DNA of 64,000 nt from Jiangella mangrovi (lineage in GTDB: Bacteria > Actinomycetota > Actinomycetes > Jiangellales > Jiangellaceae): NCBI RefSeq assembly GCF_014204975.1, contig NZ_JACHMM010000001.1, positions 1,922,001 to 1,986,000 of the forward strand, given 5' to 3'. Positions within the stretch are counted from its first letter, which is position 1, and the number at the start of each line of letters is the position of its first letter. The position numbers and the translations under genes were made by a program. The notes under the pieces were generated by a model. The model was not told the origin of the DNA and ran no database searches. It was given only the letters and a program-made list of their open reading frames with translations. This document shows, piece after piece, positions 1 through 64,000 of this stretch.

Positions 1-740
1 ATGACGTAGAGCTGCTGGCCCATGGTCCAGAGGTTCGACGTGAGCCAGTACAGCACCGTGCCGAGCGGGAAGTAGACGCCGGAGAACGCGAAGACCAGCG
101 GCAGCACGTACAGGAGGATCTTCTGCTGCTGCGCGAACGGGCCCTCGAGCGCCTCCTTCGGCATGTTCTTCCGCATGATCTGGCGCTGCGTGATGAACTG
201 CGTCGCGCACATCAGCACGACCATGACCGCGGCGATGATCCGCGTGTTGATGCTGTCGGCCCCGAGGAAGGTGTCGGCCAGCCGGGCACCGAAGATCTGC
301 GCGTGGCCGGCGGACTCGAACAGCTCGGGCTGGCTGGTGAACGCACCGCGCTCGTGGCCCTTGGCCACGCCGTCGAGCACCCGGAACAGCGCGAACAGGA
401 ACGGCGCCTGGAGGAGGATGGGCAGGCAGGACGAGAACGGGTTGGTCCCGGTGTCCTTGTAGAGCTTCATCATCTCCTGCTGGAGACGCTCGCGGTCGCC
501 CTTGTACTTCTTCTGCAGCTCGCGCAGCTGCGGCTGGAGGATCTGCATCTTCCGCTGCGACTTGATCTGCCGCACGAACAGCGGGATCAGCAGGATGCGG
601 ATGACCACGACGAGGCCGATGATGGCCAGCGCCCAGTTCACGCCGTCGTGACTGATGCCGATCAACTGCTCGAAGACCCAGTGCCAGCCGATCATGATCC
701 AGCTGACCAGGTAGTACAACGGCGCGAGGATGGTATCCAC
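1..740 (-). CDS. yidC: Membrane protein insertase YidC (C-terminal end cut off by window)
   Basis: YidC/Oxa1 inserts proteins into the cytoplasmic membrane, alone or with SecYEG. About 246 residues are visible. The N-terminus reads as DTILAPLYYLVSWIMIGWHW, followed by a hydrophobic helix, a basic cytoplasmic hairpin (QLRELQKKYKGDRERLQQEM) and further membrane segments (PILLQAPFLFALFRVL, ILLYVLPLVFAF). I chose the GTG at 740 because it begins exactly at this conserved N-terminus and follows a GAGGAG about 12 bases upstream. It starts 7 bases after the yidD stop, in the usual rpmH-rnpA-yidD-yidC order. The 3' end lies outside the window. Confidence 0.93.
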   Translation of the reverse strand, partial: MDTILAPLYYLVSWIMIGWHWVFEQLIGISHDGVNWALAIIGLVVVIRILLIPLFVRQIKSQRKMQILQPQLRELQKKYKGDRERLQQEMMKLYKDTGTNPFSSCLPILLQAPFLFALFRVLDGVAKGHERGAFTSQPELFESAGHAQIFGARLADTFLGADSINTRIIAAVMVVLMCATQFITQRQIMRKNMPKEALEGPFAQQQKILLYVLPLVFAFSGVYFPLGTVLYWLTSNLWTMGQQLYV

Positions 741-747
741 GGGTGTA

Positions 748-1095
748 TCAGACTCCTCGGAGAGAGGTCGGTGCGCCCGGCGGCAGGTCCGCCCGCGACG
801 CGGAAGCTCCATGCGACGGCGCCGCGTGCGGCTCCTCGTCGCCGTCCGTCCCGGCTGCCCGTCCCCACCAGCGGTAGTTCTGCCGGGTGGGGACGAGGTC
901 GACGCCGCCGGCGCACCAGGGGTGGCACCGGCCGAGCCGACGGAGGGCCAGCCAGCTTCCGCGTAGGGCACCGTGCCGCTCCACCGAGCTCAAGGCGTAG
1001 GCCGAGCAGGACGGGTAGTAGCGGCAGGTCTGCCCGTACAGCGGGCTGATGACTGCGCGGTAGCCCTTGAGGAGGGCCACCAGGATGATCTTCAT
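748..1095 (-). CDS. yidD: Membrane protein insertion efficiency factor YidD
   Basis: This is a 115-residue member of the YidD family (DUF37), small membrane-associated proteins that help YidC-dependent insertion. The family core is clear: an N-terminal [20 protein letters not shown], the cysteine motif [11 protein letters not shown], and [14 protein letters not shown]. The C-terminal 45 residues are Ala/Pro/Arg-rich and unlike the core. The ATG overlaps the rnpA stop by 4 bases, which implies translational coupling in the rpmH-rnpA-yidD-yidC operon. Confidence 0.93.
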
Positions 1096-1469
1096 CGGCG
1101 CCGCTCCGCTCGAGAGACGGCGCGGTCGATGGCGGCGTCGAGCTCACGCGCCAGGGCGGAGCTGGGGGCGCCGGCGATGCCCGGGAGCGCCCGGACCACG
1201 AGCTTGGAACCGGCGGGGAGCAGGTCGATCCGATCGGCGAGGAGGTGACGCAGGCGGCGTCGCACGGTGTTGCGCACCACTGCACCCCCAACCGTGCGTC
1301 CGACGACCAGTCCCACCGACGCCGGCCCGGCGTCCGCGGTGTCCGGTGCGGCGGTGTCGCCGGCGGGCAGCAGATGCACGACCATGGTCGGCCGCCCGAC
1401 GCGGACGCCACGGCGCACGATCACCCGGAAATCAGCCGAGCGCCGGAGCCGGTGCTCGGCCTTCAGCAC
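1092..1469 (-). CDS. rnpA: Ribonuclease P protein component
   Basis: This is the protein subunit of RNase P, which with the M1-type RNA removes 5' leaders from pre-tRNAs. The 125-residue product starts [20 protein letters not shown] and carries the basic family signature [12 protein letters not shown] near residues 66-77. I chose the GTG at 1469 because homologs begin at this MLxxxxRLRRSxDF motif. An upstream in-frame extension is open but looks like read-through of GC-rich sequence. It lies 37 bases after rpmH and overlaps yidD by 4 bases. Confidence 0.93.
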
Positions 1470-1506
1470 CTCGGATCGTCGAGCGAGCGCAAGCGTGCCG
1501 GCCGGA

Positions 1507-1644
1507 TCAGGCGGACAGCTTGGCACGGCCCTTGCTGCGGCGGGCGGCGAGGATGGCTCGGCCGGCACGCGTACGCATGCGCAGCCGGAAGCCGTGAGTC
1601 TTCGCACGACGGCGGGTGTTCGGCTGGAAGGTGCGCTTGACCAC
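1507..1644 (-). CDS. rpmH: 50S ribosomal protein L34
   Basis: L34 is a very basic 45-residue protein of the large ribosomal subunit. The translation begins [20 protein letters not shown], continues [20 protein letters not shown] and ends AKLSA, which matches the family almost residue for residue. The start is GTG at 1644, with an AGGAG 8 bases upstream. It is the first gene of the rpmH-rnpA-yidD-yidC operon, divergent from dnaA across the left half of the origin region. Confidence 0.97.
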
Positions 1645-1762
1645 GTCCGGGCTCCTGTGTCGATCGATGAGATGTGCGTGCTTTCGGGTGCCGTGCGGGA
1701 TCCACGCATCCCCGGGAATCGAAGCCCGGGCATGACAACAGGAGCCCTCGTCGGACCGATTT

Positions 1763-1792
1763 ACGGTACGCGTTCGGCGCGCCTCAGGTCAA
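1763..1792 (-). promoter_or_regulatory. Candidate rpmH promoter
   Basis: Read on the minus strand, TTGACC (1792-1787) and TACCGT (1768-1763) are separated by 18 bases. This gives a sigma-70-type promoter about 120 bases upstream of the rpmH start. It is the best pair I see between rpmH and the dnaA side. It is inferred from sequence only. Confidence 0.5.
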
Positions 1793-1870
1793 ACTCGACG
1801 GTCTGCGAGTCGCCACGATCGCGGCAACCGCTCATCGTGGCACCAGGATAGGACCCTTGCACGGCAGCGA

Positions 1871-2073
1871 CACGCCGGTATCCACAGGCGAACCTGTGGA
1901 CATCAGTTGAAGCCCAGGCCGCATGTTGTTAGCGTCACGTGCTCCAGCACGCTGTCCGCACGAACCGACCCCACATCGTCGGTATCACGTTCGCGCAGGT
2001 CACAATGGAGCGGATGGAGACAAAGCGCCACGTGTCGACACCCTCCACATCCTGTGGACGAGCGTGTGGACAA
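1871..2073. other. DnaA boxes in the rpmH-dnaA gap (left part of oriC)
   Basis: The 518-base gap between rpmH and dnaA has no gene. It contains DnaA-box-like 9-mers: GTATCCACA (1878-1886), TGTGGACAT (1895-1903), TGTGGACGA (2053-2061) and TGTGGACAA (2065-2073). The last is the reverse complement of TTGTCCACA, the form favoured in high-GC actinobacteria; the others differ by one or two bases. The first pair flanks the probable dnaA promoter, so autoregulation by DnaA is plausible. The main box cluster lies on the other side of dnaA. Confidence 0.6.
1907..1935 (+). promoter_or_regulatory. Candidate dnaA promoter
   Basis: TTGAAG (1907-1912) and TAGCGT (1930-1935) are separated by exactly 17 bases, giving a good sigma-70-like match. 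This predicts a leader of about 220 bases before the dnaA GTG. A DnaA-box-like TGTGGACAT ends 4 bases upstream of the -35 element and two further boxes lie in the leader, which fits autorepression. The start site is not proven. Confidence 0.45.
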
Positions 2074-2162
2074 CGGCGAACGGGGGTGGCCGAGCCAGTC
2101 GCCACTGCTTTCTGGATGTGCCGTCGGCCGGCGGGACATCGCCGAGCTTGGAGGAAACCACC

Positions 2163-3644
2163 GTGGCAGACGAGGCCGGTATCGACTTCCCGACCGCCTG
2201 GGCCAAGGCGCTGACCGATCTCGAGTCCATCGAGATCGGCCCGCAGCAGCGCGCCTTCCTCTCGCAGGCGCGTCCCGTCACTCTCGTCGAGGGAACCGCC
2301 GTCATCTCGGTGCCCAGCGACTTCGCCCGCGCCCAGGTCGAGCAGCGGCTGCGCTCGCACATCGTCGACGCGCTCTCCGCGGTGCTGGGCCACCCGGTCG
2401 GGCTCGCCGTCAGCGTCAGCCCGCCGGCCGACACCGGCCAGCTCGACCCCGTCCCGCCGCCACCCCCCATGAGCGGGGGCTACCTCGACGCGCCGCCGTC
2501 GGCGTCGGTCGACACCGAGGAGATCCCGCTGGTCTCGGCGGCCGCCGAGCCTCCCGCGTTCCTGCCGCAGCGCCCGTCGTCCGACACCGCACGTCGCAAC
2601 GACGTCGAGCCGCACCTGAACCCGCGGTACACGTTCGACACCTTCGTCATCGGCTCGAGCAACCGGTTCGCGCACGCCGCCACCGTCGCCGTCGCCGAGG
2701 CCCCGGGCAAGGCGTACAACCCGCTGCACGTCTACGGCGAGTCGGGCCTGGGCAAGACGCACCTGCTGCACGCCATCGGCCACTACACGCGGACGATGTA
2801 CCCCGGCACCCGGGTGCGCTACGTGAGCTCCGAAGAGTTCACCAACGACTTCATCAACTCCATCCGCGACGACAAGGCCTCGGCGTTCCAGCGCCGCTAC
2901 CGCGACGTCGACGTCCTGCTCATCGATGACATCCAGTTCCTCGAGGGCAAGATCCAGACGCAGGAGGAGTTCTTCCACACGTTCAACACCCTGCACAACG
3001 CCAACAAGCAGATCGTCATCACCTCCGACCGGCCGCCGAAGCAGCTCTCGGCGCTGGAGGACCGGCTGCGCAACCGGTTCGAGTGGGGCCTGACGTGCGA
3101 CGTGCAGCCGCCCGACCTCGAGACCCGCATCGCGATCCTGTCGAAGAAGGCCACCCAGGACCACCTCAACGTCCCGCCGGACGTGCTGGAGTACATCGCC
3201 AGCCGCATCGCGACGAACATCCGCGAGCTCGAGGGCGCGCTGATCCGGGTCACGGCGTTCGCCAGCCTCAACCGGCAGCCGGTCGACCTGTCGCTGGCCG
3301 AGATCGTGCTCCGCGATCTCGTGCCCACCGACTCCGGCCCCGAGATCACGGCGGCCACCATCATGGCGCAGACGTCGGCGTACTTCGGCCTGACCATCGA
3401 GGACCTGCAGGGCACCAGCCGCAGCCGGGTGCTCGTCACCGCGCGGCAGATCGCCATGTACCTGTGCCGCGAGCTCACCGAGCTGTCGCTGCCGAAGATC
3501 GGCCAGCACTTCGGCGGCCGCGACCACACCACCGTCATGCACGCGGAACGCAAGATCCGCCAGCTGATGGCCGAGCGGCGCAGTGTCTTCAATCAGGTCA
3601 CCGAACTGACCAACCGCATCAAGCAGCAGGCCCGGCAGTCGTGA
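2163..3644 (+). CDS. dnaA: Chromosomal replication initiator protein DnaA
   Basis: DnaA is the AAA+ ATPase that binds DnaA boxes at oriC and opens the duplex. The 493-residue product has an N-terminal oligomerisation domain, a Pro-rich linker (about residues 80-150), an AAA+ domain with Walker [10 protein letters not shown] (about 192-200) and Walker B LLIDDIQF (252-259), and a C-terminal DNA-binding domain with the signature [11 protein letters not shown] (451-461). I chose GTG 2163 because GGAGG lies about 12 bases upstream and the product then begins [13 protein letters not shown]. An open in-frame extension back to 1923 has no family similarity. Confidence 0.97.
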
Positions 3645-4071
3645 CGATCGCCGGCGCCGCACCGGCCGGGGAAGCACGAACACGCAGAGTGATCGACTTC
3701 TCACAGGCTGTGGACAAGTTTGTGGACATGAGTGCCACGGCCGTGGACCAGACGGGGGAAAGTGTCACCGACCGGTGGACAACCTCGGACGGTCCACGTC
3801 ACCCACTGCTCGCACCCACAGCCCTCGTGGACAACGGTAACGCCGCTCACCTGCGACGTTCATGGTTTTCCACACTTTCCACCAACGCTATGACCATGAC
3901 TGACCTACACATGGATCAATGGGCAGCGCACAAGCTTGGCGGGCCGCTCCCTGTGGATCGTGTGATTCACGGCCGTCGTTTGGCGCCTCTGGCCGCCACT
4001 GTCAGCGGTGCGTGGAAGGATGACGTCGAACCACAACGACCCGGGCTCGCGCCCGAGGGGAGGACGGACCG
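3645..4071. other. oriC: Chromosomal origin of replication (oriC), dnaA-dnaN gap
   Basis: This 427-base gap holds no gene and the densest DnaA-box cluster in the window. Boxes are TGTGGACAA (3709-3717, perfect), TGTGGACAT (3721-3729), CGTGGACCA (3742-3750), GGTGGACAA (3774-3782), CGTGGACAA (3826-3834), TTTTCCACA (3866-3874, opposite orientation), CTTTCCACC (3875-3883) and TGTGGATCG (3952-3960). The stretch 3858-3940 is the most AT-rich part and is the likeliest unwinding element. Location between dnaA and dnaN is standard for actinobacteria. The exact initiation point is not visible. Confidence 0.88.
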
Positions 4072-5205
4072 GTGAAGTTCCGGCTCGATCGCGATGTATT
4101 GGCAGAGGCGGTGGCCTGGACGGCCCGCACCCTGCCCAACCGGCCCACGGTGCCGGTCCTGGCCGGCCTGCGCATCGACGCGTCCGACACCCAAGTGACG
4201 TTCTCGTCGTTCGACTACGAGGTGTCCGGGCGCGTGTCCGTCGACGGCGACGTCGCCGACGGTGGCACCGTCCTGGTCTCCGGCCGGCTGCTCGCCGACA
4301 TCGCCCGGTCGCTGCCGAACAAGCCGGTCGACCTCAATGCCGACGGCTCCAAGGTCACCATCACCTGCGGCAGCGCACGGTTCACCCTGCTGACGCTGCC
4401 GGTCGAGGAGTACCCCGACCTCCCCTCCATGCCCGACGCGTCCGGCACCGTCGACGGCGCTGTCCTGGCCGAGGCCGTCACCCAGGTGGCAGTCGCCGCC
4501 GGCCGCGACGACATGCTGCCGACGCTCACCGGCATCCGCATCGAGATCGAGGGCGAGACCGTCACCCTGGGTGCCACCGACCGGTACCGGCTGGCGGTCA
4601 AGGAGTTCACCTGGAACCCCGGCACGCCCGACCTCTCCGCGGTCGCGCTGGTGCCGGCCCGCACGCTGGTCGACGCCGCCAAGACGCTGGGCCCGGCCGG
4701 CGAGGTCACCCTGGCGCTCGGCACGGGCACCCAGGACAGCCTGCTGGGCCTGGCCGCCGGCGGCCGCCACACCACCAGCCGGCTCATCGACGGCGAGTGG
4801 GTGCCCAACTACCGCCGGCTGTTCCCGGCCGAGACCGCCACGGTCGCGCGGGTCGAGATCTCCGCGCTGGTCGAGTCGGTGAAGCGCGTCGCCCTGGTGG
4901 CCGAGCGCAACACCCCGGTCCGGCTCGCCTTCGACGAGGGCCAGGTCGTGCTCGAGGCCGGCAGCGGCGAGGACGCGCAGGCCTCCGAGGCGCTGCCCGC
5001 CGAGGTGCAGGGCCCGGCCATCGCCACCGGCTTCAACCCCACCTACCTCCTCGACGGCCTGCAGGCGCTGGGCACACCGTTCGTGCACCTGTCCTTCACC
5101 GACACGCCGCTGAAGCCCGTGGTCATCCAGGGTGTCGCCAGCCTCGAGGCCGAGCCGACCGGCGGCTACCGCTACCTGGCCATGCCCATCCGGCTCTCGG
5201 GCTGA
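4072..5205 (+). CDS. dnaN: DNA polymerase III subunit beta (sliding clamp)
   Basis: This is the ring-shaped processivity clamp of the replicative polymerase. The 377-residue length and N-terminus MKFRLDRDVLAEAVAWTART match actinobacterial DnaN. Three repeated clamp folds fit the length, and the C-terminus VIQGVASLEAEPTGGYRYLAMPIRL is the typical family ending. The GTG start at 4072 follows a strong GGGGAGGA about 8 bases upstream. It lies between oriC and gnd. Confidence 0.97.
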   Translation: MKFRLDRDVLAEAVAWTARTLPNRPTVPVLAGLRIDASDTQVTFSSFDYEVSGRVSVDGDVADGGTVLVSGRLLADIARSLPNKPVDLNADGSKVTITCGSARFTLLTLPVEEYPDLPSMPDASGTVDGAVLAEAVTQVAVAAGRDDMLPTLTGIRIEIEGETVTLGATDRYRLAVKEFTWNPGTPDLSAVALVPARTLVDAAKTLGPAGEVTLALGTGTQDSLLGLAAGGRHTTSRLIDGEWVPNYRRLFPAETATVARVEISALVESVKRVALVAERNTPVRLAFDEGQVVLEAGSGEDAQASEALPAEVQGPAIATGFNPTYLLDGLQALGTPFVHLSFTDTPLKPVVIQGVASLEAEPTGGYRYLAMPIRLSG

Positions 5206-5332
5206 CCACCCTCGACGGCGGACCCGGTCGCACGCGGCGGCACCGGCGCGCAAGGATGGTGACATCGGCGCGCGCCGCGCCTCGGCGCGATCTCGAGGGG
5301 GAGGAACTCTGGTGGCCACGGAAGGGAACGTC

Positions 5333-6247
5333 ATGGAGCTGGGCCTGATCGGCCTCGGCCGCATGGGCGGCAACATGCGCGAGCGGCTGCGTCGCGCCGG
5401 TCACACGGTGGTCGGCTACGACCGCAACCCCGACGTCAGCGACGTCGGCAGCCTGAAAGAGCTGGTCGAGCGCTTGTCCGCGCCGCGGGCGGTCTGGGTC
5501 ATGGTCCCGGTCGGCGACCCCACCCGCGCTACCGTGCAGGAGCTCGCCGACCTCCTCGACGAGGGCGACGTCGTCGTCGACGGCGGCAACTCCCGGTTCA
5601 CCGACGACCAGAAGCACGCCGACATCCTGGCCGCTCAGGGCGTCGGGTACGTCGACTGCGGTGTGTCCGGCGGCATCTGGGGTCTCGAGGTCGGCTACGG
5701 CCTCATGGCCGGCGGCTCGAAGCAGGACGTCGAGCGGCTGATGCCGATCTTCGACACGCTGCGGCCCGAGGGTCCGCGCGAAGAGGGCTTCGTCCACGCT
5801 GGCGGCGTCGGCGCAGGTCACTACGCCAAGATGGTCCACAACGGCATCGAGTACGGCCTCATGCAGGCGTACGGCGAGGGCTACGAGCTGCTGGCCGCGT
5901 CCGGCATCGTCGACGACATCCACGGCACGCTCAAGGCGTGGTCGCGTGGCACCGTCGTCCGGTCCTGGCTGCTCGACCTGCTCGTCCGGGCGCTCGAGCA
6001 GGACCCCTCGCTGGCCGAGATCGAGGGCTACGTCGAGGACTCCGGCGAGGGGCGCTGGACGGTCGAGGAGGCCATCCGCAACTCCGTGCCGGCGCCGGTC
6101 ATCACCGCGGCGCTGTTCGCGCGGTTCGAGTCCCGCCAGGACGACTCCCCCGCCATGAAGGCCGTCGCCGCGCTGCGCAACCAGTTCGGCGGCCACGCGG
6201 TCAAGGCCGCAGGGCCCACGTCCGGGGCGGGCGACACCCGCTCCTGA
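5333..6247 (+). CDS. gnd: 6-phosphogluconate dehydrogenase (short, GntZ/YqeC-like form)
   Basis: This enzyme oxidatively decarboxylates 6-phosphogluconate to ribulose 5-phosphate in the pentose phosphate pathway. The 304-residue product is the short form found beside dnaN in actinobacteria. Visible motifs are the Rossmann loop GLGRMGGNM (about 6-14), [18 protein letters not shown], and the catalytic-lysine region [17 protein letters not shown] start at ATG 5333, with GAAGGGA upstream. A GTG at 5312, 7 codons earlier, has a stronger GGGGGAGGA and is a serious alternative. recF begins 19 bases downstream. Confidence 0.9.
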
Positions 6248-6266
6248 GCCCCGGGAGCGGCCACCC

Positions 6267-7439
6267 ATGCACGTCGCCCATCTGTCGCTGGCCGACTTCC
6301 GCTCGTACGCCCAGGTCGAGCTGCCGCTCGATCCGGGCGTCACGGCGTTCGTCGGGCCGAACGGCCAGGGCAAGACCAACCTCGTCGAGGCGCTGAACTA
6401 CCTGGCGACCCTCGGCAGCCACCGGGTCGCGCAGGACGCCCCGCTCGTGCGGCTCGGTGCCGAGCGGGCCGTCGTGCGCGGCAGCGTCGTCGAGACCGTC
6501 GGCGGCGAGGACCGCAGCACGCTGCTCGAGATCGAGATCACGCCGGGCCGGGCCAACCGCGCCCGGCTGAACCGGTCCCCGGTCCCGCGTCCGCGCGAGC
6601 TCCTCGGCGTCCTGACCACCGTGCTGTTCGCGCCCGAGGACCTCGCCCTGGTCAAGGGCGACCCGTCCGAGCGGCGCCGGTTCCTCGACGAGCTGCTGGT
6701 GGCGCGGGCGCCGCGCTTCGCCGGCGTCCGGTCCGACTACGAGCGGGTCCTCAAGCAGCGCAACGCCCTGCTCAAGTCCGCGGGCGCGGCCATGCGGGCC
6801 AGCCGGGGCGGGGGCGGCGGGCGGGGGCCCGACCTCAGCACGCTCGACGTCTGGGACACCCACCTGGCGCAGGCCGGCGCCGAGTTGCTCGCCGCCCGCA
6901 TCGAGCTGGTCGAGGCGCTCCGCCCGCTGGTCGCCAAGGCGTACGACGCGGTGGCCGGCGGATCGGGGACGTCCGGCGACCGCGAGGCGCAGCTCCTGTA
7001 CAGGTGCTCGCTCGGTCCCGACGCCGAGCTGGTGCCGTCGCGCGAGACGCTGGCCGCCGCGCTGCTCGAGGCGCTGGCCGGGGTCCGGCGCGACGAGCTC
7101 GACCGCGGCGTGTCACTGATCGGCCCGCACCGCGACGACCTCGTGCTGTCGCTGGGCCCCATGCCGGCCAAGGGGTACGCGAGCCACGGCGAGTCGTGGT
7201 CGTTCGCGCTCGCGCTGCGACTCGCGTCCTACGAGTTGTTGCGTTCCACGGGCAGCGACCCTGTACTGGTCCTGGACGACGTCTTCGCCGAGCTCGACTC
7301 CGGCCGGCGCGACCGGCTGGCCGAGCTCACGGCCGGGGCCGAGCAGGTGCTGGTCACGGCAGCGGTGGCGGGCGACGTCCCGGCCGGGCTCAGCGGGGCC
7401 CGGGTCGACGTGCTCGGCGGCGAGGTCCGGCGGGCGTGA
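6267..7439 (+). CDS. recF: DNA replication and repair protein RecF
   Basis: RecF is an SMC-like ATPase that helps RecO/RecR load RecA at single-strand gaps. The 390-residue product has the N-terminus [19 protein letters not shown], Walker [11 protein letters not shown] (about 31-40), [11 protein letters not shown], and a C-terminal ABC-type signature and Walker B ([12 protein letters not shown]). A Gly-rich stretch ([11 protein letters not shown]) interrupts the coiled-coil region near residue 175. The start ATG begins at the family N-terminus. Its place between gnd and a DUF721 gene is conserved in actinobacteria. Confidence 0.95.
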
Positions 7440-7462
7440 GGACGAGGTGGTGACGGTGACCC

Positions 7463-8095
7463 ATGAGTGACGACGACGATGTCACCGTCCCGGCCCCCGA
7501 GGTCGAGCTCCCCCGGCCGGCCGTCGACCCCGTCGGGCCCCCGGACGGTTTCACGTGGAACCCCGACGGCGAGGAGTTGGCGAAGGCGCTGGTCGCGCGG
7601 GCGAAGGCGGCCGGCCAGTCCGGTGGTCGCGCCCCGGCCCGCCGGACCGGCGGCTCCGGCACCGGCGGCTCCGGAGGTCCGGGCGGCTGGCGGCGGCGAC
7701 GCGCCCCGGGCGCCGGCTGGAGCGGTCCCGGCTCCGACGACCGCGATCCCCAGGCTGTGGGTTCCGCCGTGGACAAGCTCATCGGCGAGCACGGGTGGGG
7801 CGAGGACCTCGCGGTGCACGGCGCGGTGGCCCGCTGGGACCAGCTGGTCGGGCCCGAGGTCGCGGCGCACGTCCAGCCCGAGCACTACGAGGACGGCGTG
7901 CTGAGCGTGCGGGCCGACTCCACCGCCTGGGCCACCCAGGTGCGGCTGTTCGCGGCCGAGCTGGTCCGGCGGTTCAACGAGGAGATCGGCGACGGCTCCG
8001 TCACCAGGGTCGACGTCCGCGGGCCGCAGGCGCCGAGCTGGCGTCGCGGACCGCGCAGCGTACCCGGCCGCGGTCCGCGCGACACCTACGGCTGA
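7463..8095 (+). CDS. DUF721 (DciA-like) protein
   Basis: This 210-residue protein has a disordered Gly/Pro/Arg-rich N-terminal half (to about residue 90) and a C-terminal DUF721 domain, visible as GWGEDLAVHGAVARWDQLVGPEVAAHVQPE and SVRADSTAWATQVRLFAAELVRRFNEE. DUF721 includes DciA, the replicative-helicase loader of bacteria without DnaC. The location between recF and gyrB is the standard actinobacterial position. A helicase-loading role is inferred from the family, not shown here. Confidence 0.85.
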   Translation: MSDDDDVTVPAPEVELPRPAVDPVGPPDGFTWNPDGEELAKALVARAKAAGQSGGRAPARRTGGSGTGGSGGPGGWRRRRAPGAGWSGPGSDDRDPQAVGSAVDKLIGEHGWGEDLAVHGAVARWDQLVGPEVAAHVQPEHYEDGVLSVRADSTAWATQVRLFAAELVRRFNEEIGDGSVTRVDVRGPQAPSWRRGPRSVPGRGPRDTYG

Positions 8096-10348
<2,253 letters not shown>

Positions 10349-10478
10349 CCGACGCCCACGCCGGCGACCACCTGAAACGCCGCGACATGAAACACAACGG
10401 GGACGAAGACAACCGTGGGCCTGTCTCGCGCGTCTTAACTGACGTGCGGCCGGCAGGTCGCACCTGGAGGAACCACTC

Positions 10479-13024
<2,546 letters not shown>

Positions 13025-13028
<4 letters not shown>

Positions 13029-14074
13029 CGAGCAGCGGCGCGACCGGGCGTCCGGGGACCGACCAGGACGCGCGCAACAAGAGCGCGCCTCCGGCCGACC
13101 GAGGACAGAACCAGCAGTCCAACGGTGCCCAGCCCGGCGACCCCAGTGGCAACGGATCGCCCAACGGGCAGCACAACGCCCCCGACCCTGCGGTCGACAA
13201 CCGACGCCAGCAGGCCGAGTCCGGCCCGCGCGGTGCGGCGGCCGCTCGCACCGCCACGCGTAGCCGCAGCCGCGAGGACACCACGCCGCGCTCGGCGCAG
13301 GACTCCACGCAGAACCCGTGGGCCCGGCCCGGCGACCAGCAGGGCCAGCCCGGCGGGCAGAACGGCGCACCGGCGTCCAACGGCAACGCGCAGCGTCCGG
13401 CGCAGCCCGCGCCGTCGTCGCCCAACGGCTCGCCGGCCGGGGCGGGGCACGCTCCCGCCGCCCAGCCCGCGCCGCAGGGCCCCGTGCCGCCGCCGTCGCT
13501 CGTCGCCCAGCAGGGTGGTGCGGCTCCCACGGTCTTCCCGGCGCCGCCCGGCCCGGTTCCGGCCGCGCCGCTGCCGCCGTCCGCCACCGCCGTCGACACC
13601 CAGGCCAGCCTCGAGGCGGTCCCGGCGGCGGCACCCCGTCCGTCCACCCCGCCCAAGCAGAAGCCCACGCCGTCGCGCTCCAGTAGCTCGCGCCGTCCCG
13701 GCCGGGTCCGCAAGGCGCGCCTGCGGCTGCTGCGCGTCGACCCGTGGTCGGTCATGAAGACGGCGTTCCTGCTGTCGGTGGCGCTGGGCATCACGCTCTT
13801 CGTCGCGGTCGCGGTGCTCTGGTCGGTGCTCGACGCCGCCGGCGTGTTCAGCTCGATCGACGACATCATCACCGACATGACGGCGTCGGACGCCAACTCC
13901 GGCATCGACATCAACCAGTACATCGAGCTGTCCCGGGTGCTCGGCTTCACCACCCTCATCGCGGTGGTCGACGTCGTGCTCCTGACGGCGCTCGCGACGC
14001 TGGGCGCGTTCCTGTACAACCTGTCCGCGAGCCTGCTCGGCGGCCTCGAGCTCACGCTCGCCGAGGACGACTGA
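13025..14074 (+). CDS. DUF3566 membrane protein
   Basis: This 349-residue protein has a long disordered N-terminal region (about 1-225) rich in Gln, Asn, Pro, Ala and Ser, followed by a basic segment ([19 protein letters not shown]) and the DUF3566 domain with two membrane helices ([21 protein letters not shown] and [21 protein letters not shown]). A gene of this type sits directly after gyrA in many actinobacteria. The GTG overlaps the gyrA stop by 4 bases, so the two are co-translated. The function is unknown. Confidence 0.88.
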
Positions 14075-14104
14075 GCCGCTTGTGCTGAGCGGCGGTCAGC
14101 CGGT

Positions 14105-14134
14105 TTGGGTTGGCCGCCGCGGGTGAGGTACGCT
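14105..14134 (+). promoter_or_regulatory. Candidate promoter of tRNA-Ile
   Basis: TTGGGT (14105-14110) and TACGCT (14129-14134) are 18 bases apart. The tRNA begins 29 bases after the -10 element, a plausible distance for a short 5' leader. Confidence 0.45.
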
Positions 14135-14163
14135 GCTGCGGCGCACTGGTTGTGCGACATCCC

Positions 14164-14237
14164 GGGCCTATAGCTCAGACGGTTAGAGCGCTTCCCTGAT
14201 AAGGAAGAGGTCACAGGTTCAAGTCCTGTTAGGCCCA
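14164..14237 (+). tRNA. tRNA-Ile (anticodon GAT)
   Basis: The 74-base cloverleaf is complete: acceptor GGGCCTA pairs with TAGGCCC, the D arm is GCTC/GAGC, the anticodon stem CTTCC/GGAAG encloses CTGATAA with anticodon GAT, and the T arm ACAGG/CCTGT encloses TTCAAGT. The discriminator is A. The 3' CCA is not fully encoded. tRNA-Ile after gyrA is a conserved actinobacterial arrangement. Confidence 0.97.
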
Positions 14238-14248
14238 CCCCTCCTGAT

Positions 14249-14279
14249 GCCCTGTCGACGTGGTCGGCAGGGCTCTTTC
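14249..14279. terminator. Hairpin terminator after tRNA-Ile
   Basis: GCCCTG (14249-14254) pairs with CAGGGC (14268-14273), and CGAC with GTCG inside it, around a GTG loop. TCTTTC follows. It ends tRNA-Ile transcription and also overlaps the stop of the convergent membrane-protein gene, so it probably works in both directions. Confidence 0.7.
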
Positions 14280-15339
14280 ATGCCCTCACAGCGGTCGGCG
14301 TGGTGCCGCGCCCGCAACGCCGGCACGGCCGGCGGGTGCGGAAGTGGAAAGCGACGGCGGACAGGAGCACGAGCGGTCCCCACAGGACGAGGGACATCGC
14401 CGGGATGTGCGACACCCAAGTCATCGGGACGTCGGTTCCGGCGTAGTAGCCGGGTTCTCCAGCGGCGAACCGGATCAGACCCGGGATCAGCAGTGTCCCG
14501 ATGCCGCTGAGGCCGACCCCGCACACTGTCGCCATCGCGATGGGGAACCAGTGCGGAACCGGCCTGCCGGCGAGGCCAAGGACCGAGCGCGGCCAGACCT
14601 GGCTCCAGGGCCGTGTCAGACCGAAGCACAGCAGACCGCCGCCCATCGCCATCGCGGCCAGGGCGAGCTCCATGTAGGTCGTCGCGTGTCCGGGGTTGGC
14701 CGCAGCGAGCCGGTCCAGAAACGCCTCGGTGGTGCCGACCGGTATGCCGAACGCCCAGAGGATCCGGACGACCGCGTAGCCGAGCGGCGCGACGAAGGCG
14801 GCGAGCGCGGTGATGAGGCCGAGCTTCGCCCACCTGTCCCGGTTCCAGCCAGGCCGGTCGCTGCGTCCGCAGCTCACGCACGCACCTCGGGTGGCCCGGG
14901 CGTACGCCGTCGTCGCCGCGGCCAGCGCCATGCCGGCGTAGGCCAGCAGGACCAGATGGACCGTCACCCACGAGAGTCGTTTGACGTTCAGCAGGTTGAG
15001 CACCGGTATGGCGTCGAGCGACTGCGGCCCGGGGAGGACGAGGGACAGGAACAGCGCCGAGACCCAGCCGAGCGTCAGGAGCACCGGCCGCAACGCGCCG
15101 CCGAGCCTCATGCGCATCAGGGTCACGGCAAGGGCCAGGATGCTCCCACCCACGATCGTGGCGGTCTGCACCACATCGGGAGGCAGGTCGGCCAGCCAGT
15201 GCTGGTCGAACGTGCTCTCCGGATTCGACGGCCGGGCGAAGGCGTACGGCGCCCCGACGGTCCAGGCCAGCGCAGCGAGAACGTAGCCGGCGACGACGAC
15301 CAGGACGAAGGTGGCGGACCATCGCGGCCACTGGGACAT
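14278..15339 (-). CDS. Polytopic membrane protein with two CxxC pairs
   Basis: I do not recognise the family. The 353-residue product has at least seven hydrophobic segments, the first being WSATFVLVVVAGYVLAALAW. A CVSCGRS pair (about residue 155) lies in a loop and a second pair, CRRCGRG, is near the C-terminus; together they could bind a metal or form disulfides. The second half is periodic with the first, with segments ending in similar loops. It is transcribed toward tRNA-Ile and separated from the next gene by 135 bases. Function cannot be inferred. Confidence 0.7.
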   Translation of the reverse strand: MSQWPRWSATFVLVVVAGYVLAALAWTVGAPYAFARPSNPESTFDQHWLADLPPDVVQTATIVGGSILALAVTLMRMRLGGALRPVLLTLGWVSALFLSLVLPGPQSLDAIPVLNLLNVKRLSWVTVHLVLLAYAGMALAAATTAYARATRGACVSCGRSDRPGWNRDRWAKLGLITALAAFVAPLGYAVVRILWAFGIPVGTTEAFLDRLAAANPGHATTYMELALAAMAMGGGLLCFGLTRPWSQVWPRSVLGLAGRPVPHWFPIAMATVCGVGLSGIGTLLIPGLIRFAAGEPGYYAGTDVPMTWVSHIPAMSLVLWGPLVLLSAVAFHFRTRRPCRRCGRGTTPTAVRA

Positions 15340-15437
15340 GGCACCACCTTGCCGAGCAGTGCCAGCCGCCGAGCCCCCCGTGCGGGCGATCCCGCTCCCT
15401 CGCTCGTGGGAGGTTCCAGCACGTCGCCGATCGGGGA

Positions 15438-15466
15438 CCCTGCCGACGCGGGCCCTGAGTTAGGCT
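15438..15466 (+). promoter_or_regulatory. Candidate leaderless promoter of the DUF305 gene
   Basis: TAGGCT (15461-15466) lies 8 bases before the GTG at 15475, with a weak -35-like TGCCGA near 15441. Such spacing predicts a transcript starting at or next to the start codon. No Shine-Dalgarno sequence is present, which fits leaderless translation, common in actinobacteria. Confidence 0.4.
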
Positions 15467-15474
15467 CGATCCCC

Positions 15475-16026
15475 GTGAGGACGGTGCCCCGGTTGCTGAC
15501 GCTGTCCGCCGTCCTCGCCGCCGCCCCCGCGCTCGCTGGCTGTGGGTCGTCCGATGAGGGGTCCGACGGCGCCGCCTACAGCCCCGCGGACGTCCAGTTC
15601 GCGCGGCAGATGATCCCGCACCACGCCCAGGCGGTCGAGATGGCGGACATGCTGCCGGCCGACGGCGTCAGCCCCGAGCTGGTCGAGCTCGCGGCCGGCA
15701 TCGCCGGTGCCCAGCAACCCGAGATCGACCGGATGACGGCCATGCTGGAGCGCTGGGGTTTCGTCCCGCCGCCGCTGACGGGCGGCCATTCGCACGAGAT
15801 GGCCGGCATGCTGACCGAGGACGACCTCGCCGCACTGGGCGCCGCGACCGGCGCGGAGTTCGAGCGGATGTGGCTCACGATGATGATCGAGCACCACGAG
15901 GGCGCCGTCGACATGGCCGAGGACCAGCTGGCCGGCGGATCCGACGCGGAGGCCCGCGAGCTGGCGGAGGAGATCGTCGAGGTGCAGGAGGACGAGATCG
16001 CGCGGATGGAGCGGATGCTCGGGTGA
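15475..16026 (+). CDS. DUF305 family secreted lipoprotein
   Basis: This 183-residue protein starts with a lipoprotein signal (VRTVPRLLTLSAVLAAAPALAGC; lipobox LAGC), then a DUF305 ferritin-like helical domain. The paired family motifs are visible: FARQMIPHHAQAVEMADM and WLTMMIEHHEGAVDMAED, both with the His-His pair suited to metal binding. It should sit on the outer face of the membrane. DUF305 proteins often occur with copper or other metal handling, but no metal gene is adjacent, so a role in metal binding is only inferred. Confidence 0.9.
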   Translation: MRTVPRLLTLSAVLAAAPALAGCGSSDEGSDGAAYSPADVQFARQMIPHHAQAVEMADMLPADGVSPELVELAAGIAGAQQPEIDRMTAMLERWGFVPPPLTGGHSHEMAGMLTEDDLAALGAATGAEFERMWLTMMIEHHEGAVDMAEDQLAGGSDAEARELAEEIVEVQEDEIARMERMLG

Positions 16027-16108
16027 TTCGGACGTCACTGTGATGTGACCCCGATCTCTGCGTTAACCTCACACGAGATGTCGAACCACCGTCTGGAGGC
16101 GGACCATC

Positions 16109-16249
16109 GTGTTCAACAAGAAGATCCTGTTCGGAGCGGTGCTGGCCGTGGTGGGCTACCTCGGCTACCGCCGTTACCAGTCCGGACGGGCCGAGCAGGA
16201 CCTGTGGGCCGAGGCCACGGATCCGATCCCGCCCGCCGACCCGCGCTGA
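16109..16249 (+). CDS. DLW-39 family small protein
   Basis: This 46-residue protein begins MFNKKILFGAVLAVVGYLGY, a single membrane-type helix, and continues with RRYQSGRAEQDLWAEATDPI, which contains the DLW motif of the small actinobacterial DLW-39 family usually found near gyrA. The start is GTG 16109 with GGAGG about 10 bases upstream. A strong hairpin follows the stop. The function is unknown. Confidence 0.85.
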   Translation: MFNKKILFGAVLAVVGYLGYRRYQSGRAEQDLWAEATDPIPPADPR

Positions 16250-16262
16250 ACCACCCGTTCCG

Positions 16263-16312
16263 ACGGCCACGTGCGCCCCTCGCCGCTGTGCGAGGGCCCG
16301 CGTGGCCGTTCT
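16263..16312 (+). terminator. Terminator after the DLW-39 gene
   Basis: ACGGCCACG (16263-16271) pairs with CGTGGCCGT (16301-16309), and inside it CCTCGC (16278-16283) pairs with GCGAGG (16290-16295) around a 6-base loop. A T-rich TCTGTGTTC follows. This is a strong two-tier intrinsic terminator. Confidence 0.75.
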
Positions 16313-16336
16313 GTGTTCCGGGGCGTGTCTTTCGAG

Positions 16337-16365
16337 TTGAAGTTGACGTAGCGTCAACGAATATC
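16337..16365 (+). promoter_or_regulatory. MerR-type promoter with operator dyad in the spacer
   Basis: TTGAAG (16337-16342) and AATATC (16360-16365) are separated by 17 bases. The spacer is almost wholly filled by the perfect dyad GTTGACGTAGCGTCAAC (16342-16358). MerR-family regulators bind dyads in this position and distort the promoter, and the merR gene starts 29 bases downstream. Autoregulation is therefore likely. If the -10 is taken one or two bases later, spacing rises to 18-19, as is typical of MerR promoters. Confidence 0.65.
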
Positions 16366-16394
16366 GTCGTGGACGGATCGGAGAGTCCGGTCCG

Positions 16395-17165
16395 GTGAAC
16401 GACACGGCACCCACCATGAGCTGGTCGATCAACGAGGTGGCGCGGGCGTCCGGCGTGACGTCGCGGACGCTGCGGCACTACCACGCGATCGGCCTGCTCG
16501 ACCCGGCGTGGACGGCCGACGGTGGCCGGCGCCACTACGAGCAGGAGCAGTTGCTGCGGTTGCAGCGGATCCTGCTGCTGCGCGAGCTCGGGCTCGGCCT
16601 CGACGCGATCGGCGAGATCCTCGAGACCCAGGGCGGCGCCGGCACGGTCGACGTGCTGCGGCGGCACCGCTCCTGGCTGCTGGCCGAGCGCGACCGGATC
16701 GACCGGCTGGTGGCGACCGTGGAAGACACCATGACCACCCTGGAGAAGGGAGGGACCATGACGGCGAACTCGATGTTCGCGGGATTCGAGCAGAACCCCT
16801 ACGAGGACGAGGCGCGCTCGCGCTTCGGCGACCAGGCGATCGACGACGCGACCGTGCGGATGCGCGGCTGGTCGAAGGACCAGGCCGAGCAGGCACGCAG
16901 CGGCTTCAGGACGGTGCTGTCCGCCCTGACCGCCCTGCGCGCCGACGGCGTACCCGTCGGCGACCCGCGGGTGCAGGAGGCCATCGACGAGCACTACCGG
17001 TGGATCTGCCTGTTCTGGACGCCGAACCGTTCGGCCTACGAAGGCTTGGCCGACCTCTACGTCGACGACGAGCGCTTCCGGCAGAACATCGGCCAGGGCG
17101 ACGACGCACTGGTCGAGTACGTCCGCGACGCGATGAAGGTCTACGCACGCGAGCGGCTCGCGTAG
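16395..17165 (+). CDS. MerR family regulator with TipAS-type effector domain
   Basis: This 256-residue regulator has an N-terminal MerR winged helix (SWSINEVARASGVTSRTLRHYHAIGLLDP, then GGRRHYEQEQLLRLQRILLLRELG), a dimerisation coiled coil (about 85-115) and a C-terminal all-helical domain of the TipAS/antibiotic-recognition type (FAGFEQNPYEDEARSRFGDQ, HYRWICLFW, YVDDERFRQNIGQGDDALVEYVRDAMKVYA). TipAL-like proteins sense bound small molecules and activate their own promoter. I chose GTG 16395 because a GGAGAG precedes it; ATG 16416 is possible. The internal ATG at 16758 could yield a free effector domain, as known for tipA. Confidence 0.9.
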   Translation: MNDTAPTMSWSINEVARASGVTSRTLRHYHAIGLLDPAWTADGGRRHYEQEQLLRLQRILLLRELGLGLDAIGEILETQGGAGTVDVLRRHRSWLLAERDRIDRLVATVEDTMTTLEKGGTMTANSMFAGFEQNPYEDEARSRFGDQAIDDATVRMRGWSKDQAEQARSGFRTVLSALTALRADGVPVGDPRVQEAIDEHYRWICLFWTPNRSAYEGLADLYVDDERFRQNIGQGDDALVEYVRDAMKVYARERLA

Positions 17166-17314
17166 GCGTGGGTATGGTCACGGGTTCGGAAGAGCTGCAG
17201 ATCTCCCGGCCCTCCGGCCGGTGTGGGTGAAGAATTCGCTGTCCAGCGCGGTCACGCGCTATGGTTGTCGGCGCGGTTCGGCCCCGCGCACAGCGTGGGT
17301 GCCGCTCCGCACCA

Positions 17315-17387
17315 GGGGACGTAGCTCAATTGGCAGAGCACCGCCTTTGCAAGGCGGGGGTTAGGGGTTCGATTCCCCTCGTCTCCA
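17315..17387 (+). tRNA. tRNA-Ala (anticodon TGC)
   Basis: The 73-base cloverleaf is complete: acceptor GGGGACG pairs with CGTCTCC, the D arm is GCTC/GAGC, the anticodon stem CCGCC/GGCGG encloses TTTGCAA with anticodon TGC, and the T arm AGGGG/CCCCT encloses TTCGATT. The discriminator is A and CCA is not encoded. A TATGGT about 50 bases upstream (17260-17265) may be its -10 element. A HAD-like reading frame begins immediately downstream. Confidence 0.97.
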
Positions 17388-17409
17388 CACCATCGCTTCT
17401 CGCGCCATC

Positions 17410-17877
17410 CTGTTCCTCGATGTCGACGGGACGCTGTTGCCGTTCGGTGGCCCGGGAACCCCGCCGGCCCCTGGTGTGACGGCGTCGTCGAACCCGTACC
17501 TGGCGCGGATCGACCGGACGCTCGGCCCGCTGCTGGCGGCTCTGGAGTGCGACCTCGTGTGGGCGACCGCTTGGATGGACGACGCCAACGAGGTGATCGC
17601 GCCGCTGCTCGGTCTGCCCCAGTTGCCGGTGGCCGATCTGCCCGGTCAGGACGGCGACGATGGTGCCGACCGGCTGCAGTGGAAGACGAAGGCGCTGATC
17701 CGGATCGCCGCCGGTCGACCGTTCGTCTGGGTCGACGACGACATCGGGCCGGCCGACCGGTGGTGGGTCGAGCTCGAGCATCCGGGCGAGGCGCTGCTGC
17801 ACCGGGTCGAGCCCGCCGTGGGGCTGACCGCGGCGGATGTCGCCCTCATCGCCACCTGGCTCGTGAAGCACAGCTGA
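17410..17877 (+). CDS. HAD-like hydrolase domain protein, start codon abnormal
   Basis: The translation contains the HAD motif I (LFLDVDGTLLPFGGPGT), a middle section VWATAWMDDANEVIAPLLG and a motif IV-like FVWVDDDIGPADRWWVELEH, giving about 155 residues, close to small HAD proteins. No ATG or GTG lies in frame upstream of motif I: the frame is open only back into tRNA-Ala (stop at 17362). The nearest codons are CTG 17410 and ATC 17392, while TTG 17437 would remove motif I. The gene either starts at a rare codon or has lost its first residues next to the tRNA. A phosphatase role is inferred from the fold only. Confidence 0.55.
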   Translation: MFLDVDGTLLPFGGPGTPPAPGVTASSNPYLARIDRTLGPLLAALECDLVWATAWMDDANEVIAPLLGLPQLPVADLPGQDGDDGADRLQWKTKALIRIAAGRPFVWVDDDIGPADRWWVELEHPGEALLHRVEPAVGLTAADVALIATWLVKHS

Positions 17878-17934
17878 AGGCGGTCTCTGGCCCGAACGAC
17901 GACGACCTGGGCGGCGAGGCTTCACGCTGCACGA

Positions 17935-18076
17935 GTGGGCGCTCACCCCGGCGCCTACACCGCACGGCGAGCACTGGAGTCGGGACTGCTGGACGAGATC
18001 CAGCTCCCACATCGTCCCGGTCCCCTACGACGACAGCCCAGAGGCCACGCACGTGCGATACCGCGTCAGCCGTTGA
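17935..18076 (+). pseudogene. Remnant of a dihydrofolate-reductase/RibD-like gene
   Basis: One frame reads GAHPGAYTARRALESGLLDEIQL, like the family segment GGAxTxRxxLxAGLVDELQL. The next frame reads HIVPVPYDDSPEATHVRYRVSR and then stops (18074-18076), like the family end HxVPVLLG...SPGVTHLRYRV. A frameshift near 18004-18008 and loss of the LLGGG...segment separate them, and the N-terminal NADPH-binding half is absent. I read this as a decayed C-terminal fragment. The similarity is from memory of the family and was not searched. Confidence 0.55.
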
Positions 18077-18131
18077 ACCTCGGTGGGCCAGAGAGGTCGA
18101 CAACCCCATCGATCCCGCCATACTCCTCGGT

Positions 18132-18572
18132 GTGACGAATGGCGTCGACCGCATCTGGGAGCACAGGACAGCCTCGATGATCGGCCTCGTTGGCCTGGTC
18201 ATGGGTCTGACCGGTTGCTCTGCGGACTCGGGAGACCCGCCGTCAGCCAGACGGTCGGCAACAGCGCCGCAGACGACCTCCCCTGCTGCGCCGACCACGA
18301 CACCCGAAAGCGTGACCGCCGAACCCGTGTGCCTGGATGCCATGCAGGCGGCCGCAGCCGAGCCGGACCCGGCCGCGGCCGACCCGCTGATCGTCGCCAC
18401 GCTCAGCGCGTGCTCGACAGCGGCCGCATGGCTCGATGCGCTGCGCGCACATCCGGCGGCCATGGGTCTCTCGGATCAGGCAGAGATCGGACGACTCGAG
18501 TTGCGGGCGAGCTGCTACGGCAACGAAGCGACTCCGGTGTGCGCTGACGCGCAGAAGAAGGGCTGGCTCTAG
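18132..18572 (+). CDS. Putative small lipoprotein
   Basis: I do not recognise the family. From GTG 18132 the product has 146 residues, with a positively charged start, a hydrophobic stretch MIGLVGLVMGL and a lipobox LTGC, then a Ser/Thr/Pro/Ala linker and a compact domain with four cysteines (CLDAMQ, LSACSTAA, RASCYGNE, VCADAQ) likely paired as disulfides. The ATG at 18177 has a better ribosome-binding site (AGGA) but gives a signal without basic residues. A strong hairpin follows. Confidence 0.5.
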   Translation: MTNGVDRIWEHRTASMIGLVGLVMGLTGCSADSGDPPSARRSATAPQTTSPAAPTTTPESVTAEPVCLDAMQAAAAEPDPAAADPLIVATLSACSTAAAWLDALRAHPAAMGLSDQAEIGRLELRASCYGNEATPVCADAQKKGWL

Positions 18573-18624
18573 TCGCTTCACCAAGGTGCTCGTCGGCGAG
18601 GAGATGACCGCCTGCCCGCTGACG

Positions 18625-18664
18625 ATCCAGGATCGGTGGGGTGATGGCACCACCGATCCTGGAT
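18625..18664. terminator. Perfect 15-bp hairpin between convergent genes
   Basis: ATCCAGGATCGGTGG (18625-18639) pairs perfectly with CCACCGATCCTGGAT (18650-18664) around a 10-base loop. It has no T tract. It lies between the lipoprotein gene and a convergent small gene, so it likely ends transcription from both sides. Confidence 0.65.
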
Positions 18665-18690
18665 GATCATGGCGCCCTCTTACGGACGCG

Positions 18691-18897
18691 CTAGGCCCGC
18701 CGGGTCTCGGCGGGCCTGATGGTCGACCCGGCGATGCGCAGGTCGTACTGGTCGACGACGAAGGTGATGTGCGCGTAGGCGTTGGCGTGGTCGCGCGCCG
18801 AACCCTCGGCCATGCCGTAGCGGATGAACTGCCGTCCCTCCCAGGGGCAGTCAACGCATTTCGCCCGGTAGCGGTACTGACCGTGCCCCGCTGTCAT
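18691..18897 (-). CDS. Small CxxC protein, function unknown
   Basis: The 68-residue product begins MTAGHGQYRYRAKCVDCPWE and has a CVDCPWEG knuckle followed by GSARDHANAYAHITFV. The two Cys and the AxxHAxxxxH-like histidines resemble small actinobacterial zinc-binding-type proteins, so metal binding is possible. I start at ATG 18897 because the upstream extension is low-complexity and Arg-rich. No partner gene is evident. Confidence 0.55.
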   Translation of the reverse strand: MTAGHGQYRYRAKCVDCPWEGRQFIRYGMAEGSARDHANAYAHITFVVDQYDLRIAGSTIRPAETRRA

Positions 18898-19037
18898 GGT
18901 TCGAGCGTAGCTGTCGACAATGCATCTGACTTGCGTAAGCACTACTGCTCTCTCGTGCGAGGTGACCGGCCACGGCCGGTCGGAGTTCTGTCCGGCCTCT
19001 CTGGCACTGTCGGCCCCTGACCGGCGAGGGGGCCACC

Positions 19038-19572
19038 GTGGGGTTGCTGGACAGATTCCGTTCCGCCCGTACGCCCACCAGTGCGATCTCTGCGCAGATC
19101 CTGGGCGGCAGTGACGACCTCGAGGTCGTGGGCGAGGTCTCGTATCAGGACGCGCTCTGGCGGATCGGCCCTGACGGAGTTCGATGACGCCTGCGAGCGC
19201 CACGACGCCGAGATGGAGACGATCCGCGCAGCCTTCATGACCAAGTGGGACAAGGTTCCGCTCCTCGAGACCTATCGTCAGATGGCCATCCGGCAGCAGA
19301 AGAAGAAAGACTGGGCCGCCTGCGTGCGCTGGACCGAGCGCGGCCTGCAGCTCTACCGGAACGACGCCGCACGTGAGGAGGCGGTGGAGGATCTCCTGAG
19401 GCGCCGGAACCGAGCCCTCGCCAAGCTCGAGGTCACGGCGCCGGCCGGCATCGACGCGCGGGTTGAGATCCTCGTGTGCTCCCGATGTGCGTCGTCGTTC
19501 GAGCGAGTGCGGGTTCGTGGACGGAAGCCCGCACTCTGCCCTGAGTGCCGGTCGGCGCCGAACGTGAACTGA
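19038..19572 (+). pseudogene. Broken HIRAN-domain-type gene
   Basis: From GTG 19038 (GGCGAGGGGG upstream) the frame reads VGLLDRFRSARTPTSAISAQ and then LEVVGEVSYQDALWRI, the start of a HIRAN-like domain, and stops at 19187. The following frame continues to 19572 with a helical region (WDKVPLLETYRQMAIRQQKK, DWAACVRWTERGLQLY) and a C-terminal zinc ribbon (CSRCASSFERVRVRG...CPEC). Most of the HIRAN domain is missing at the frame change near 19165-19185, so I read this as one gene damaged by a deletion and frameshift. Two separate small genes remain possible. Confidence 0.55.
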
Positions 19573-19585
19573 CGAGGGGACGGCG

Positions 19586-21868
19586 TCAGCTTGCGACCTC
19601 GGCGGGGGCGTCGTCCGGGGCGAGGTTGAAGTTGTGCCGGAAGACGTTGTCGGGATCGTAGCGGTGCTTGAGCTCCTGCAACCGCGCGAGGGTGGCGGGC
19701 GGGAAGGCGTCGGCGAGGCGGTCGGGACTCTGGTCGGTTTCGAAGCTGAGGTAGAGGCCGTCGAAGAAGGGGTAGAGGGTGGCCCAGACCTCGGCCATCC
19801 GCGAGGGGCTGGCGCCCATGGCCGTCACTTGGAAGTTGGCCGACCGGTAGGCGTAGGCGGTCGCGTCAGCGGGGACGTCGGAGACGGCGCCGCCGACGGA
19901 GCGGATCTGGAAGAAGTAGATCGCGCCGCTCGCCAGCGCCGCCGCGGCCGCCGCCGCGAACTCGGGCGTGATGTGCTCGAGCAGGCCGCTGTGAGCGAGA
20001 GGTTCGCCGGTCGCCACGTGCGGGGTGCCGCCGGCGTTCTGCATGATCGAGGCGTACGACGTGATCGTCACCTCCTGGTCGTAGAGGGGCGCGATCGACG
20101 CGATCTCCTGGAGCCGGGCCACCACGACCTCGGGGTCGGACGACTCGACGACGGAGCGGGACTGCGCGACCGCGGGCTGCCCGTTCCGGGGCGGACCCAT
20201 GACGAGGAAGCTGGACAGGTCGCGGGGCGCCTCCTCGACGGCCGCGCCCCAGCGGACCAGATAGTCCGCGGGATCCTCGGCGACCTGGGTGAGGAAGCCC
20301 CAGCCGACGTCGCCGACCTCGTCGACCACGAAGTCGAAGGAGGTGACGATGCCGAAGTTGCCCCCGGCGCCCCGGAGTGCCCAGAACAGGTCCGGCTGCG
20401 ACGACTCGTCGGCCCGGACCACGGAGCCGTCGGCCAGCACGATCTCGGCCGCCACCAGGTGGTCGATGGTCAGTCCGTGCGACCGCGAGAGGTACCCGAT
20501 ACCCCCGGCCGTCGCCAGCCCACCCACCCCCACGCCACCGTAGTCGCCGGACGACAGCGCCCAGCCGTGCGGTTCCAGCGCCGCCGCCACGTCGCCCCAG
20601 CGCGCGCCGGCGCCCACGCGGACCAGCCGGCGCGAGGCGTCGAGCACCGTCACCGAGTCCAGCCGGCCGACGTCGATGACGAGGCCGCCGTCGTTGGTCG
20701 ACCGTCCGCTCAGGCCGTGGCCACCGCTGCGCACGCCGAGCGGCAGGTCGGGGTGCCGGCGGGCGAACCGCATCGCCTCCACCACCTCCGACGTCGACGT
20801 GGGGCGGAGCACCAGGCCGGGCGACCCTCCGCGCAGGTAGCCGCCGCGCGCCGTCCGGTACTCCGGGTCGCCCGGCTCCACCGCTCCCGCCACCAGAGCA
20901 GCCGGCACGCCGTCGTAGTCGATCCCGGGACGACGCGCAGCCAACGCCACCGACGGTCGTACCCGCGAACCGGCCGAGCCGCCCGGCACCGCGTCATCGA
21001 CGGCGGAACGCAGCGCCGGCATGACCTCCTCGGCGAACTGCTGCAGGGTCCGCGGGTCGTCGCCCATGACGATGAAGGTGCCGACACCGTCCTCGACGAC
21101 CAGCGGGAGCAGGTCGTCGACCCAGTCCTGGCTGGTGCCCTGCAGGAATCCACCACGTGACGCAGAGAAGCGCCCGCTGATGTTCACCAGCCTCCGGATC
21201 TCGCGCGGATCCCGGCCCGCCGCCTCGGCCGCCGAATCGATGATCGCGTTGCCGCGCTTCAGGTCGCCGGGCTGCAGGTACGGCAGGCTCGGCAGCCAGC
21301 CGTCGCCCTTCTCACCGATCAGCCGCAGCATCCGCGGCTTCAGCGCGCCGATCCAGAGCGGGATCGGGTGCTGCGGCGCGGGGCCGCGCTTGGCGCCGTC
21401 CAGCCGGTAGAACTGCCCGTCGACCCGAGCGCCACCGCGGGCGTCGACGTCCCACAGGGCGCGGATGACGTCGATGGCCTCGCTCAGCGCGGTGACGGAC
21501 TCGCCCGGCGCGAGCCGCCGCCCGCCCATGGCCTCGATGGCGTCCCAGAAGCCGCCGGCGCCGAGGCCGAGCTCGGCCCGTCCGCCGGAGAGCAGGTCGA
21601 GGCTGGCCGCTGCCCGCGCGAGGACGGCCGGCGTGCGCAGCGGGATGCTGTGCACGTTGGCCGACAGCCGCACGCGCGACGTCTGGGCGGCGACCCAGGT
21701 GAGCAGCGTCCAGGTGTCGAGGAACGCCGGCTGGTACGGGTGGTCCTGGAAGGTCACGACGTCGAAGCCGAGCTGCTCGCTCAGCTGGGCGAGCGCCACG
21801 GGCTGCTGGGGCGACTGGTGGGTGGGGGTGATGAAGGTGCCGAACTCGAGACGGTGGCCGTAGTTCAC
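19586..21868 (-). CDS. Fusion of luciferase-like monooxygenase and FAD-linked (BBE-type) oxidase
   Basis: The 760-residue product joins two oxidoreductases. Residues 1 to about 310 are a luciferase-like (LLM) flavin/F420-dependent domain (LEFGTFITPTH, FQDHPYQPAF, RAELGLGAGGFW, PIPLWIGALKPRML). Residues from about 340 are a PCMH/FAD_binding_4 oxidase (GVRSGGHGLSGRSTNDGGLV with the His of the SGGH flavin site, and YGGVGVGGLATAGGIGYLSR) ending in a berberine-bridge C-terminus (HRYDPDNVFRHNFNL). I chose GTG 21868 with GGAG upstream. It is divergent from an HxlR regulator, which may control it. The substrate is unknown. Confidence 0.85.
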   Translation of the reverse strand: MNYGHRLEFGTFITPTHQSPQQPVALAQLSEQLGFDVVTFQDHPYQPAFLDTWTLLTWVAAQTSRVRLSANVHSIPLRTPAVLARAAASLDLLSGGRAELGLGAGGFWDAIEAMGGRRLAPGESVTALSEAIDVIRALWDVDARGGARVDGQFYRLDGAKRGPAPQHPIPLWIGALKPRMLRLIGEKGDGWLPSLPYLQPGDLKRGNAIIDSAAEAAGRDPREIRRLVNISGRFSASRGGFLQGTSQDWVDDLLPLVVEDGVGTFIVMGDDPRTLQQFAEEVMPALRSAVDDAVPGGSAGSRVRPSVALAARRPGIDYDGVPAALVAGAVEPGDPEYRTARGGYLRGGSPGLVLRPTSTSEVVEAMRFARRHPDLPLGVRSGGHGLSGRSTNDGGLVIDVGRLDSVTVLDASRRLVRVGAGARWGDVAAALEPHGWALSSGDYGGVGVGGLATAGGIGYLSRSHGLTIDHLVAAEIVLADGSVVRADESSQPDLFWALRGAGGNFGIVTSFDFVVDEVGDVGWGFLTQVAEDPADYLVRWGAAVEEAPRDLSSFLVMGPPRNGQPAVAQSRSVVESSDPEVVVARLQEIASIAPLYDQEVTITSYASIMQNAGGTPHVATGEPLAHSGLLEHITPEFAAAAAAALASGAIYFFQIRSVGGAVSDVPADATAYAYRSANFQVTAMGASPSRMAEVWATLYPFFDGLYLSFETDQSPDRLADAFPPATLARLQELKHRYDPDNVFRHNFNLAPDDAPAEVAS

Positions 21869-21896
21869 GACTTCAGTCTCCGGCCCACCACAGCGC

Positions 21897-21926
21897 TTGG
21901 CCAACCGCCCGTTAGTGACTTACTAT
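21897..21926 (+). promoter_or_regulatory. Candidate leaderless promoter of the HxlR gene
   Basis: TTGGCC (21897-21902) and TACTAT (21921-21926) are 18 bases apart, and the GTG at 21933 lies 6 bases after the -10 element. This predicts a leaderless message. The short divergent gap (64 bases) also contains TTAGTGACTTACTATTG, an AT-rich motif where HxlR proteins commonly bind in their own intergenic regions. Confidence 0.45.
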
Positions 21927-21932
21927 TGATGA

Positions 21933-22349
21933 GTGGCTATCGAGACTAGACTCCCCCAGGGCCGGCTCCCGGAGACCGGGTTCGAGCACATCGACGACGA
22001 GAAGTGCCGGCTGTTCACGGGGTACATCGAGATCATCGGCAAGAAGTGGAGCGCCGGCATCATGCTGGCCGCGATGCGCGGTGCCACCCGCTTCGTCGAG
22101 TACCGCGCCCACGTCCACGGCATCTCCGACCGCCTGCTCAACCAGCGGCTCAAGGAGCTCGAGGCCGAGGGCCTGATCGAGCGTACGGTCGTCCCCACCA
22201 CACCGGTCCTCGTGCAGTACCGGCCCACCGAGCGGGGCCGGAGCCTGATGCGTGCGCTGCAGCCGCTGGTCGCCTGGGGTGTCGACGACCACGAACGAAC
22301 GCAGCGCCTACAGCGCGCGCATCGGCAGGACGATCAGGGCCGCGTGTAG
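21933..22349 (+). CDS. HxlR-type winged-helix transcriptional regulator
   Basis: This 138-residue regulator has the DUF24/HxlR core: CRLFTGYIEIIGKKWSAGIM, RFVEYRAHVHGISDRLLNQR, LKELEAEGLIERTV and a wing YRPTERGRSLMRAL. Cys25 sits at the position of the redox- or aldehyde-sensing cysteine of some family members. It is divergent from the LLM/FAD-oxidase fusion gene by 64 bases, the usual layout for a regulator and its target. Its 3' end overlaps the convergent secreted-protein gene by 16 bases. Confidence 0.9.
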   Translation: MAIETRLPQGRLPETGFEHIDDEKCRLFTGYIEIIGKKWSAGIMLAAMRGATRFVEYRAHVHGISDRLLNQRLKELEAEGLIERTVVPTTPVLVQYRPTERGRSLMRALQPLVAWGVDDHERTQRLQRAHRQDDQGRV

Positions 22350-24580
22350 CCCACGTCGTCGAACAGCCAGTTGTCGCCGGTCGGCTCGGTGCCGCCGGAG
22401 CCGAGCTGGCTGCCGGTCATCGCGGTGAACGGCTGCGACGGCGCGACGGTGGCGATGGTCGTCCCGTTCGCGCGGAGGGTGGCACCGGTCGCGGTCGCCT
22501 CGACGGTGATGGTGTTCCAGTTCCACGATCCGCCGACGCCGGCCGTCCCGAGCGGTGCGCCCCAGGTCCCCGTCGCCGCGTCGTACCGGTGGAACCGGCC
22601 GCTCACCGCGTCGAGCATGAAGTGGTACGGCGTCACCGCTGCCCCGCCGGTGGCGGTGCCGAGGATGCCGAAGACCAGCGTCCTCGTCGCGGTGCCGGTG
22701 GCGCGGGCCCGGAACTCGAAGGTCGCCGCCGTCGACGTGCCGTGGTTCCACTGGATGCGGGCGTACCCGTCCGCGCCCGGGTCGACGAGGCGCAGGAACC
22801 GCGAGGAGATGTCGTCGACGGCGGGCACGGAGGTCGCCGGCACCACCGTCGCCCCGGTGGTGGTCGACGCGATGACGCCGTTCCCGACCGGCTCCACGCC
22901 CGGTGCCGACGCCTCGTAGCCGTCGAGCATGCTGTAGATCTGCAGCTCGTTGAGGAACGACGACCCGTCCGACGTCGTGAGGTTCGGGTCGCTGATCCGG
23001 ACATAGCGAGCGGCCGTCGGTGTGGTCAGCGGCCGCAGGCTGCCGACCCGGGTGCCACGGGCCGGCGTCGACCAGTTCGAGCCGTTGGTCGAGGTCTGGA
23101 TGGTCACGTCGTCCGAGCCGCCCAGGTGAGCCGCGATGGCGAACCCGGTGAGCAGGTACTCGCGGTCCAGCTGCAGCGTCACGCTGCGGTTCGTGGTGAC
23201 GACCGACGAGTCGGCGCGGACGTCGCCGTCGAACGCGTAGGCGCCGAGTGAGGTGCGGCCGCGGCCGTAGGTGGTGAACGACGGGGCGACGTAGGAGATC
23301 TCACCGCGCTCGAACTTCGACCGCAGGTCGATCGTGCCCCACTGGCTCGTGTTGACCTCGAGTACGGACTTCCACAGCGACTGCCCGGTGCCGCGCGGAT
23401 ACCCGCTGACGTTGGAGGTCGGGCAGCCCCAGTTGCCGGCGCAGTTGTCGCCGATGGCCAGCACGGTGTTGCCGGTCAGCGGGGTGAGCGCGACGGTGGC
23501 GCTGGACCCGAGGGCGGCGAGCGGCCGCGGCGGCGTCCCGACGGAGGTGGTAGGCGTGTTGTCGTAGATGTTCGTGCGCCCGGTCCAGTCGGCGTACCCC
23601 GACGTGCCGGTGTACTTGTAGCGGATCACGTTGCCCGGCCGGCCGGAGCCCTGGACCGCGGCGCCGTTGCCCAGCAGCACCGCGCCGGGCGAGTTGCCGG
23701 TGTCCTGCGACATCCGCACCGGCGTCGACCACGGCCCGTCGCCGTTCTCGTTCGCCGAGTACGTGTAGTAGAGGTCGGGCAGGTACGTCCCGTCGTCGAT
23801 GTCGCGTCGCATCCACGCCATCACCCGGCCGTCGGAGGTCGGCGCGAGATTCGCCTCGCTGAAGATGGCGCCCGTGCCGATGCGGGCGATCTGCGTCCAG
23901 GTCAGCCCGTCGTCGGTGCTGCGCATCACGCCGGTGAAGTAGGTTCCGCCGACGTCCGAGCCGTACACCGTGGCGAGCAGGGTCTCGCCGTCGGGCTGCA
24001 GCAGGATGCCCTTCTGGAACCGGACCACGGCCGGGGCCGGATAGCCGGGGAACGCCGTCGTCACCGTGCCCGCCTCGTCCCAGCCCGTGGGGCCGAGTGT
24101 CCAGCGGATGAACCGGGAGAGGTTCTCGTTGTGCGGCGTCGACGGCACGGGGTCGCCGGCGTGGCCCGCCGGATCGGAGATGGCGAGCGGCTCGTAGTCC
24201 AGCGCCACGATGGTGCCGGCCGCATCGGCGAGCCGGACGGCGTTGACGATGCCGTACGTGGGCGAGTCCTCCACGGGCGTCCAGGTCGTGCCCTCGTCCC
24301 CCGACTCCAGCATCACGGTCGTGTTGTCGCCCTCGGAGTCCGGACCCTTCCCGTAGGAGACGAACAGGTGCGGGTCGTGAGTGCCGTCCGCGTTCGTCAC
24401 CCCGGCGTTGAAGGCGGCCGGGAACGCGGCGTAGCCGGACGAAACGGAGTGGAAGGTCTGGCCCGCGGGGAGGCGCACATGGGCCTGACCCGGACTGGGT
24501 GCCTGCACGGCGCTCGCGACGACGGCTCCGGCCACGACGACGGCGGTCGCGACGGCAACGGTTCTCGATGACCTGGACAT
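22334..24580 (-). CDS. Secreted sialidase-like (BNR repeat) protein with discoidin-type module
   Basis: The 748-residue product has a signal peptide (MSRSSRTVAVATAVVVAGAV, cleaved near VQA-PS). The main domain is a beta-propeller of the sialidase/BNR type with Asp-box motifs (ESGDEGTTWTP, STDDGLTWTQ) and repeats of similar spacing. A discoidin/F5-8-like region follows (about 440-560; LDREYLLTGFAIAAHLGGSD, RYVRISDP), then a C-terminal LamG-like beta domain. It is probably an extracellular glycan-binding or glycan-degrading protein. I cannot confirm a full sialidase arginine triad, so exo-sialidase activity is only possible. Confidence 0.75.
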   Translation of the reverse strand: MSRSSRTVAVATAVVVAGAVVASAVQAPSPGQAHVRLPAGQTFHSVSSGYAAFPAAFNAGVTNADGTHDPHLFVSYGKGPDSEGDNTTVMLESGDEGTTWTPVEDSPTYGIVNAVRLADAAGTIVALDYEPLAISDPAGHAGDPVPSTPHNENLSRFIRWTLGPTGWDEAGTVTTAFPGYPAPAVVRFQKGILLQPDGETLLATVYGSDVGGTYFTGVMRSTDDGLTWTQIARIGTGAIFSEANLAPTSDGRVMAWMRRDIDDGTYLPDLYYTYSANENGDGPWSTPVRMSQDTGNSPGAVLLGNGAAVQGSGRPGNVIRYKYTGTSGYADWTGRTNIYDNTPTTSVGTPPRPLAALGSSATVALTPLTGNTVLAIGDNCAGNWGCPTSNVSGYPRGTGQSLWKSVLEVNTSQWGTIDLRSKFERGEISYVAPSFTTYGRGRTSLGAYAFDGDVRADSSVVTTNRSVTLQLDREYLLTGFAIAAHLGGSDDVTIQTSTNGSNWSTPARGTRVGSLRPLTTPTAARYVRISDPNLTTSDGSSFLNELQIYSMLDGYEASAPGVEPVGNGVIASTTTGATVVPATSVPAVDDISSRFLRLVDPGADGYARIQWNHGTSTAATFEFRARATGTATRTLVFGILGTATGGAAVTPYHFMLDAVSGRFHRYDAATGTWGAPLGTAGVGGSWNWNTITVEATATGATLRANGTTIATVAPSQPFTAMTGSQLGSGGTEPTGDNWLFDDVGYTRP

Positions 24581-24694
24581 GGACGCTCCTGACCCGAGGC
24601 GGAGGAATCGGATGCGAACCGGCAGATCTACCGGTGACGACGGTCGGCGGAGCCGGGTTCCATGTCACGGCGTCTCGGCGGGATGTACATCGGC

Positions 24695-24745
24695 TTGACC
24701 AGGATCTGCAACGGACTCTAGATTCCAGACATCAGATACGATGTC
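24695..24745 (+). promoter_or_regulatory. Promoter and GntR-type operator of the MmgE/PrpD gene
   Basis: TTGACC (24695-24700) is followed after 16 bases by TCTAGA (24717-24722). The next bases, GATTCCAGACAT (24721-24732) then CAGATACGATGTC (24733-24745), closely match the site at 28707-28733: the first 12 bases are identical and the relation to the -35 element differs by one base. The site overlaps and follows the -10 element, a position typical of repression. I infer binding by the GntR protein encoded at 26100-26861. Confidence 0.6.
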
Positions 24746-24765
24746 TTGACGAGGCGAGGGGCTCC

Positions 24766-26124
24766 GTGGACTCCACCACCGCACAGATCAGCAGGTTCGC
24801 TCAGGCGCTGCGCTACGAGGACATCCCGCCGGCCGTCCGCGATCTCGCCGTCCAGCACATCGTCGACTCCCTGGCCTGCGCCTACGCGGCGCGCGACTGC
24901 GACGCCGCCCGCATCGCGACCGCCCTCGCCCACCCCGTCGCCCCGACCGCCCCGGGCGGGAACGACTTCACCGGCCGCGTCATCGGCTCCCCGGACCTCG
25001 TCGCCGCCGACCTCGCCGGGTTCGTGAACGCGGCCATGATCCGCTACCTGGACTACAGCGACACCATGGTCCCCGGCGGCCACCCGAGCGACTGCCTGGG
25101 CGGGCTGCTCGCCGTCGCGGCCACCCGTGGCAGCAGCGGCAAGGAACTGGTCACCGCGCTGGTGGTGGCGTACGAGGTGTTCGCGCGGTTCGGAGCGTCG
25201 GCGTACATCCGCAAGCGCGGGTTCGACCAGGGCCTGACGGTGGGCATCTCGCTCGCCGCCGGCCTGGGCAACCTGCTCGGCATGAGCGTCGAGCAGATCG
25301 CCCACGCCGTCTCGCTGACCACCGTCACCACCGTCTCGCTGCGGGCCACACGGGCCGGCACCATCTCGATGTGGAAGGGCGCCGCGACGGCCGAGGCCGT
25401 GCGCGAGACGGTCTTCCTCGCGGCGCTGGCCGAGCGCGGGCTCACCGGCCCCGACAAGCCGTTCGAGGGCCGCCACGGCGTCTGGGAGATCGTCACCGAC
25501 CGCGAGTTCACGTTCACGGACTTCCCCGCCGAGGGCGGCCCGTACCTGTTCGAGACCAACGCCCACCTCAAGTACTGGCCGGTCGAGTTCAACACACAGG
25601 TCGCGGTGTGGGCGGCACGCGAGCTGCGCGAGAAGGTCGCGCTCGACGACATCGCCGGCGTGCACCTGGGCACCTACTGGTCGGCCTGGCACGAGACCGG
25701 CAGCGAGAAGGACAAGTGGAACCCGACCACCCGCGAGACGGCCGACCACAGCCTGCCGTACATCTTCTCGAAGGCCCTGGTCGACGGCGAGATCACCATC
25801 GCGACGTTCGCGCCGGAGCAGTACCTCGACCCCGGCATCCGCACCGTCATGGACCGCGTGACGGTGGGCCAGGACGAGGAGATGGATGCGCTGTTCCCCG
25901 AGGTCATCGCCATGCGGGTGACGGCGCGGCTGACGGACGGCAGCACCGTCGAGCTGCGGTCGGAGAAGGCCCGCGGCCACGCACTCAACCGGATGTCACG
26001 CGACGAGACGAGCGCGAAGTTCCGCCAGCTGGTGACGGCGGAGCGGGCCGGGGCGGCGCTGGACTTCTGGTGGTCGCTGGCGGAGCAGGACGACGTGGCT
26101 CAGGGATTCGAGCTGCTCGCCTGA
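24766..26124 (+). CDS. MmgE/PrpD family protein
   Basis: MmgE/PrpD enzymes act on 2-methylcitrate, citrate-like or other di/tricarboxylates as dehydratases, decarboxylases or epimerases. The 452-residue product begins VDSTTAQISRFAQALRYEDI and shows the family landmarks LAVQHIVDSLACAYAARDCD, MIRYLDYSDTM (conserved D-x-x-D), GGHPSDCLGGLLA and SLRATRAGTISMWKGAATAE. The start GTG 24766 follows GAGGGG. It is transcribed alone from an operator-bearing promoter and its end overlaps the convergent GntR gene by 25 bases. The true substrate is not determined. Confidence 0.85.
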   Translation: MDSTTAQISRFAQALRYEDIPPAVRDLAVQHIVDSLACAYAARDCDAARIATALAHPVAPTAPGGNDFTGRVIGSPDLVAADLAGFVNAAMIRYLDYSDTMVPGGHPSDCLGGLLAVAATRGSSGKELVTALVVAYEVFARFGASAYIRKRGFDQGLTVGISLAAGLGNLLGMSVEQIAHAVSLTTVTTVSLRATRAGTISMWKGAATAEAVRETVFLAALAERGLTGPDKPFEGRHGVWEIVTDREFTFTDFPAEGGPYLFETNAHLKYWPVEFNTQVAVWAARELREKVALDDIAGVHLGTYWSAWHETGSEKDKWNPTTRETADHSLPYIFSKALVDGEITIATFAPEQYLDPGIRTVMDRVTVGQDEEMDALFPEVIAMRVTARLTDGSTVELRSEKARGHALNRMSRDETSAKFRQLVTAERAGAALDFWWSLAEQDDVAQGFELLA

Positions 26125-26861
26125 ACGTCCAGCGAGAAGCCGGCGGCCTGGGCGAGCTGGCGCTCGAACGTGGAGATGACGAGGTCGAGCACGTACTCGA
26201 GGTGCCGGCGCATGCCGTCCTCGGCCGCCTGGGCGCCGCCGGACTCCATGGCCTCCATGATGTCGAGGTGCTGGCGTGCGCAGTCGACGGAGTCGTCGGT
26301 GACGGGGACGTCGCGGTCGCGCAGCGTCCAGGTGAGGTCGAAGGAGTCGCGGATGAACCGCGACAGCAGCGGGTTGCCGGTGGCCTCGGCCATGGCCAGG
26401 TGGAACTGGCGGTCGTAGTCGCGGAAGCCGGCGTGGTCGTCGGCCTCGGCGGCGTTCAGGCAGGCCTCGGCGGTGAGGCGCGGCTGGGTGAGCAGCTCGG
26501 CGTCGCCCCGCTGTGCCAGCTGGCGGGCGGCCTGCGTCTCGAGGCCCATGCGCACCTCGTAGGCGGCCCGGATGGACTCGCGCGTCGGCCTGATGATGCG
26601 CCCGCCGCGCCCGCCGTCGGACTCGATGAGCCCGATGTACTCGAGCTTCAGCAGGGCCTCGCGGACCGGCGTCTTGCTGACGTTGAGCTGCTTGGCCAGG
26701 GCGGCCTCGGTGACGCGGTCGCCGGGCGACAGCCGCCGCGACACGATGGCGTCCCGGATCGCCTCTTGGACGATCTCGGTGAGGCTCGTCGGACGACTGG
26801 CGAGGGGCTCGAGTACGGCCACGTTGGACACTTCCCGTTCGTGCGGCTGCAACGGTCTCAT
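26100..26861 (-). CDS. GntR family regulator, FCD subfamily
   Basis: This 253-residue regulator has an N-terminal winged helix (TSLTEIVQEAIRDAIVSRRL, VTEAALAKQLNVSKTPVREA, LLKLEYIGLIES) and a C-terminal FCD helical effector domain (RPTRESIRAAYEVRMGLETQ, FRDYDRQFHLAMAEATGNPL, and the metal-binding-type histidine QHLDIMEAM). FCD regulators usually bind organic acids. I chose ATG 26861 because GGAGG lies about 10 bases upstream. Operator-like sequences lie in its own divergent promoter region and before four other units of the island, so it is the probable local repressor. Confidence 0.9.
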   Translation of the reverse strand: MRPLQPHEREVSNVAVLEPLASRPTSLTEIVQEAIRDAIVSRRLSPGDRVTEAALAKQLNVSKTPVREALLKLEYIGLIESDGGRGGRIIRPTRESIRAAYEVRMGLETQAARQLAQRGDAELLTQPRLTAEACLNAAEADDHAGFRDYDRQFHLAMAEATGNPLLSRFIRDSFDLTWTLRDRDVPVTDDSVDCARQHLDIMEAMESGGAQAAEDGMRRHLEYVLDLVISTFERQLAQAAGFSLDVQASSSNP

Positions 26862-26885
26862 CGAGACCGTCCTCCAAGAGACATA

Positions 26886-26989
26886 CGATATATGAACATC
26901 TCCGCCCTGGGCACCGGGTGGAGCGACCCAACGTAGATCCCGTCCATCCACGCCCCTCCCGGCCCCGTAGCGAATCTCGTATATGAGAT
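26886..26989. promoter_or_regulatory. Two operator-like sites between the GntR and SDR genes
   Basis: CGATATATGA (26886-26895) sits just upstream of the GntR start and occurs in identical form, inverted, at 42561-42570. ATCTCGTATATGAGAT (26974-26989) is a near-palindrome in front of the SDR gene and shares the CGTATATGA core. Both are AT-rich islands in GC-rich DNA. They are probable binding sites of the GntR protein controlling itself and the divergent operon. Confidence 0.55.
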
Positions 26990-27026
26990 GCTACCGCTGC
27001 CGAACCCCCAGGCAATGGAGGCGTGG

Positions 27027-27782
27027 ATGCGAACCGCTCTGGTGTGTGGCGCGACGTCGGGACTGGGGCTGGCCTCGGCCCGGGCCCTCGCGGCCGACGG
27101 GTTTGCCGTCGTCCTCGTGGGCCGGCGCGCGGCGGAGCTCGAGGAGCAGGCGGCCGCGCTGCCGTCGGCGCTCGCCGTCCCGGCCGACCTCACCGATCCG
27201 GCCGGCACCTCACGCGCCGTCGAGGCCGCTGCCGAGCGGTTCGGCGCGGTCGACCTGCTGGTCCTCAACGGCGGCGGCCCGCCTCCCGGCACGGCGCTCG
27301 ACCTCGACGCCGACGCGGCGCAGGCGGCGTTCGCGCAGATCGTGCTGCCCGCCGTCCGCCTCGTCGGCGCCGTCGTGCCGGGCATGCGCGAGCGCGGCTG
27401 GGGGCGTGTGGTCGCCGTCGGGTCCAGCGGCGTGCAGCAGCCCATCGCCGGGCTGGCCGCGTCGAACCTGGCCCGGGCCGCGCTGGCCGGCTACCTGAAG
27501 ACGCTCGCCGCCGAGGTCGCGCCCGACGGCGTCACGGTCAACACCGTCATCCCCGGCCGCATCGCCACCGACCGCACCGCCCAGCTCGACGAGGCGGTCG
27601 CGGCCCGCACCGGCCGGGGCGTCGACGAGGTGCGGCGGGCGTCGGCCGCGACCATCCCCGTCGGCCGGTACGGACGGCCCGACGAGTTCGCCGCCGTGGT
27701 CGCGTTCCTGGCCAGTGACGCCGCCTCGTACGTCACGGGCGAGCAGCTGCGCTGCGACGGCGGCCTCGTCCGCGCCCCCTGA
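27027..27782 (+). CDS. Short-chain dehydrogenase/reductase-like protein with altered active site
   Basis: The 251-residue product has the SDR coenzyme motif GATSGLG, LVLNGGGPPP in place of NNAG, and the catalytic-serine region VAVGSSGVQQPIAG. At the YxxxK position it has AASNLARAA, so the usual Tyr and Lys are missing (SNxxR). A subgroup of SDR homologs shares this change. The C-terminus (GRYGRPDEFAAVVAFLASDA, YVTGEQLRCDGG) is normal for the family. ATG 27027 follows GGAGG. It is the first gene of the operon divergent from GntR. It may be an isomerase-like or non-classical enzyme. Confidence 0.8.
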   Translation: MRTALVCGATSGLGLASARALAADGFAVVLVGRRAAELEEQAAALPSALAVPADLTDPAGTSRAVEAAAERFGAVDLLVLNGGGPPPGTALDLDADAAQAAFAQIVLPAVRLVGAVVPGMRERGWGRVVAVGSSGVQQPIAGLAASNLARAALAGYLKTLAAEVAPDGVTVNTVIPGRIATDRTAQLDEAVAARTGRGVDEVRRASAATIPVGRYGRPDEFAAVVAFLASDAASYVTGEQLRCDGGLVRAP

Positions 27783-27825
27783 ACCCGCCCACTGAACCCG
27801 CCCGCACCCCACCTGAAGGAGACCC

Positions 27826-28683
27826 ATGCGCTTCGCGTCCATCCTCGTCGACGGTGCGCCGCGGGCCGCCGTCGTCCACCCCACGAAGGGCGTGGCAGTG
27901 GTCACGGACCTGCTGCCGGGGCTCGACGGCGACCTCATGTCGCTGATCGCGCACCAGCGCACCGGCGAGGTCGAGGCGGCGGCCGAGGCGGCCCACGCCG
28001 GCGCCTTCCGGCCGGCCGGCGCCGTCACGTACACGGCGCCGTACCGGAACCCGCCGAAGATCTGGGGCATCGGCCTCAACTACGTCGACCACGCGACCGA
28101 CCTGGCCGAGGTGGTGCCGGACGAGCCGGCGTCGTTCATCAAGGGCGACCACACGATCATCGGCCCGGGCGAGCCGATCCCGCTGCCGGAGCAGAGTGAG
28201 CGGGTCACGGCCGAGGCCGAGGTGGGCCTGGTGATCGGCCGGTACTGCCGCAACGTCGAGGAGGCCGACGCGCTCGACCACGTCTTCGGGCTGTGCGCGA
28301 TCCTCGACCAGACCGCCGAGGACATCCTGCAGCGCAACCCGCGCTTCCTCACCCGGTCGAAGAACTTCCCCGGGTTCTTCTCGTTCGGCCCGCACATCGT
28401 GCCGCTGGCCGAGGCGCTCGAGGCACAGCCGAACGGCCCGGACGTCGCCGGCATCGAGGTGACCACGGTCGTCAACGGCACGCCGCACCGCAACAACGTC
28501 GTCGAGCGGATGCGGTTCTCGCCGCAGTTCCTCGTGAGCTTCCACAGCAAGGTCATGCCGCTCTACCCGGGCGACATCATCTCCACTGGTACCCCTGGCG
28601 CGGTGGTGATCAAGGCCGGTGACGTGGCCGAATGCCACGTGTCCGGGCTGGAGCCGCTGGTCAACCCCGTGGTCGCCGGTTGA
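27826..28683 (+). CDS. Fumarylacetoacetate hydrolase (FAH) family protein
   Basis: FAH-fold enzymes include hydrolases, decarboxylases, isomerases and acylpyruvases acting on 2-oxo or enol carboxylates. The 285-residue product has the N-terminal cap followed by the catalytic FAH domain: IWGIGLNYVDHATD, SFIKGDHTIIGPGEPIPLPE, the metal-ligand region EAEVGLVIGRYCRN, LTRSKNFPGFFSFGPHIVPL and IISTGTPGAVV. The start ATG follows AAGGAG. It lies 43 bases after the SDR gene, in the same direction. A 3-hydroxy/2-oxo acid substrate is plausible from context. Confidence 0.9.
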   Translation: MRFASILVDGAPRAAVVHPTKGVAVVTDLLPGLDGDLMSLIAHQRTGEVEAAAEAAHAGAFRPAGAVTYTAPYRNPPKIWGIGLNYVDHATDLAEVVPDEPASFIKGDHTIIGPGEPIPLPEQSERVTAEAEVGLVIGRYCRNVEEADALDHVFGLCAILDQTAEDILQRNPRFLTRSKNFPGFFSFGPHIVPLAEALEAQPNGPDVAGIEVTTVVNGTPHRNNVVERMRFSPQFLVSFHSKVMPLYPGDIISTGTPGAVVIKAGDVAECHVSGLEPLVNPVVAG

Positions 28684-28733
28684 CCCCGAATTTCGCCTCT
28701 GTATAAGATTCCAGACATGAGATATGAAGTGTC
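28680..28733 (+). promoter_or_regulatory. Internal promoter and operator before the hydratase genes
   Basis: TTGACC (28680-28685) and TATAAG (28702-28707) are separated by 16 bases, an excellent sigma-70 match. GATTCCAGACAT (28707-28718) then GAGATATGAAGTGTC (28719-28733) follow directly and match the site at 24721-24745. A repressor bound here would block initiation. The -35 element overlaps the end of the FAH gene. Confidence 0.65.
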
Positions 28734-28739
28734 GGGCCC

Positions 28740-30035
28740 ATGGCAGGCCTGACCATGGCGCACAAGGTCCTGGCCGCGCGCAGCGGCCGGGACCACGTGC
28801 GCCCCGGCCAACTGGTGGTCACCGACGTCGACCTCATCGTCATGGCCGACACCGTCTTCAACCCGACGGCGGACCGCATGCCGACCGATCTCCTCCGCGT
28901 CAGCCACCCCGAGCGGGTCGTCGTGCTGATGGACCACGCCGTCCCCGCGCCCAGCATCAAGGCCGCCACCGCCCACCGCCGGGCCCGCGAGCACGCCGAG
29001 CGGCTCGGGTTCCGCCGCCTCGCCGACGTCGGCAAGGGCGGCATCGAGCACCAGCTGATCTTCGAGGAGTGCCTGGCGCTGCCCGGCCAGCTGGTCGCGT
29101 CCAACGACTCGCACACCAGCGCCGCCGGCGTGCTCAACTGCGCCGCCCGCGGCCTGGGCATGGCCGACATCATCCAGCTCGTCTGCACCGGGAAGACCTG
29201 GTACAAGGTCTCGCCGACGGTGCGCTTCCACCTCACCGGTGCACTGCCCTTCGGCGTCTACGGCAAGGACGTGTTCCTGCACCTGGCCGAGGTGTTCGGC
29301 AGCCAGGAGGGCCACGACGTCGAGTTCGCCGGGCCCGGCATCGAGGCGATGCCCCTGGACGACCGCGCGACGCTGGCCACTATGTGCACCGAGCTCAACG
29401 CGAACTTCGTCATGATGCCGGCCGACCGGCTCGTCCGCGAGCACGTCGCCTCCGTCACCGGCGCGCCGTACGAGCCCGTGGTCAGCGACCCCGACGCCGA
29501 GTACGCCGCGGAGCACACCGTCGACCTCTCGGCCATCCGCCCGCGCATCGCCCTGCCCGACGCCATGAACGGCAACGTCCGCTCCGCCGACGAGGTGGCC
29601 GGGCAGCGCGTGCGCATCGACCAGGCGTTCATCGGATCGTGCGCCAACGGCAAGCTCTCCGACCTGCGCATCGCGGCCGAGATCGTGCGCGGACGCCGGG
29701 TCGCCGACGGCGTCCGGCTGATCGTCACGCCGGGGTCGCAGTCGATCTACCTCGACGCCGTGCGGCTGGGCTACATCGAGGCGCTCGCGTCGGCCGGCGC
29801 GCTGGTCACGAACTCCACCTGCGGCGCGTGCGCAGGCGGCCACCTCGGCGTGCTGGCGCCGGGCGAGGTCTGCATCACCTCCAGCACGCGCAACTTCAAG
29901 GGCCGCATGGGCAGCGCCGACGCGCGCATCTACATGGGGTCCTCGGCGACGGTGGCCGCCTCGGCCCTCGAGGGTTGCATCACGGACCCGATGCCCTATC
30001 TGCGCGAACTACAGAACCGCGAGGCAGCAGGATGA
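28740..30035 (+). CDS. Aconitase/LeuC-like hydratase large subunit
   Basis: The 431-residue product belongs to the aconitase superfamily (3-isopropylmalate dehydratase large-subunit type), which uses a 4Fe-4S cluster to add or remove water. Cluster cysteines are visible as SCANGK (Cys301) and CGACAGG (Cys361, Cys364), with the substrate-binding motifs HEL-like IEHQLIFEE and NDSHTSAAGVLN. The start ATG 28740 follows the operator closely; ATG 28755 is an alternative. It overlaps the small subunit by 4 bases. The context of catabolic genes argues against leucine synthesis; dimethylmaleate-type or homologous hydratases are possible. Confidence 0.85.
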   Translation: MAGLTMAHKVLAARSGRDHVRPGQLVVTDVDLIVMADTVFNPTADRMPTDLLRVSHPERVVVLMDHAVPAPSIKAATAHRRAREHAERLGFRRLADVGKGGIEHQLIFEECLALPGQLVASNDSHTSAAGVLNCAARGLGMADIIQLVCTGKTWYKVSPTVRFHLTGALPFGVYGKDVFLHLAEVFGSQEGHDVEFAGPGIEAMPLDDRATLATMCTELNANFVMMPADRLVREHVASVTGAPYEPVVSDPDAEYAAEHTVDLSAIRPRIALPDAMNGNVRSADEVAGQRVRIDQAFIGSCANGKLSDLRIAAEIVRGRRVADGVRLIVTPGSQSIYLDAVRLGYIEALASAGALVTNSTCGACAGGHLGVLAPGEVCITSSTRNFKGRMGSADARIYMGSSATVAASALEGCITDPMPYLRELQNREAAG

Positions 30036-30526
30036 CCGCCGTCGCCGGGCGCTCGTGGGTCATCGCCGACTCCTACGTCAATACCGACGCGATCATGCCG
30101 CACGCCGGCTACGACCTCCCGCCGAAGGAGCAGGAGGCCATGGTGCTGGCGACGGTCCGGCCGGGCTGGGCGACGCGGGTCGGTCCCGGCGACCTGCTGG
30201 TGGCGGGCCGGGCGTTCGGCACCGGGTCCAGCCGCCCGGCCCCGACCATGCTGCGCCGGCTCGGCATCGCGGCGCTGGTCGCGGAGTCGGTGGGCGAGAT
30301 CTTCTTCCGCAACTGCGTCAGCTACGCGCTCCCGGTGCTGGAGTGCCCGGGCGTTCTGGCCGCCGTGACGGAGGGCGACGTGGTCGCCGTCGACATCGAG
30401 ACCGGCGGGTTCGAGAACCGCAGCACCGGCGTCCGGCTGAGCGGCGAGCCGATGCCGGCCATGCTGCGCGAGACCATCGCGGCCGGCGGCACCCACGCCC
30501 TGCTGCGTGCCGAGGGGTACATGTGA
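30032..30526 (+). CDS. Aconitase/LeuD-like hydratase small subunit
   Basis: The 164-residue product is the swivelling small subunit partner of the large subunit just upstream (4-base overlap). It begins VIADSYVNTDAIMPHAGYDL after a short leader and carries the substrate-loop motif AFGTGSSRPAPTMLRRLGI and the FFRNCVSYALPVLECP region typical of LeuD proteins. The normal YLRT-type loop is replaced here by SSRPAP, so specificity may differ from isopropylmalate. Its stop overlaps the next GTG by 4 bases. Confidence 0.85.
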   Translation: MTAVAGRSWVIADSYVNTDAIMPHAGYDLPPKEQEAMVLATVRPGWATRVGPGDLLVAGRAFGTGSSRPAPTMLRRLGIAALVAESVGEIFFRNCVSYALPVLECPGVLAAVTEGDVVAVDIETGGFENRSTGVRLSGEPMPAMLRETIAAGGTHALLRAEGYM

Positions 30527-31476
30527 CGACGACGTCGCGGGTCGCCCTGCTCTCCCGGATCATCGGCACCGATCCGGACGCCCGGCGCCGCCTGGACGAG
30601 GCCGGCATCGAGATCGCCGTCGACCTCCCCGGCTACGACGCGCTCATGGCGGGTCCCGACGGCGTCCGCTCCTGGCACGCCGTGCTCGCCGACGTCGACG
30701 GGCTGGTCGTGGGCCTTCAGCCGGTCGACCGCGCGCTGTTCGACGCCGCCCCGAAGCTGCGCTACGTGCTGCGCGTCGGCACCGGTCTGGACAACGTCGA
30801 CGTCGCGACGGCGGCCGAGCGCGGCGTCGCCGTCGCCAACCTCGAGGGGCTGAACGCCGACGCCGTCGCCGAGTACGCCTTCGGCCTGCTGCTGGCCGCC
30901 GCCCGGCGTATCCCGGAGGCCGACGCGTCGATGCGGGCCGGACGGTGGGAGCGCTTCGGCGGGCGGCACCTCGGCGGGCGCACGCTGGGACTGGTCGGCT
31001 TCGGCGCCATCGCGCGGGCCGTGGTCCCCATGGCGCACGGGTTCGGCATGGACGTCCTGGTGCACCGTCGCACGCCCGACCCGGCCGCCGACGCCGCGGC
31101 CGGCGTGCGCACCGTCGGGCTGGACGAGCTGCTCACCGCATCGCAGTTCGTCAGCCTGCACGTCCCGCTGACCGACCACACGCGGCACCTCATCGGCCCC
31201 CGCGAGATCGGGCTGATGGACGGCGTCGTGCTGGTCAACACCGCACGCGGCGAGGTGGTCGACGAGGACGCCCTGTACCAGGGGCTGCTCGACGGGCACG
31301 TCGCCGCGGCCGCCCTCGACGTCTTCACCGACGAGCCGCCCGCCGGGTCACCCCTGCTCGGCCTGCGCACCGTGGTCCTCTCGCCGCACAACGGCGGGTA
31401 CAGCGACCTCGTCATGCGGCGGACCGCGGCGGCCGCCGTCGACCTCATGATCGAGCACTCCGACCCAGCGGGTTGA
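30523..31476 (+). CDS. D-2-hydroxyacid dehydrogenase (phosphoglycerate-dehydrogenase-like)
   Basis: The 317-residue product is a D-isomer-specific 2-hydroxyacid dehydrogenase, which reduces or oxidises 2-oxo/2-hydroxy acids with NAD(P). The substrate region VLRVGTGLDNVDVATAAERG, the Rossmann motif LGLVGFGAIARAV (about 150-162), the catalytic-type NTARGEVVDEDAL (Arg) and the C-terminal DVFTDEP...SPHNGG are visible. The last motif has His in SPHNGG at the catalytic position. Its start overlaps the hydratase small subunit and the ThDP enzyme follows after 33 bases. Confidence 0.88.
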   Translation: MTTTSRVALLSRIIGTDPDARRRLDEAGIEIAVDLPGYDALMAGPDGVRSWHAVLADVDGLVVGLQPVDRALFDAAPKLRYVLRVGTGLDNVDVATAAERGVAVANLEGLNADAVAEYAFGLLLAAARRIPEADASMRAGRWERFGGRHLGGRTLGLVGFGAIARAVVPMAHGFGMDVLVHRRTPDPAADAAAGVRTVGLDELLTASQFVSLHVPLTDHTRHLIGPREIGLMDGVVLVNTARGEVVDEDALYQGLLDGHVAAAALDVFTDEPPAGSPLLGLRTVVLSPHNGGYSDLVMRRTAAAAVDLMIEHSDPAG

Positions 31477-31509
31477 CGCTCACCCTCCCCCTTCACCTGG
31501 AGCAGCAGC

Positions 31510-33291
31510 ATGCCGGCCACACCTCTTCTCGACACCGACGTCCCGACGACGGAGGCGGTCGTCCGCGTGCTGCGCGAGGCGGGCGTCGACACGGTGTTCG
31601 GACTGTCCGGCGGCGACACCGGCCGCATCTTCAGCCGGCTCGCCCACCACGTCGACGGCGTCCGCACCGTCCTGGTGCGCAACGAGTCGCACGCCACCTC
31701 GGCCGCCGAGGCGTACGCCCGGGTGTCCGGCCGGCTCGGTGTCGCGATGGCACAGGGGTCGTGGCTGGTCGGGCAGGGCCTGGTCGGCATCCTCGAGGCG
31801 CAGGCCAGCGGGACGCCGATGCTGCTGCTCGGCGACCTCACCGACGGCCGGCCCTACTCGCAGCACGCGCCGTATCAGGCCGGCACCGCCGACTACGGCA
31901 CCTGGGACGCGCCGGCGGCCTTCCGCTCCGTGACCAAGCGGGTGTTCGTCGCGACCACGCCGGCCGAGGCCGTCCAGAGTGTCCAGCTGGGCATCAAGCA
32001 CGCGCTGGCCGGCCAGCCCGGACCGGTCGCCGTCCTCTTCTCGTCAGCGTCGCTGGCCGGAACTGTCGGCCCGGGCAGCCTGCCGCGCCTCTACGCCACG
32101 CAGGCCTACCTGACCCGGCAGCCGGCGCCCGCGCCCGACGTCAGCGAGCTGGCTCAGGCCCTGGCGACGGCGTCGGCTCCCGTCCTGCTGGCCGGCGGCG
32201 GCGTGCGCCTGGCCCGGGCCGAGGCCGTCCTGCGTGAGGTCGCCGAGGCCACCGGCGCCGCCGTCGTCACCAGCCCGGCCGGCAAGGGCACCTTCCCCGA
32301 GGACCACCCGGGCAGCGGCGGCGTGTTCGGCACCTTCGGCTCGCCGGTCGCCAACGACGCGCTCGGCCGGGCCGACCTCGTCCTGGTGCTGGGCAGCAAG
32401 CTCGGCCCCAGCGACACCGCCGCCGAGAGCCCCGGCCTCATCGACCCGGCGCGGCAGCGGATCGTGCACGTCGACATCGAGCCGCTGAACGCGGCGTGGA
32501 CCATGCCGACCGCGGACGTCATCGTGGCCGACGTCGCCGCGACGCTGGGCGCCCTGGCCGACGAGCTGGCCGCGCACCCCGTCGACACCGGCATCGTCAC
32601 CGCGCGGCAGAACGCGCTGGCCGCCCTCCGCGCCGAGGCGAGCACACCGGGCGCCGAGGACGCCGCCGCCGCGAACGGCGGTTCCCCCGTCCACCCGCGG
32701 CGCGTCATCGCCGAGCTGCGGGCCGCCCTGCCCGACGACGCCGTCGTCTGCGCCGACGCCGGCGAGAACCGGCTGCTCATGAGCCGGTACTTCGAGTCCC
32801 GCTCCGGGGGCACGTACCTGCAGCCGGCCGGCGCGGGCGGCATGGGCTACAGCATCCCGGCCGCCATCGGCGCGAAGGTGTTCGCACCGGAGCGGACCGT
32901 CCTGGCGGTCTGCGGCGACGGCGGCTTCAGCATGTCGCTGCCCGCCCTGCTGACCGCGACCGAGGAGAACGCCCCCATCGTGGTCGTGGTGTTCGACAAC
33001 GGCACGCTCGGCTGGGTCCGGCACAGCCAGCGGATGCGTGGCGAGCAGGAGTTCAACTCGAACCTGCGCCGGTTCGACTACGCGGGCATCGCCGCGGCCG
33101 CCGGGTTCGCCGCGTTCCGCGCCGGCAAGCCGGACGAGCTGCCCGGAGCGCTCGCCGACGCCGTCGCCGCCGCGGACCGCGCCGAGGCCCCGGCGATCGT
33201 CGTCGTCGACGTCTCCACCGAGCAGACGTTCGTCGACCTGCGCACGCCCCTCATGGCGGCCGCCGCGCCCGCACCCGCGGCGCGCAGCTGA
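31510..33291 (+). CDS. Thiamine-diphosphate-dependent enzyme (acetolactate synthase-like)
   Basis: The 593-residue product has the three-domain ThDP fold of the acetolactate synthase/benzoylformate-type family. The N-terminal PYR domain holds the catalytic glutamate (VRNESHATSAAEAYARVSG). The middle domain (SAPVLLAGGGVRLARAEAVL, AGKGTFPEDHPGSGG) and the C-terminal PP domain with the metal-ThDP motif (GDGGFSMSLPALLTATEE...FDNGTLGW) follow. No partner regulatory subunit is present, so it is probably a decarboxylase or carboligase in a catabolic pathway rather than branched-chain synthesis. The start ATG follows an AGCAGC-type weak site. Confidence 0.85.
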   Translation: MPATPLLDTDVPTTEAVVRVLREAGVDTVFGLSGGDTGRIFSRLAHHVDGVRTVLVRNESHATSAAEAYARVSGRLGVAMAQGSWLVGQGLVGILEAQASGTPMLLLGDLTDGRPYSQHAPYQAGTADYGTWDAPAAFRSVTKRVFVATTPAEAVQSVQLGIKHALAGQPGPVAVLFSSASLAGTVGPGSLPRLYATQAYLTRQPAPAPDVSELAQALATASAPVLLAGGGVRLARAEAVLREVAEATGAAVVTSPAGKGTFPEDHPGSGGVFGTFGSPVANDALGRADLVLVLGSKLGPSDTAAESPGLIDPARQRIVHVDIEPLNAAWTMPTADVIVADVAATLGALADELAAHPVDTGIVTARQNALAALRAEASTPGAEDAAAANGGSPVHPRRVIAELRAALPDDAVVCADAGENRLLMSRYFESRSGGTYLQPAGAGGMGYSIPAAIGAKVFAPERTVLAVCGDGGFSMSLPALLTATEENAPIVVVVFDNGTLGWVRHSQRMRGEQEFNSNLRRFDYAGIAAAAGFAAFRAGKPDELPGALADAVAAADRAEAPAIVVVDVSTEQTFVDLRTPLMAAAAPAPAARS

Positions 33292-33323
33292 CCGCCGTCC
33301 GTCCCGCTCACGAAGGAGTAGCA

Positions 33324-34199
33324 ATGAGGCTCGAGGGCAAGTCCGCCATCGTCTTCGGCGCCGGCCAGCAGCCGGGCCGCACCATCGGCAACGGCAAGGC
33401 GACGGCGCTGACGTTCGCCCGCGAGGGCGCGAAGGTGTTCTGCGTCGACATCGACAAGGCCGCCGCCGACGACACCGTCGCCGCGATCCGCGAGGCCGGC
33501 GGCACCGCGGAGGCGTGGCAGGCCGACGTCGTCGACGAGGACAGCATCGTCGCCGCCGTGAAGGCCTGCTACCGGGGCTGGGGCGCCATCGACGTCCTGC
33601 ACAACAACGTCGGCGCGAGCATCGCCGCGGGCGACGCCTCGATCACCGAGATCACCGTCGAGGCGTTCGACCGGGTGTTCGCCATCAACCTGCGGTCCAT
33701 GGTGCTGACCTGCAAGTACGTCCTGCCGATCATGCGGCAGCAGGGGTCGGGCTCGATCATCAACATCTCGTCGGCCGCGGCGTTCAACAACTACCCGTAC
33801 GTCGGCTACAAGACCTCGAAGGCGGCCGTGGTGTCGCTGACCGAGCACGTGGCGATCCGCAACGCCGCCTACGGCGTCCGCGCCAACGTCATCCTGCCCG
33901 GGCTCATCAACACGCCGACCGCCGTCGAGAACCGCATCCGCAAGTTCGGCCTCAGCTACGAGGACGTCGTCGCGATGCGCGACAAGGAGGTCCCGCTGCG
34001 CCGCAAGATGGGCACCGCCTGGGACATCGCCAACGCCGCGCTCTGGCTGGCCTCGGAGGAGGCGTCGTTCGTCACCGGCGTGACGCTGCCCGTCGACGGC
34101 GGGCAGAGCGTGCAGGTCGGGCGGCCGCCGTCGGAGCCGGAGATCGCCGAGGAGCTGGCCGCGGCCCAGGCCGCCGCGGAGCGCCTGGCGAAGGACTGA
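33324..34199 (+). CDS. SDR family NAD(P)-dependent oxidoreductase
   Basis: This 291-residue classical SDR has a coenzyme motif FGAGQQPGRTIGNGKATAL, HNNVGASI in the NNAG position, NISSAAAFNN for the catalytic serine and YVGYKTSKAAVVSL with the YxxxK pair intact. The C-terminal TGVTLPVDGGQSVQVG is standard, followed by an extra Glu/Ala-rich tail. The start ATG 33324 follows GAAGGAG. It is co-directional with its neighbours and 32 bases after the ThDP enzyme. It likely oxidises or reduces a pathway alcohol or ketone. Confidence 0.9.
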   Translation: MRLEGKSAIVFGAGQQPGRTIGNGKATALTFAREGAKVFCVDIDKAAADDTVAAIREAGGTAEAWQADVVDEDSIVAAVKACYRGWGAIDVLHNNVGASIAAGDASITEITVEAFDRVFAINLRSMVLTCKYVLPIMRQQGSGSIINISSAAAFNNYPYVGYKTSKAAVVSLTEHVAIRNAAYGVRANVILPGLINTPTAVENRIRKFGLSYEDVVAMRDKEVPLRRKMGTAWDIANAALWLASEEASFVTGVTLPVDGGQSVQVGRPPSEPEIAEELAAAQAAAERLAKD

Positions 34200-34200
34200 G

Positions 34201-34824
34201 GTGTCCGCGACCCGACGCAGTCGCCGGATGCCGCCGCTGACCGCCCGCGACGAGCTCACCGCGGAGCAGCGGACGCTCTGGGACGTCGTCGCCGGCGGCC
34301 CGCGGGCGGCGACGGCGATCCGCGAGAGCGGCCAGCTGACCGGCCCGTTCGACGTGCTGCTGCGCTCGCCAGAGGTGGGTGTGGCGGTGGCCGAGCTGGG
34401 CGCCCGGCTGCGCTACGGCTCCAGCCTCGACCGGCGCGAGACCGAACTGGTCATCGTCACGGCCGCCGCGCACTGGCGGGGCCGCTACGCCTGGCTGCGG
34501 CACGCCGTGTACGCCCGCGACGCCGGTCTGGCCGACGAGGTGCTGACGGCGCTGGCCGCCGGCGCCGAGCCGGACCTCGCCACCCCCGCCGACCGCGCCG
34601 TTCACGCCGTCGTCGATCAACTGCTGCGCACCGGCCAGGTCGGCGACGACGCCTACGCCGCGGCCGTGGAGCTGCTCGGCGAGCGCAAGCTGGTCGACGT
34701 CGTCGCGCTGACCGGCTACTACTCGCTCTCGTCGTTCCTGCTCAACGCGTTCGACGTCCCGCTGCCCACCGGTGCGGGCACGCCATGGGACGCGGAACCC
34801 CCGACCTCGGAGAGGACGCCATGA
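34201..34824 (+). CDS. Carboxymuconolactone decarboxylase-like protein
   Basis: The 207-residue product has the CMD/AhpD-like helical core (FDVLLRSPEVGVAVAELGAR, LDRRETELVIVTAAAHWRGR, YAWLRHAVYARDAGLADEVL). The CxxxH redox pair of AhpD-type members is absent (the site reads WLRHAVYA), so a peroxidase role is unlikely. A decarboxylase or lactone-related role fits the island but is not shown. It begins one base after the SDR stop and overlaps the cupin gene by 4 bases. Confidence 0.8.
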   Translation: MSATRRSRRMPPLTARDELTAEQRTLWDVVAGGPRAATAIRESGQLTGPFDVLLRSPEVGVAVAELGARLRYGSSLDRRETELVIVTAAAHWRGRYAWLRHAVYARDAGLADEVLTALAAGAEPDLATPADRAVHAVVDQLLRTGQVGDDAYAAAVELLGERKLVDVVALTGYYSLSSFLLNAFDVPLPTGAGTPWDAEPPTSERTP

Positions 34825-35207
34825 CGTCGGACTTCCGGTACCACCGCCCCGTCGACCTCGACCGGTTCGCCGCGCTCGGCCCGGACGAGCGGCTCTCGCA
34901 GAAGCTGCTGTCGCGGGCCGACGGCGCCCAGAACGTGAGCGTCTCGTACGTGCGCACCCCGGCCGGCGGCGGCTCGCCCGAGGGCCTGCACGTCCACGAG
35001 GTCGAGCAGGTCTTCTACGTCGTCGCCGGCACCATGAGCATCGAGGTCGACGGCGACCGCTTCGACGCCGGCCCGGGCAGCCTCGTCGTGTTCCCGGCCG
35101 GCGTGCCGCACCGCAACTGGAACGGGACCGACGCCGAGACCGTCCACCTCAACATCTGCGCGCCGGCGCCGGACCCGGACCAGCCGTTCGCGCGGCGCGT
35201 CGGGTGA
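34821..35207 (+). CDS. Cupin domain protein
   Basis: The 128-residue product is a single-domain cupin. The first cupin motif reads GLHVHEVEQVFYVVAGTMSI with His-x-His and Glu metal ligands, and the second reads PGSLVVFPAGVPHRNWN with the final His. Such proteins bind a metal and can be isomerases, dioxygenases or sensors. ATG 34821 overlaps the previous stop by 4 bases and the next gene begins inside its end, so all three are translationally coupled. Confidence 0.85.
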   Translation: MTSDFRYHRPVDLDRFAALGPDERLSQKLLSRADGAQNVSVSYVRTPAGGGSPEGLHVHEVEQVFYVVAGTMSIEVDGDRFDAGPGSLVVFPAGVPHRNWNGTDAETVHLNICAPAPDPDQPFARRVG

Positions 35208-36076
35208 GCGTCTGGACCGACCTGTCGACCGGCCCGTTCACGCTGGCCTTCGTCGACGTGGACGGCGTGCCGACGCGGTCGCTGCGGGCCGGTCCGCAGA
35301 GCAGCGCGGCGCCGCCGGTCCTGTTCCTGCACGGGACCAGCAGCCACCTGGAGGTGTTCGCGCCGAACGTGCGGGCCTTCGCCGACGCCGGGTTCGCCGT
35401 CCACGCCGTCGACATGCTGGGCCACGGCTACACCGGCAAGCCCGGCCACGACCTCGAGGTGCCGCACTACGTCGAGCACGTGCGCCGCTACCTCGACGCC
35501 GTCGGGGCCGGCCGCGTGCACCTGGTGGGCGAGTCGCTGGGCGGCTGGGTGGCCGCCTGGTTCGCCGGTGTCCACCCGGACCGCGTGGCCAGCCTGCAGT
35601 TGGTGTCGTCGGGCGGCACCCGCGCCGTCCCCGAGATCATGGCGCGCATCAGGAGCACGACCGAGCGGGCGGTGTACGAGGACGACCCCGCGTTCACCCA
35701 CGAGCGGCTGGCCCGGCTCTTCCACGACCCGGACCGGCTGGCGGCCGACCTGGTCGAGGCGCGCTACCGGATCTACCACACACCGGAGTTCCGGGCCGTG
35801 CTGCCGCACCTGCTGTGCATGCAGGACATGACCGTGCGGCGGCGCAACCTGCTGACCGCCGAGCGGCTGGCGCTCATCGGCGCGCCGACCCAGATCTTCT
35901 GGGGCCGGTTCAATCCCATGGGCGACGTGTCCGAGGCCGAGGGCATCCACGCGGGCATCGCCGGGTCGCGCCTCGTCGTGTTCGAGCAGTGCGGCCACTT
36001 CCCGCAGCTGGAGTACCCGGAGCGGTTCAATGCGGAGGCTGTGGAGTTCATCGAGAGTGTGGTCGGGAGGACCTGA
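35204..36076 (+). CDS. Alpha/beta-fold hydrolase
   Basis: The 290-residue product resembles C-C bond (meta-cleavage product) hydrolases and related esterases. Visible are the oxyanion motif FLHGTSSHLEVF, the nucleophile elbow VGESLGGWVAAWFA (Ser), an Asp-containing strand IFWGRFNPMGDVSEAEG and the catalytic His in FEQCGHFPQLEYPE. The GTG start overlaps the cupin gene by 4 bases and its stop touches the next ATG (TGATG). Cleavage of an ester or 1,3-dione intermediate is plausible in this pathway. Confidence 0.88.
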   Translation: MSVWTDLSTGPFTLAFVDVDGVPTRSLRAGPQSSAAPPVLFLHGTSSHLEVFAPNVRAFADAGFAVHAVDMLGHGYTGKPGHDLEVPHYVEHVRRYLDAVGAGRVHLVGESLGGWVAAWFAGVHPDRVASLQLVSSGGTRAVPEIMARIRSTTERAVYEDDPAFTHERLARLFHDPDRLAADLVEARYRIYHTPEFRAVLPHLLCMQDMTVRRRNLLTAERLALIGAPTQIFWGRFNPMGDVSEAEGIHAGIAGSRLVVFEQCGHFPQLEYPERFNAEAVEFIESVVGRT

Positions 36077-37032
36077 TGACGGGACCCGTGCGGGTGGCCG
36101 TGCTGGACGACTACCAGGGCGTGGCGGCGACGTACGCCGACTGGGCCGAGCGGCTGCCGGAGGCGCGGGTCGAGTACGTCCGCGACCACGTGGCCGACCC
36201 GGACCGGCTGGTCGAGCTGCTGACGCCGTTCGACGTCGTCGTGGTGATGCGCGAGCGCACGCCGCTGCCGCGGGCGGTGCTGGAGCGGCTCCCGGCGCTG
36301 CGGCTGCTGGTCACCACCGGCATGCGCAACGCCTCCATCGACCTGGCGGCGGCGCGGGAGCGCGGCGTCGTCGTGTGCGGCACCCGTGGCCATCCGTGGA
36401 GCACGGCGGAGCTGACCTGGGCGCTCATCCTCGGGCTCATGCGCAACGTGGCGGGCGAGGACGCCCGCGTGCGGGCCGGCGGCTGGCAGCAGGAGGTCGG
36501 CCGCGACCTCGTCGGCGAGACGCTCGGCGTCGTCGGACTGGGCAAGCAGGGCGCGCACGTCGCCGCCGTCGGCGCCGCGTTCGGCATGGACGTCGTGGCG
36601 TGGAGCCCGCACCTCACCGAGGAGCGGGCCGAGGCCGGCGGCGCGCGGCTGGTCGGCAGGGACGAGCTGTTCGCGACGGCGCGGGTGGTGACGCTGCACC
36701 TGGTGCTCTCCGATTCCACCCGCGGCATCGTCGACGAGGCGGCGCTGCGGCTCATGCGGCCGGACGCGTACCTCGTCAACACCGCCCGGGCGCTGCTGGT
36801 CGACCAAGCGGCGCTGCGGACGGCGCTGGAGGAGGGCTGGATCGCCGGCGCCGGGCTGGACGTGTTCGAGGTCGAGCCGCTGCCGCCGGACCACTGGCTG
36901 CGCGCGGCGCCGCGGACGCTGCTGTCGCCGCACATGGGCTACGTCTCCGACCGCAACTACCAGGTCTTCTACGGCGACGCCGTCGAGGACGTGCGGGCGT
37001 TCCTCGACGGCGCGCCGGTGCGCGTGCTCTGA
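36076..37032 (+). CDS. D-2-hydroxyacid dehydrogenase family protein
   Basis: A second 2-hydroxyacid dehydrogenase of 318 residues. It starts MTGPVRVAVLDDYQGVAATY and has LLVTTGMRNASIDLAAARER, the Rossmann loop LGVVGLGKQGAHVAAVGAAF, the catalytic-Arg region NTARALLVDQAALRTALEEG and a C-terminal DVFEVEPLPPDHWL...LSPHMGYVSDRN with the catalytic His. It is only distantly like the one at 30523-31476, so the two probably act on different substrates. It is the last gene before the tripartite-transporter promoter. Confidence 0.88.
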   Translation: MTGPVRVAVLDDYQGVAATYADWAERLPEARVEYVRDHVADPDRLVELLTPFDVVVVMRERTPLPRAVLERLPALRLLVTTGMRNASIDLAAARERGVVVCGTRGHPWSTAELTWALILGLMRNVAGEDARVRAGGWQQEVGRDLVGETLGVVGLGKQGAHVAAVGAAFGMDVVAWSPHLTEERAEAGGARLVGRDELFATARVVTLHLVLSDSTRGIVDEAALRLMRPDAYLVNTARALLVDQAALRTALEEGWIAGAGLDVFEVEPLPPDHWLRAAPRTLLSPHMGYVSDRNYQVFYGDAVEDVRAFLDGAPVRVL

Positions 37033-37042
37033 CGTCTGACGG

Positions 37043-37112
37043 TTGACGGCGGCAGGGCACCATCCTATGCTGCGACGTATCTTGCGATCTGATACTTAAG
37101 ATATGAAGTCTG
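37043..37112 (+). promoter_or_regulatory. Promoter and operator of the tctCBA transporter operon
   Basis: TTGACG (37043-37048) and TATGCT (37066-37071) are exactly 17 bases apart, a strong promoter. Downstream, ATCTT (37079-37083) and AAGAT (37098-37102) form an imperfect dyad, and AGATATGAAGTCTG (37099-37112) matches the AGATATGAAGT of the site at 28720. It is probably another site of the island's GntR regulator. Confidence 0.6.
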
Positions 37113-37178
37113 ACCGCAAGCACAGGGATCGCCGCATCGGCGGCGCATCCGGGCCGAGTACTCAATGGCGAGGACCCC

Positions 37179-38201
37179 ATGAACCTCAAGAAGCTCTCGA
37201 CGTGGCGCACCGCCGCGGCGGCGGTCGGCGTGTTGGGCCTGGCACTCTCGGCCTGCAGCACGACGGCGTCCGGCTCCGGTGAGGACGACTTCCCCACCGA
37301 GGACATCCAGCTCTACCTGGGCTACGACACGGGCGGCTCCGCCGACCCGCTGGCCCGCGAGTACGGCCGGCTGCTCGGCGAGGAGCTCGGCGTCAACGTG
37401 ACCATCCAGAACCGTCCCGGCGGCTCCGGCGCCGTCGCCACCACCGAGGTGCTCGGCCGCGACCCCGACGGCTACACCATCGCCGTCGCCCCGGCGTCCC
37501 AGCTGACCATGACCCCGATCCTCAGCAGCGACGCCGTCAGCTACTCCGGCCCCGACGACTGGACGACCCTCGGCGGCATCCTCGAACAGCAGAACGGCCT
37601 CATGGTGCGCACCGACTCCGGCTGGGCGTCGCTCGAGGACTTCATCGCGGCGGCCAAGGCGGCGCCGGGCCAGCTCAGCGTCGGCGTCTCCAGCGCCACC
37701 GGCGCCAACGCCATGGGCATGGCCTCGCTCATGGAGGTGGCCGGCATCGACGTCAAGCTGGTGCCGTTCGAGGGCGGTGCCGGCGAGGCCGCGGCAGCGC
37801 TGCTCGGCGGCCACATCGACGCGATGAACGGCACGCTCACGGGCCAGCTGGGCATGCTGCAGTCCGGCGACCTGATCTCCCTCGGCCACTCCGGTGACCT
37901 GCCGTACGAGCCGGCCGAGTCGCTGACCTTCGACGAGCAGGGCTACGACCTCACCAGCCTGGGCGAGACCACCTACTACGCCTACGCGCCGAACGACCTG
38001 CCCGAGGACGTCTTCACCGCGCTGACCGACGCCCACCAGGCCGTCGTCACCGGCGACGAGTTCGCCGAGTGGCTGGACACCAACGGGTACGTCGGGCACG
38101 CCACCACCGCCGACGAGGCCGAGGACGAGCTGCGCCAGGCGGCCGAGGACGCCCAGGAGGGCGTCGACCTGCTCACCAACGCCGGGCTCGACCTCGGCTG
38201 A
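37179..38201 (+). CDS. tctC: Tripartite tricarboxylate transporter solute-binding protein (TctC/Bug)
   Basis: TctC proteins capture carboxylates outside the membrane and deliver them to TctAB. The 340-residue product has a lipoprotein signal (MNLKKLSTWRTAAAAVGVLG, lipobox LSAC) and Bug-family motifs: YDTGGSADPLAREYGRLLGE, VTIQNRPGGSGAVATTEVLG and FEGGAGEAAAALLGGHIDAM. The start ATG follows a GAGGA. It leads the tctC-tctB-tctA operon and lies downstream of the operator. The likely substrates are di- or tricarboxylates handled by the island's enzymes. Confidence 0.9.
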   Translation: MNLKKLSTWRTAAAAVGVLGLALSACSTTASGSGEDDFPTEDIQLYLGYDTGGSADPLAREYGRLLGEELGVNVTIQNRPGGSGAVATTEVLGRDPDGYTIAVAPASQLTMTPILSSDAVSYSGPDDWTTLGGILEQQNGLMVRTDSGWASLEDFIAAAKAAPGQLSVGVSSATGANAMGMASLMEVAGIDVKLVPFEGGAGEAAAALLGGHIDAMNGTLTGQLGMLQSGDLISLGHSGDLPYEPAESLTFDEQGYDLTSLGETTYYAYAPNDLPEDVFTALTDAHQAVVTGDEFAEWLDTNGYVGHATTADEAEDELRQAAEDAQEGVDLLTNAGLDLG

Positions 38202-38224
38202 TCTCGGCTGACGAGGAGTTGACG

Positions 38225-38770
38225 ATGGCAGTGGACGGCACGGCCGACCGCACCCCGCCGAGTACCGCGGGCGGGGGGCGGTGGGCCGCTCCCGAATGGT
38301 CGGCGATGCGCGGCAAGCGGCAGGGCCGGCTGGTCTTCGGCATCGTGCTGCTGCTCGTCGCCGCCGGCTACACCTGGGAGGCGTTCCAGATCCCGCTCGG
38401 CACCGCGGCCCAGCCCGGGGCCGGCATGTTCCCCCGGTTCGTCGGCGTCGCGACGGCGATCGTCGCGCTGATCCTGGTCGCGGAGTCGCTGTTCTCCGCG
38501 GAGAAGACCGAGGACATCGACCTCCCGCAGGGCCGCCAGTTGCGGCTCGTGCTCGCGTTCGCCGGCTGCACGCTCGGCTTCATCCTGCTGCTGCCGGTGC
38601 TCGGGCAGTACGTCGCCGGCGCCTTGTACATGACGCTGACCATGAAGTTCCTCGGCTCGGGGTCGTGGTGGAAGGCGATCGTGTACGGCGTCGTGCTGTC
38701 GTCGGCGATCGCCTGGATCTTCATCAACCTGCTGCACATCAGCCTGCCGGGCGGCGTGTTCGCCGCCTGA
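38225..38770 (+). CDS. tctB: Tripartite tricarboxylate transporter small membrane protein TctB
   Basis: The 181-residue product has a cytoplasmic N-terminus of about 35 residues and four hydrophobic helices (LVFGIVLLLVAAGYTWEAFQ, FPRFVGVATAIVALILVAES, LRLVLAFAGCTLGFILLLPV, AIVYGVVLSSAIAWIFINLL), as expected for TctB. It follows tctC by 23 bases and precedes tctA by 38 bases. Confidence 0.88.
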   Translation: MAVDGTADRTPPSTAGGGRWAAPEWSAMRGKRQGRLVFGIVLLLVAAGYTWEAFQIPLGTAAQPGAGMFPRFVGVATAIVALILVAESLFSAEKTEDIDLPQGRQLRLVLAFAGCTLGFILLLPVLGQYVAGALYMTLTMKFLGSGSWWKAIVYGVVLSSAIAWIFINLLHISLPGGVFAA

Positions 38771-38808
38771 GGCGGCGCTGCCCCGGCCTCACGCCGAACG
38801 GGTGACCC

Positions 38809-40332
38809 ATGGATCTGGACGGAATCCTGCGCGGATTCGAACTGGCCCTCACGCCGGAGCTGATGCTGGCGGCACTGCTCGGAGCGATCCTCGGCACCCT
38901 GGTCGGCGTCCTGCCCGGCATCGGCCCGGTGGCCGGCGCCGCGCTGATCCTGCCCATCACGTTCGACTACTCGCCGGCGGTCGGCCTCATCATGATCGCC
39001 GGCATCTACCTGGGCGGCCAGTACGGCGGGTCGACGACATCGGTGCTGCTGAACATCCCCGGCGAGGGCTCGGCCATCGTGGCCACGTTCGACGGCTACA
39101 AGATGACCCAGAAGGGACGCGGCGGGGCGGCCCTGACCATCATGGCGGTCGGGTCGTTCATCGCCGGCACCATCGCGTTGGTCCTGCTGATGACCGTCGC
39201 GCCCAAGGCGGCCACGTTCGCGCTCGAGTTCGGCTCGGCGGAGTTCTTCGCGGTGACCGCGGGCGGCCTGCTGGCGCTGGCCCGCATCTCCGGCGGCACG
39301 CTCAGCGACGGCCTGGTCCCGATGATGGTCGGCGTCGCGGTGTCGACGGTCGGCCTCGAGGGGGCGACGGGGTACAGCCGGTTCACGTTCGGCAACCTCG
39401 ACCTCAGCCTCGGCTTCGCGCTGGCCTCCGTCGCCGTCGGCCTCTACGGCATCTCCGAGCTCATGCTCATGCTCGAGGAGCGCGCCGGGGTGAAGCTGCC
39501 GAAGAAGGTGCGGCTGCGCGAGCTGCTGCCCACCCGCGAGGAGTGGCGGCGCGCGGTGCCGCCGTGGCTGCGCGGCTCGTTCCTCGGCTTCGGGTTCGGC
39601 CTGCTCCCGGGCCCGTCCGCCTCGCTGTCGACGTTCTCGTCGTACAAGCTGGAGCAGTCGGTGTCGAAGCACCGCAAGGAGCTGGGCACCGGCGCGGTCG
39701 AGGGCATCGCCGGCCCCGAGGCGGCCAACAACTCCGCCGCGCTGGGCAGCCTGGCGCCGGTGCTGGTGCTGGGCCTGCCGTTCTCGGCGACGCTGGCGCT
39801 CATGCTGTCGGCCATGGTGGTGCAGGGCGTGCAGCCCGGCCCGCTGCTGGTCAGCCAGCACCCGGACCTGTTCTGGTCGATCATCGCCGCGATGTACGTC
39901 GCGAACGTCATGCTGCTGATCCTCAACCTGCCGATGGTCGGGGTGTGGGTGCGCTTCCTCAAGACCCCGCGCTACATCCTGGTGCCGCTGATCATCCTGG
40001 TGGCCTGCATCGGCAGCTTCAGCATCAACAGCAACATGATCGACATCTACACGATCGCGATCTTCGGCGTCGTCGGCTACATCATGCGCAAGCTCGACTT
40101 CAACCTCGCCTCGCTGCTGGTGGGCGTCGTGCTCGGCCCGCTCATCGAGAAGTACTTCCGCGAGGGCATGTTCATCTCCGGCGGCGATCTCACCTACTTC
40201 GTGTCGACGCCCATCTCCATCACCATCTGGGTCGTCATCGCGGTCCTGGTCATCGCGGCGCCGGTGCTCAAGATGGTCAGGCGCCGTGGTGCCCGCAAGG
40301 ACGAGCTGGCCGAGGCGATGCAGGAGAGCTGA
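38809..40332 (+). CDS. tctA: Tripartite tricarboxylate transporter large permease TctA
   Basis: The 507-residue product is the main permease with about twelve membrane segments. Conserved blocks are VGVLPGIGPVAGAALILPIT, MIAGIYLGGQYGGSTTSVLL, NIPGEGSAIVATFDGYKMTQ and GPEAANNSAALGSLAPVLVL. These match TctA closely, and the operon order C-B-A is usual. It completes a sodium- or proton-driven carboxylate uptake system. It ends 15 bases before the convergent phosphotransferase gene. Confidence 0.95.
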   Translation: MDLDGILRGFELALTPELMLAALLGAILGTLVGVLPGIGPVAGAALILPITFDYSPAVGLIMIAGIYLGGQYGGSTTSVLLNIPGEGSAIVATFDGYKMTQKGRGGAALTIMAVGSFIAGTIALVLLMTVAPKAATFALEFGSAEFFAVTAGGLLALARISGGTLSDGLVPMMVGVAVSTVGLEGATGYSRFTFGNLDLSLGFALASVAVGLYGISELMLMLEERAGVKLPKKVRLRELLPTREEWRRAVPPWLRGSFLGFGFGLLPGPSASLSTFSSYKLEQSVSKHRKELGTGAVEGIAGPEAANNSAALGSLAPVLVLGLPFSATLALMLSAMVVQGVQPGPLLVSQHPDLFWSIIAAMYVANVMLLILNLPMVGVWVRFLKTPRYILVPLIILVACIGSFSINSNMIDIYTIAIFGVVGYIMRKLDFNLASLLVGVVLGPLIEKYFREGMFISGGDLTYFVSTPISITIWVVIAVLVIAAPVLKMVRRRGARKDELAEAMQES

Positions 40333-40347
40333 GCACGGTGGACGGCC

Positions 40348-41094
40348 TCACCTCCGCGATCTCAGCACGTCGACCTCGCAGCCCGGCATGAACGGGTCGA
40401 AGCCGTGCTCGATCAGCCAGCGGATCGCCAGCAGGCTGCGCATCGACCACCACGCGCGGATCACGTCGAGGTCGACGTCGGCGCCGTAGCCGGCGAGGAC
40501 GTCGTGGAGGTGCTCCTCGTGCCCGAGCGTCAGGGTCGCGAGGTCGTAGACGGCATCGCCCCCGCCGGCCTCGGACCAGTCGATGATGCCGGTGACCTCG
40601 TCGCCGTCGACGAACACGTGAGCGATCTGCAGGTCGCCGTGGGTGAACGCCGGAGTCCACGGCCGGAGCGCGGCCTCGGCGACCCGGCGGTTGCGGGTGA
40701 CCAGCTCGGCGGGCAGGACGCCGGTCGTCACGAGCCACTCGCACTCGCTGTCGAGCTCCGCCGTCCAGGCGTCGATGCTCCGGCCGGCCCGGCCGGGCCA
40801 GGGCGGCGACGGAGCGTCGTGCAGCATGCGGATGGCGGCACCCGCCGCGGCCCACGCCGACGATGGGGTGGTCGACGGCCGGCCGAGGCGGCCGAGCACG
40901 GTCCCCCGGACCGCGGCGATCGCGAGCACGGGCGGCCTGCGCCAGAGGATCTCCGGGGTCGGGACCGGCGCCAGGGCCATCGCCTCGACCTCGACCTCGG
41001 TGCGGGCCTGGTCGGCGTCGACCTTGAGGAACACGTCGCCGACGCGCAGGGTCGCGCGCTCGGCGTGGGCGACGACGACCTGCACCTCATCCAT
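40348..41094 (-). CDS. Aminoglycoside phosphotransferase (APH) family kinase
   Basis: The 248-residue product has a kinase-like fold with the catalytic loop FTHGDLQIAHVFVD (HGDxxxxN-like, with H at the Asn position) and the metal motif TGIIDWSEAGGGDAVYDLAT. Such proteins phosphorylate small molecules, such as antibiotics, choline or sugars. The first 25 residues are atypical and the ATP-binding lobe is short. It lies on the opposite strand to the transporter and dehydrogenase genes and has no clear role in the island. Confidence 0.8.
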   Translation of the reverse strand: MDEVQVVVAHAERATLRVGDVFLKVDADQARTEVEVEAMALAPVPTPEILWRRPPVLAIAAVRGTVLGRLGRPSTTPSSAWAAAGAAIRMLHDAPSPPWPGRAGRSIDAWTAELDSECEWLVTTGVLPAELVTRNRRVAEAALRPWTPAFTHGDLQIAHVFVDGDEVTGIIDWSEAGGGDAVYDLATLTLGHEEHLHDVLAGYGADVDLDVIRAWWSMRSLLAIRWLIEHGFDPFMPGCEVDVLRSRR

Positions 41095-41121
41095 CGCGAC
41101 CAGTATCCCGGTCGCGTGCGG

Positions 41122-42564
41122 TCAGGGCTGGACGTAGGCCGTCTTGGTCTGGGTGAAGAAGTGCCGGGCGTAGCTGCCCTGCTCGCGCGGTCCGTAGCTG
41201 GAGCCCTTGCGGCCGCCGAACGGGACGTGCGGGTCGACGCCGGCAGTGGGCAGGTTGACCATGACCATGCCGGTCTCGCTGTGCGCCTGGAAGTGCTCGG
41301 CGTGCCGGAGCGACGTGGTGCAGATGCCGGCCACCAGGCCGTACGGCGTGTCGTTGGCGACGGCGAGCGCCTCGTCGTAGTCGGCGACCCGGATGACGCC
41401 GGCCACCGGACCGAAGATCTCCTCGCGGTTGACCCGGGCGGTGTTGCCGAGGCCGGTGATCAGCGCCGGAGAGAGGTAGAAGCCGTCATGCTCGAGCTCC
41501 ACCTGCTCGCCGCCGTGCACCGTCGCCCCCGGGGTGTCGCCGGCCAGCTTCAGGTAGCCGAGGTCGGTGTCGAGCTGCGCCTGCGAGACGACGGGGCCGA
41601 CGACGGTGTCCGGGTGCAGCGAGTGCCCCACGGTCAGCCCGGCCATGCGGGCCAGCAGCCGTTCGACGAACGCGTCGTGCACGGCGTCCTCGACCAGCAG
41701 CCGGCTCGACGCCGTGCACCGCTGGCCGGTCTGGAAGAACGCGCCGTTCACCGCGACCTCGACGGCGGCGTCGAGGTCGGCGTCGGCCAGGACGACGAGC
41801 GGGTTCTTGCCGCCCATCTCGAGTTGGACGCGGACCATGCGGGCGGCGCCGGCCGCGGCGACGTGCCGGCCGACCTGCTCGGAGCCGGTGAACGTCAGGG
41901 CGTCGACGCCGGGGTGGCCGATGATCGCCTCGCCCACCACCGAGCCGCGCCCGGTGACCAGGTTGAACACTCCGGGCGGGAAGCCCGCGGACTCGATGAT
42001 GCGGGTGAGCGCGTGCGCGGTGGCGGGGACCAGGTCAGCCGGCTTGAGCACGACGGTGTTGCCGAACGCCAGCGCCGGCGCGGCCTTCCACGACGGGATG
42101 GCGATGGGGAAGTTCCAGGGCGTGATGATGCCGACGACGCCGATGGGCTCGTGGTGCACGTTGATGGCGATGCCCTCGCGGGTGGACGCCTGCCGGTCGC
42201 CGGTGAGGCGCAGCGCCTCGCCGCTGAAGAACCGGAACAGCTGGCCGGCGCGCAGCACCTCGGCGTGCGCCTCGGCGCGCGTCTTGCCCTCCTCGCGCGC
42301 GAGCAGCTCGGCCAGCTGGTCCGCCTCGGCCAGGATGCGGGCGGCGACGGCCTCGAGCAGGTCGGCGCGGCGCTGGGGCGAGGTGCGCGACCAGGCGGGG
42401 AACGCGGCCCGGGCGGCGGCGACGGCGTCGTCCACGGCACTCGCGGGCGCCTGAACGAAGCGGCCGACCACATCGCTGCGGTCGGCCGGGCTCACGTCGT
42501 CGACGGGTTCAGCGCCCGCGGGAACGACCCATTCGCCACCGATGTAACAGCCAAGGAGCGTCAT
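41122..42564 (-). CDS. Aldehyde dehydrogenase, ketoglutarate-semialdehyde-type
   Basis: The 480-residue product is an NAD(P)-dependent aldehyde dehydrogenase. Motifs are ITPWNFPIAIPSWKAAPALA (coenzyme), FTGSEQVGRHVA, the catalytic Glu in VQLEMGGKNPLVVL, the catalytic Cys in FFQTGQRCTASSRLLVE and the C-terminal PFGGRKGSSYGPREQGSYAR. The last motif recalls 2,5-dioxovalerate (alpha-ketoglutarate semialdehyde) dehydrogenases. The ATG at 42564 is within a few bases of the likely transcription start, so the message may be leaderless. It is divergent from the FAD/Fe-S oxidase gene. Confidence 0.85.
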   Translation of the reverse strand: MTLLGCYIGGEWVVPAGAEPVDDVSPADRSDVVGRFVQAPASAVDDAVAAARAAFPAWSRTSPQRRADLLEAVAARILAEADQLAELLAREEGKTRAEAHAEVLRAGQLFRFFSGEALRLTGDRQASTREGIAINVHHEPIGVVGIITPWNFPIAIPSWKAAPALAFGNTVVLKPADLVPATAHALTRIIESAGFPPGVFNLVTGRGSVVGEAIIGHPGVDALTFTGSEQVGRHVAAAGAARMVRVQLEMGGKNPLVVLADADLDAAVEVAVNGAFFQTGQRCTASSRLLVEDAVHDAFVERLLARMAGLTVGHSLHPDTVVGPVVSQAQLDTDLGYLKLAGDTPGATVHGGEQVELEHDGFYLSPALITGLGNTARVNREEIFGPVAGVIRVADYDEALAVANDTPYGLVAGICTTSLRHAEHFQAHSETGMVMVNLPTAGVDPHVPFGGRKGSSYGPREQGSYARHFFTQTKTAYVQP

Positions 42565-42598
42565 ATATCGGATATTAGCATGCCAGACGCGCTATGCT
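42561..42598. promoter_or_regulatory. Divergent promoter region with operator-like site (aldehyde dehydrogenase / FAD oxidase)
   Basis: TCATATATCG (42561-42570) is the exact inverse of the CGATATATGA at 26886-26895, and it overlaps the aldehyde dehydrogenase start codon. On the minus strand TAATAT (42577-42572) is a good -10 element about 8 bases before that ATG. On the plus strand TATGCT (42593-42598) is the same -10 hexamer as in the tct promoter, without a clear -35 element. TAGATTCC (42599-42606) recalls the 24719 site. Confidence 0.55.
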
Positions 42599-42623
42599 AG
42601 ATTCCCTCCGGGAGGGCAGTAGC

Positions 42624-45551
42624 ATGCGAAGCATGGAGCCGGACGACGCCGGAGACCTCGCCTCGGCGCTCCGGGCCCGCGGTCTTCGCCAGGTCGACGC
42701 GTCGACGCTGCGGCGGGCCGAGTACGCCACCGACGCCTCCAACTACCGCGTGGTCCCGCGGGTCGTCGTGTTCCCGCACGACGCCGACGAGGTGGCCGGC
42801 GTGGTCGAGGTGGCGCGCGACCTGGGCGTCCCGGTGACGGCGCGCGGCGGCGGCACCTCGGTGGCCGGCAACGCCGTCGGGCCGGGCATCGTCATGGACC
42901 TCTCCGCCCACCTGAACCGGATCGAGCGGCTCGACCCCGAGGAGCGGGTCGCCGTCGTCGAGCCCGGCGTGGTGCTCGGGTCGCTGCAGAAGCTGGCCGG
43001 GCCGCACGGGCTGCGGTTCGGGCCCGACCCGTCGACGTGGTCGCGCTGCACCATCGGCGGCATGATCGGCAACAACGCCTGCGGCCACCGCGCCCTGGCG
43101 TACGGCCGCACGGCCGACAACGTGCTCGGGCTCGACGTCCTCGACGGGCGCGGGCACCGGTTCACCGCGCGCCGCGACCTCGACGCCGCCGCCGGGCTGT
43201 CCGACCTGGTCACCGCGAACCTCGACGTCATCCGCACCGAGCTGGGAAGGTTCGGGCGACAGATCTCCGGCTACTCGCTCGAGCACCTGCTGCCCGAGAA
43301 CGGCCACGACCTCGCCAAGGCGCTGGTCGGCACCGAGGGCACCTGCGGCATCGTGCTGAAGGCGACCCTGAAGCTGGTCGAGGTGCCGCGGCAGCCGGTG
43401 CTCGTCGTCCTCGGCTTCCCGGACATGCCGGCGGCCGCCGACGCCGTCCTGGGCCTGCTCCCGCACCGGCCCCTGGCCATCGAGGGACTGGACCGCCGCA
43501 TTCTCGAGACCGTCCGGGTCATCCGCGGTGCCGAGGCCGTGCCCGCGCTGCCCGACGGCGGCGGCTGGCTGCTCGTCGAGGTCAGCGGCGCGGACCCCGG
43601 CGACGCGCGTGAGCGGGCCGATCGGCTGGCCGCCGACGCGCGCGAGGCCGGCGCCACCGGCGTCCGGGTGCTGCCCGACGGCCCCGAGGCGCGGGCCATC
43701 TGGCGCATCCGCGAGGACGGCGCCGGACTGGCCGGGCGGACGCTCGAGGGCAAGCAGGCCTGGCCCGGGCTCGAGGACGCCGCCGTCCCCACCGAGCACC
43801 TGGGCGCCTACCTGCGCGACCTCGACGTGCTGCTCGAGCGGCACGGGCTGGCGGGGTCTCCGTTCGGGCACTTCGGTGACGGCTGCGTGCACGTGCGGGT
43901 CGACGTGCCGCTGCACACCGGCGGGGCGGCGCTGCGGTCGCTGATGACCGACGCCGCGCAGCTGATCGGCGGCTACGGCGGCTCGATGTCCGGAGAGCAC
44001 GGCGACGGCCGGGCCCGCGGCGAGCTGCTGCCGTACCTGTACTCCGAGCGGATGATCGGGGTGTTCGAACGGTTCAAGGCGCTCTTCGACCCGGACGACC
44101 TGCTGAACCCGGAGATCGTGGTCCGCCCGGCGCCGCTCGACCGCGACCTGCGCCGTCCGGCCGCCGCGCCGATGCCGGCCGTCCCCGCGGCCGGTGGCTT
44201 CGCGTTCGCCCACGACGGCGGCGACGTCACCAACGCGGTGCACCGCTGCGTCGGCGTGGGCAAGTGCCGGGCCGACCTCACCTCGACCGGCGGCTTCATG
44301 TGCCCGTCGTTCCTGGCGGTCGGCGACGAGACCACGTCCACCCGCGGCCGCGCCCGGGTGCTGCAAGAGATGCTGAACGGGTCGCTGGTGCAGCGCGACT
44401 GGCGGGCGCCCGAGGTGCACGAGGCGCTGGACCTGTGCCTGTCGTGCAAGGCCTGCTCCACCGACTGCCCGGCCGGCGTCGACATGGCGACCTACAAGTC
44501 CGAGGTGCTGCACCGCGCCTACCAGGGCCGCCGCCGGCCGCTGACGCACTACACGCTGGGCCGGCTGCCGCGCTGGGCCCGGCTGGCGTCGCGGTTCGCC
44601 CGGCCGCTGAACGCGCTGGCATCGGTCCGGCCGCTGGAACGGCTGGCGCTGCGCCTCGGCGGCATGGACCCGCGGCGGTCGATCCCGCGGTTCGCGCCGA
44701 TGCCGTTCCATCGGTGGTGGAAGCGGCGGAGGTTGTCGGCGCCCGCCCGTAGGGTGGGGACCCTCCCTCACGGGGCGGGGTCCAACGACCAGCGGCCGCG
44801 GGTGCTGCTGTGGGTCGACACCTTCACCGACCTCATGTCGCCGTCCATCGGCGTCGCGGCCGTCGAGCTGCTCGAGTCCGCCGGCTACGAGGTGCTGACG
44901 CCGCCGCCGGGCGTGTGCTGCGGGCTGACCTGGATCACCACGGGGCAGCTCGACGGCGCGCGGTCGCAGCTGACGCCGCTGGTCGCCGCGCTGGCGCCGT
45001 ACGCCGAGCAGGGCATCCCGATCGTCGGACTGGAGCCATCGTGCACCGCCGTCCTGCGGGGCGACCTCACCGAGCTGCTCCCCGCGGACCCGCGAGCTGC
45101 CGCCGTCGCCGCCGGGACCATGACGCTGGCGGAGCTGCTGACCGGCACCGGACCCGAGCAGTGGGAGCGGCCGGACCTCACCGGCATCGAGGTCGTGGTC
45201 CAGCCCCACTGTCACCACCACTCGGTGCTGGGGTTCGGCCCGGACGAGGCGCTGCTGCACTCGCTCGGAGCGACCACGACCGTCCTCGCCGGCTGCTGCG
45301 GGCTGGCCGGCAACTTCGGCATGGAGCGCGGCCACTACGAGGTGTCGGTGGCGGTGGCCGAGAACGCGCTGCTCCCGGCGCTGCGCGAGGCGAAGCCGGG
45401 AACCCTGCTGCTGGCCGACGGGCTGTCCTGCCGGACCCAGGCCGACCAGCTGGCCGGCGTCCGCGGCCTGCACCTCGCCGAGCTGCTGGTGCGCGGTGCG
45501 GTCACGACGCGTCCTGTCACATCCGCCGGCCGCGATCCGTCAGGTGGGTGA
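42624..45551 (+). CDS. FAD-linked oxidase with Fe-S and CCG domains (D-lactate/glycolate-oxidase-like)
   Basis: The 975-residue product is a multidomain dehydrogenase of 2-hydroxyacids. It contains an FAD_binding_4 domain (TARGGGTSVAGNAVGPGIVM, SRCTIGGMIGNNACGHRALA), an FAD-oxidase C-terminal domain (GSMSGEHGDGRARGELLPYL), two 4Fe-4S segments (HRCVGVGKCRADL and LCLSCKACSTDCPAGVDMAT) and two CCG domains (PGVCCGLTW, QPHCHHHSVL and GCCGLAGNFGM). I chose ATG 42624, which follows GGAGGG. It is divergent from the aldehyde dehydrogenase. Oxidation of a D-2-hydroxyacid with electrons passed to the respiratory chain is likely. Confidence 0.9.
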   Translation: MRSMEPDDAGDLASALRARGLRQVDASTLRRAEYATDASNYRVVPRVVVFPHDADEVAGVVEVARDLGVPVTARGGGTSVAGNAVGPGIVMDLSAHLNRIERLDPEERVAVVEPGVVLGSLQKLAGPHGLRFGPDPSTWSRCTIGGMIGNNACGHRALAYGRTADNVLGLDVLDGRGHRFTARRDLDAAAGLSDLVTANLDVIRTELGRFGRQISGYSLEHLLPENGHDLAKALVGTEGTCGIVLKATLKLVEVPRQPVLVVLGFPDMPAAADAVLGLLPHRPLAIEGLDRRILETVRVIRGAEAVPALPDGGGWLLVEVSGADPGDARERADRLAADAREAGATGVRVLPDGPEARAIWRIREDGAGLAGRTLEGKQAWPGLEDAAVPTEHLGAYLRDLDVLLERHGLAGSPFGHFGDGCVHVRVDVPLHTGGAALRSLMTDAAQLIGGYGGSMSGEHGDGRARGELLPYLYSERMIGVFERFKALFDPDDLLNPEIVVRPAPLDRDLRRPAAAPMPAVPAAGGFAFAHDGGDVTNAVHRCVGVGKCRADLTSTGGFMCPSFLAVGDETTSTRGRARVLQEMLNGSLVQRDWRAPEVHEALDLCLSCKACSTDCPAGVDMATYKSEVLHRAYQGRRRPLTHYTLGRLPRWARLASRFARPLNALASVRPLERLALRLGGMDPRRSIPRFAPMPFHRWWKRRRLSAPARRVGTLPHGAGSNDQRPRVLLWVDTFTDLMSPSIGVAAVELLESAGYEVLTPPPGVCCGLTWITTGQLDGARSQLTPLVAALAPYAEQGIPIVGLEPSCTAVLRGDLTELLPADPRAAAVAAGTMTLAELLTGTGPEQWERPDLTGIEVVVQPHCHHHSVLGFGPDEALLHSLGATTTVLAGCCGLAGNFGMERGHYEVSVAVAENALLPALREAKPGTLLLADGLSCRTQADQLAGVRGLHLAELLVRGAVTTRPVTSAGRDPSGG
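45515..45541 (+). promoter_or_regulatory. ECF41-type sigma target promoter
   Basis: TGTCACA (45515-45521), 16 bases, then CGTC (45538-45541) is a perfect match to the published ECF41 target promoter pattern (TGTCACA-N16-CGTC). It lies inside the end of the FAD-oxidase gene and 39 bases before the sigma gene, so the sigma factor probably activates its own transcription. Confidence 0.7.
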
Positions 45552-45579
45552 CGGACCGACCCGGGGAGAATGTGACGCG

Positions 45580-46482
45580 ATGCGCGACGACGACTGGCTG
45601 GCTCAGCGGTTCGAGGAGAACCGGTCGCGGCTGCGGGCGGTGGCCTACCGCATGCTCGGCTCTGCCACTGAGGCCGACGACGCCGTGCAGGAGTCCTGGT
45701 TGCGGCTCAGCCGCACCGACACCAGCGACGTGCAGAACCTGGGCGGCTGGCTCACGACGGTGGTGTCGCGGGTGGCGCTGGACATGCTGCGCTCGCGGAC
45801 GTCGCGGCGCGAGGACCCGCTCGACGACGACGGCAGCGCCGCGGTCACGGCCGACGAGGCCGCCCCCGACCCCGAGGGCGAGGCGCTCCTGGCCGACGCC
45901 GTCGGGCCGGCGCTGCTGGTGGTGCTCGACTCGCTGGCGCCGGCCGAGCGGCTGGCCTTCGTCCTGCACGACCTGTTCGCGGTGCCGTTCGACGAGATCG
46001 CGGACATCCTCGACCGCTCACCCGCCGCCACCCGGCAGCTGGCCAGCCGGGCGCGCCGGCGCATCCAGGGTGCGGACCGGCCGTCGTCGGACCCGCCCCG
46101 GCAGAAGCTCGTCGTCGACGCGTTCCTCGCCGCCTCGCGCAACGGCCGGTTCGAGGACCTGATCGCGCTGCTCGACCCCGACGTGGTGCTCCGCGCCGAC
46201 CAGGTCGCCATCGACAACGCGGCGGCCGGTCGCGACCAGGGCGCACCGGAGCTCGTCCGCCTGCTGCGCGGCTCCGAGGCCGTCGCCGGTGTGTTCTCGG
46301 GCCGGGCCCAGCACGCCGAGACCGTGCTGGTCGACGGCGTCTACGCGGGGGCGTGGGCTCCGGACGGAACGCCGCGGGCGCTGTTCCGGTTCACCTTCGA
46401 CGGCGACCGCATCACCGCCATCGACATGGTCGGCGACCCCGCCACCATCGCCGAGCTGGAGGTCACGCTGCTGCACGGGTGA
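45580..46482 (+). CDS. ECF41-type RNA polymerase sigma factor with fused SnoaL-like domain
   Basis: The 300-residue product has sigma region 2 (LRAVAYRMLGSATEADDAVQ, ESWLRLSR), region 4 (RLAFVLHDLFAVPFDEIADI, LDRSPAATRQLASRARRRIQ) and a C-terminal NTF2/SnoaL-like extension (about 190-300; FLAASRNGRFEDLIALLDPD). The fused C-terminal domain defines the ECF41/SigJ group, in which it modulates sigma activity in place of an anti-sigma factor. ATG 45580 follows GGGGAGAA. The ECF41 promoter match just upstream supports this. No oxidoreductase or CMD gene, the usual ECF41 target, is adjacent downstream. Confidence 0.9.
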   Translation: MRDDDWLAQRFEENRSRLRAVAYRMLGSATEADDAVQESWLRLSRTDTSDVQNLGGWLTTVVSRVALDMLRSRTSRREDPLDDDGSAAVTADEAAPDPEGEALLADAVGPALLVVLDSLAPAERLAFVLHDLFAVPFDEIADILDRSPAATRQLASRARRRIQGADRPSSDPPRQKLVVDAFLAASRNGRFEDLIALLDPDVVLRADQVAIDNAAAGRDQGAPELVRLLRGSEAVAGVFSGRAQHAETVLVDGVYAGAWAPDGTPRALFRFTFDGDRITAIDMVGDPATIAELEVTLLHG

Positions 46483-46499
46483 GCCGGCCGGCCGGAGAC

Positions 46500-46660
46500 G
46501 ATAGGATCGCGAATGCCCGGGCTGCGGCCCGGGTGCGACGAGTGTCTGCGAAGTCCGGTTCGATTCCGGCGCTGTCCCGCAACTGTGAAGCCGCCCGCCA
46601 CCGCGGACGGACGAGTCAGGTCGCCAGCCTCGTGGCTCGGATTCGTCCTCGGTAGAAGGG
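46500..46660 (+). ncRNA. Cobalamin (B12) riboswitch
   Basis: The leader of the btuF operon contains the conserved B12-element core TTCCGGCGCTGTCCCGCAAC then TGTGAAG (46564-46590) and a downstream GAGTCAGGTCGCCAGCC (46613-46629), with a CCCGGG...CCCGGG stem on its 5' side. Cobalamin binding should repress the downstream genes. The element ends about 60 bases before the TTG start, whose GAAGGAGG could be sequestered. The exact ends are approximate. Confidence 0.88.
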
Positions 46661-46719
46661 CGGTTCGCAGATGGCGCCCCGCCATCCGCGCCCCTTTACC
46701 GTCGTGAAGGAGGCGCACG

Positions 46720-47709
46720 TTGCGTACCACCCGTCCCGCGCTGCTCGCCCTGCTGGCGGCAGCGCTCCCGCTCGTCCTCGTGGCCTGCGGCGACGACGAC
46801 GGCGACGCCACCGCGTCGGGCGGCGACTCGCCGTCCGCGGCGTCGGACCCGTCGGACCCCTCGGAGGGCGGTGACGAGGCGGCCTTCCCGGTCACCATCG
46901 ACACCGCGAACGGCCCCGTCGAGATCACCGAGCAGCCCGAGCAGATCGTCTCGCTGTCGGCCACGGCCACCGAGATGCTGTTCGCCATCGGCGCCGGCGA
47001 CTCCGTCGTCGCGGCCGACTCGTACTCCAACTACCCGGCCGAGGCGCCCACCACCGACCTCTCCGGGTTCGAGCCGAACGTCGAGGCGATCGTCGGCTAC
47101 GCCCCCGACCTCGTCATCGCGTCGTCCGACCCCGGCGACCTGGTCAGTAGCCTGGCCGAGGTGGGCGTGCCGGCCGTCATCCTGGCGCCGGCCGTCACCA
47201 TCGACGACACCTACACGCAGCTCGAGCAGCTGGGCGCTGTGACCGGGCAGGTCGGCGACGCCGCCGAGCTGGTCGGGCAGATGCAGACCGACATCGACGC
47301 GCTGCTGGCGCAGGTGCCGGCCGACGCCGCGCCGGCCACGTACTACCACGAGCTCGACCCGAACCTCTTCACCGTCACCAGCGCCACGTTCATCGGCGAG
47401 CTGTACGCCATGGCGGGCTGGACCAACATCGCCGACGAGGCGCCCGACGCCGCGGGTGGCTACCCGCAGCTGTCGCCGGAGTTCCTCGTCACCGCGAACC
47501 CGGACGTCGTCTTCTTCGCCGACGGCGGCGCCGGCGGGGTCGTGGCCGAGGACATCGCGGCGCGGCCGGGCTGGGACCAGATCGCCGCGGTCCAGCAGGA
47601 CCGCATCGTCGAGGTCGACCCCGACATCGCCAGCCGCTGGGGTCCGCGCGTCGTCGACTTCCTGCGGCTCGTCATCGAGGAGCGGACGGCGCTCGCGTCC
47701 GTCCAGTGA
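46720..47709 (+). CDS. btuF: ABC transporter substrate-binding protein, probable vitamin B12 uptake (BtuF)
   Basis: The 329-residue product is a lipoprotein (MRTTRPALLALLAAALPLVL, lipobox LVAC) with a periplasmic-binding domain of the BtuF/FhuD type: PEQIVSLSATATEMLFAIGA, YAPDLVIASSDPGDLVSSLA, FLVTANPDVVFFADGGAGGV. The start is TTG 46720 with GAAGGAGG at the right distance, an unusual start codon. It lies directly behind the B12 riboswitch and is followed by a permease and an ATPase, so cobalamin or cobinamide is the probable ligand. Confidence 0.88.
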   Translation: MRTTRPALLALLAAALPLVLVACGDDDGDATASGGDSPSAASDPSDPSEGGDEAAFPVTIDTANGPVEITEQPEQIVSLSATATEMLFAIGAGDSVVAADSYSNYPAEAPTTDLSGFEPNVEAIVGYAPDLVIASSDPGDLVSSLAEVGVPAVILAPAVTIDDTYTQLEQLGAVTGQVGDAAELVGQMQTDIDALLAQVPADAAPATYYHELDPNLFTVTSATFIGELYAMAGWTNIADEAPDAAGGYPQLSPEFLVTANPDVVFFADGGAGGVVAEDIAARPGWDQIAAVQQDRIVEVDPDIASRWGPRVVDFLRLVIEERTALASVQ

Positions 47710-47713
47710 CGCC

Positions 47714-48784
47714 GTGAGCACCGGGACCGGGCCGGACACCACAGCGCCGGGCGTCGCCACGCCGGCGTTGCGGCCGGTCCGGCTGCCCCGGCGCTGGCTG
47801 CTCGCGTCCCTCGCCGTGCTGCTGGCGGCGGTCCTGCTCGGCCTCACCGTGGGCCCGGCGGGACTGCCGCTGCGCGGCGTGCTGACCGAGATCGTCGACC
47901 TGGTGCCGGGCGTCGACCTGGCCGGCGGGCTCGACGACCGCCAGGCGGCGGTGCTCTGGCAGCTGCGCGCGCCACGGGTGGTCCTGGGGCTCCTGGTCGG
48001 CGCCATGCTGGCCATCGCCGGGGCCGGCTACCAGGGCGTGTTCCGCAACCCGCTGGCCGATCCGTACCTGCTGGGGGTGGCCGCCGGCGCCGGGCTCGGT
48101 GCGACGTTCGCCATCGTCTCGGGCGGCTCGCGCCTGCTGCTCCCGCTGGCGGCGTTCACCGGCGGCGTGCTGGGCGTGGCCGCCACCTACGCACTGGGGC
48201 GGGGGGTGGGCGGGCGGAGCACCAACTCGCTGATCCTGGCCGGCGTCGCGGTCGCGGCGTTCCTCACCGCCGTGCAGACCTTCGTCAACCAGCGCAACAC
48301 CGACTCGCTGCGCGAGGTGTACGGCTGGATCCTCGGCCGGCTGCTCACCGCCGGCTGGGGCGAGGTGCTGACGGTGCTGCCGTACGTCGCGGTGTCGGCC
48401 GCGGTGCTGCTGGCGCACCGGCGGCTGCTCGACGTCCTCAGCGTCGGTCCGGACGAGGCCGGCACGCTGGGCGTCCCGGCCGCACGGGTCCGGCTGGTCG
48501 TGGTCCTGGCCGCGACGCTCGGCACGGCGGCGGCGGTGTCGGTCAGCGGGCTCATCGGCTTCGTCGGCATCGTCGTCCCGCACATCGTGCGCATGCTCGC
48601 CGGGTCGTCGTACCGCATCGTGCTGCCGCTGGCGGCGCTGGTGGGGGCGACGTTCCTGGTGGTCGCCGACCTCGTCGCCCGCACCGTCGTGTCGCCCGGC
48701 GAGCTGCCGGTCGGCGTGGTGACGGCGTTCGTCGGCGCCCCGTTCTTCACCCTCGTGCTCCGCAGCGCCCGGAGGACCTGGTGA
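47714..48784 (+). CDS. btuC: FecCD-type ABC permease, probable B12 transporter (BtuC)
   Basis: The 356-residue product has about nine to ten membrane helices and FecCD/BtuC motifs: LWQLRAPRVVLGLLVGAMLA, GAGYQGVFRNPLADPYLLGV, WILGRLLTAGWGEVLTVLPY and VSGLIGFVGIVVPHIVRMLA. The GTG start is 4 bases after the btuF stop, and the C-terminus overlaps the ATPase start by 4 bases. Confidence 0.9.
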   Translation: MSTGTGPDTTAPGVATPALRPVRLPRRWLLASLAVLLAAVLLGLTVGPAGLPLRGVLTEIVDLVPGVDLAGGLDDRQAAVLWQLRAPRVVLGLLVGAMLAIAGAGYQGVFRNPLADPYLLGVAAGAGLGATFAIVSGGSRLLLPLAAFTGGVLGVAATYALGRGVGGRSTNSLILAGVAVAAFLTAVQTFVNQRNTDSLREVYGWILGRLLTAGWGEVLTVLPYVAVSAAVLLAHRRLLDVLSVGPDEAGTLGVPAARVRLVVVLAATLGTAAAVSVSGLIGFVGIVVPHIVRMLAGSSYRIVLPLAALVGATFLVVADLVARTVVSPGELPVGVVTAFVGAPFFTLVLRSARRTW

Positions 48785-49587
48785 CCGCGCTGACCGTCGA
48801 CGCCGTCGGCGTCACTCTGCTCGAGCGGCGGGTGGTCGACGGCGTCAGCCTCGCCGTCCCCGCGGGCACCTGGCTCACGCTGGTCGGGCCGAACGGCGCC
48901 GGCAAGTCGACGCTGCTGCGGGCGGTGTCCGGCGCGGTGGCGTTCGACGGCTCCATCGCGTTCGACGGTGTCGAGGTCGCCCGGCTGCGCTCCCGCGACC
49001 GCGCCCGCCTGGTCGCCGTCGTCCCGCAGGACCCGGCCCGCCCCGAGGGCATGACCGTCCTCGACTACGTGCTGCTCGGCCGTACGCCGTACATCCCGTA
49101 CCTGGGGACGGAGTCGGCCGAGGACCTCGCGGTGGCCGGCGAGCTGCTCGACACGCTGGAGCTGCGGGCGCTGTCCGGGCGCCTGGTCACGGAGCTCTCC
49201 GGCGGCGAGTTCCAGCGCACCGTGCTGGCCCGGGCGCTGGCCCAGCAGGCGCCGGTGCTGCTGCTCGACGAGCCGACCAGCTCGCTCGACCTCGGCCACG
49301 CCCAGCAGGTGCTCGAGCTGGTCGACGAGCTGCGGGCCTCGCGCGGGCTGACGGTGGTCAGCGCCCTGCACGACCTCACCACGGCCGGGCAGTTCGCCGA
49401 CCACCTGGTGCTGCTGGTCGACGGCCGGGTCGTGGCGCAGGGGTCGGCCCAGGAGGTGCTGACCGAGGACCTCATCTCCGCGCACTACGGCGCCCGGGTG
49501 CGGGTGCTGACCGACCCGCAGGGCGGTGTGGTCGTGGTGCCGCTGCGGCCCGGCCGCTCGGCCCGCGACATCGGCGGGGTCGCGTGA
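48781..49587 (+). CDS. btuD: ABC transporter ATP-binding protein, probable B12 transporter (BtuD)
   Basis: The 268-residue product has Walker A GPNGAGKSTLL, Q-loop PQDPARPEG, the signature LSGGEFQRTVLARALAQ, Walker B LLLDEPTSSLDL and the switch His in SALHDLT. It pairs with the FecCD permease upstream. GTG 48781 overlaps the permease stop and its own stop overlaps cobD by 4 bases, so transport and biosynthesis genes are translated as a unit. Confidence 0.92.
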   Translation: MTALTVDAVGVTLLERRVVDGVSLAVPAGTWLTLVGPNGAGKSTLLRAVSGAVAFDGSIAFDGVEVARLRSRDRARLVAVVPQDPARPEGMTVLDYVLLGRTPYIPYLGTESAEDLAVAGELLDTLELRALSGRLVTELSGGEFQRTVLARALAQQAPVLLLDEPTSSLDLGHAQQVLELVDELRASRGLTVVSALHDLTTAGQFADHLVLLVDGRVVAQGSAQEVLTEDLISAHYGARVRVLTDPQGGVVVVPLRPGRSARDIGGVA

Positions 49588-50558
49588 GCGCCGCGGCGGT
49601 GGTCGTCGCGGTGGCGCTGGACGCGGCGTTCCGGGAGCCGCCGCCGGCCGCGCATCCGGTCCGCTGGATCGGCCGGTACCTCTCCGCGGCCGGGCGGCCG
49701 GTGCCGGCGTCGCCGCCGGGTCCCGCGGTGCTGCGGGGCGGCCTGGCCTGGGCGCTCGGGGCGGCGACGGCGTACGGCGCGGGTTGGGCGGTGTCGCGGG
49801 CGGCGGCCCGGCTGCCGGGATCGGTGCGACCGGTGGTCGTCGGTGTGGCGCTCTGGCCGCTGTTCGCGCACCGGATGCTGCTCGACGAGGTCGCGGCGGT
49901 GGAGCGGGCACTGACCGACGGCGGGGTCGAGGCCGGGCGGGCCGCGGTGGCGCGGATCGTCAGCCGCGACGTCTCGGGCCTGACGGCGGACGAGGTCCGG
50001 CAGGCGGCGGTCGAGTCGCTGGGCGAGAACCTGTCCGACTCCGTCGTCGCACCGCTGTTCTGGTACGCGGTGGGCGGGCTGCCGGCGGCCGCGCTGTACC
50101 GGTTCGCCAACACCGCCGACGCCGTCTGGGGCTACCGCACGCCGCGCTGGAACCATGCCGGCCGGGTCGCCGCGCGCGCCGACGACCTGCTCAACCTGGC
50201 GCCGGCCCGGCTGACCGGCGTGCTGCTGGCCGGCCGCGGCGTGTCCTGGGACCGGCTGCGTACGGAGGCCGCGCTGACGCCGTCGCCGAACGCGGGCTGG
50301 CCCATGGCGGCGCTGGCCCTGCGGCTGGGGGTGCGGCTGGCCAAGCCGCGCGTCGACGCCGACCGCGAGGTCCTAGGCGGGGACGAGTGCCGCAAGGGAG
50401 AGGAAATCAGCGTCTACATCCTGGGTGACCCGGGCCGGACGGTGACCGCGGCGGACGCCCGGGCCGCGCTCCGGCTGGCGCGGACCCGTGGCTGGGCGGC
50501 GGCCGCCGCTGCCGCCGTCGTCGCCGGAATGCGGTCACGCCGCGGAGGCCGACGATGA
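49584..50558 (+). CDS. cobD: Adenosylcobinamide-phosphate synthase CobD (CbiB)
   Basis: CobD/CbiB attaches the aminopropanol (or its phosphate) arm to adenosylcobyric acid. The 324-residue product is a membrane protein with the conserved DAAFREPPPAAHPVRWIGRY, RDVSGLTADEVRQAAVESLG, ENLSDSVVAPLFWYAVGG and the NTADAVWGYRTPRWNHAGRV block. The length and hydrophobic profile fit CbiB. It overlaps btuD and cobQ by 4 bases each. Confidence 0.92.
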   Translation: MSAAAVVVAVALDAAFREPPPAAHPVRWIGRYLSAAGRPVPASPPGPAVLRGGLAWALGAATAYGAGWAVSRAAARLPGSVRPVVVGVALWPLFAHRMLLDEVAAVERALTDGGVEAGRAAVARIVSRDVSGLTADEVRQAAVESLGENLSDSVVAPLFWYAVGGLPAAALYRFANTADAVWGYRTPRWNHAGRVAARADDLLNLAPARLTGVLLAGRGVSWDRLRTEAALTPSPNAGWPMAALALRLGVRLAKPRVDADREVLGGDECRKGEEISVYILGDPGRTVTAADARAALRLARTRGWAAAAAAAVVAGMRSRRGGRR

Positions 50559-51952
50559 CCGCCGTCATGATCCAGGGCTGCACGAGCTGGGCGGGGAAGA
50601 GCCTGCTCACCACCGCGCTGTGCCGCTGGTACGCGCGGCAGGGGCTGAAGGTCGCGCCGTTCAAGGCGCAGAACATGTCGAACAACGCGCGGGTCGTCGA
50701 CGGCGGCGAGATCGGCGTCGCGCAGTGGCTGCAGGCGCGCGCGGCCGGGGTCGAGCCCGAAGTGCGCATGAACCCCGTCCTGCTCAAGCCCGAGGCCGGG
50801 ACCAGTCAGGTCGTCCGGCTCGGCCGGGTCGACGAGGAGCTGTCGCGGCGGCCGTGGCGCGACCGCAGCGAGGCGCTCTGGCCGACTGTCGAGGCCGCCC
50901 TGGCCGAACTGCTCGACGAGTACGACCTGGTCGTCGTCGAGGGCGCCGGCAGCCCGGCCGAGATCAACCTGGCCGCCAACGACATCGTGAACATGCGGGT
51001 CGCCGAGCGGGCCGCCGCACCCGTGCTGCTGGCCGTCGACATCGACCGCGGGGGCGCGTTCGCGCACCTCTACGGCACGTGGGCGCTGCTGCCACCGGAG
51101 CACCGGCAGCGGATCCGCGGCTTCGTGCTCAACCGGTTCCGCGGCGACGCGTCGCTGCTGCCTCCCGGGCCGCAGCAGCTGCAGGACCTGACCGGCGTCC
51201 CGACCGTCGGCGTCGTGCCGATGGTCCGGCACGACCTGCCCGACGAGGACGGCGCGGCGCTGCGGGCGCCGGCGCGCGGCGGACTGCCGCCGGTGGCGAT
51301 CGTCCGTTATCCCGCGGCGTCCAACCTCGACGAGTTCGCGCTGCTCGAGCAGGTTGCGGACGTGCGCTGGGTGACGGCGCCGTGGCACCTGGACGGCGCG
51401 GCGACGGTGCTCCTGCCCGGGTCGAAGCACGTGTCGTCGGACCTGGAGTGGCTGCGGTCGACGGGCCTGTTCGCGGCCGTGCGGACCGCCGCCGGGCGGC
51501 CGGGGGTGCGGGTGCTCGGGGTGTGCGGCGGGCTGCAGCTGCTCGGCCGGCGGCTGGAGGACCCGCACGGGGTCGACGGCGCCGGCGAGGGCCTCGGCCT
51601 CCTGCCGCTGACGACGACGTTCGAGCCCGAGAAGCTGGTACGACGGCGGTCGCTGACGCTGCCGTCGTTGGACGGGCCGTGGGCCGGGTTGTCCGGGCTG
51701 GCGGTCGACGGCTACGAGATCCGGCAGGGCCGGACGGTCCTGGACGGCGACGGGTCGCAGCCGCTGGTGGTGTCGGCCGGGAACGTCGCGGGCTGGTACC
51801 TGCACGGGCTGTTCGAGGGTCCGGTCGTGCTCGAGGCGCTGTTCGGCGCCCGGCCGTCGCGCACGCTCGACGACACCTTCGAGCTGCTGGCCGACGTCGT
51901 GGACGAGCACGTCGACACCGCCGTCCTGCGCTCGCTGGCGGGGCTCTCGTGA
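50555..51952 (+). CDS. cobQ: Cobyric acid synthase CobQ (CbiP)
   Basis: CobQ amidates adenosylcobyrinic acid diamide at four positions with glutamine and ATP. The 465-residue product has the N-terminal synthetase domain (MIQGCTSWAGKSLLTTALCR, FKAQNMSNNARVV, NPVLLKPEAGTSQVV) and a C-terminal glutamine amidotransferase domain with the nucleophile GVCGGLQLLG and catalytic His in YLHGLFEGP. It overlaps both neighbours by 4 bases. Confidence 0.95.
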   Translation: MTAVMIQGCTSWAGKSLLTTALCRWYARQGLKVAPFKAQNMSNNARVVDGGEIGVAQWLQARAAGVEPEVRMNPVLLKPEAGTSQVVRLGRVDEELSRRPWRDRSEALWPTVEAALAELLDEYDLVVVEGAGSPAEINLAANDIVNMRVAERAAAPVLLAVDIDRGGAFAHLYGTWALLPPEHRQRIRGFVLNRFRGDASLLPPGPQQLQDLTGVPTVGVVPMVRHDLPDEDGAALRAPARGGLPPVAIVRYPAASNLDEFALLEQVADVRWVTAPWHLDGAATVLLPGSKHVSSDLEWLRSTGLFAAVRTAAGRPGVRVLGVCGGLQLLGRRLEDPHGVDGAGEGLGLLPLTTTFEPEKLVRRRSLTLPSLDGPWAGLSGLAVDGYEIRQGRTVLDGDGSQPLVVSAGNVAGWYLHGLFEGPVVLEALFGARPSRTLDDTFELLADVVDEHVDTAVLRSLAGLS

Positions 51953-52701
51953 TCGGGGCGCTGCGGGCCGCGGTGGCCTTCCTGACCCGGCTGCCGGTCG
52001 GCTCCGGGCCGGTCGGCGACGCCGGCTTGGCCCGGGCCGGCGCCTGGTTCCCGCTGGTCGGAGCGCTGGTGGCCGGCGTGGGGCTGGCGGCGTGGTGGGC
52101 AGCGGACTGGCTGCTCGGGTCGTTGGCTGCCGCCGTGGTGGCGGTGCTGGCGACGGTGATCGTGACCGGCGCGCTGCACGAGGACGGGCTGGCCGACACC
52201 GCCGACGGCCTCTGGGGCGGGCGCTCACCGGAGCGGCGGCTCGAGATCATGCGCGACAGCCGGCTCGGCACGTACGGCGCCCTGGCGCTGGCCGGCGACC
52301 TGCTGCTGCGGGTGGCGGTGCTGGCGTCGGCCGCCGGCGGGTTGGCCGACGCCGCGCGGGTGCTGCTGGCCGGGCACGTCCTCGGGCGGGCGGCGCCGCT
52401 GGTGCTGGCGGCCTGGCTGCCGCCGGCGCGGACGGACGGCCAGGGGCAGCGGCTCGGCCGGCTGGGCGTGGCCGACGCCGTCGTGGCCGCGGTGACGGTC
52501 GTGGTCGTGATCGTGCTGGCGGGCGGCCTGTGGGCGCCCGTGCTGGTGGCGGCCGCGGCGATCCCGGTGCTCGGGCTGCGCCGGGCGGCCCGGCGGCGCA
52601 TCGGCGGCGTCACCGGTGACGTGCTCGGCGCCTCGGCGGCGCTGGTGAACCTCGCGGTCGCGATCGCGGTCGCGGCCCTGCTGCGGGAGGACCTGCTGTG
52701 A
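51949..52701 (+). CDS. cobS: Adenosylcobinamide-GDP ribazoletransferase CobS (CobV)
   Basis: CobS joins adenosylcobinamide-GDP with alpha-ribazole (or its phosphate) in the membrane. The 250-residue product has the motif FLTRLPVG, the hydrophobic ARAGAWFPLVGALVAGVGLA, and the catalytic-type TGALHEDGLADTADGLWGGR...IMRDSRLGTYG with its aspartates. About seven membrane helices are present. GTG 51949 overlaps cobQ and its own stop overlaps cobU-cobC. Confidence 0.93.
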   Translation: MIGALRAAVAFLTRLPVGSGPVGDAGLARAGAWFPLVGALVAGVGLAAWWAADWLLGSLAAAVVAVLATVIVTGALHEDGLADTADGLWGGRSPERRLEIMRDSRLGTYGALALAGDLLLRVAVLASAAGGLADAARVLLAGHVLGRAAPLVLAAWLPPARTDGQGQRLGRLGVADAVVAAVTVVVVIVLAGGLWAPVLVAAAAIPVLGLRRAARRRIGGVTGDVLGASAALVNLAVAIAVAALLREDLL

Positions 52702-54329
52702 CATCGTCGACGCGGGCCGGACGGCTGACGCTGGTGCTGGGCGGGCAGAAGTCCGGCAAGTCCGGGCTGGCGGCCCGCCGGGCGTCGGCCAGCGGGCGGC
52801 CCGTAGTGGTCGTCGCGCCGGCGGTCGTCCGCGACGAGGAGTTCAAGGCGCGGGTCGAGCGGCACCGCGCCGACCGGCCGGCGCACTGGCGCACGCTCGA
52901 GACGTTCGACCTCGCCGGGGCGGTGGCGTCGGCCGGCGAAGGGGCGTTCGTGCTGGTCGACGCGCTGGACACCTGGCTGGCCGAGACCCTCGAGTCGGCC
53001 GGCGTCTTCGTCGGCGACGAGGTGCCCGACGCCGCGCTGCGGGCCGCCGCCGAGGACGGCGTCGTCGCCGCGCTGGCCGCGTTCACTGAGGCGATCGCCG
53101 CCCTGGACGTCGACGTGCTGGTCATCGCCGGTCAGCCGGGGCTCGGCGTGCACGCCGGTGGCCCCGGCGCCCGCCTCTACGTCGACGTGCACGGACGGGC
53201 CGTCCAGGCGCTCTCCGCCGCGGCCGACGAGGTCCTGCTGGTCATGGCCGGCCGTGTCGTCAGGCTCGAGCCGGACACGCCGTCGCCCGACGCCGTCGCC
53301 CCGGATGCCGCCCTGCTGCGTGAGCACGGCGACACCCAGGTGCCGCCCGGCGCCGTCGACCTCGCCGTCAACGTGCAGCCGGGCCCGCCGTCCTGGCTGG
53401 CCGACCGGTTCGCGGCCGCGGTGCGCGACCTCGCCGGCTATCCCGACGACCGCCGCGCCCGCGCCGCCGCGGCCGCCCGGCACGGCCGCCCGCCCGAGGA
53501 GTGCGTCGTGGTCGACGGCGCGGCGGAGGCGTTCTGGCTACTCGCCCAGGTGCTCCGGCCACGCCTGGCCGCCTGCGTGCACCCGTCGTTCACCGAGCCC
53601 GAGGCCGCCCTGCGCGCCGTCGGCACCGAGGTCGTGCGGGTCGGGCGCGACCCCGAGCGGGACTGGCAGCTGACGCCGTCGTCGATCCCCGAGGCGGCCG
53701 ACCTGGTCGTGCTCGGGCGCCCGGACAACCCGACCGGCACCCTCGACGCCGCCGACACGGTCGCCGCGCTCGCGCGGCCGGGCCGCACCGTCGTCGTCGA
53801 CGAGGCGTTCACGGAGTTCCTCGACGACGCCGGCGGCCTGGCCGGGCGCCGCGACCTGCCCGGCCTGGTCGCCGTGCGCAGCCTGACGAAGCTCTGGGGG
53901 CTGGCCGGGCTGCGGGTCGGCTACGTCGTCGGTCCGGCCCCGCTGCTCGCGCGCCTGACCGCCGCCCGGCAGCCCTGGAGCGTCAACACACTGGCCCTGA
54001 CCGCGATCGAGGCACTGACGACGCCGGCCGCCGAGGACGAGCGGCGGGCCCGGGCGGCCGCGGTCGCGGAGCTGCGCAGCGGCCTGCTCGACGCGCTGCG
54101 GTCCGTCCCCGGGTTGCGCGTCTGGGACGCATCCGCCAACTTCGTGCTCATCCGGTCCGAGCGCCCGCGCCTGCGCGACCGGCTGCTGCGCCACGGGCTG
54201 GCCGCGCGTCGTGCCGACACGTTCCCCGGTCTGGACGATCGCTACGCACGGGTCGCCGTCCGCGACCGCGACACGAACGCGCGGCTGGTCGCCGCGCTGC
54301 ACGCCATCGAGGAAGGGGGGTCGGCATGA
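52698..54329 (+). CDS. Fusion of adenosylcobinamide kinase/guanylyltransferase (CobU) and CobC-like aminotransferase
   Basis: The 543-residue product has two parts. Residues 1 to about 190 are CobU (CobP): P-loop LVLGGQKSGKSGLAA and the guanylylation region ARVERHRADRPAHWRTLE, with later VLVIAGQPGLGVHA. Residues from about 215 are a fold-type I PLP enzyme like CobC (threonine-phosphate decarboxylase/histidinol-phosphate aminotransferase type): LGRPDNPTGTLDAA, VVVDEAFTEFLDD, and the PLP lysine in RSLTKLWGLAGLRVGY. A fusion makes two activities of the nucleotide-loop arm in one protein. The GTG overlaps cobS. Confidence 0.88.
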   Translation: MTSSTRAGRLTLVLGGQKSGKSGLAARRASASGRPVVVVAPAVVRDEEFKARVERHRADRPAHWRTLETFDLAGAVASAGEGAFVLVDALDTWLAETLESAGVFVGDEVPDAALRAAAEDGVVAALAAFTEAIAALDVDVLVIAGQPGLGVHAGGPGARLYVDVHGRAVQALSAAADEVLLVMAGRVVRLEPDTPSPDAVAPDAALLREHGDTQVPPGAVDLAVNVQPGPPSWLADRFAAAVRDLAGYPDDRRARAAAAARHGRPPEECVVVDGAAEAFWLLAQVLRPRLAACVHPSFTEPEAALRAVGTEVVRVGRDPERDWQLTPSSIPEAADLVVLGRPDNPTGTLDAADTVAALARPGRTVVVDEAFTEFLDDAGGLAGRRDLPGLVAVRSLTKLWGLAGLRVGYVVGPAPLLARLTAARQPWSVNTLALTAIEALTTPAAEDERRARAAAVAELRSGLLDALRSVPGLRVWDASANFVLIRSERPRLRDRLLRHGLAARRADTFPGLDDRYARVAVRDRDTNARLVAALHAIEEGGSA

Positions 54330-55399
54330 CGCCGACGGTCGAGGAGCTCATCGGATCGGTCACGGCGGTCGACGGGGCCGCCTTCGAGCAGGCGCGCGAG
54401 CGGCACGCCGGCCTGGCCAAGCCGCCGGGCAGCCTGGGCCGGCTCGAGGATCTCGGCGCGCAGCTGGCCGCCATCAGCGGGACCTGCCCGCCGCCGATCC
54501 CGGCCGCACCCGCCGTCGTCGTGGCCGCGGCCGACCACGGCGTGCACGCGCAGGGCGTCTCGGACTGGCCTCAGGAGGTCACCGCGGCCATGGTCGCCAC
54601 CATCGCCGGCGGCGGCGCTGCGGTCAACGCGATCGCCCGCGCGGTGGGCGCCCGCGTGGTGGTGGCCGACGTCGGCACCCTGCGGCTGGGACCGGTGCCC
54701 GACGGCGTCCGCGACGAGCGGGTGCGCAGCGGCACGCGCGACCTCACCGTCGAGCCGGCCCTGACCGTCGACGAGTGCCGGTCGGCCATCCGGGCCGGCG
54801 CCCGGGTCGCGGCGGACCTCGTCGCCGGCGGCACCGACCTGCTGGTGACCGGCGAGGTCGGCATCGCGAACACGACGGCCTCGGCCTGCCTGCTGGCGGC
54901 GTTCACCGGCGCCGAGCCGGCCGAGGTGACCGGCAAGGGCGCCAACCTCGACCACGGCCGCACGCCGCACAAGGTCGACGTCGTCCGATCGGCGCTGGCC
55001 CGGCACCGGGCCGACACCGGCGTCGAGGCGCGTGGCGCACTCGGCACGCTCGCCTCACTCGGCGGACTGGAGCACGCGGCACTGGTGGGCGTCATGCTGG
55101 CCAGCGCCGCCGCACGCGTCCCCGTCGTCGTCGACGGCGTCATCACCGGCTCCGCCGCGCTGGCCGCCGTCGCCCTGTGCCCCGACGTGGCCGGCTACCT
55201 GGTGGCCGGACACACGTCGGCCGAGCCCGGCGGGCGCTCACTGCCCGATCGGCTCGGCCAATCCGCACTGCTGGACCTGCGGCTGCGCCTCGGCGAAGGC
55301 ACCGGCGCGCTGCTGGCGGTTCCGCTGGTCCAGGCGGCGGCGCGCGTGCTCACCGACATGGTGACGCTCGCCGACGTGACGAAGAGCGCGTCGCCGTAG
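54326..55399 (+). CDS. cobT: Nicotinate-nucleotide--dimethylbenzimidazole phosphoribosyltransferase CobT
   Basis: CobT makes alpha-ribazole phosphate for the lower ligand of cobalamin. The 357-residue product has the family motifs LAKPPGSLGRLEDLG, VVAAADHGVHAQGVSDWPQE, GEVGIANTTASACLLAAFTG and GHTSAEPGGRSLPDRLG, and the catalytic Glu region RLGEGTGALLAVPLV. ATG 54326 overlaps the previous stop by 4 bases. It is the last gene of the riboswitch-controlled operon. Confidence 0.95.
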   Translation: MTPTVEELIGSVTAVDGAAFEQARERHAGLAKPPGSLGRLEDLGAQLAAISGTCPPPIPAAPAVVVAAADHGVHAQGVSDWPQEVTAAMVATIAGGGAAVNAIARAVGARVVVADVGTLRLGPVPDGVRDERVRSGTRDLTVEPALTVDECRSAIRAGARVAADLVAGGTDLLVTGEVGIANTTASACLLAAFTGAEPAEVTGKGANLDHGRTPHKVDVVRSALARHRADTGVEARGALGTLASLGGLEHAALVGVMLASAAARVPVVVDGVITGSAALAAVALCPDVAGYLVAGHTSAEPGGRSLPDRLGQSALLDLRLRLGEGTGALLAVPLVQAAARVLTDMVTLADVTKSASP

Positions 55400-55475
55400 T
55401 CCCCGGCGCGCTGGGGCGGTGGTCCCGGCGGCGGAGGCGGGGTCGCTGGGCCTGCTTGGTCCTGGGTTGGGTGCG

Positions 55476-55577
55476 CGTCGTGGTCTGCCGTCACGTCGTG
55501 GTCTGGTGTCACGCGAAACGCTCCGGATCGGCCTCCGGGCGTGACTGGGGACCAGGACGTGACGACAGACCAGGAGG
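55476..55577. repeat. Inverted repeat made of 18-base units
   Basis: The arms 55476-55514 and 55539-55577 are imperfect inverted copies (31 of 39 positions by hand alignment) around a 24-base loop. Each arm has two copies of an 18-base unit: the left arm repeats CGTCGTGGTCTGxxGTCA, and the right arm repeats CGTGACxxxxGACCAGGA. It lies in the noncoding gap after cobT. It could be a repetitive extragenic element or a structured RNA. Confidence 0.55.
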
Positions 55578-55875
55578 CAGGCGGTCGCCCAGTCCCGGGA
55601 AAGCCACCGGCGACCACCCCGCGCCAGCTCCTTGACGGCGGCGGCACCACTCCGCGGACCGCGAACTCGCGCGGCTCCGGCGTGTCGGCGGCGCCGACCA
55701 GGTCCGTGTACAACCCGCCGAGCCGCTCCTCCAGCAGCACCGCCAGCGACTGCGCCGACGCCTCGTCGGTGACGGGGGTGGGCAGCGCGGGCAGGCAACA
55801 CGACGCACGCGTCGGCGGCGGTGCGTTCGCTTCGCGGCGGTGAAGCATGCCGCGCGCGCTCTGGACGACGGCTGC

Positions 55876-55904
55876 GGGAGCGCGGCCAGGTCGGCCACGC
55901 TCCC
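55876..55904. terminator. Hairpin terminator, now separated from its gene by the IS element
   Basis: GGGAGCG (55876-55882) pairs with CGCTCCC (55898-55904), with an inner GGCC/GGCC pair. Before the IS insertion it lay about 25 bases beyond the stop of the DUF5324-like minus-strand gene, so it probably ended that transcript. It may also stop transcripts coming from cobT. Confidence 0.6.
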
Positions 55905-55930
55905 GTCGGTGGGCTCGCGCTGGTGGTTTA

Positions 55931-56870
55931 GAGCGTGTCTGACAAAGTTCCGGGATCGTGTCGGGGATGCTCGGGGTCGTGTCTCGGTTTCAGTTGCTCT
56001 CTGATGCGCAGTGGGCGTTGATCGCTGATCTTCTTCCGGCTCGTACGGGTCGGCGGTGGCGCCCGTTCTCCGACGCGCGGGCGATGGTGGAGGCGATCGT
56101 GTACCGGTATCGGTGTGGGATCGCCTGGCGGGACCTGCCGGGCGTGTTTGGGCCGTGGCAGACGGTGTGGACATGGCATCGGCGCCTGGCCGGCGACGGC
56201 ACCTGGGACGCGGTGCTGGCCCGGTTGACCGCGGCAGCGGACCAGGCTGGGCAGCTGGGCTGGTCGGTGTCGGTGGATTCCACGATCGCTCGGGCTCATC
56301 AACACGCCACGAACATGAAACGCCTCGCGGGGGGCTGGGTCGAGTTACACGTTCTCGACCAGCGAGCCGCCTGACCACGGTCTGGGCCGCTCCCGCGGCG
56401 GGATGTCGACCAAGGTCCACCAGCTCGTCGACGGGCACGGACTGCCGTTGGTGATCGCGCTCAGCGCCGGCCAGGCCGGCGACTCGCCGGCATTGCTGCC
56501 GCTGCTGGGGCACCTGCAAGTGGCGCGCCCGGCCGGGCGGCCCAGGACCCGGCCCGACGCGCTGCGCGGGGACAAGGCGTACTCGTCTCGCGCGATCCGC
56601 GCCCACCTGCGCGCCCGCGGCATCAAGGCCGTGATCCCCGAACCCGCCGACCAGGCCGGGCACCGCAAACGACGCGGCTCACGCGGCGGACGCCCACCGG
56701 CGTTCGACCCGGACGACTACCGAGGCCGCAACGTCGTCGAACGCTCCTTCAACCAGCTCAAACAGTGGCGAGGACTGGCTACCCGGTTCGACAAGCTCGC
56801 CATCGTCTACCGCGCCGCCGTCGTCCTCAACGCCGTCATCTCCTGGACCCGACATTTATCAGACACGCTC
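55931..56870 (+). mobile_element. IS5-like insertion sequence (IS427-type), 940 bp
   Basis: The element has near-perfect terminal inverted repeats, GAGCGTGTCTGACAAA at 55931 and the inverse of GAGCGTGTCTGATAAA ending at 56870. It is flanked by TA on both sides (55929-55930 and 56871-56872), a 2-base target duplication as seen for IS427-group elements. Two reading frames encode one DDE transposase through a frameshift. The inserted copy looks complete. Confidence 0.88.
55958..56374 (+). CDS. IS5-like transposase, first frame (OrfA)
   Basis: The 138-residue frame covers the N-terminal DUF4096-type domain (LSDAQWALIADLLPARTGRR, RYRCGIAWRDLPGVFGPWQT, VWTWHRRLAGDGTWD) and the first DDE aspartate in SVDSTIARAHQHA. 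After a run of six G (56329-56334) the frame turns into unrelated sequence, while the plus-one frame continues with GSSYTF...GLGRSRGGMSTKVH. A programmed frameshift on the G run is likely. GTG 55958 is the first start; GTG 55979 is possible. Confidence 0.85.
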   Translation: MSGMLGVVSRFQLLSDAQWALIADLLPARTGRRWRPFSDARAMVEAIVYRYRCGIAWRDLPGVFGPWQTVWTWHRRLAGDGTWDAVLARLTAAADQAGQLGWSVSVDSTIARAHQHATNMKRLAGGWVELHVLDQRAA

Positions 56871-56873
56871 TAG
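56403..56873 (+). CDS. IS5-like transposase, second frame (OrfB)
   Basis: The 156-residue frame carries the rest of the DDE domain: MSTKVHQLVDGHGLPLVIAL, the second aspartate in ALRGDKAYSSRAIRAHL and the glutamate in NVVERSFNQLKQWRGLATRF. Upstream of the ATG the same frame is open back to the G run, so the functional product is probably the OrfA-OrfB fusion. Its TAG stop (56871-56873) is formed by the duplicated target TA and the flanking G, outside the element. Confidence 0.85.
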   Translation: MSTKVHQLVDGHGLPLVIALSAGQAGDSPALLPLLGHLQVARPAGRPRTRPDALRGDKAYSSRAIRAHLRARGIKAVIPEPADQAGHRKRRGSRGGRPPAFDPDDYRGRNVVERSFNQLKQWRGLATRFDKLAIVYRAAVVLNAVISWTRHLSDTL

Positions 56874-57631
56874 TTCTGGCTGCCGTCTAGGGTGCCTTGG
56901 CTGCTGTTGCTGGCGGCCGAGGCGGGCGCGGCCTTCTTGGCCGGTGCCGTCTTCTTGGCGGTGGCCTTCTTGGCCGGAGCGCTCTTCTTCGCCGGTGACG
57001 CCTTCTTGGCCGACTCCTTGTCGTCGCCGTCGGAGCTCGCCGCGGCCTTCTTCGCCGCCGCGGTGGAGCCGCCGGAGTTCGACGCGGGCTTGGGGTCGCC
57101 GGACGGCGCCGGCGCCCAAGGCCCCGTGGAGGGGTCGTAGGTGGTCCACTGGTCGGACTGCCCGCGACGGCGCACGACCGCGGCCAGCGCGGCGCCCGCG
57201 GCGGCGAACCCGCCCAGCACCATGCCGAACCGGCGGCGACGCTTCTTCTTGCGCTCCTTCTCGGCCTTCTCGGCGAGAGCCGCGGAGCGCTCGGACAGAT
57301 CGTGCGCGCGCTCGGAGAACTTGTCCGCCGCGACGGCCAGCGAGTCGGCGACTCGCGGGACGACGTCGTGCAGCAGCGTCTCCTTGGCCTGGTTGGCGGC
57401 CGGGCCGACCTTCTCGCGCGCCGCCTGGACCTTCGGGCCCATCTTGTCCACCGCCGACTCGACCACCGGAGTCAGTCGCTCGCGCGCGGAGTCGACGACC
57501 GGTGTCGCGGCCTCGCGCGCACGCCGTCCGGCGTCGCGTGCGGCCTGGCGGGCCTGTTCCGCAGCATCCTGCGTGCGTACCTTCGCCTCGTCGGCGCGAT
57601 TCTTCCGCCGGGTGCTGAATAGCCTGCTCAC
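56870..57631 (-). CDS. DUF5324-like membrane-associated protein with Lys/Ala-rich tail
   Basis: The 253-residue product has an amphipathic Ala/Arg/Glu-rich helical region (about 15-110; TPVVDSARERLTPVVESAVD), a basic patch EKERKKKRRRRFG, one membrane helix (MVLGGFAAAGAALAAVVRRR) and a C-terminal histone-like tail (KKASPAKKSAPAKKATAKKT repeats). This resembles actinobacterial DUF5324 proteins; the tail suggests nucleic-acid or envelope-polymer contact. GTG 57631 follows GGGAGG. The IS element is inserted in its stop codon, but the coding sequence is whole. Confidence 0.75.
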   Translation of the reverse strand: MSRLFSTRRKNRADEAKVRTQDAAEQARQAARDAGRRAREAATPVVDSARERLTPVVESAVDKMGPKVQAAREKVGPAANQAKETLLHDVVPRVADSLAVAADKFSERAHDLSERSAALAEKAEKERKKKRRRRFGMVLGGFAAAGAALAAVVRRRGQSDQWTTYDPSTGPWAPAPSGDPKPASNSGGSTAAAKKAAASSDGDDKESAKKASPAKKSAPAKKATAKKTAPAKKAAPASAASNSSQGTLDGSQN

Positions 57632-57779
57632 GTTGGGCCTCCCTTGTCGGATCGCGTGCAGGGCCCGTGTCCCCGTCGTGTCCCCCCTGATCTTGCCTTA
57701 CCACCGACCGTATGCCGACACACGCCACGGCGTGCGAGGATGGAGCAAATAGAGGACATCGACAGCGAAAGGCTTACCC

Positions 57780-58304
57780 GTGGCCGACGAGCTTCATGCC
57801 ACCCTGCACACCAACCGCGGCGACATCACCGTGGTCCTGCTCCCGAACCACGCGCCCAAGACGGTGCGCAACTTCGTCGAGCTCGCGCAGGGCGAGCGCG
57901 AATGGGTCAACCCGGAGACGGGCGAGAAGACCACCGACAAGCTGTACGACGGCACGGTCTTCCACCGCGTCATCTCCGGCTTCATGATCCAGGGCGGCGA
58001 CCCGCTGGGCAACGGCATGGGCGGCCCGGGCTACGAGTTCGCCGACGAGTTCCACCCCGAGCTGGCGTTCAACAAGCCGTACCTGCTGGCCATGGCCAAC
58101 GCCGGGCCGGGCACCAACGGCTCGCAGTTCTTCATCACCGTGGGTCAGACGCCGCACCTCAACCGGCGGCACACCATCTTCGGCGAGGTGGCCGACCAGA
58201 GCAGCCGCGACGTCGTCGACGCCATCGCCACCACCCCCACCGACCGTTCCGACCGGCCGCTCGAGCCCGTCGTCATCGAGTCGGTCACCGTCACCGGCGG
58301 CTGA
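57780..58304 (+). CDS. ppiA: Peptidyl-prolyl cis-trans isomerase (cyclophilin type)
   Basis: The 174-residue product is a cyclophilin. Motifs are LHTNRGDITVVLLPNHAPKT, VRNFVELAQG, FHRVISGFMIQGGDPLGNGM (active-site Arg, Phe, Gln), MANAGPGTNGSQFFITVG and HTIFGEVADQSSRDVVDAI. Its position between the tRNA/gyrA block and the rhomboid-crgA block is conserved in actinobacteria. The start GTG 57780 precedes ADELHATLHTNRG. It assists cytoplasmic protein folding. Confidence 0.95.
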   Translation: MADELHATLHTNRGDITVVLLPNHAPKTVRNFVELAQGEREWVNPETGEKTTDKLYDGTVFHRVISGFMIQGGDPLGNGMGGPGYEFADEFHPELAFNKPYLLAMANAGPGTNGSQFFITVGQTPHLNRRHTIFGEVADQSSRDVVDAIATTPTDRSDRPLEPVVIESVTVTGG

Positions 58305-58325
58305 GACCGAGAGCCGGCGTTCCTC

Positions 58326-59255
58326 ATGACCGGAAATGCCGGCGGACCGGCCGAGCCGCCCGCCAGTGGCGGCTCGGCCGCACCGCCGACCTGTTACCGC
58401 CATCCCGACCGCGAGACCTACATCCGCTGCTCGCGGTGCGAGAAGCCGATCTGCCCCGACTGCATGATCGCCGCTCCGGTCGGCTACCAGTGCCCGCAGT
58501 GCGTGGCCGAGGGCCGCAGGGGCACCCGTCAGGCCCGGACGGCGCTGGGCGCGACGCGGCGCGAGGGCAACGGCAACATCGTCACGCTCACGCTCATCGG
58601 CATCAACGTCGTCATCTGGGTGATGGGCCTGGTCATCGGCGCACGTGGCGACTCGATCCTCGCCGACTACGCCCGCGCCAGCGGCACCAACGAGCTGGCC
58701 GCCCGGCTGGGCCTCGTCCTCGGCGACCCCTCCGACTCGTTCCGGTTCGGCATCGTCGACGGCGAGTGGTACCGCGTGCTCACGGCGACGTTCACTCACG
58801 TCAACGTCTTCCACATCGCGCTGAACATGCTGGCGCTGTACATGCTCGGCTCGTCGCTCGAGCCCGTGCTGGGCCGGTCCCGGTTCATCACCCTGTACCT
58901 GCTGTCGGGCCTCGGTGGCTCGGCGGCGTCGCTGCTCATGGTCTCCGACCCGTACGCCATCTCCATCGGCGCGTCGGGTGCGGTGTACGGCCTGTTCGGC
59001 GCGCTCTTCGTGGTCGCCCGCAAGCTCGGCGGCGACACCCGCAGCATCCTCGTGGTGCTGGCCCTCAACCTGGTGCTCAGCTTCACCATCTCGGGCATCG
59101 ACTGGCGGGCCCACCTGGGCGGCCTGGCCATCGGCTCGGCGCTCGCGGCGGTCTACGCCTACGCGCCCAAGGAGCAACGCGGGCTCTGGGCGGTCATCGG
59201 CTCCACCAGCGCCGCCGCGGTCGTGGCGCTCGGCCTCGTGCTCGCCCTCGTCTGA
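58326..59255 (+). CDS. Rhomboid family intramembrane serine protease with N-terminal zinc finger
   Basis: The 309-residue product has a B-box-like zinc finger (CYRHPDRETYIRCSRCEKPI, CPDCMIAAPVGYQCPQC), then a six-helix rhomboid domain with HVNVFHIALNMLALYMLGSS, the catalytic Ser in SIGASGAVYGLFGALF and the catalytic His in WRAHLGGLAIG. It would cleave membrane proteins within the bilayer. It lies 21 bases after ppiA and is followed by a strong terminator. Confidence 0.92.
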   Translation: MTGNAGGPAEPPASGGSAAPPTCYRHPDRETYIRCSRCEKPICPDCMIAAPVGYQCPQCVAEGRRGTRQARTALGATRREGNGNIVTLTLIGINVVIWVMGLVIGARGDSILADYARASGTNELAARLGLVLGDPSDSFRFGIVDGEWYRVLTATFTHVNVFHIALNMLALYMLGSSLEPVLGRSRFITLYLLSGLGGSAASLLMVSDPYAISIGASGAVYGLFGALFVVARKLGGDTRSILVVLALNLVLSFTISGIDWRAHLGGLAIGSALAAVYAYAPKEQRGLWAVIGSTSAAAVVALGLVLALV

Positions 59256-59280
59256 GCCGGGGCCTCGTCCTCCGGACCGG

Positions 59281-59312
59281 CACCTGATCGTTCCCTCGGG
59301 AGCGATCAGGTG
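59281..59312 (+). terminator. Terminator after the rhomboid gene
   Basis: CACCTGATCG (59281-59290) pairs with CGATCAGGTG (59303-59312), extended inward by TCCC/GGGA. It is a strong hairpin about 25 bases after the stop. It lacks a long T tract. Confidence 0.6.
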
Positions 59313-59319
59313 CGCCCTG

Positions 59320-59422
59320 CTGTCCACATTCCGATACCGCGCGCGGAGTTATCCACAGGGGTTATCCCCACTGGGGAAAATTACACGCGTGTAATCACAG
59401 CTGTGCAATAACCTGTGGACGA
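59320..59422. other. DnaA-box-like cluster with two abutting palindromes
   Basis: The convergent gap between the rhomboid gene and crgA contains CTGTCCACA (59320-59328), TTATCCACA (59349-59357, the exact consensus), TTATCCCCA (59362-59370) and TGTGGACGA (59414-59422). Between them lie the perfect palindromes ATTACACGCGTGTAAT (59380-59395) and CACAGCTGTG (59396-59405). The segment is AT-rich for this genome. Both flanking genes end here, so this is not a promoter for either. A role in titrating or reactivating DnaA, or binding another protein, is inferred only. Confidence 0.55.
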
Positions 59423-59453
59423 CGGTGTCGCCGCAGGTCAGCGTATATTTCCG

Positions 59454-59711
59454 TCACTTCCAGCGGGTAGCGGTCATGAACCCGCCCGTGATCATGCCCA
59501 TGCCGATCAACAGGTTCCAGCCGCCGAGGTCGTCGACAATGGGGATCTCGTCGCCGACGAGGTAGTAGACGACGATCCACACCAGTCCGAGGACGAGCAG
59601 CGTGATCATGGTCGGGACGACCCAGCGACCGGAGACCGACGGGTCCTTGAGCTCGCTCCGCTCCGGCGGGGTGTAGTCGTCGTCCTTGCGACGGCTGCGA
59701 GACTTGGGCAC
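59454..59711 (-). CDS. crgA: Cell division protein CrgA
   Basis: CrgA is a small actinobacterial membrane protein that helps recruit the division machinery and coordinates septation. The 85-residue product has a basic, charged N-terminus (MPKSRSRRKDDDYTPPERSE), then two membrane helices (VVPTMITLLVLGLVWIVVYY and WNLLIGMGMITGGFMTATRW). Its length, topology and position next to DUF881-pabA-pknB match crgA. It is divergent from the DUF881 gene. Confidence 0.93.
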   Translation of the reverse strand: MPKSRSRRKDDDYTPPERSELKDPSVSGRWVVPTMITLLVLGLVWIVVYYLVGDEIPIVDDLGGWNLLIGMGMITGGFMTATRWK

Positions 59712-59821
59712 GGTCTGTTCCTCTCGGTCTTGGCTGGTAACGGTGGTGCTCGGCTAGCGTAGTCGTCAGCAGGCGCAGCGCCTACATCGCCGTTCGTACG
59801 TTTCGATCGTCCCACTCGGAG

Positions 59822-60559
59822 GTGGACACCATCAGCCGGCCGCCCCAATACACCCGAGCCTGGAAGTTCCTGGCTCCCGTGGTGCTCGCAGGCTGTGGTG
59901 TCCTGCTCGTCACCAGCGCCAAGGCCGCCGACGGCGACGACCTCCGCGGCAGCGACATCGTCGAGTTCTCCGACCTGGTCCGCACCGAGGAGCGGCGAGT
60001 CCAGGAGCTGCAGGCACGTGTCGACGACCTCAGCTCCGACATCGAGGACCTCACCGCCAGCCAGGGCAACAGCGAGACCGAAGAGATCGACAGCCACACC
60101 GAAGAGCTCATGCCGTCGGCCGGGCTCACCCCGGTCGAGGGGCCGGCGCTCTCGGTGACGCTCGACGACGCCCCCATCCCGGGCAACCTCGACGAGGACT
60201 CCGAGTTCAACATCGAGGACTACATCGTCCACCAGCAGGACCTCGAGGGCGTCATCAACGCCCTCTGGGCCGGGGGCGCCGAGGCCATGACCGTCATGGA
60301 CCAGCGCATCGTCTCGACCAGCACCGTCCAGTGCGAGGGCCCGGTGCTGCTGCTCAACGGCCGCACCTTCTATCCGCCCTACACCGTCACCGCCATCGGC
60401 GACGCCGACGCCATGCGCGACGCTCTGAACGAGTCGCTCGCCGTCCGCGAGTACCGCCGGTGGGCCGACCGCGTCGGACTGCGCTACGACGTCACCGACG
60501 AGGGGACCGTCACGATGCCCGCCTACAACGGCACCATCCAAGGAGGCCAGACGTCGTGA
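59822..60559 (+). CDS. DUF881 family protein
   Basis: The 245-residue product has an N-terminal membrane anchor (FLAPVVLAGCGVLLVTSAKA), a coiled coil (about 50-75; FSDLVRTEERRVQELQARVD) and the DUF881 domain (GPALSVTLDDAPIP, VHQQDLEGVINALWAGGAEA, LLLNGRTFYPPYTVTAIGD). DUF881 proteins cluster with division and envelope genes in actinobacteria and firmicutes; the molecular function is unknown. The stop overlaps pabA by 4 bases. Confidence 0.9.
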   Translation: MDTISRPPQYTRAWKFLAPVVLAGCGVLLVTSAKAADGDDLRGSDIVEFSDLVRTEERRVQELQARVDDLSSDIEDLTASQGNSETEEIDSHTEELMPSAGLTPVEGPALSVTLDDAPIPGNLDEDSEFNIEDYIVHQQDLEGVINALWAGGAEAMTVMDQRIVSTSTVQCEGPVLLLNGRTFYPPYTVTAIGDADAMRDALNESLAVREYRRWADRVGLRYDVTDEGTVTMPAYNGTIQGGQTS

Positions 60560-61197
60560 GCCCACGCATCCTCGTGGTCGACAACTACGACAGCTTCGTC
60601 TTCAACCTCGTCCAGTACCTCGCGCAGCTCGGTGCCCAATGCGACGTGCGCCGCAACGACGAGATCGGCTCCGCCGACGGCTACGACGGCATCCTGCTCT
60701 CCCCCGGTCCCGGCACGCCCGAGAAGGCCGGCGGCTGCATCGAGCTCGTCCACACGCTGGCCGGCCGCACGCCCATCTTCGGGGTCTGCCTCGGCCTGCA
60801 GGCCATCGGCGTCGCGTACGGCGCCACCGTCGGCCGGGCGCCGGAGCTGCTGCACGGCAAGACCAGCCAGGTCCACCACCACGGCGACGGCGTCCTGGCC
60901 GGACTCCCCGACCCGTTCACCGCCACCCGCTACCACTCGCTCGCCGTCGAGCCCGACACCGTGCCCGCCGAGCTCGAGGTCACGGCGCGCACCGCCGGCG
61001 GCGTGGTCATGGCCATGCGGCACCGGTCGCTGCCGGTCGAGGGGGTCCAGTTCCACCCCGAGTCGGTCCTGACCGAGGGCGGCCACCGCATGCTGGCCAA
61101 CTGGCTCGCCGTCTGCGGCGACGACGGCGCCGTGGAGCGCTCCGCCGGGCTCGCTCCGGTCGTCGCGCACGGCCCGGCGGTCGACCTGCCCGCCTGA
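60556..61197 (+). CDS. pabA: Aminodeoxychorismate/anthranilate synthase glutamine amidotransferase
   Basis: The 213-residue product is a class I glutamine amidotransferase giving ammonia to a chorismate-using partner (PabB for folate or TrpE for tryptophan). It begins RILVVDNYDSFVFNLVQYLA, has the nucleophile GVCLGLQAIGVAYG and the catalytic His-Glu in GVQFHPESVLTEGG. No synthase partner is adjacent. The order crgA-DUF881-pabA-pknB is conserved in actinobacteria, where it is annotated as either trpG or pabA. Confidence 0.93.
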   Translation: MSPRILVVDNYDSFVFNLVQYLAQLGAQCDVRRNDEIGSADGYDGILLSPGPGTPEKAGGCIELVHTLAGRTPIFGVCLGLQAIGVAYGATVGRAPELLHGKTSQVHHHGDGVLAGLPDPFTATRYHSLAVEPDTVPAELEVTARTAGGVVMAMRHRSLPVEGVQFHPESVLTEGGHRMLANWLAVCGDDGAVERSAGLAPVVAHGPAVDLPA

Positions 61198-61216
61198 GAG
61201 ACCCCGTTCGACGAAA

Positions 61217-61257
61217 GAGCCGCGCGGCCCGGGATCAACTCCCGAGCCGCGCGGCTC
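61217..61257. terminator. Bidirectional terminator between pabA and pknB
   Basis: GAGCCGCGCGGC (61217-61228) pairs perfectly with GCCGCGCGGCTC (61246-61257), with an inner GGGA/TCCC. It lies between the convergent ends of pabA and pknB. An A-rich stretch (GAAAGA) precedes it, giving a T-rich run for the pknB direction. Confidence 0.75.
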
Positions 61258-61277
61258 ACGTTCGTTCAGCGCTGGTC

Positions 61278-63164
61278 CTACGGGCCGAGGACCCCGCCCT
61301 CGCCGTTGTCGTTGCCCGGCTCGGAGCCGGTCTCCTCACCGGTGTCCGTGCCGGTGTCCGTCCCGGTGTCGCCGCCGGTCTCGTTGCCGGCGTCGGCCCC
61401 GGTCTCGTCGCTGCCCTCCGGGTCGCCCGTGGGATCGTCCGTCGGGGTGTCGGTCTCGGTCGGGTCCTCGGTGGGCTCCTCGGGCGCCTGGGCGACGTAG
61501 ATGATGACGGTGTCGCCCTCTTCCAGCTCGGTGCCCTCGCCGGGCTCCTGCCGGAACACGTTGCCCTCGGGCTGGTCACCGGTCTCCTCGGTGCGCACGT
61601 CGGCGACGAGGTTGGCCCGCTCGAGGGCTTGGACGGCGGCGTCCTCGCTCATGCCGACGACGTTCGGCACCACCGCTGCGACCTCGCCGCTGGAGATGAC
61701 CAGGTTCACCGGGCTGTTCGGGGCGATCGCCGTGCCGCCCTCGGGGTCCGTGGCGAGGACGGTGCCGGCCTCGGCCTCGTCGTCCTGCTGCGTGACGTTG
61801 CCGGGTTGCAGCCCGGCGTCACGGATGGCCTGCTCCGCCTCGGCCTGCGGGCGGCCGACCACATTGGGCACCGGGACAGACTCCGGCTCGGCGCCGATGA
61901 CGATGGTCACGGTGGAGCCCTCGTCGAGCTGGGTCGAGGGGCGCGGGTCCTGGCGGATGACGGAGCCCACCTGTGCCTCGTCGTCGGTGGGTTCGGACTG
62001 GATCTCCGGCTCGAGGTTCTCGCTGGCCAGCCTGGTCTCGGCCTCTTCCTGCGTCATGCCGACCAGGTTGGGCACGGTCGCCTGGGCGGTGCCGCCGGAG
62101 TTGAAGATCAGGTAGCCGATGAGCCCGGCGATGGCCAGCACCGCCAGCGCGCCGAGGACCACGGCCCACCAGCTGAAGCCCTTGCGCTCGTCCTCGTCGT
62201 CCTCGTACTCGTCGGGGTACGGGGTCTCGTCGTCGAGCGGCACGGCGCCCGCGGCCATGGTGGCCGGGGCCGCGTTGGCGATGAGCTGCGTCGCGGCCGA
62301 GGTGTCGGCGGCGGCTGCGACCGGCAGCCCGGCGGCGGCCCGCTCGAGGTCGGTGCGCATCTCGTAGGCGCTCTGGTACCGGTGCAGCCGGTCCTTGGCC
62401 AGCGACTTCATGACGATGGCGTCGAGCTCGGGCGTGATGTTCGGGTCCAGCGCCGACGGCGGCGTGGCCTGCTCGCGCACGTGCGAGACGGCGACCGACA
62501 CCAGCGACTCGCCGATGAACGGCGGCCGGCCGGTGAGCAGCTCGTACAGCACGCATCCGCTGGCGTAGAGGTCACTGCGGGCGTCGGCCTGCTCGCCGCG
62601 GGCCTGCTCGGGCGAGATGTACTGCGCGGTGCCGACGACGGCGGCCGTCTGGGTGAGCGCCATGCCGGTGTCGGCCAGCGACCGGGCGATGCCGAAGTCG
62701 GTGACCTTCACCTCGCCGCCGGTGGTGATCATGATGTTGCCCGGCTTGATGTCGCGGTGCACGATGCCGGCCCGGTGGCTGTACTCGAGCGCGTCGAGCG
62801 TGGCGACGAGGACCTCGATGGAGCGCTCGGGCGTGAACCGCTGGTGCGCCTGGATCATCTCGCGCAGCGTCTGGCCCTCGACGTACTCCATGACGATGTA
62901 CGGGATGCGGTGGCCGTCGACGTAGTCCTCGCCGGTGTCGTACACGGCGACGATGTTGCGGTGGTTGAGCGACGCGGCCGACTGGGCCTCGCGGCGGAAC
63001 CGGGCCTGGAAGGTGGCGTCGCTCGCGTGATCGACGCGCAACATCTTCAGGGCGACGGTGCGCCCCAGCCGGGAGTCGCGGCCACGGCGGACTTCGGCCA
63101 TGCCGCCGCGGCCGATCACCTCGCCCAGCTCGTAGCGGTCTCCGAGGAGACGCAACTCGTTCAT
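61278..63164 (-). CDS. pknB: Serine/threonine protein kinase PknB with PASTA repeats
   Basis: PknB is a transmembrane kinase that controls cell wall growth and division. The 628-residue product has the kinase domain (GDRYELGEVIGRGGMAEVRR, VALKML for the ATP lysine, IVHRDIKPGNIMI catalytic loop, VTDFGIARSL), a basic/acid linker, one membrane helix (AVVLGALAVLAIAGLIGYLI, about 352-372) and extracellular PASTA repeats (VPNLVGMTQEEAETRLASEN and three more), ending in an Asp/Glu/Thr/Gly-rich tail. I chose ATG 63164. pbpA is just upstream. Confidence 0.95.
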   Translation of the reverse strand: MNELRLLGDRYELGEVIGRGGMAEVRRGRDSRLGRTVALKMLRVDHASDATFQARFRREAQSAASLNHRNIVAVYDTGEDYVDGHRIPYIVMEYVEGQTLREMIQAHQRFTPERSIEVLVATLDALEYSHRAGIVHRDIKPGNIMITTGGEVKVTDFGIARSLADTGMALTQTAAVVGTAQYISPEQARGEQADARSDLYASGCVLYELLTGRPPFIGESLVSVAVSHVREQATPPSALDPNITPELDAIVMKSLAKDRLHRYQSAYEMRTDLERAAAGLPVAAAADTSAATQLIANAAPATMAAGAVPLDDETPYPDEYEDDEDERKGFSWWAVVLGALAVLAIAGLIGYLIFNSGGTAQATVPNLVGMTQEEAETRLASENLEPEIQSEPTDDEAQVGSVIRQDPRPSTQLDEGSTVTIVIGAEPESVPVPNVVGRPQAEAEQAIRDAGLQPGNVTQQDDEAEAGTVLATDPEGGTAIAPNSPVNLVISSGEVAAVVPNVVGMSEDAAVQALERANLVADVRTEETGDQPEGNVFRQEPGEGTELEEGDTVIIYVAQAPEEPTEDPTETDTPTDDPTGDPEGSDETGADAGNETGGDTGTDTGTDTGEETGSEPGNDNGEGGVLGP

Positions 63165-63249
63165 TGTGCGGCCCTTTCTCGACTCAACCCCGCGCAGGCT
63201 ACCCGTTCCGGGCACCCCCGCGCTGCTCCTGACCGAACAGTGAAGATGC

Positions 63250-64000
63250 TCACGATCCCAGCACCGCCTGCATGACCGCCCTGGCGATGGGGGCCGCGAG
63301 CCGTCCGCCGCCGATGTCGTCGCGTGCGGTGTCGGGCGCGTCCTCGATGACGACGGCGACCGCCACGCTGGGCTCGTCGGCCGGCGCGAACGACGTGAAC
63401 CACGCGTACGGCGGGCGTTCCGGCGAGCTCTGCGCGGTGCCGGTCTTGCCGGCGACCTCGATGCCGTCGATCCGCGCGTTCTCGCCGGTGCCGTTCTCGA
63501 CGACGTCGACCATCATCTGCGTCAGCTCCTCGGCGGTCTCGGGCGAGACGGCGCGGGTGCGCTCCTCGGGCTCCGTCCGCTCGATGGGGCTGACGAGGTC
63601 CGGACCGCTGACCTCGCGGACCAGGTACGGCTCCATGAGGACGCCGTCGTTGGCGATGGCCGCCGACACCATGGCCATCTGCAACGGCGTCGCCTGGACG
63701 TCGAACTGGCCGATGGCCGACAGCGCCGTCTGCGGCTCGTCGGGGTCGGGCGGGAAGATGCTGGTCGCCGCGTTCATGTCGTCGTTCGTCAGCGGCTGGG
63801 TGCCGAAGCCGAACTTCTCGGCCTGCTCGCGCAGCGCGTCGTCGCCGAGCTCGTTGCCAAGGTAGGCGAACGCGGTGTTGCACGAGATGCGCAGCGCCTC
63901 GGTGAGCGTGGGCGTGCCGTCGAGGCAGGCCTCGCCATTCTGGTTCGGCAGCGGGCGCGTCGACTGCGGGAGGTCGTAGTCGGCCGGCCCGGGCACCTCG
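63250..64000 (-). CDS. pbpA: Penicillin-binding protein PbpA (transpeptidase C-terminal part, cut by window)
   Basis: Only the last ~250 residues are visible. They belong to the transpeptidase domain of a class B penicillin-binding protein: the SxN motif ISCNTAFAYLGNEL, ATPLQMAMVSAAIANDGVL and the KTG motif VAGKTGTAQSSPERPPYAW. The segment is followed by DDIGGGRLAAPIARAVMQAV. In actinobacteria pbpA sits directly upstream of pknB and is involved in septal or polar wall synthesis. The N-terminus lies beyond the window. Confidence 0.92.
   Translation of the reverse strand, partial: EVPGPADYDLPQSTRPLPNQNGEACLDGTPTLTEALRISCNTAFAYLGNELGDDALREQAEKFGFGTQPLTNDDMNAATSIFPPDPDEPQTALSAIGQFDVQATPLQMAMVSAAIANDGVLMEPYLVREVSGPDLVSPIERTEPEERTRAVSPETAEELTQMMVDVVENGTGENARIDGIEVAGKTGTAQSSPERPPYAWFTSFAPADEPSVAVAVVIEDAPDTARDDIGGGRLAAPIARAVMQAVLGS

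Follow-up and report, generated by a model that had tools for sequence, protein, structure and literature searches.

A conserved cluster of DnaA boxes and palindromes beside crgA, a candidate site of DnaA control in actinobacteria

The DNA analysed here (the window) is a stretch of 64,000 nucleotides, bases 1,922,001–1,986,000 of a 7.16-Mb genome that forms a single contig. Close to its start lie dnaA and the dnaA–dnaN gap (together at approximately 2163–4071, the gap itself at approximately 3645–4071), and some 55 kb further on a rhomboid protease gene and the cell division gene crgA end towards each other across a convergent gap at 59256–59453 (Table 1). A first, sequence-only reading of the region had described this convergent arrangement, its distance of about 55 kb from oriC, four DnaA-box-like 9-mers, one of them perfect, and two perfect palindromes that touch each other. 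All of this is borne out. That reading had passed over a fifth box, TTTTCCCCA, which completes a head-to-head pair with TTATCCCCA; the earlier observation is thus right but understates what the gap contains. No T-run terminator or other terminator-like site was found in the gap, and no promoter was found there with an E. coli sigma-70 type model. Elsewhere in the window we observed a cobalamin riboswitch at 46502–46646 (Rfam RF00174, 34.7 bits) and, at 55958–56873, two adjacent open reading frames that by eye resemble a split IS transposase.

Table 1. Features in and around the rhomboid–crgA gap, in window coordinates
Feature	Position	Strand	Remarks
Rhomboid protease gene, convergent neighbour	58326–59255	+	Pfam PF01694; other genes at the same place in other genomes
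Inverted repeat, 16-nt arms, 94%	59280–59313		Repeat search; could serve the rhomboid gene as terminator stem; outside the element
Outlying DnaA-like box CTGTCCACA	59320–59328	+	Conserved only partly in the genus
Conserved element, DnaA boxes and palindromes	59348–59419		Invariant in 64 of its 72 columns across 12 genomes of the genus
DnaA box TTATCCACA, perfect	59349–59357	+	One of 10 in the genome
DnaA-like box TTATCCCCA	59362–59370	+	Left half of head-to-head pair
DnaA-like box TTTTCCCCA	59372–59380	-	Right half of head-to-head pair, 1-nt spacer
Palindrome ATTACACGCGTGTAAT	59380–59395		Core TTACA-N4-TGTAA; putative site of a dimeric partner protein
Second palindrome CACAGCTGTG	59396–59405		Abuts the first (59395/59396); CACAGGTGTG in some relatives, among family members
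DnaA box, TGTGGACGA on the top strand	59414–59422	-	TCGTCCACA on the - strand; TTGTCCACA in most genus members
crgA, cell division protein	59454–59711	-	Pfam PF06781, E 1.9e-28; anchor gene of the element

Five boxes within 103 bases is an unusual density. When 9-mers with at most one mismatch from TTRTCCMCA were counted in 250-base stretches of the 64-kb window, five or more were found only at the dnaA promoter, at oriC and in the rhomboid–crgA gap. The perfect box TTATCCACA has 10 copies in the whole 7.16-Mb genome, and the head-to-head pair, with at most one mismatch, has a single occurrence. Separately, two perfect copies of TTATCCACA at 438,259–438,482 of the same genome (L235:1560–1783) point in opposite directions, about 215 bp from each other, and are accompanied by two weaker boxes, possibly a further DnaA-box cluster far from oriC.

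Conservation of the gap is concentrated in the element. Among the same 12 genomes of the genus, none of the 84 columns upstream of it (59264–59347; none of 57 and none of 27 when taken as two parts) and eight of the 34 downstream (59420–59453) are invariant, and the perfect TTATCCACA precedes the head-to-head pair in all 12. The earlier reading depended on the 9-mers being kept; rather than decaying between conserved genes, the boxes and the palindrome form the conserved part of the gap. Ten other members of the family also keep boxes at crgA, in a diverged form in two of them (L043, L044). Within the class, genus g24 (L011, L016, L017, L022) has a different layout, in which the palindrome was not seen.

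Occurrence beside crgA

We sampled the class through 91 segments downstream of crgA, taken from the source genome and from 90 of 93 other genomes with crgA, and scored each by its best match to TTRTCCMCA facing TGKGGAYAA at a distance of 1–3 nt, with 0–3 mismatches accepted. This relaxed pair is present in 85 of the 91 genomes (all 22 of the family and 63 of 69 outside it) and is missing or unrecognizable in six (L004, L063, L064, L073, L075 and L084). Shuffled segments average about six mismatches to the pattern. Among 294 control segments from elsewhere in 60 of the same loci, coding and non-coding pooled, two had three mismatches or fewer; both were true elements (L046, L062), leaving 0 of 292. 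The facing boxes are separated by 1 nt in 66 of the 85 pairs, by 2 nt in 10 and by 3 nt in nine, a count that permitted only these spacers, and a separate run permitting 0–6 nt also picked mostly 1. A third box accompanies 73 of the 85 pairs at a distance of 2–4 nt, including 51 of the 63 non-family pairs; among 2400 random positions, 15 have such a box. In nine further genomes of the class, boxes lie within 350 bp of crgA in eight, with none in L229.

The strict form of the pair (at most one mismatch, 1-nt spacer) occurs in 42 of 99 whole genomes, at one place in each, and in all 42 that place is downstream of crgA, 30–256 bp beyond the CrgA match; the reversed pattern has no occurrence in the same genomes. 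In most of the class the link between the box cluster and crgA is genuine. What stands opposite crgA differs among the genomes checked (rhomboid, thiolase, GH15, hydrolase, beta-lactamase-family or PH-domain gene), and the element stays with crgA in each case. Because the neighbour differs in this way, we rejected a promoter of the neighbour as the common function. The setting near the origin also recurs: no more than 60 kb separate crgA from dnaA in 26 of 31 genomes, the exceptions being G046, G058 and G290 (85–131 kb), G127 (336 kb, with a weak CrgA match) and G094, whose value carries no correction for circularity.

A scan with the exact 20-mer gave at least 120 loci, 80 of them with titles; it overlaps the other genome set (L135, L144 and L166 match G092, G042 and G026) and is not independent of it. 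Among the 120 loci listed, crgA was detected in 47. The pair lies at most 300 bp downstream of crgA in 31 of these, among which the titled ones belong to Mycolicibacter, Nocardioides, Intrasporangium, Embleya, Yinghuangia and Streptomyces sp. PsTaAH-137; it lies at 336 bp in one, at 617–772 bp in nine (the four titled ones are Arthrobacter or Pseudarthrobacter) and further away than 772 bp in six. Nine of the 73 listed loci without crgA carry a rhomboid homologue, eight of them together with ppi (L103, L109, L127, L150, L164, L173, L198, L208) and L097 without it. Four loci titled Propionibacteriaceae or Propionicimonas (L106, L123, L125, L169) have both the pair and the palindrome, but in their stretches crgA was not detected. 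In one of these, from a Propionibacteriaceae MAG (L123:2455–2503), both stand between genes that by eye are thiamine-like and another locus, and no crgA was detected in 8 kb. Eight listed loci share their stretch with dnaA: L098, L147, L154 and L171, titled as other phyla; L180, L184 and L202, listed without a title; and L112 (Curtobacterium). Many other titled loci of the scan belong to other phyla. One titled Spirochaetaceae (L146) combines a crgA-like gene with the pair and is perhaps a binning error.

Across the phylum, the strict 1-nt pattern appears in three of 396 genomes (the source genome, G434 and G478), and only in the source genome is it at crgA. Outside the class, 122 genomes have a CrgA match, and 11 of these were read by eye, without a control. 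Seven (L213, L214, L216 and L220–L223) have facing or nearly facing boxes and an ACA-N4-TGT-like palindrome beside crgA at other spacings, two (L217, L219) have boxes near crgA in another layout, and in two (L215, L218) no boxes were seen near crgA. This suggests that other spacers explain the scarcity of the strict pattern in the phylum at large.

The palindrome at crgA and at nrdR

The first palindrome, in the form TNACA-N4-TGTNA, occurs 39 times, once in each of 39 of the 91 crgA segments (17 of the 22 from the family and 22 of the other 69), with no copy in the other 323 kb of the same loci and none in 21 oriC regions. The looser ACA-N4-TGT lies within about 45 nt of the pair in 60 of 85 cases (22 of 22 and 38 of 63, respectively); of 2400 random stretches of 110 nt, 44 contain it. 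The stricter WTTACACNNGTGTAAW is found in 15 of 60 genomes: the 12 genus members, in each of which it has one place, at crgA; G051, also at crgA; and G025 and G045, elsewhere.

In the source genome TTACAN4TGTAR has two places, the crgA gap and the nrdR promoter. Over 45 genomes, a set in which the family is over-represented, as it is in the nrdR counts, the pattern has 83 places, with 21 at crgA, 32 at nrdR and 30 elsewhere. Within the family it stands at crgA in 20 of 22 genomes and at nrdR in 22 of 22; outside the family the figures are 1 of 23 and 10 of 23. Among 30 loci sampled from 40 nrdR matches, 26 have the palindrome upstream of nrdR, at a distance of at most 250 bp, together with an adjoining DnaA-like box of up to two mismatches (21 of 21 in the family, five of nine outside). 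The nrdR promoter of the source genome (L233:1990–2080, approximately 4,674,490–4,674,580) carries TTACACCCGTGTAA beside three DnaA-like boxes, and many members of the family have additional boxes further along, TTGTCCCCA and TCGTCCACA. The nrdR promoter is the palindrome's one other clearly conserved place. The earlier judgement that promoter regulation is unlikely holds for the crgA gap but does not carry over to nrdR, where the same palindrome and DnaA-like boxes lie in a promoter. The box that touches the palindrome at nrdR may, we presume, belong to an NrdR box (CCACAGGTTGTGG) rather than to DnaA.

As an operator of a wide regulon the palindrome was tried and rejected: the 30 places elsewhere are about what chance gives, the reversed pattern having 58 strand matches. 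Eight of the 30 are TTACAACGTTGTAA, seven in the genus and one in G025, and form a third recurrent place, inspected at L302:1501 and L305:1501 and recognized by pattern only in five more genus members and in G025; presumably it is an unrelated operator, perhaps of LacI type.

NrdR boxes are 16 bp long, of the type ACAC-8-GTGT, and come in pairs about 31 bp apart. The palindrome resembles NrdR operators in that, in the nrdR promoter, TTACA-N4-TGTAA lies between boxes of apparent NrdR type; it differs in that ACAC and GTGT are 2 nt apart, not 8, with about 15 bp to the neighbouring box. The element at crgA, read by eye, is ACAC-2-GTGT, a spacing unlike that of the NrdR box, and NrdR is not indicated as its binder. 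For MtrA, also considered as a binder of the palindrome, no clear match was found to the motifs in the available part of PMC2945938.

A candidate site of DnaA control

A site outside oriC that is apparently directed at DnaA is well supported by the sequence. The earlier proposal of a DnaA titration or reactivation site stands to that extent; between titration and reactivation, sequence cannot distinguish. For its other proposal, a nucleoid-protein site near crgA, no such protein emerged. Our leading interpretation, held with slightly more belief than doubt, is that a single-copy chromosomal element on the 3' side of crgA, near oriC, binds DnaA together with a partner and controls DnaA and the timing of initiation. 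Two facing boxes 1–3 nt apart, usually with a third box 2–4 nt to one side, are the core of the arrangement, and two or three DnaA molecules should therefore assemble on it, their AAA+ domains turned towards each other. In many cases the TTACA-N4-TGTAA-like palindrome, the putative site of a dimeric partner protein, adjoins the nearest box; the DnaA-control site would probably act with this partner. The complex would most likely act on DnaA, by binding it or by changing its nucleotide state, and so on initiation timing; removal, inactivation and reactivation of DnaA are all possible modes. Through the similar module in the nrdR promoter, the supply of dNTPs would answer to the same signal; this module also suggests a partner engaged in replication or dNTP control.

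The likeness to known systems is partial. In E. coli DARS, head-to-head boxes are functionally essential, according to the accessible part of PMC10380432, and the crgA element shares with DARS1 and DARS2 a set of three boxes, two head-to-head and the third in tandem (73 of 85), in an intergenic position outside oriC. The spacing differs: in the E. coli DARS1 and DARS2 cores, as read from their sequences, facing boxes are 5 nt apart and tandem boxes 3 nt, which agrees with the double boxes in Table 1 of PMC11317965 (seen as an excerpt), whereas the facing boxes at crgA are 1–3 nt apart; the crgA element also has a palindrome where E. coli DARS have known IHF and Fis sites instead. With the topology of DARS but another spacing, the crgA element is therefore not classed as a DARS. 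The same excerpt of PMC11317965 reports that E. coli DnaA in vivo prefers box pairs 2–3 bp apart, printed in tandem in that table. Like E. coli datA, which requires IHF (PMC10380432, same part), the element is a DnaA-box locus outside oriC, and like the clusters that hold back initiation in Bacillus subtilis and Streptomyces coelicolor (PMC5742627, in the portion available) it is a DnaA-box cluster outside oriC in Gram-positive bacteria. Its five boxes and the nearness of crgA to dnaA make it an oriC-proximal DnaA-box cluster. By its position it is not a second oriC: the crgA gap is 55 kb away from dnaA–dnaN, where another box cluster stands. A 2006 Streptomyces paper on DnaA-box clusters is said to name its clusters after cosmids, one of which might be the crgA region; if so, the Streptomyces copy is already known. 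In the literature searched, which included few subscription papers, we did not find DnaA boxes at crgA described, and texts that name both mention them apart.

Several observations count against DnaA control: the TCCCCA inner pair, the six of 91 genomes and L229 without a pair, the layout of g24, the Propionibacteriaceae loci lacking crgA, the presence of the palindrome near the pair in only 38 of 63 cases outside the family, that of TTACAN4TGTAR at crgA in only one of 23 genomes there, and the possible overlap with an NrdR box at nrdR. We are more tentative, to the point of doubt, about a wider version of DnaA control, in which Actinomycetota would have one dedicated site downstream of crgA, with a dimeric partner, that does the job of E. 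coli RIDA, datA and DARS, and in which the DnaA–partner module at nrdR would couple initiation to dNTP synthesis.

Among the alternatives, regulation in cis comes first, although we think it unlikely. DnaA and a partner at the 3' end of crgA would control an antisense or read-through transcript and so couple division to initiation. The fidelity of the element to crgA, whatever gene faces it, and the promoter-proximal position of the similar module at nrdR are what one would expect of such a role. It fits poorly with an element that lies beyond the stop codon, here in a convergent gap where no E. coli sigma-70 type promoter was found, and that occurs in four Propionibacteriaceae loci with no crgA detected nearby.

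A passive sink, in which several boxes near oriC soak up DnaA and their geometry is irrelevant, strikes us as improbable. The rarity of perfect boxes (10 in the genome) and the oriC-proximal site agree with it, but a sink could do its work without a single strict site in each genome, without a constant head-to-head spacing and without a palindrome alongside.

The boxes themselves vary mainly at one position, which bears on what recognizes them. In the pairs outside the family there is hardly any change at positions 4, 5, 6, 8 and 9, whereas position 7 holds either A or C; in the family, both boxes mostly have C there (18 of 22). Of the 84 boxes in 21 oriC regions, 24 have C at position 7, a share near that at crgA (94 of 270), but the oriC boxes of the genus have A there in 12 of 12 (four oriC regions), unlike the TCCCCA-type inner pair at crgA. 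The preferred actinomycete DnaA box is TTGTCCACA, without C at position 7, in the part of PMC4285127 that was accessible. One could suppose that a protein other than DnaA recognizes these TTRTCCMCA-like inverted repeats, given how frequent TCCCCA boxes are here and that the assignment to DnaA is made from sequence; we regard this as highly improbable, as the core T4 C5 C6 C8 A9 coincides with DnaA-box positions, the oriC regions of relatives likewise have either A or C at position 7, and the perfect TTATCCACA precedes the pair in every genus member.

Position 7 is equal in the two facing boxes in 30 pairs and different in 33 of the 63 outside the family, and because of these differences we regard the pair as two separate 9-mer sites, not a conserved stem. 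An RNA element or terminator, with the inverted repeats folding at the end of the crgA or rhomboid transcripts, is scarcely credible: the region folds better than its shuffles (z -2.33 on the + strand, -3.38 on the - strand), but inverted protein sites alone give low folding energy, and these scores are outweighed by the mismatched halves and by the lack of any Rfam match up to E 1, besides palindromes that have no loop, no terminator-like site or U-tract stem, and no paired changes across relatives.

To our knowledge, the control of DnaA in actinobacteria is largely open. Kept beside crgA in most of the class, with a variant seen by eye in other classes, the element is a small, deletable target, and its palindrome offers a way to fish out a partner protein. 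Across many actinobacteria the element has the look of a switch or buffer, so far uncharacterised, that would act on replication initiation; the palindrome may link initiation, through DnaA, with division, through the crgA locus, and with dNTP supply, through nrdR.
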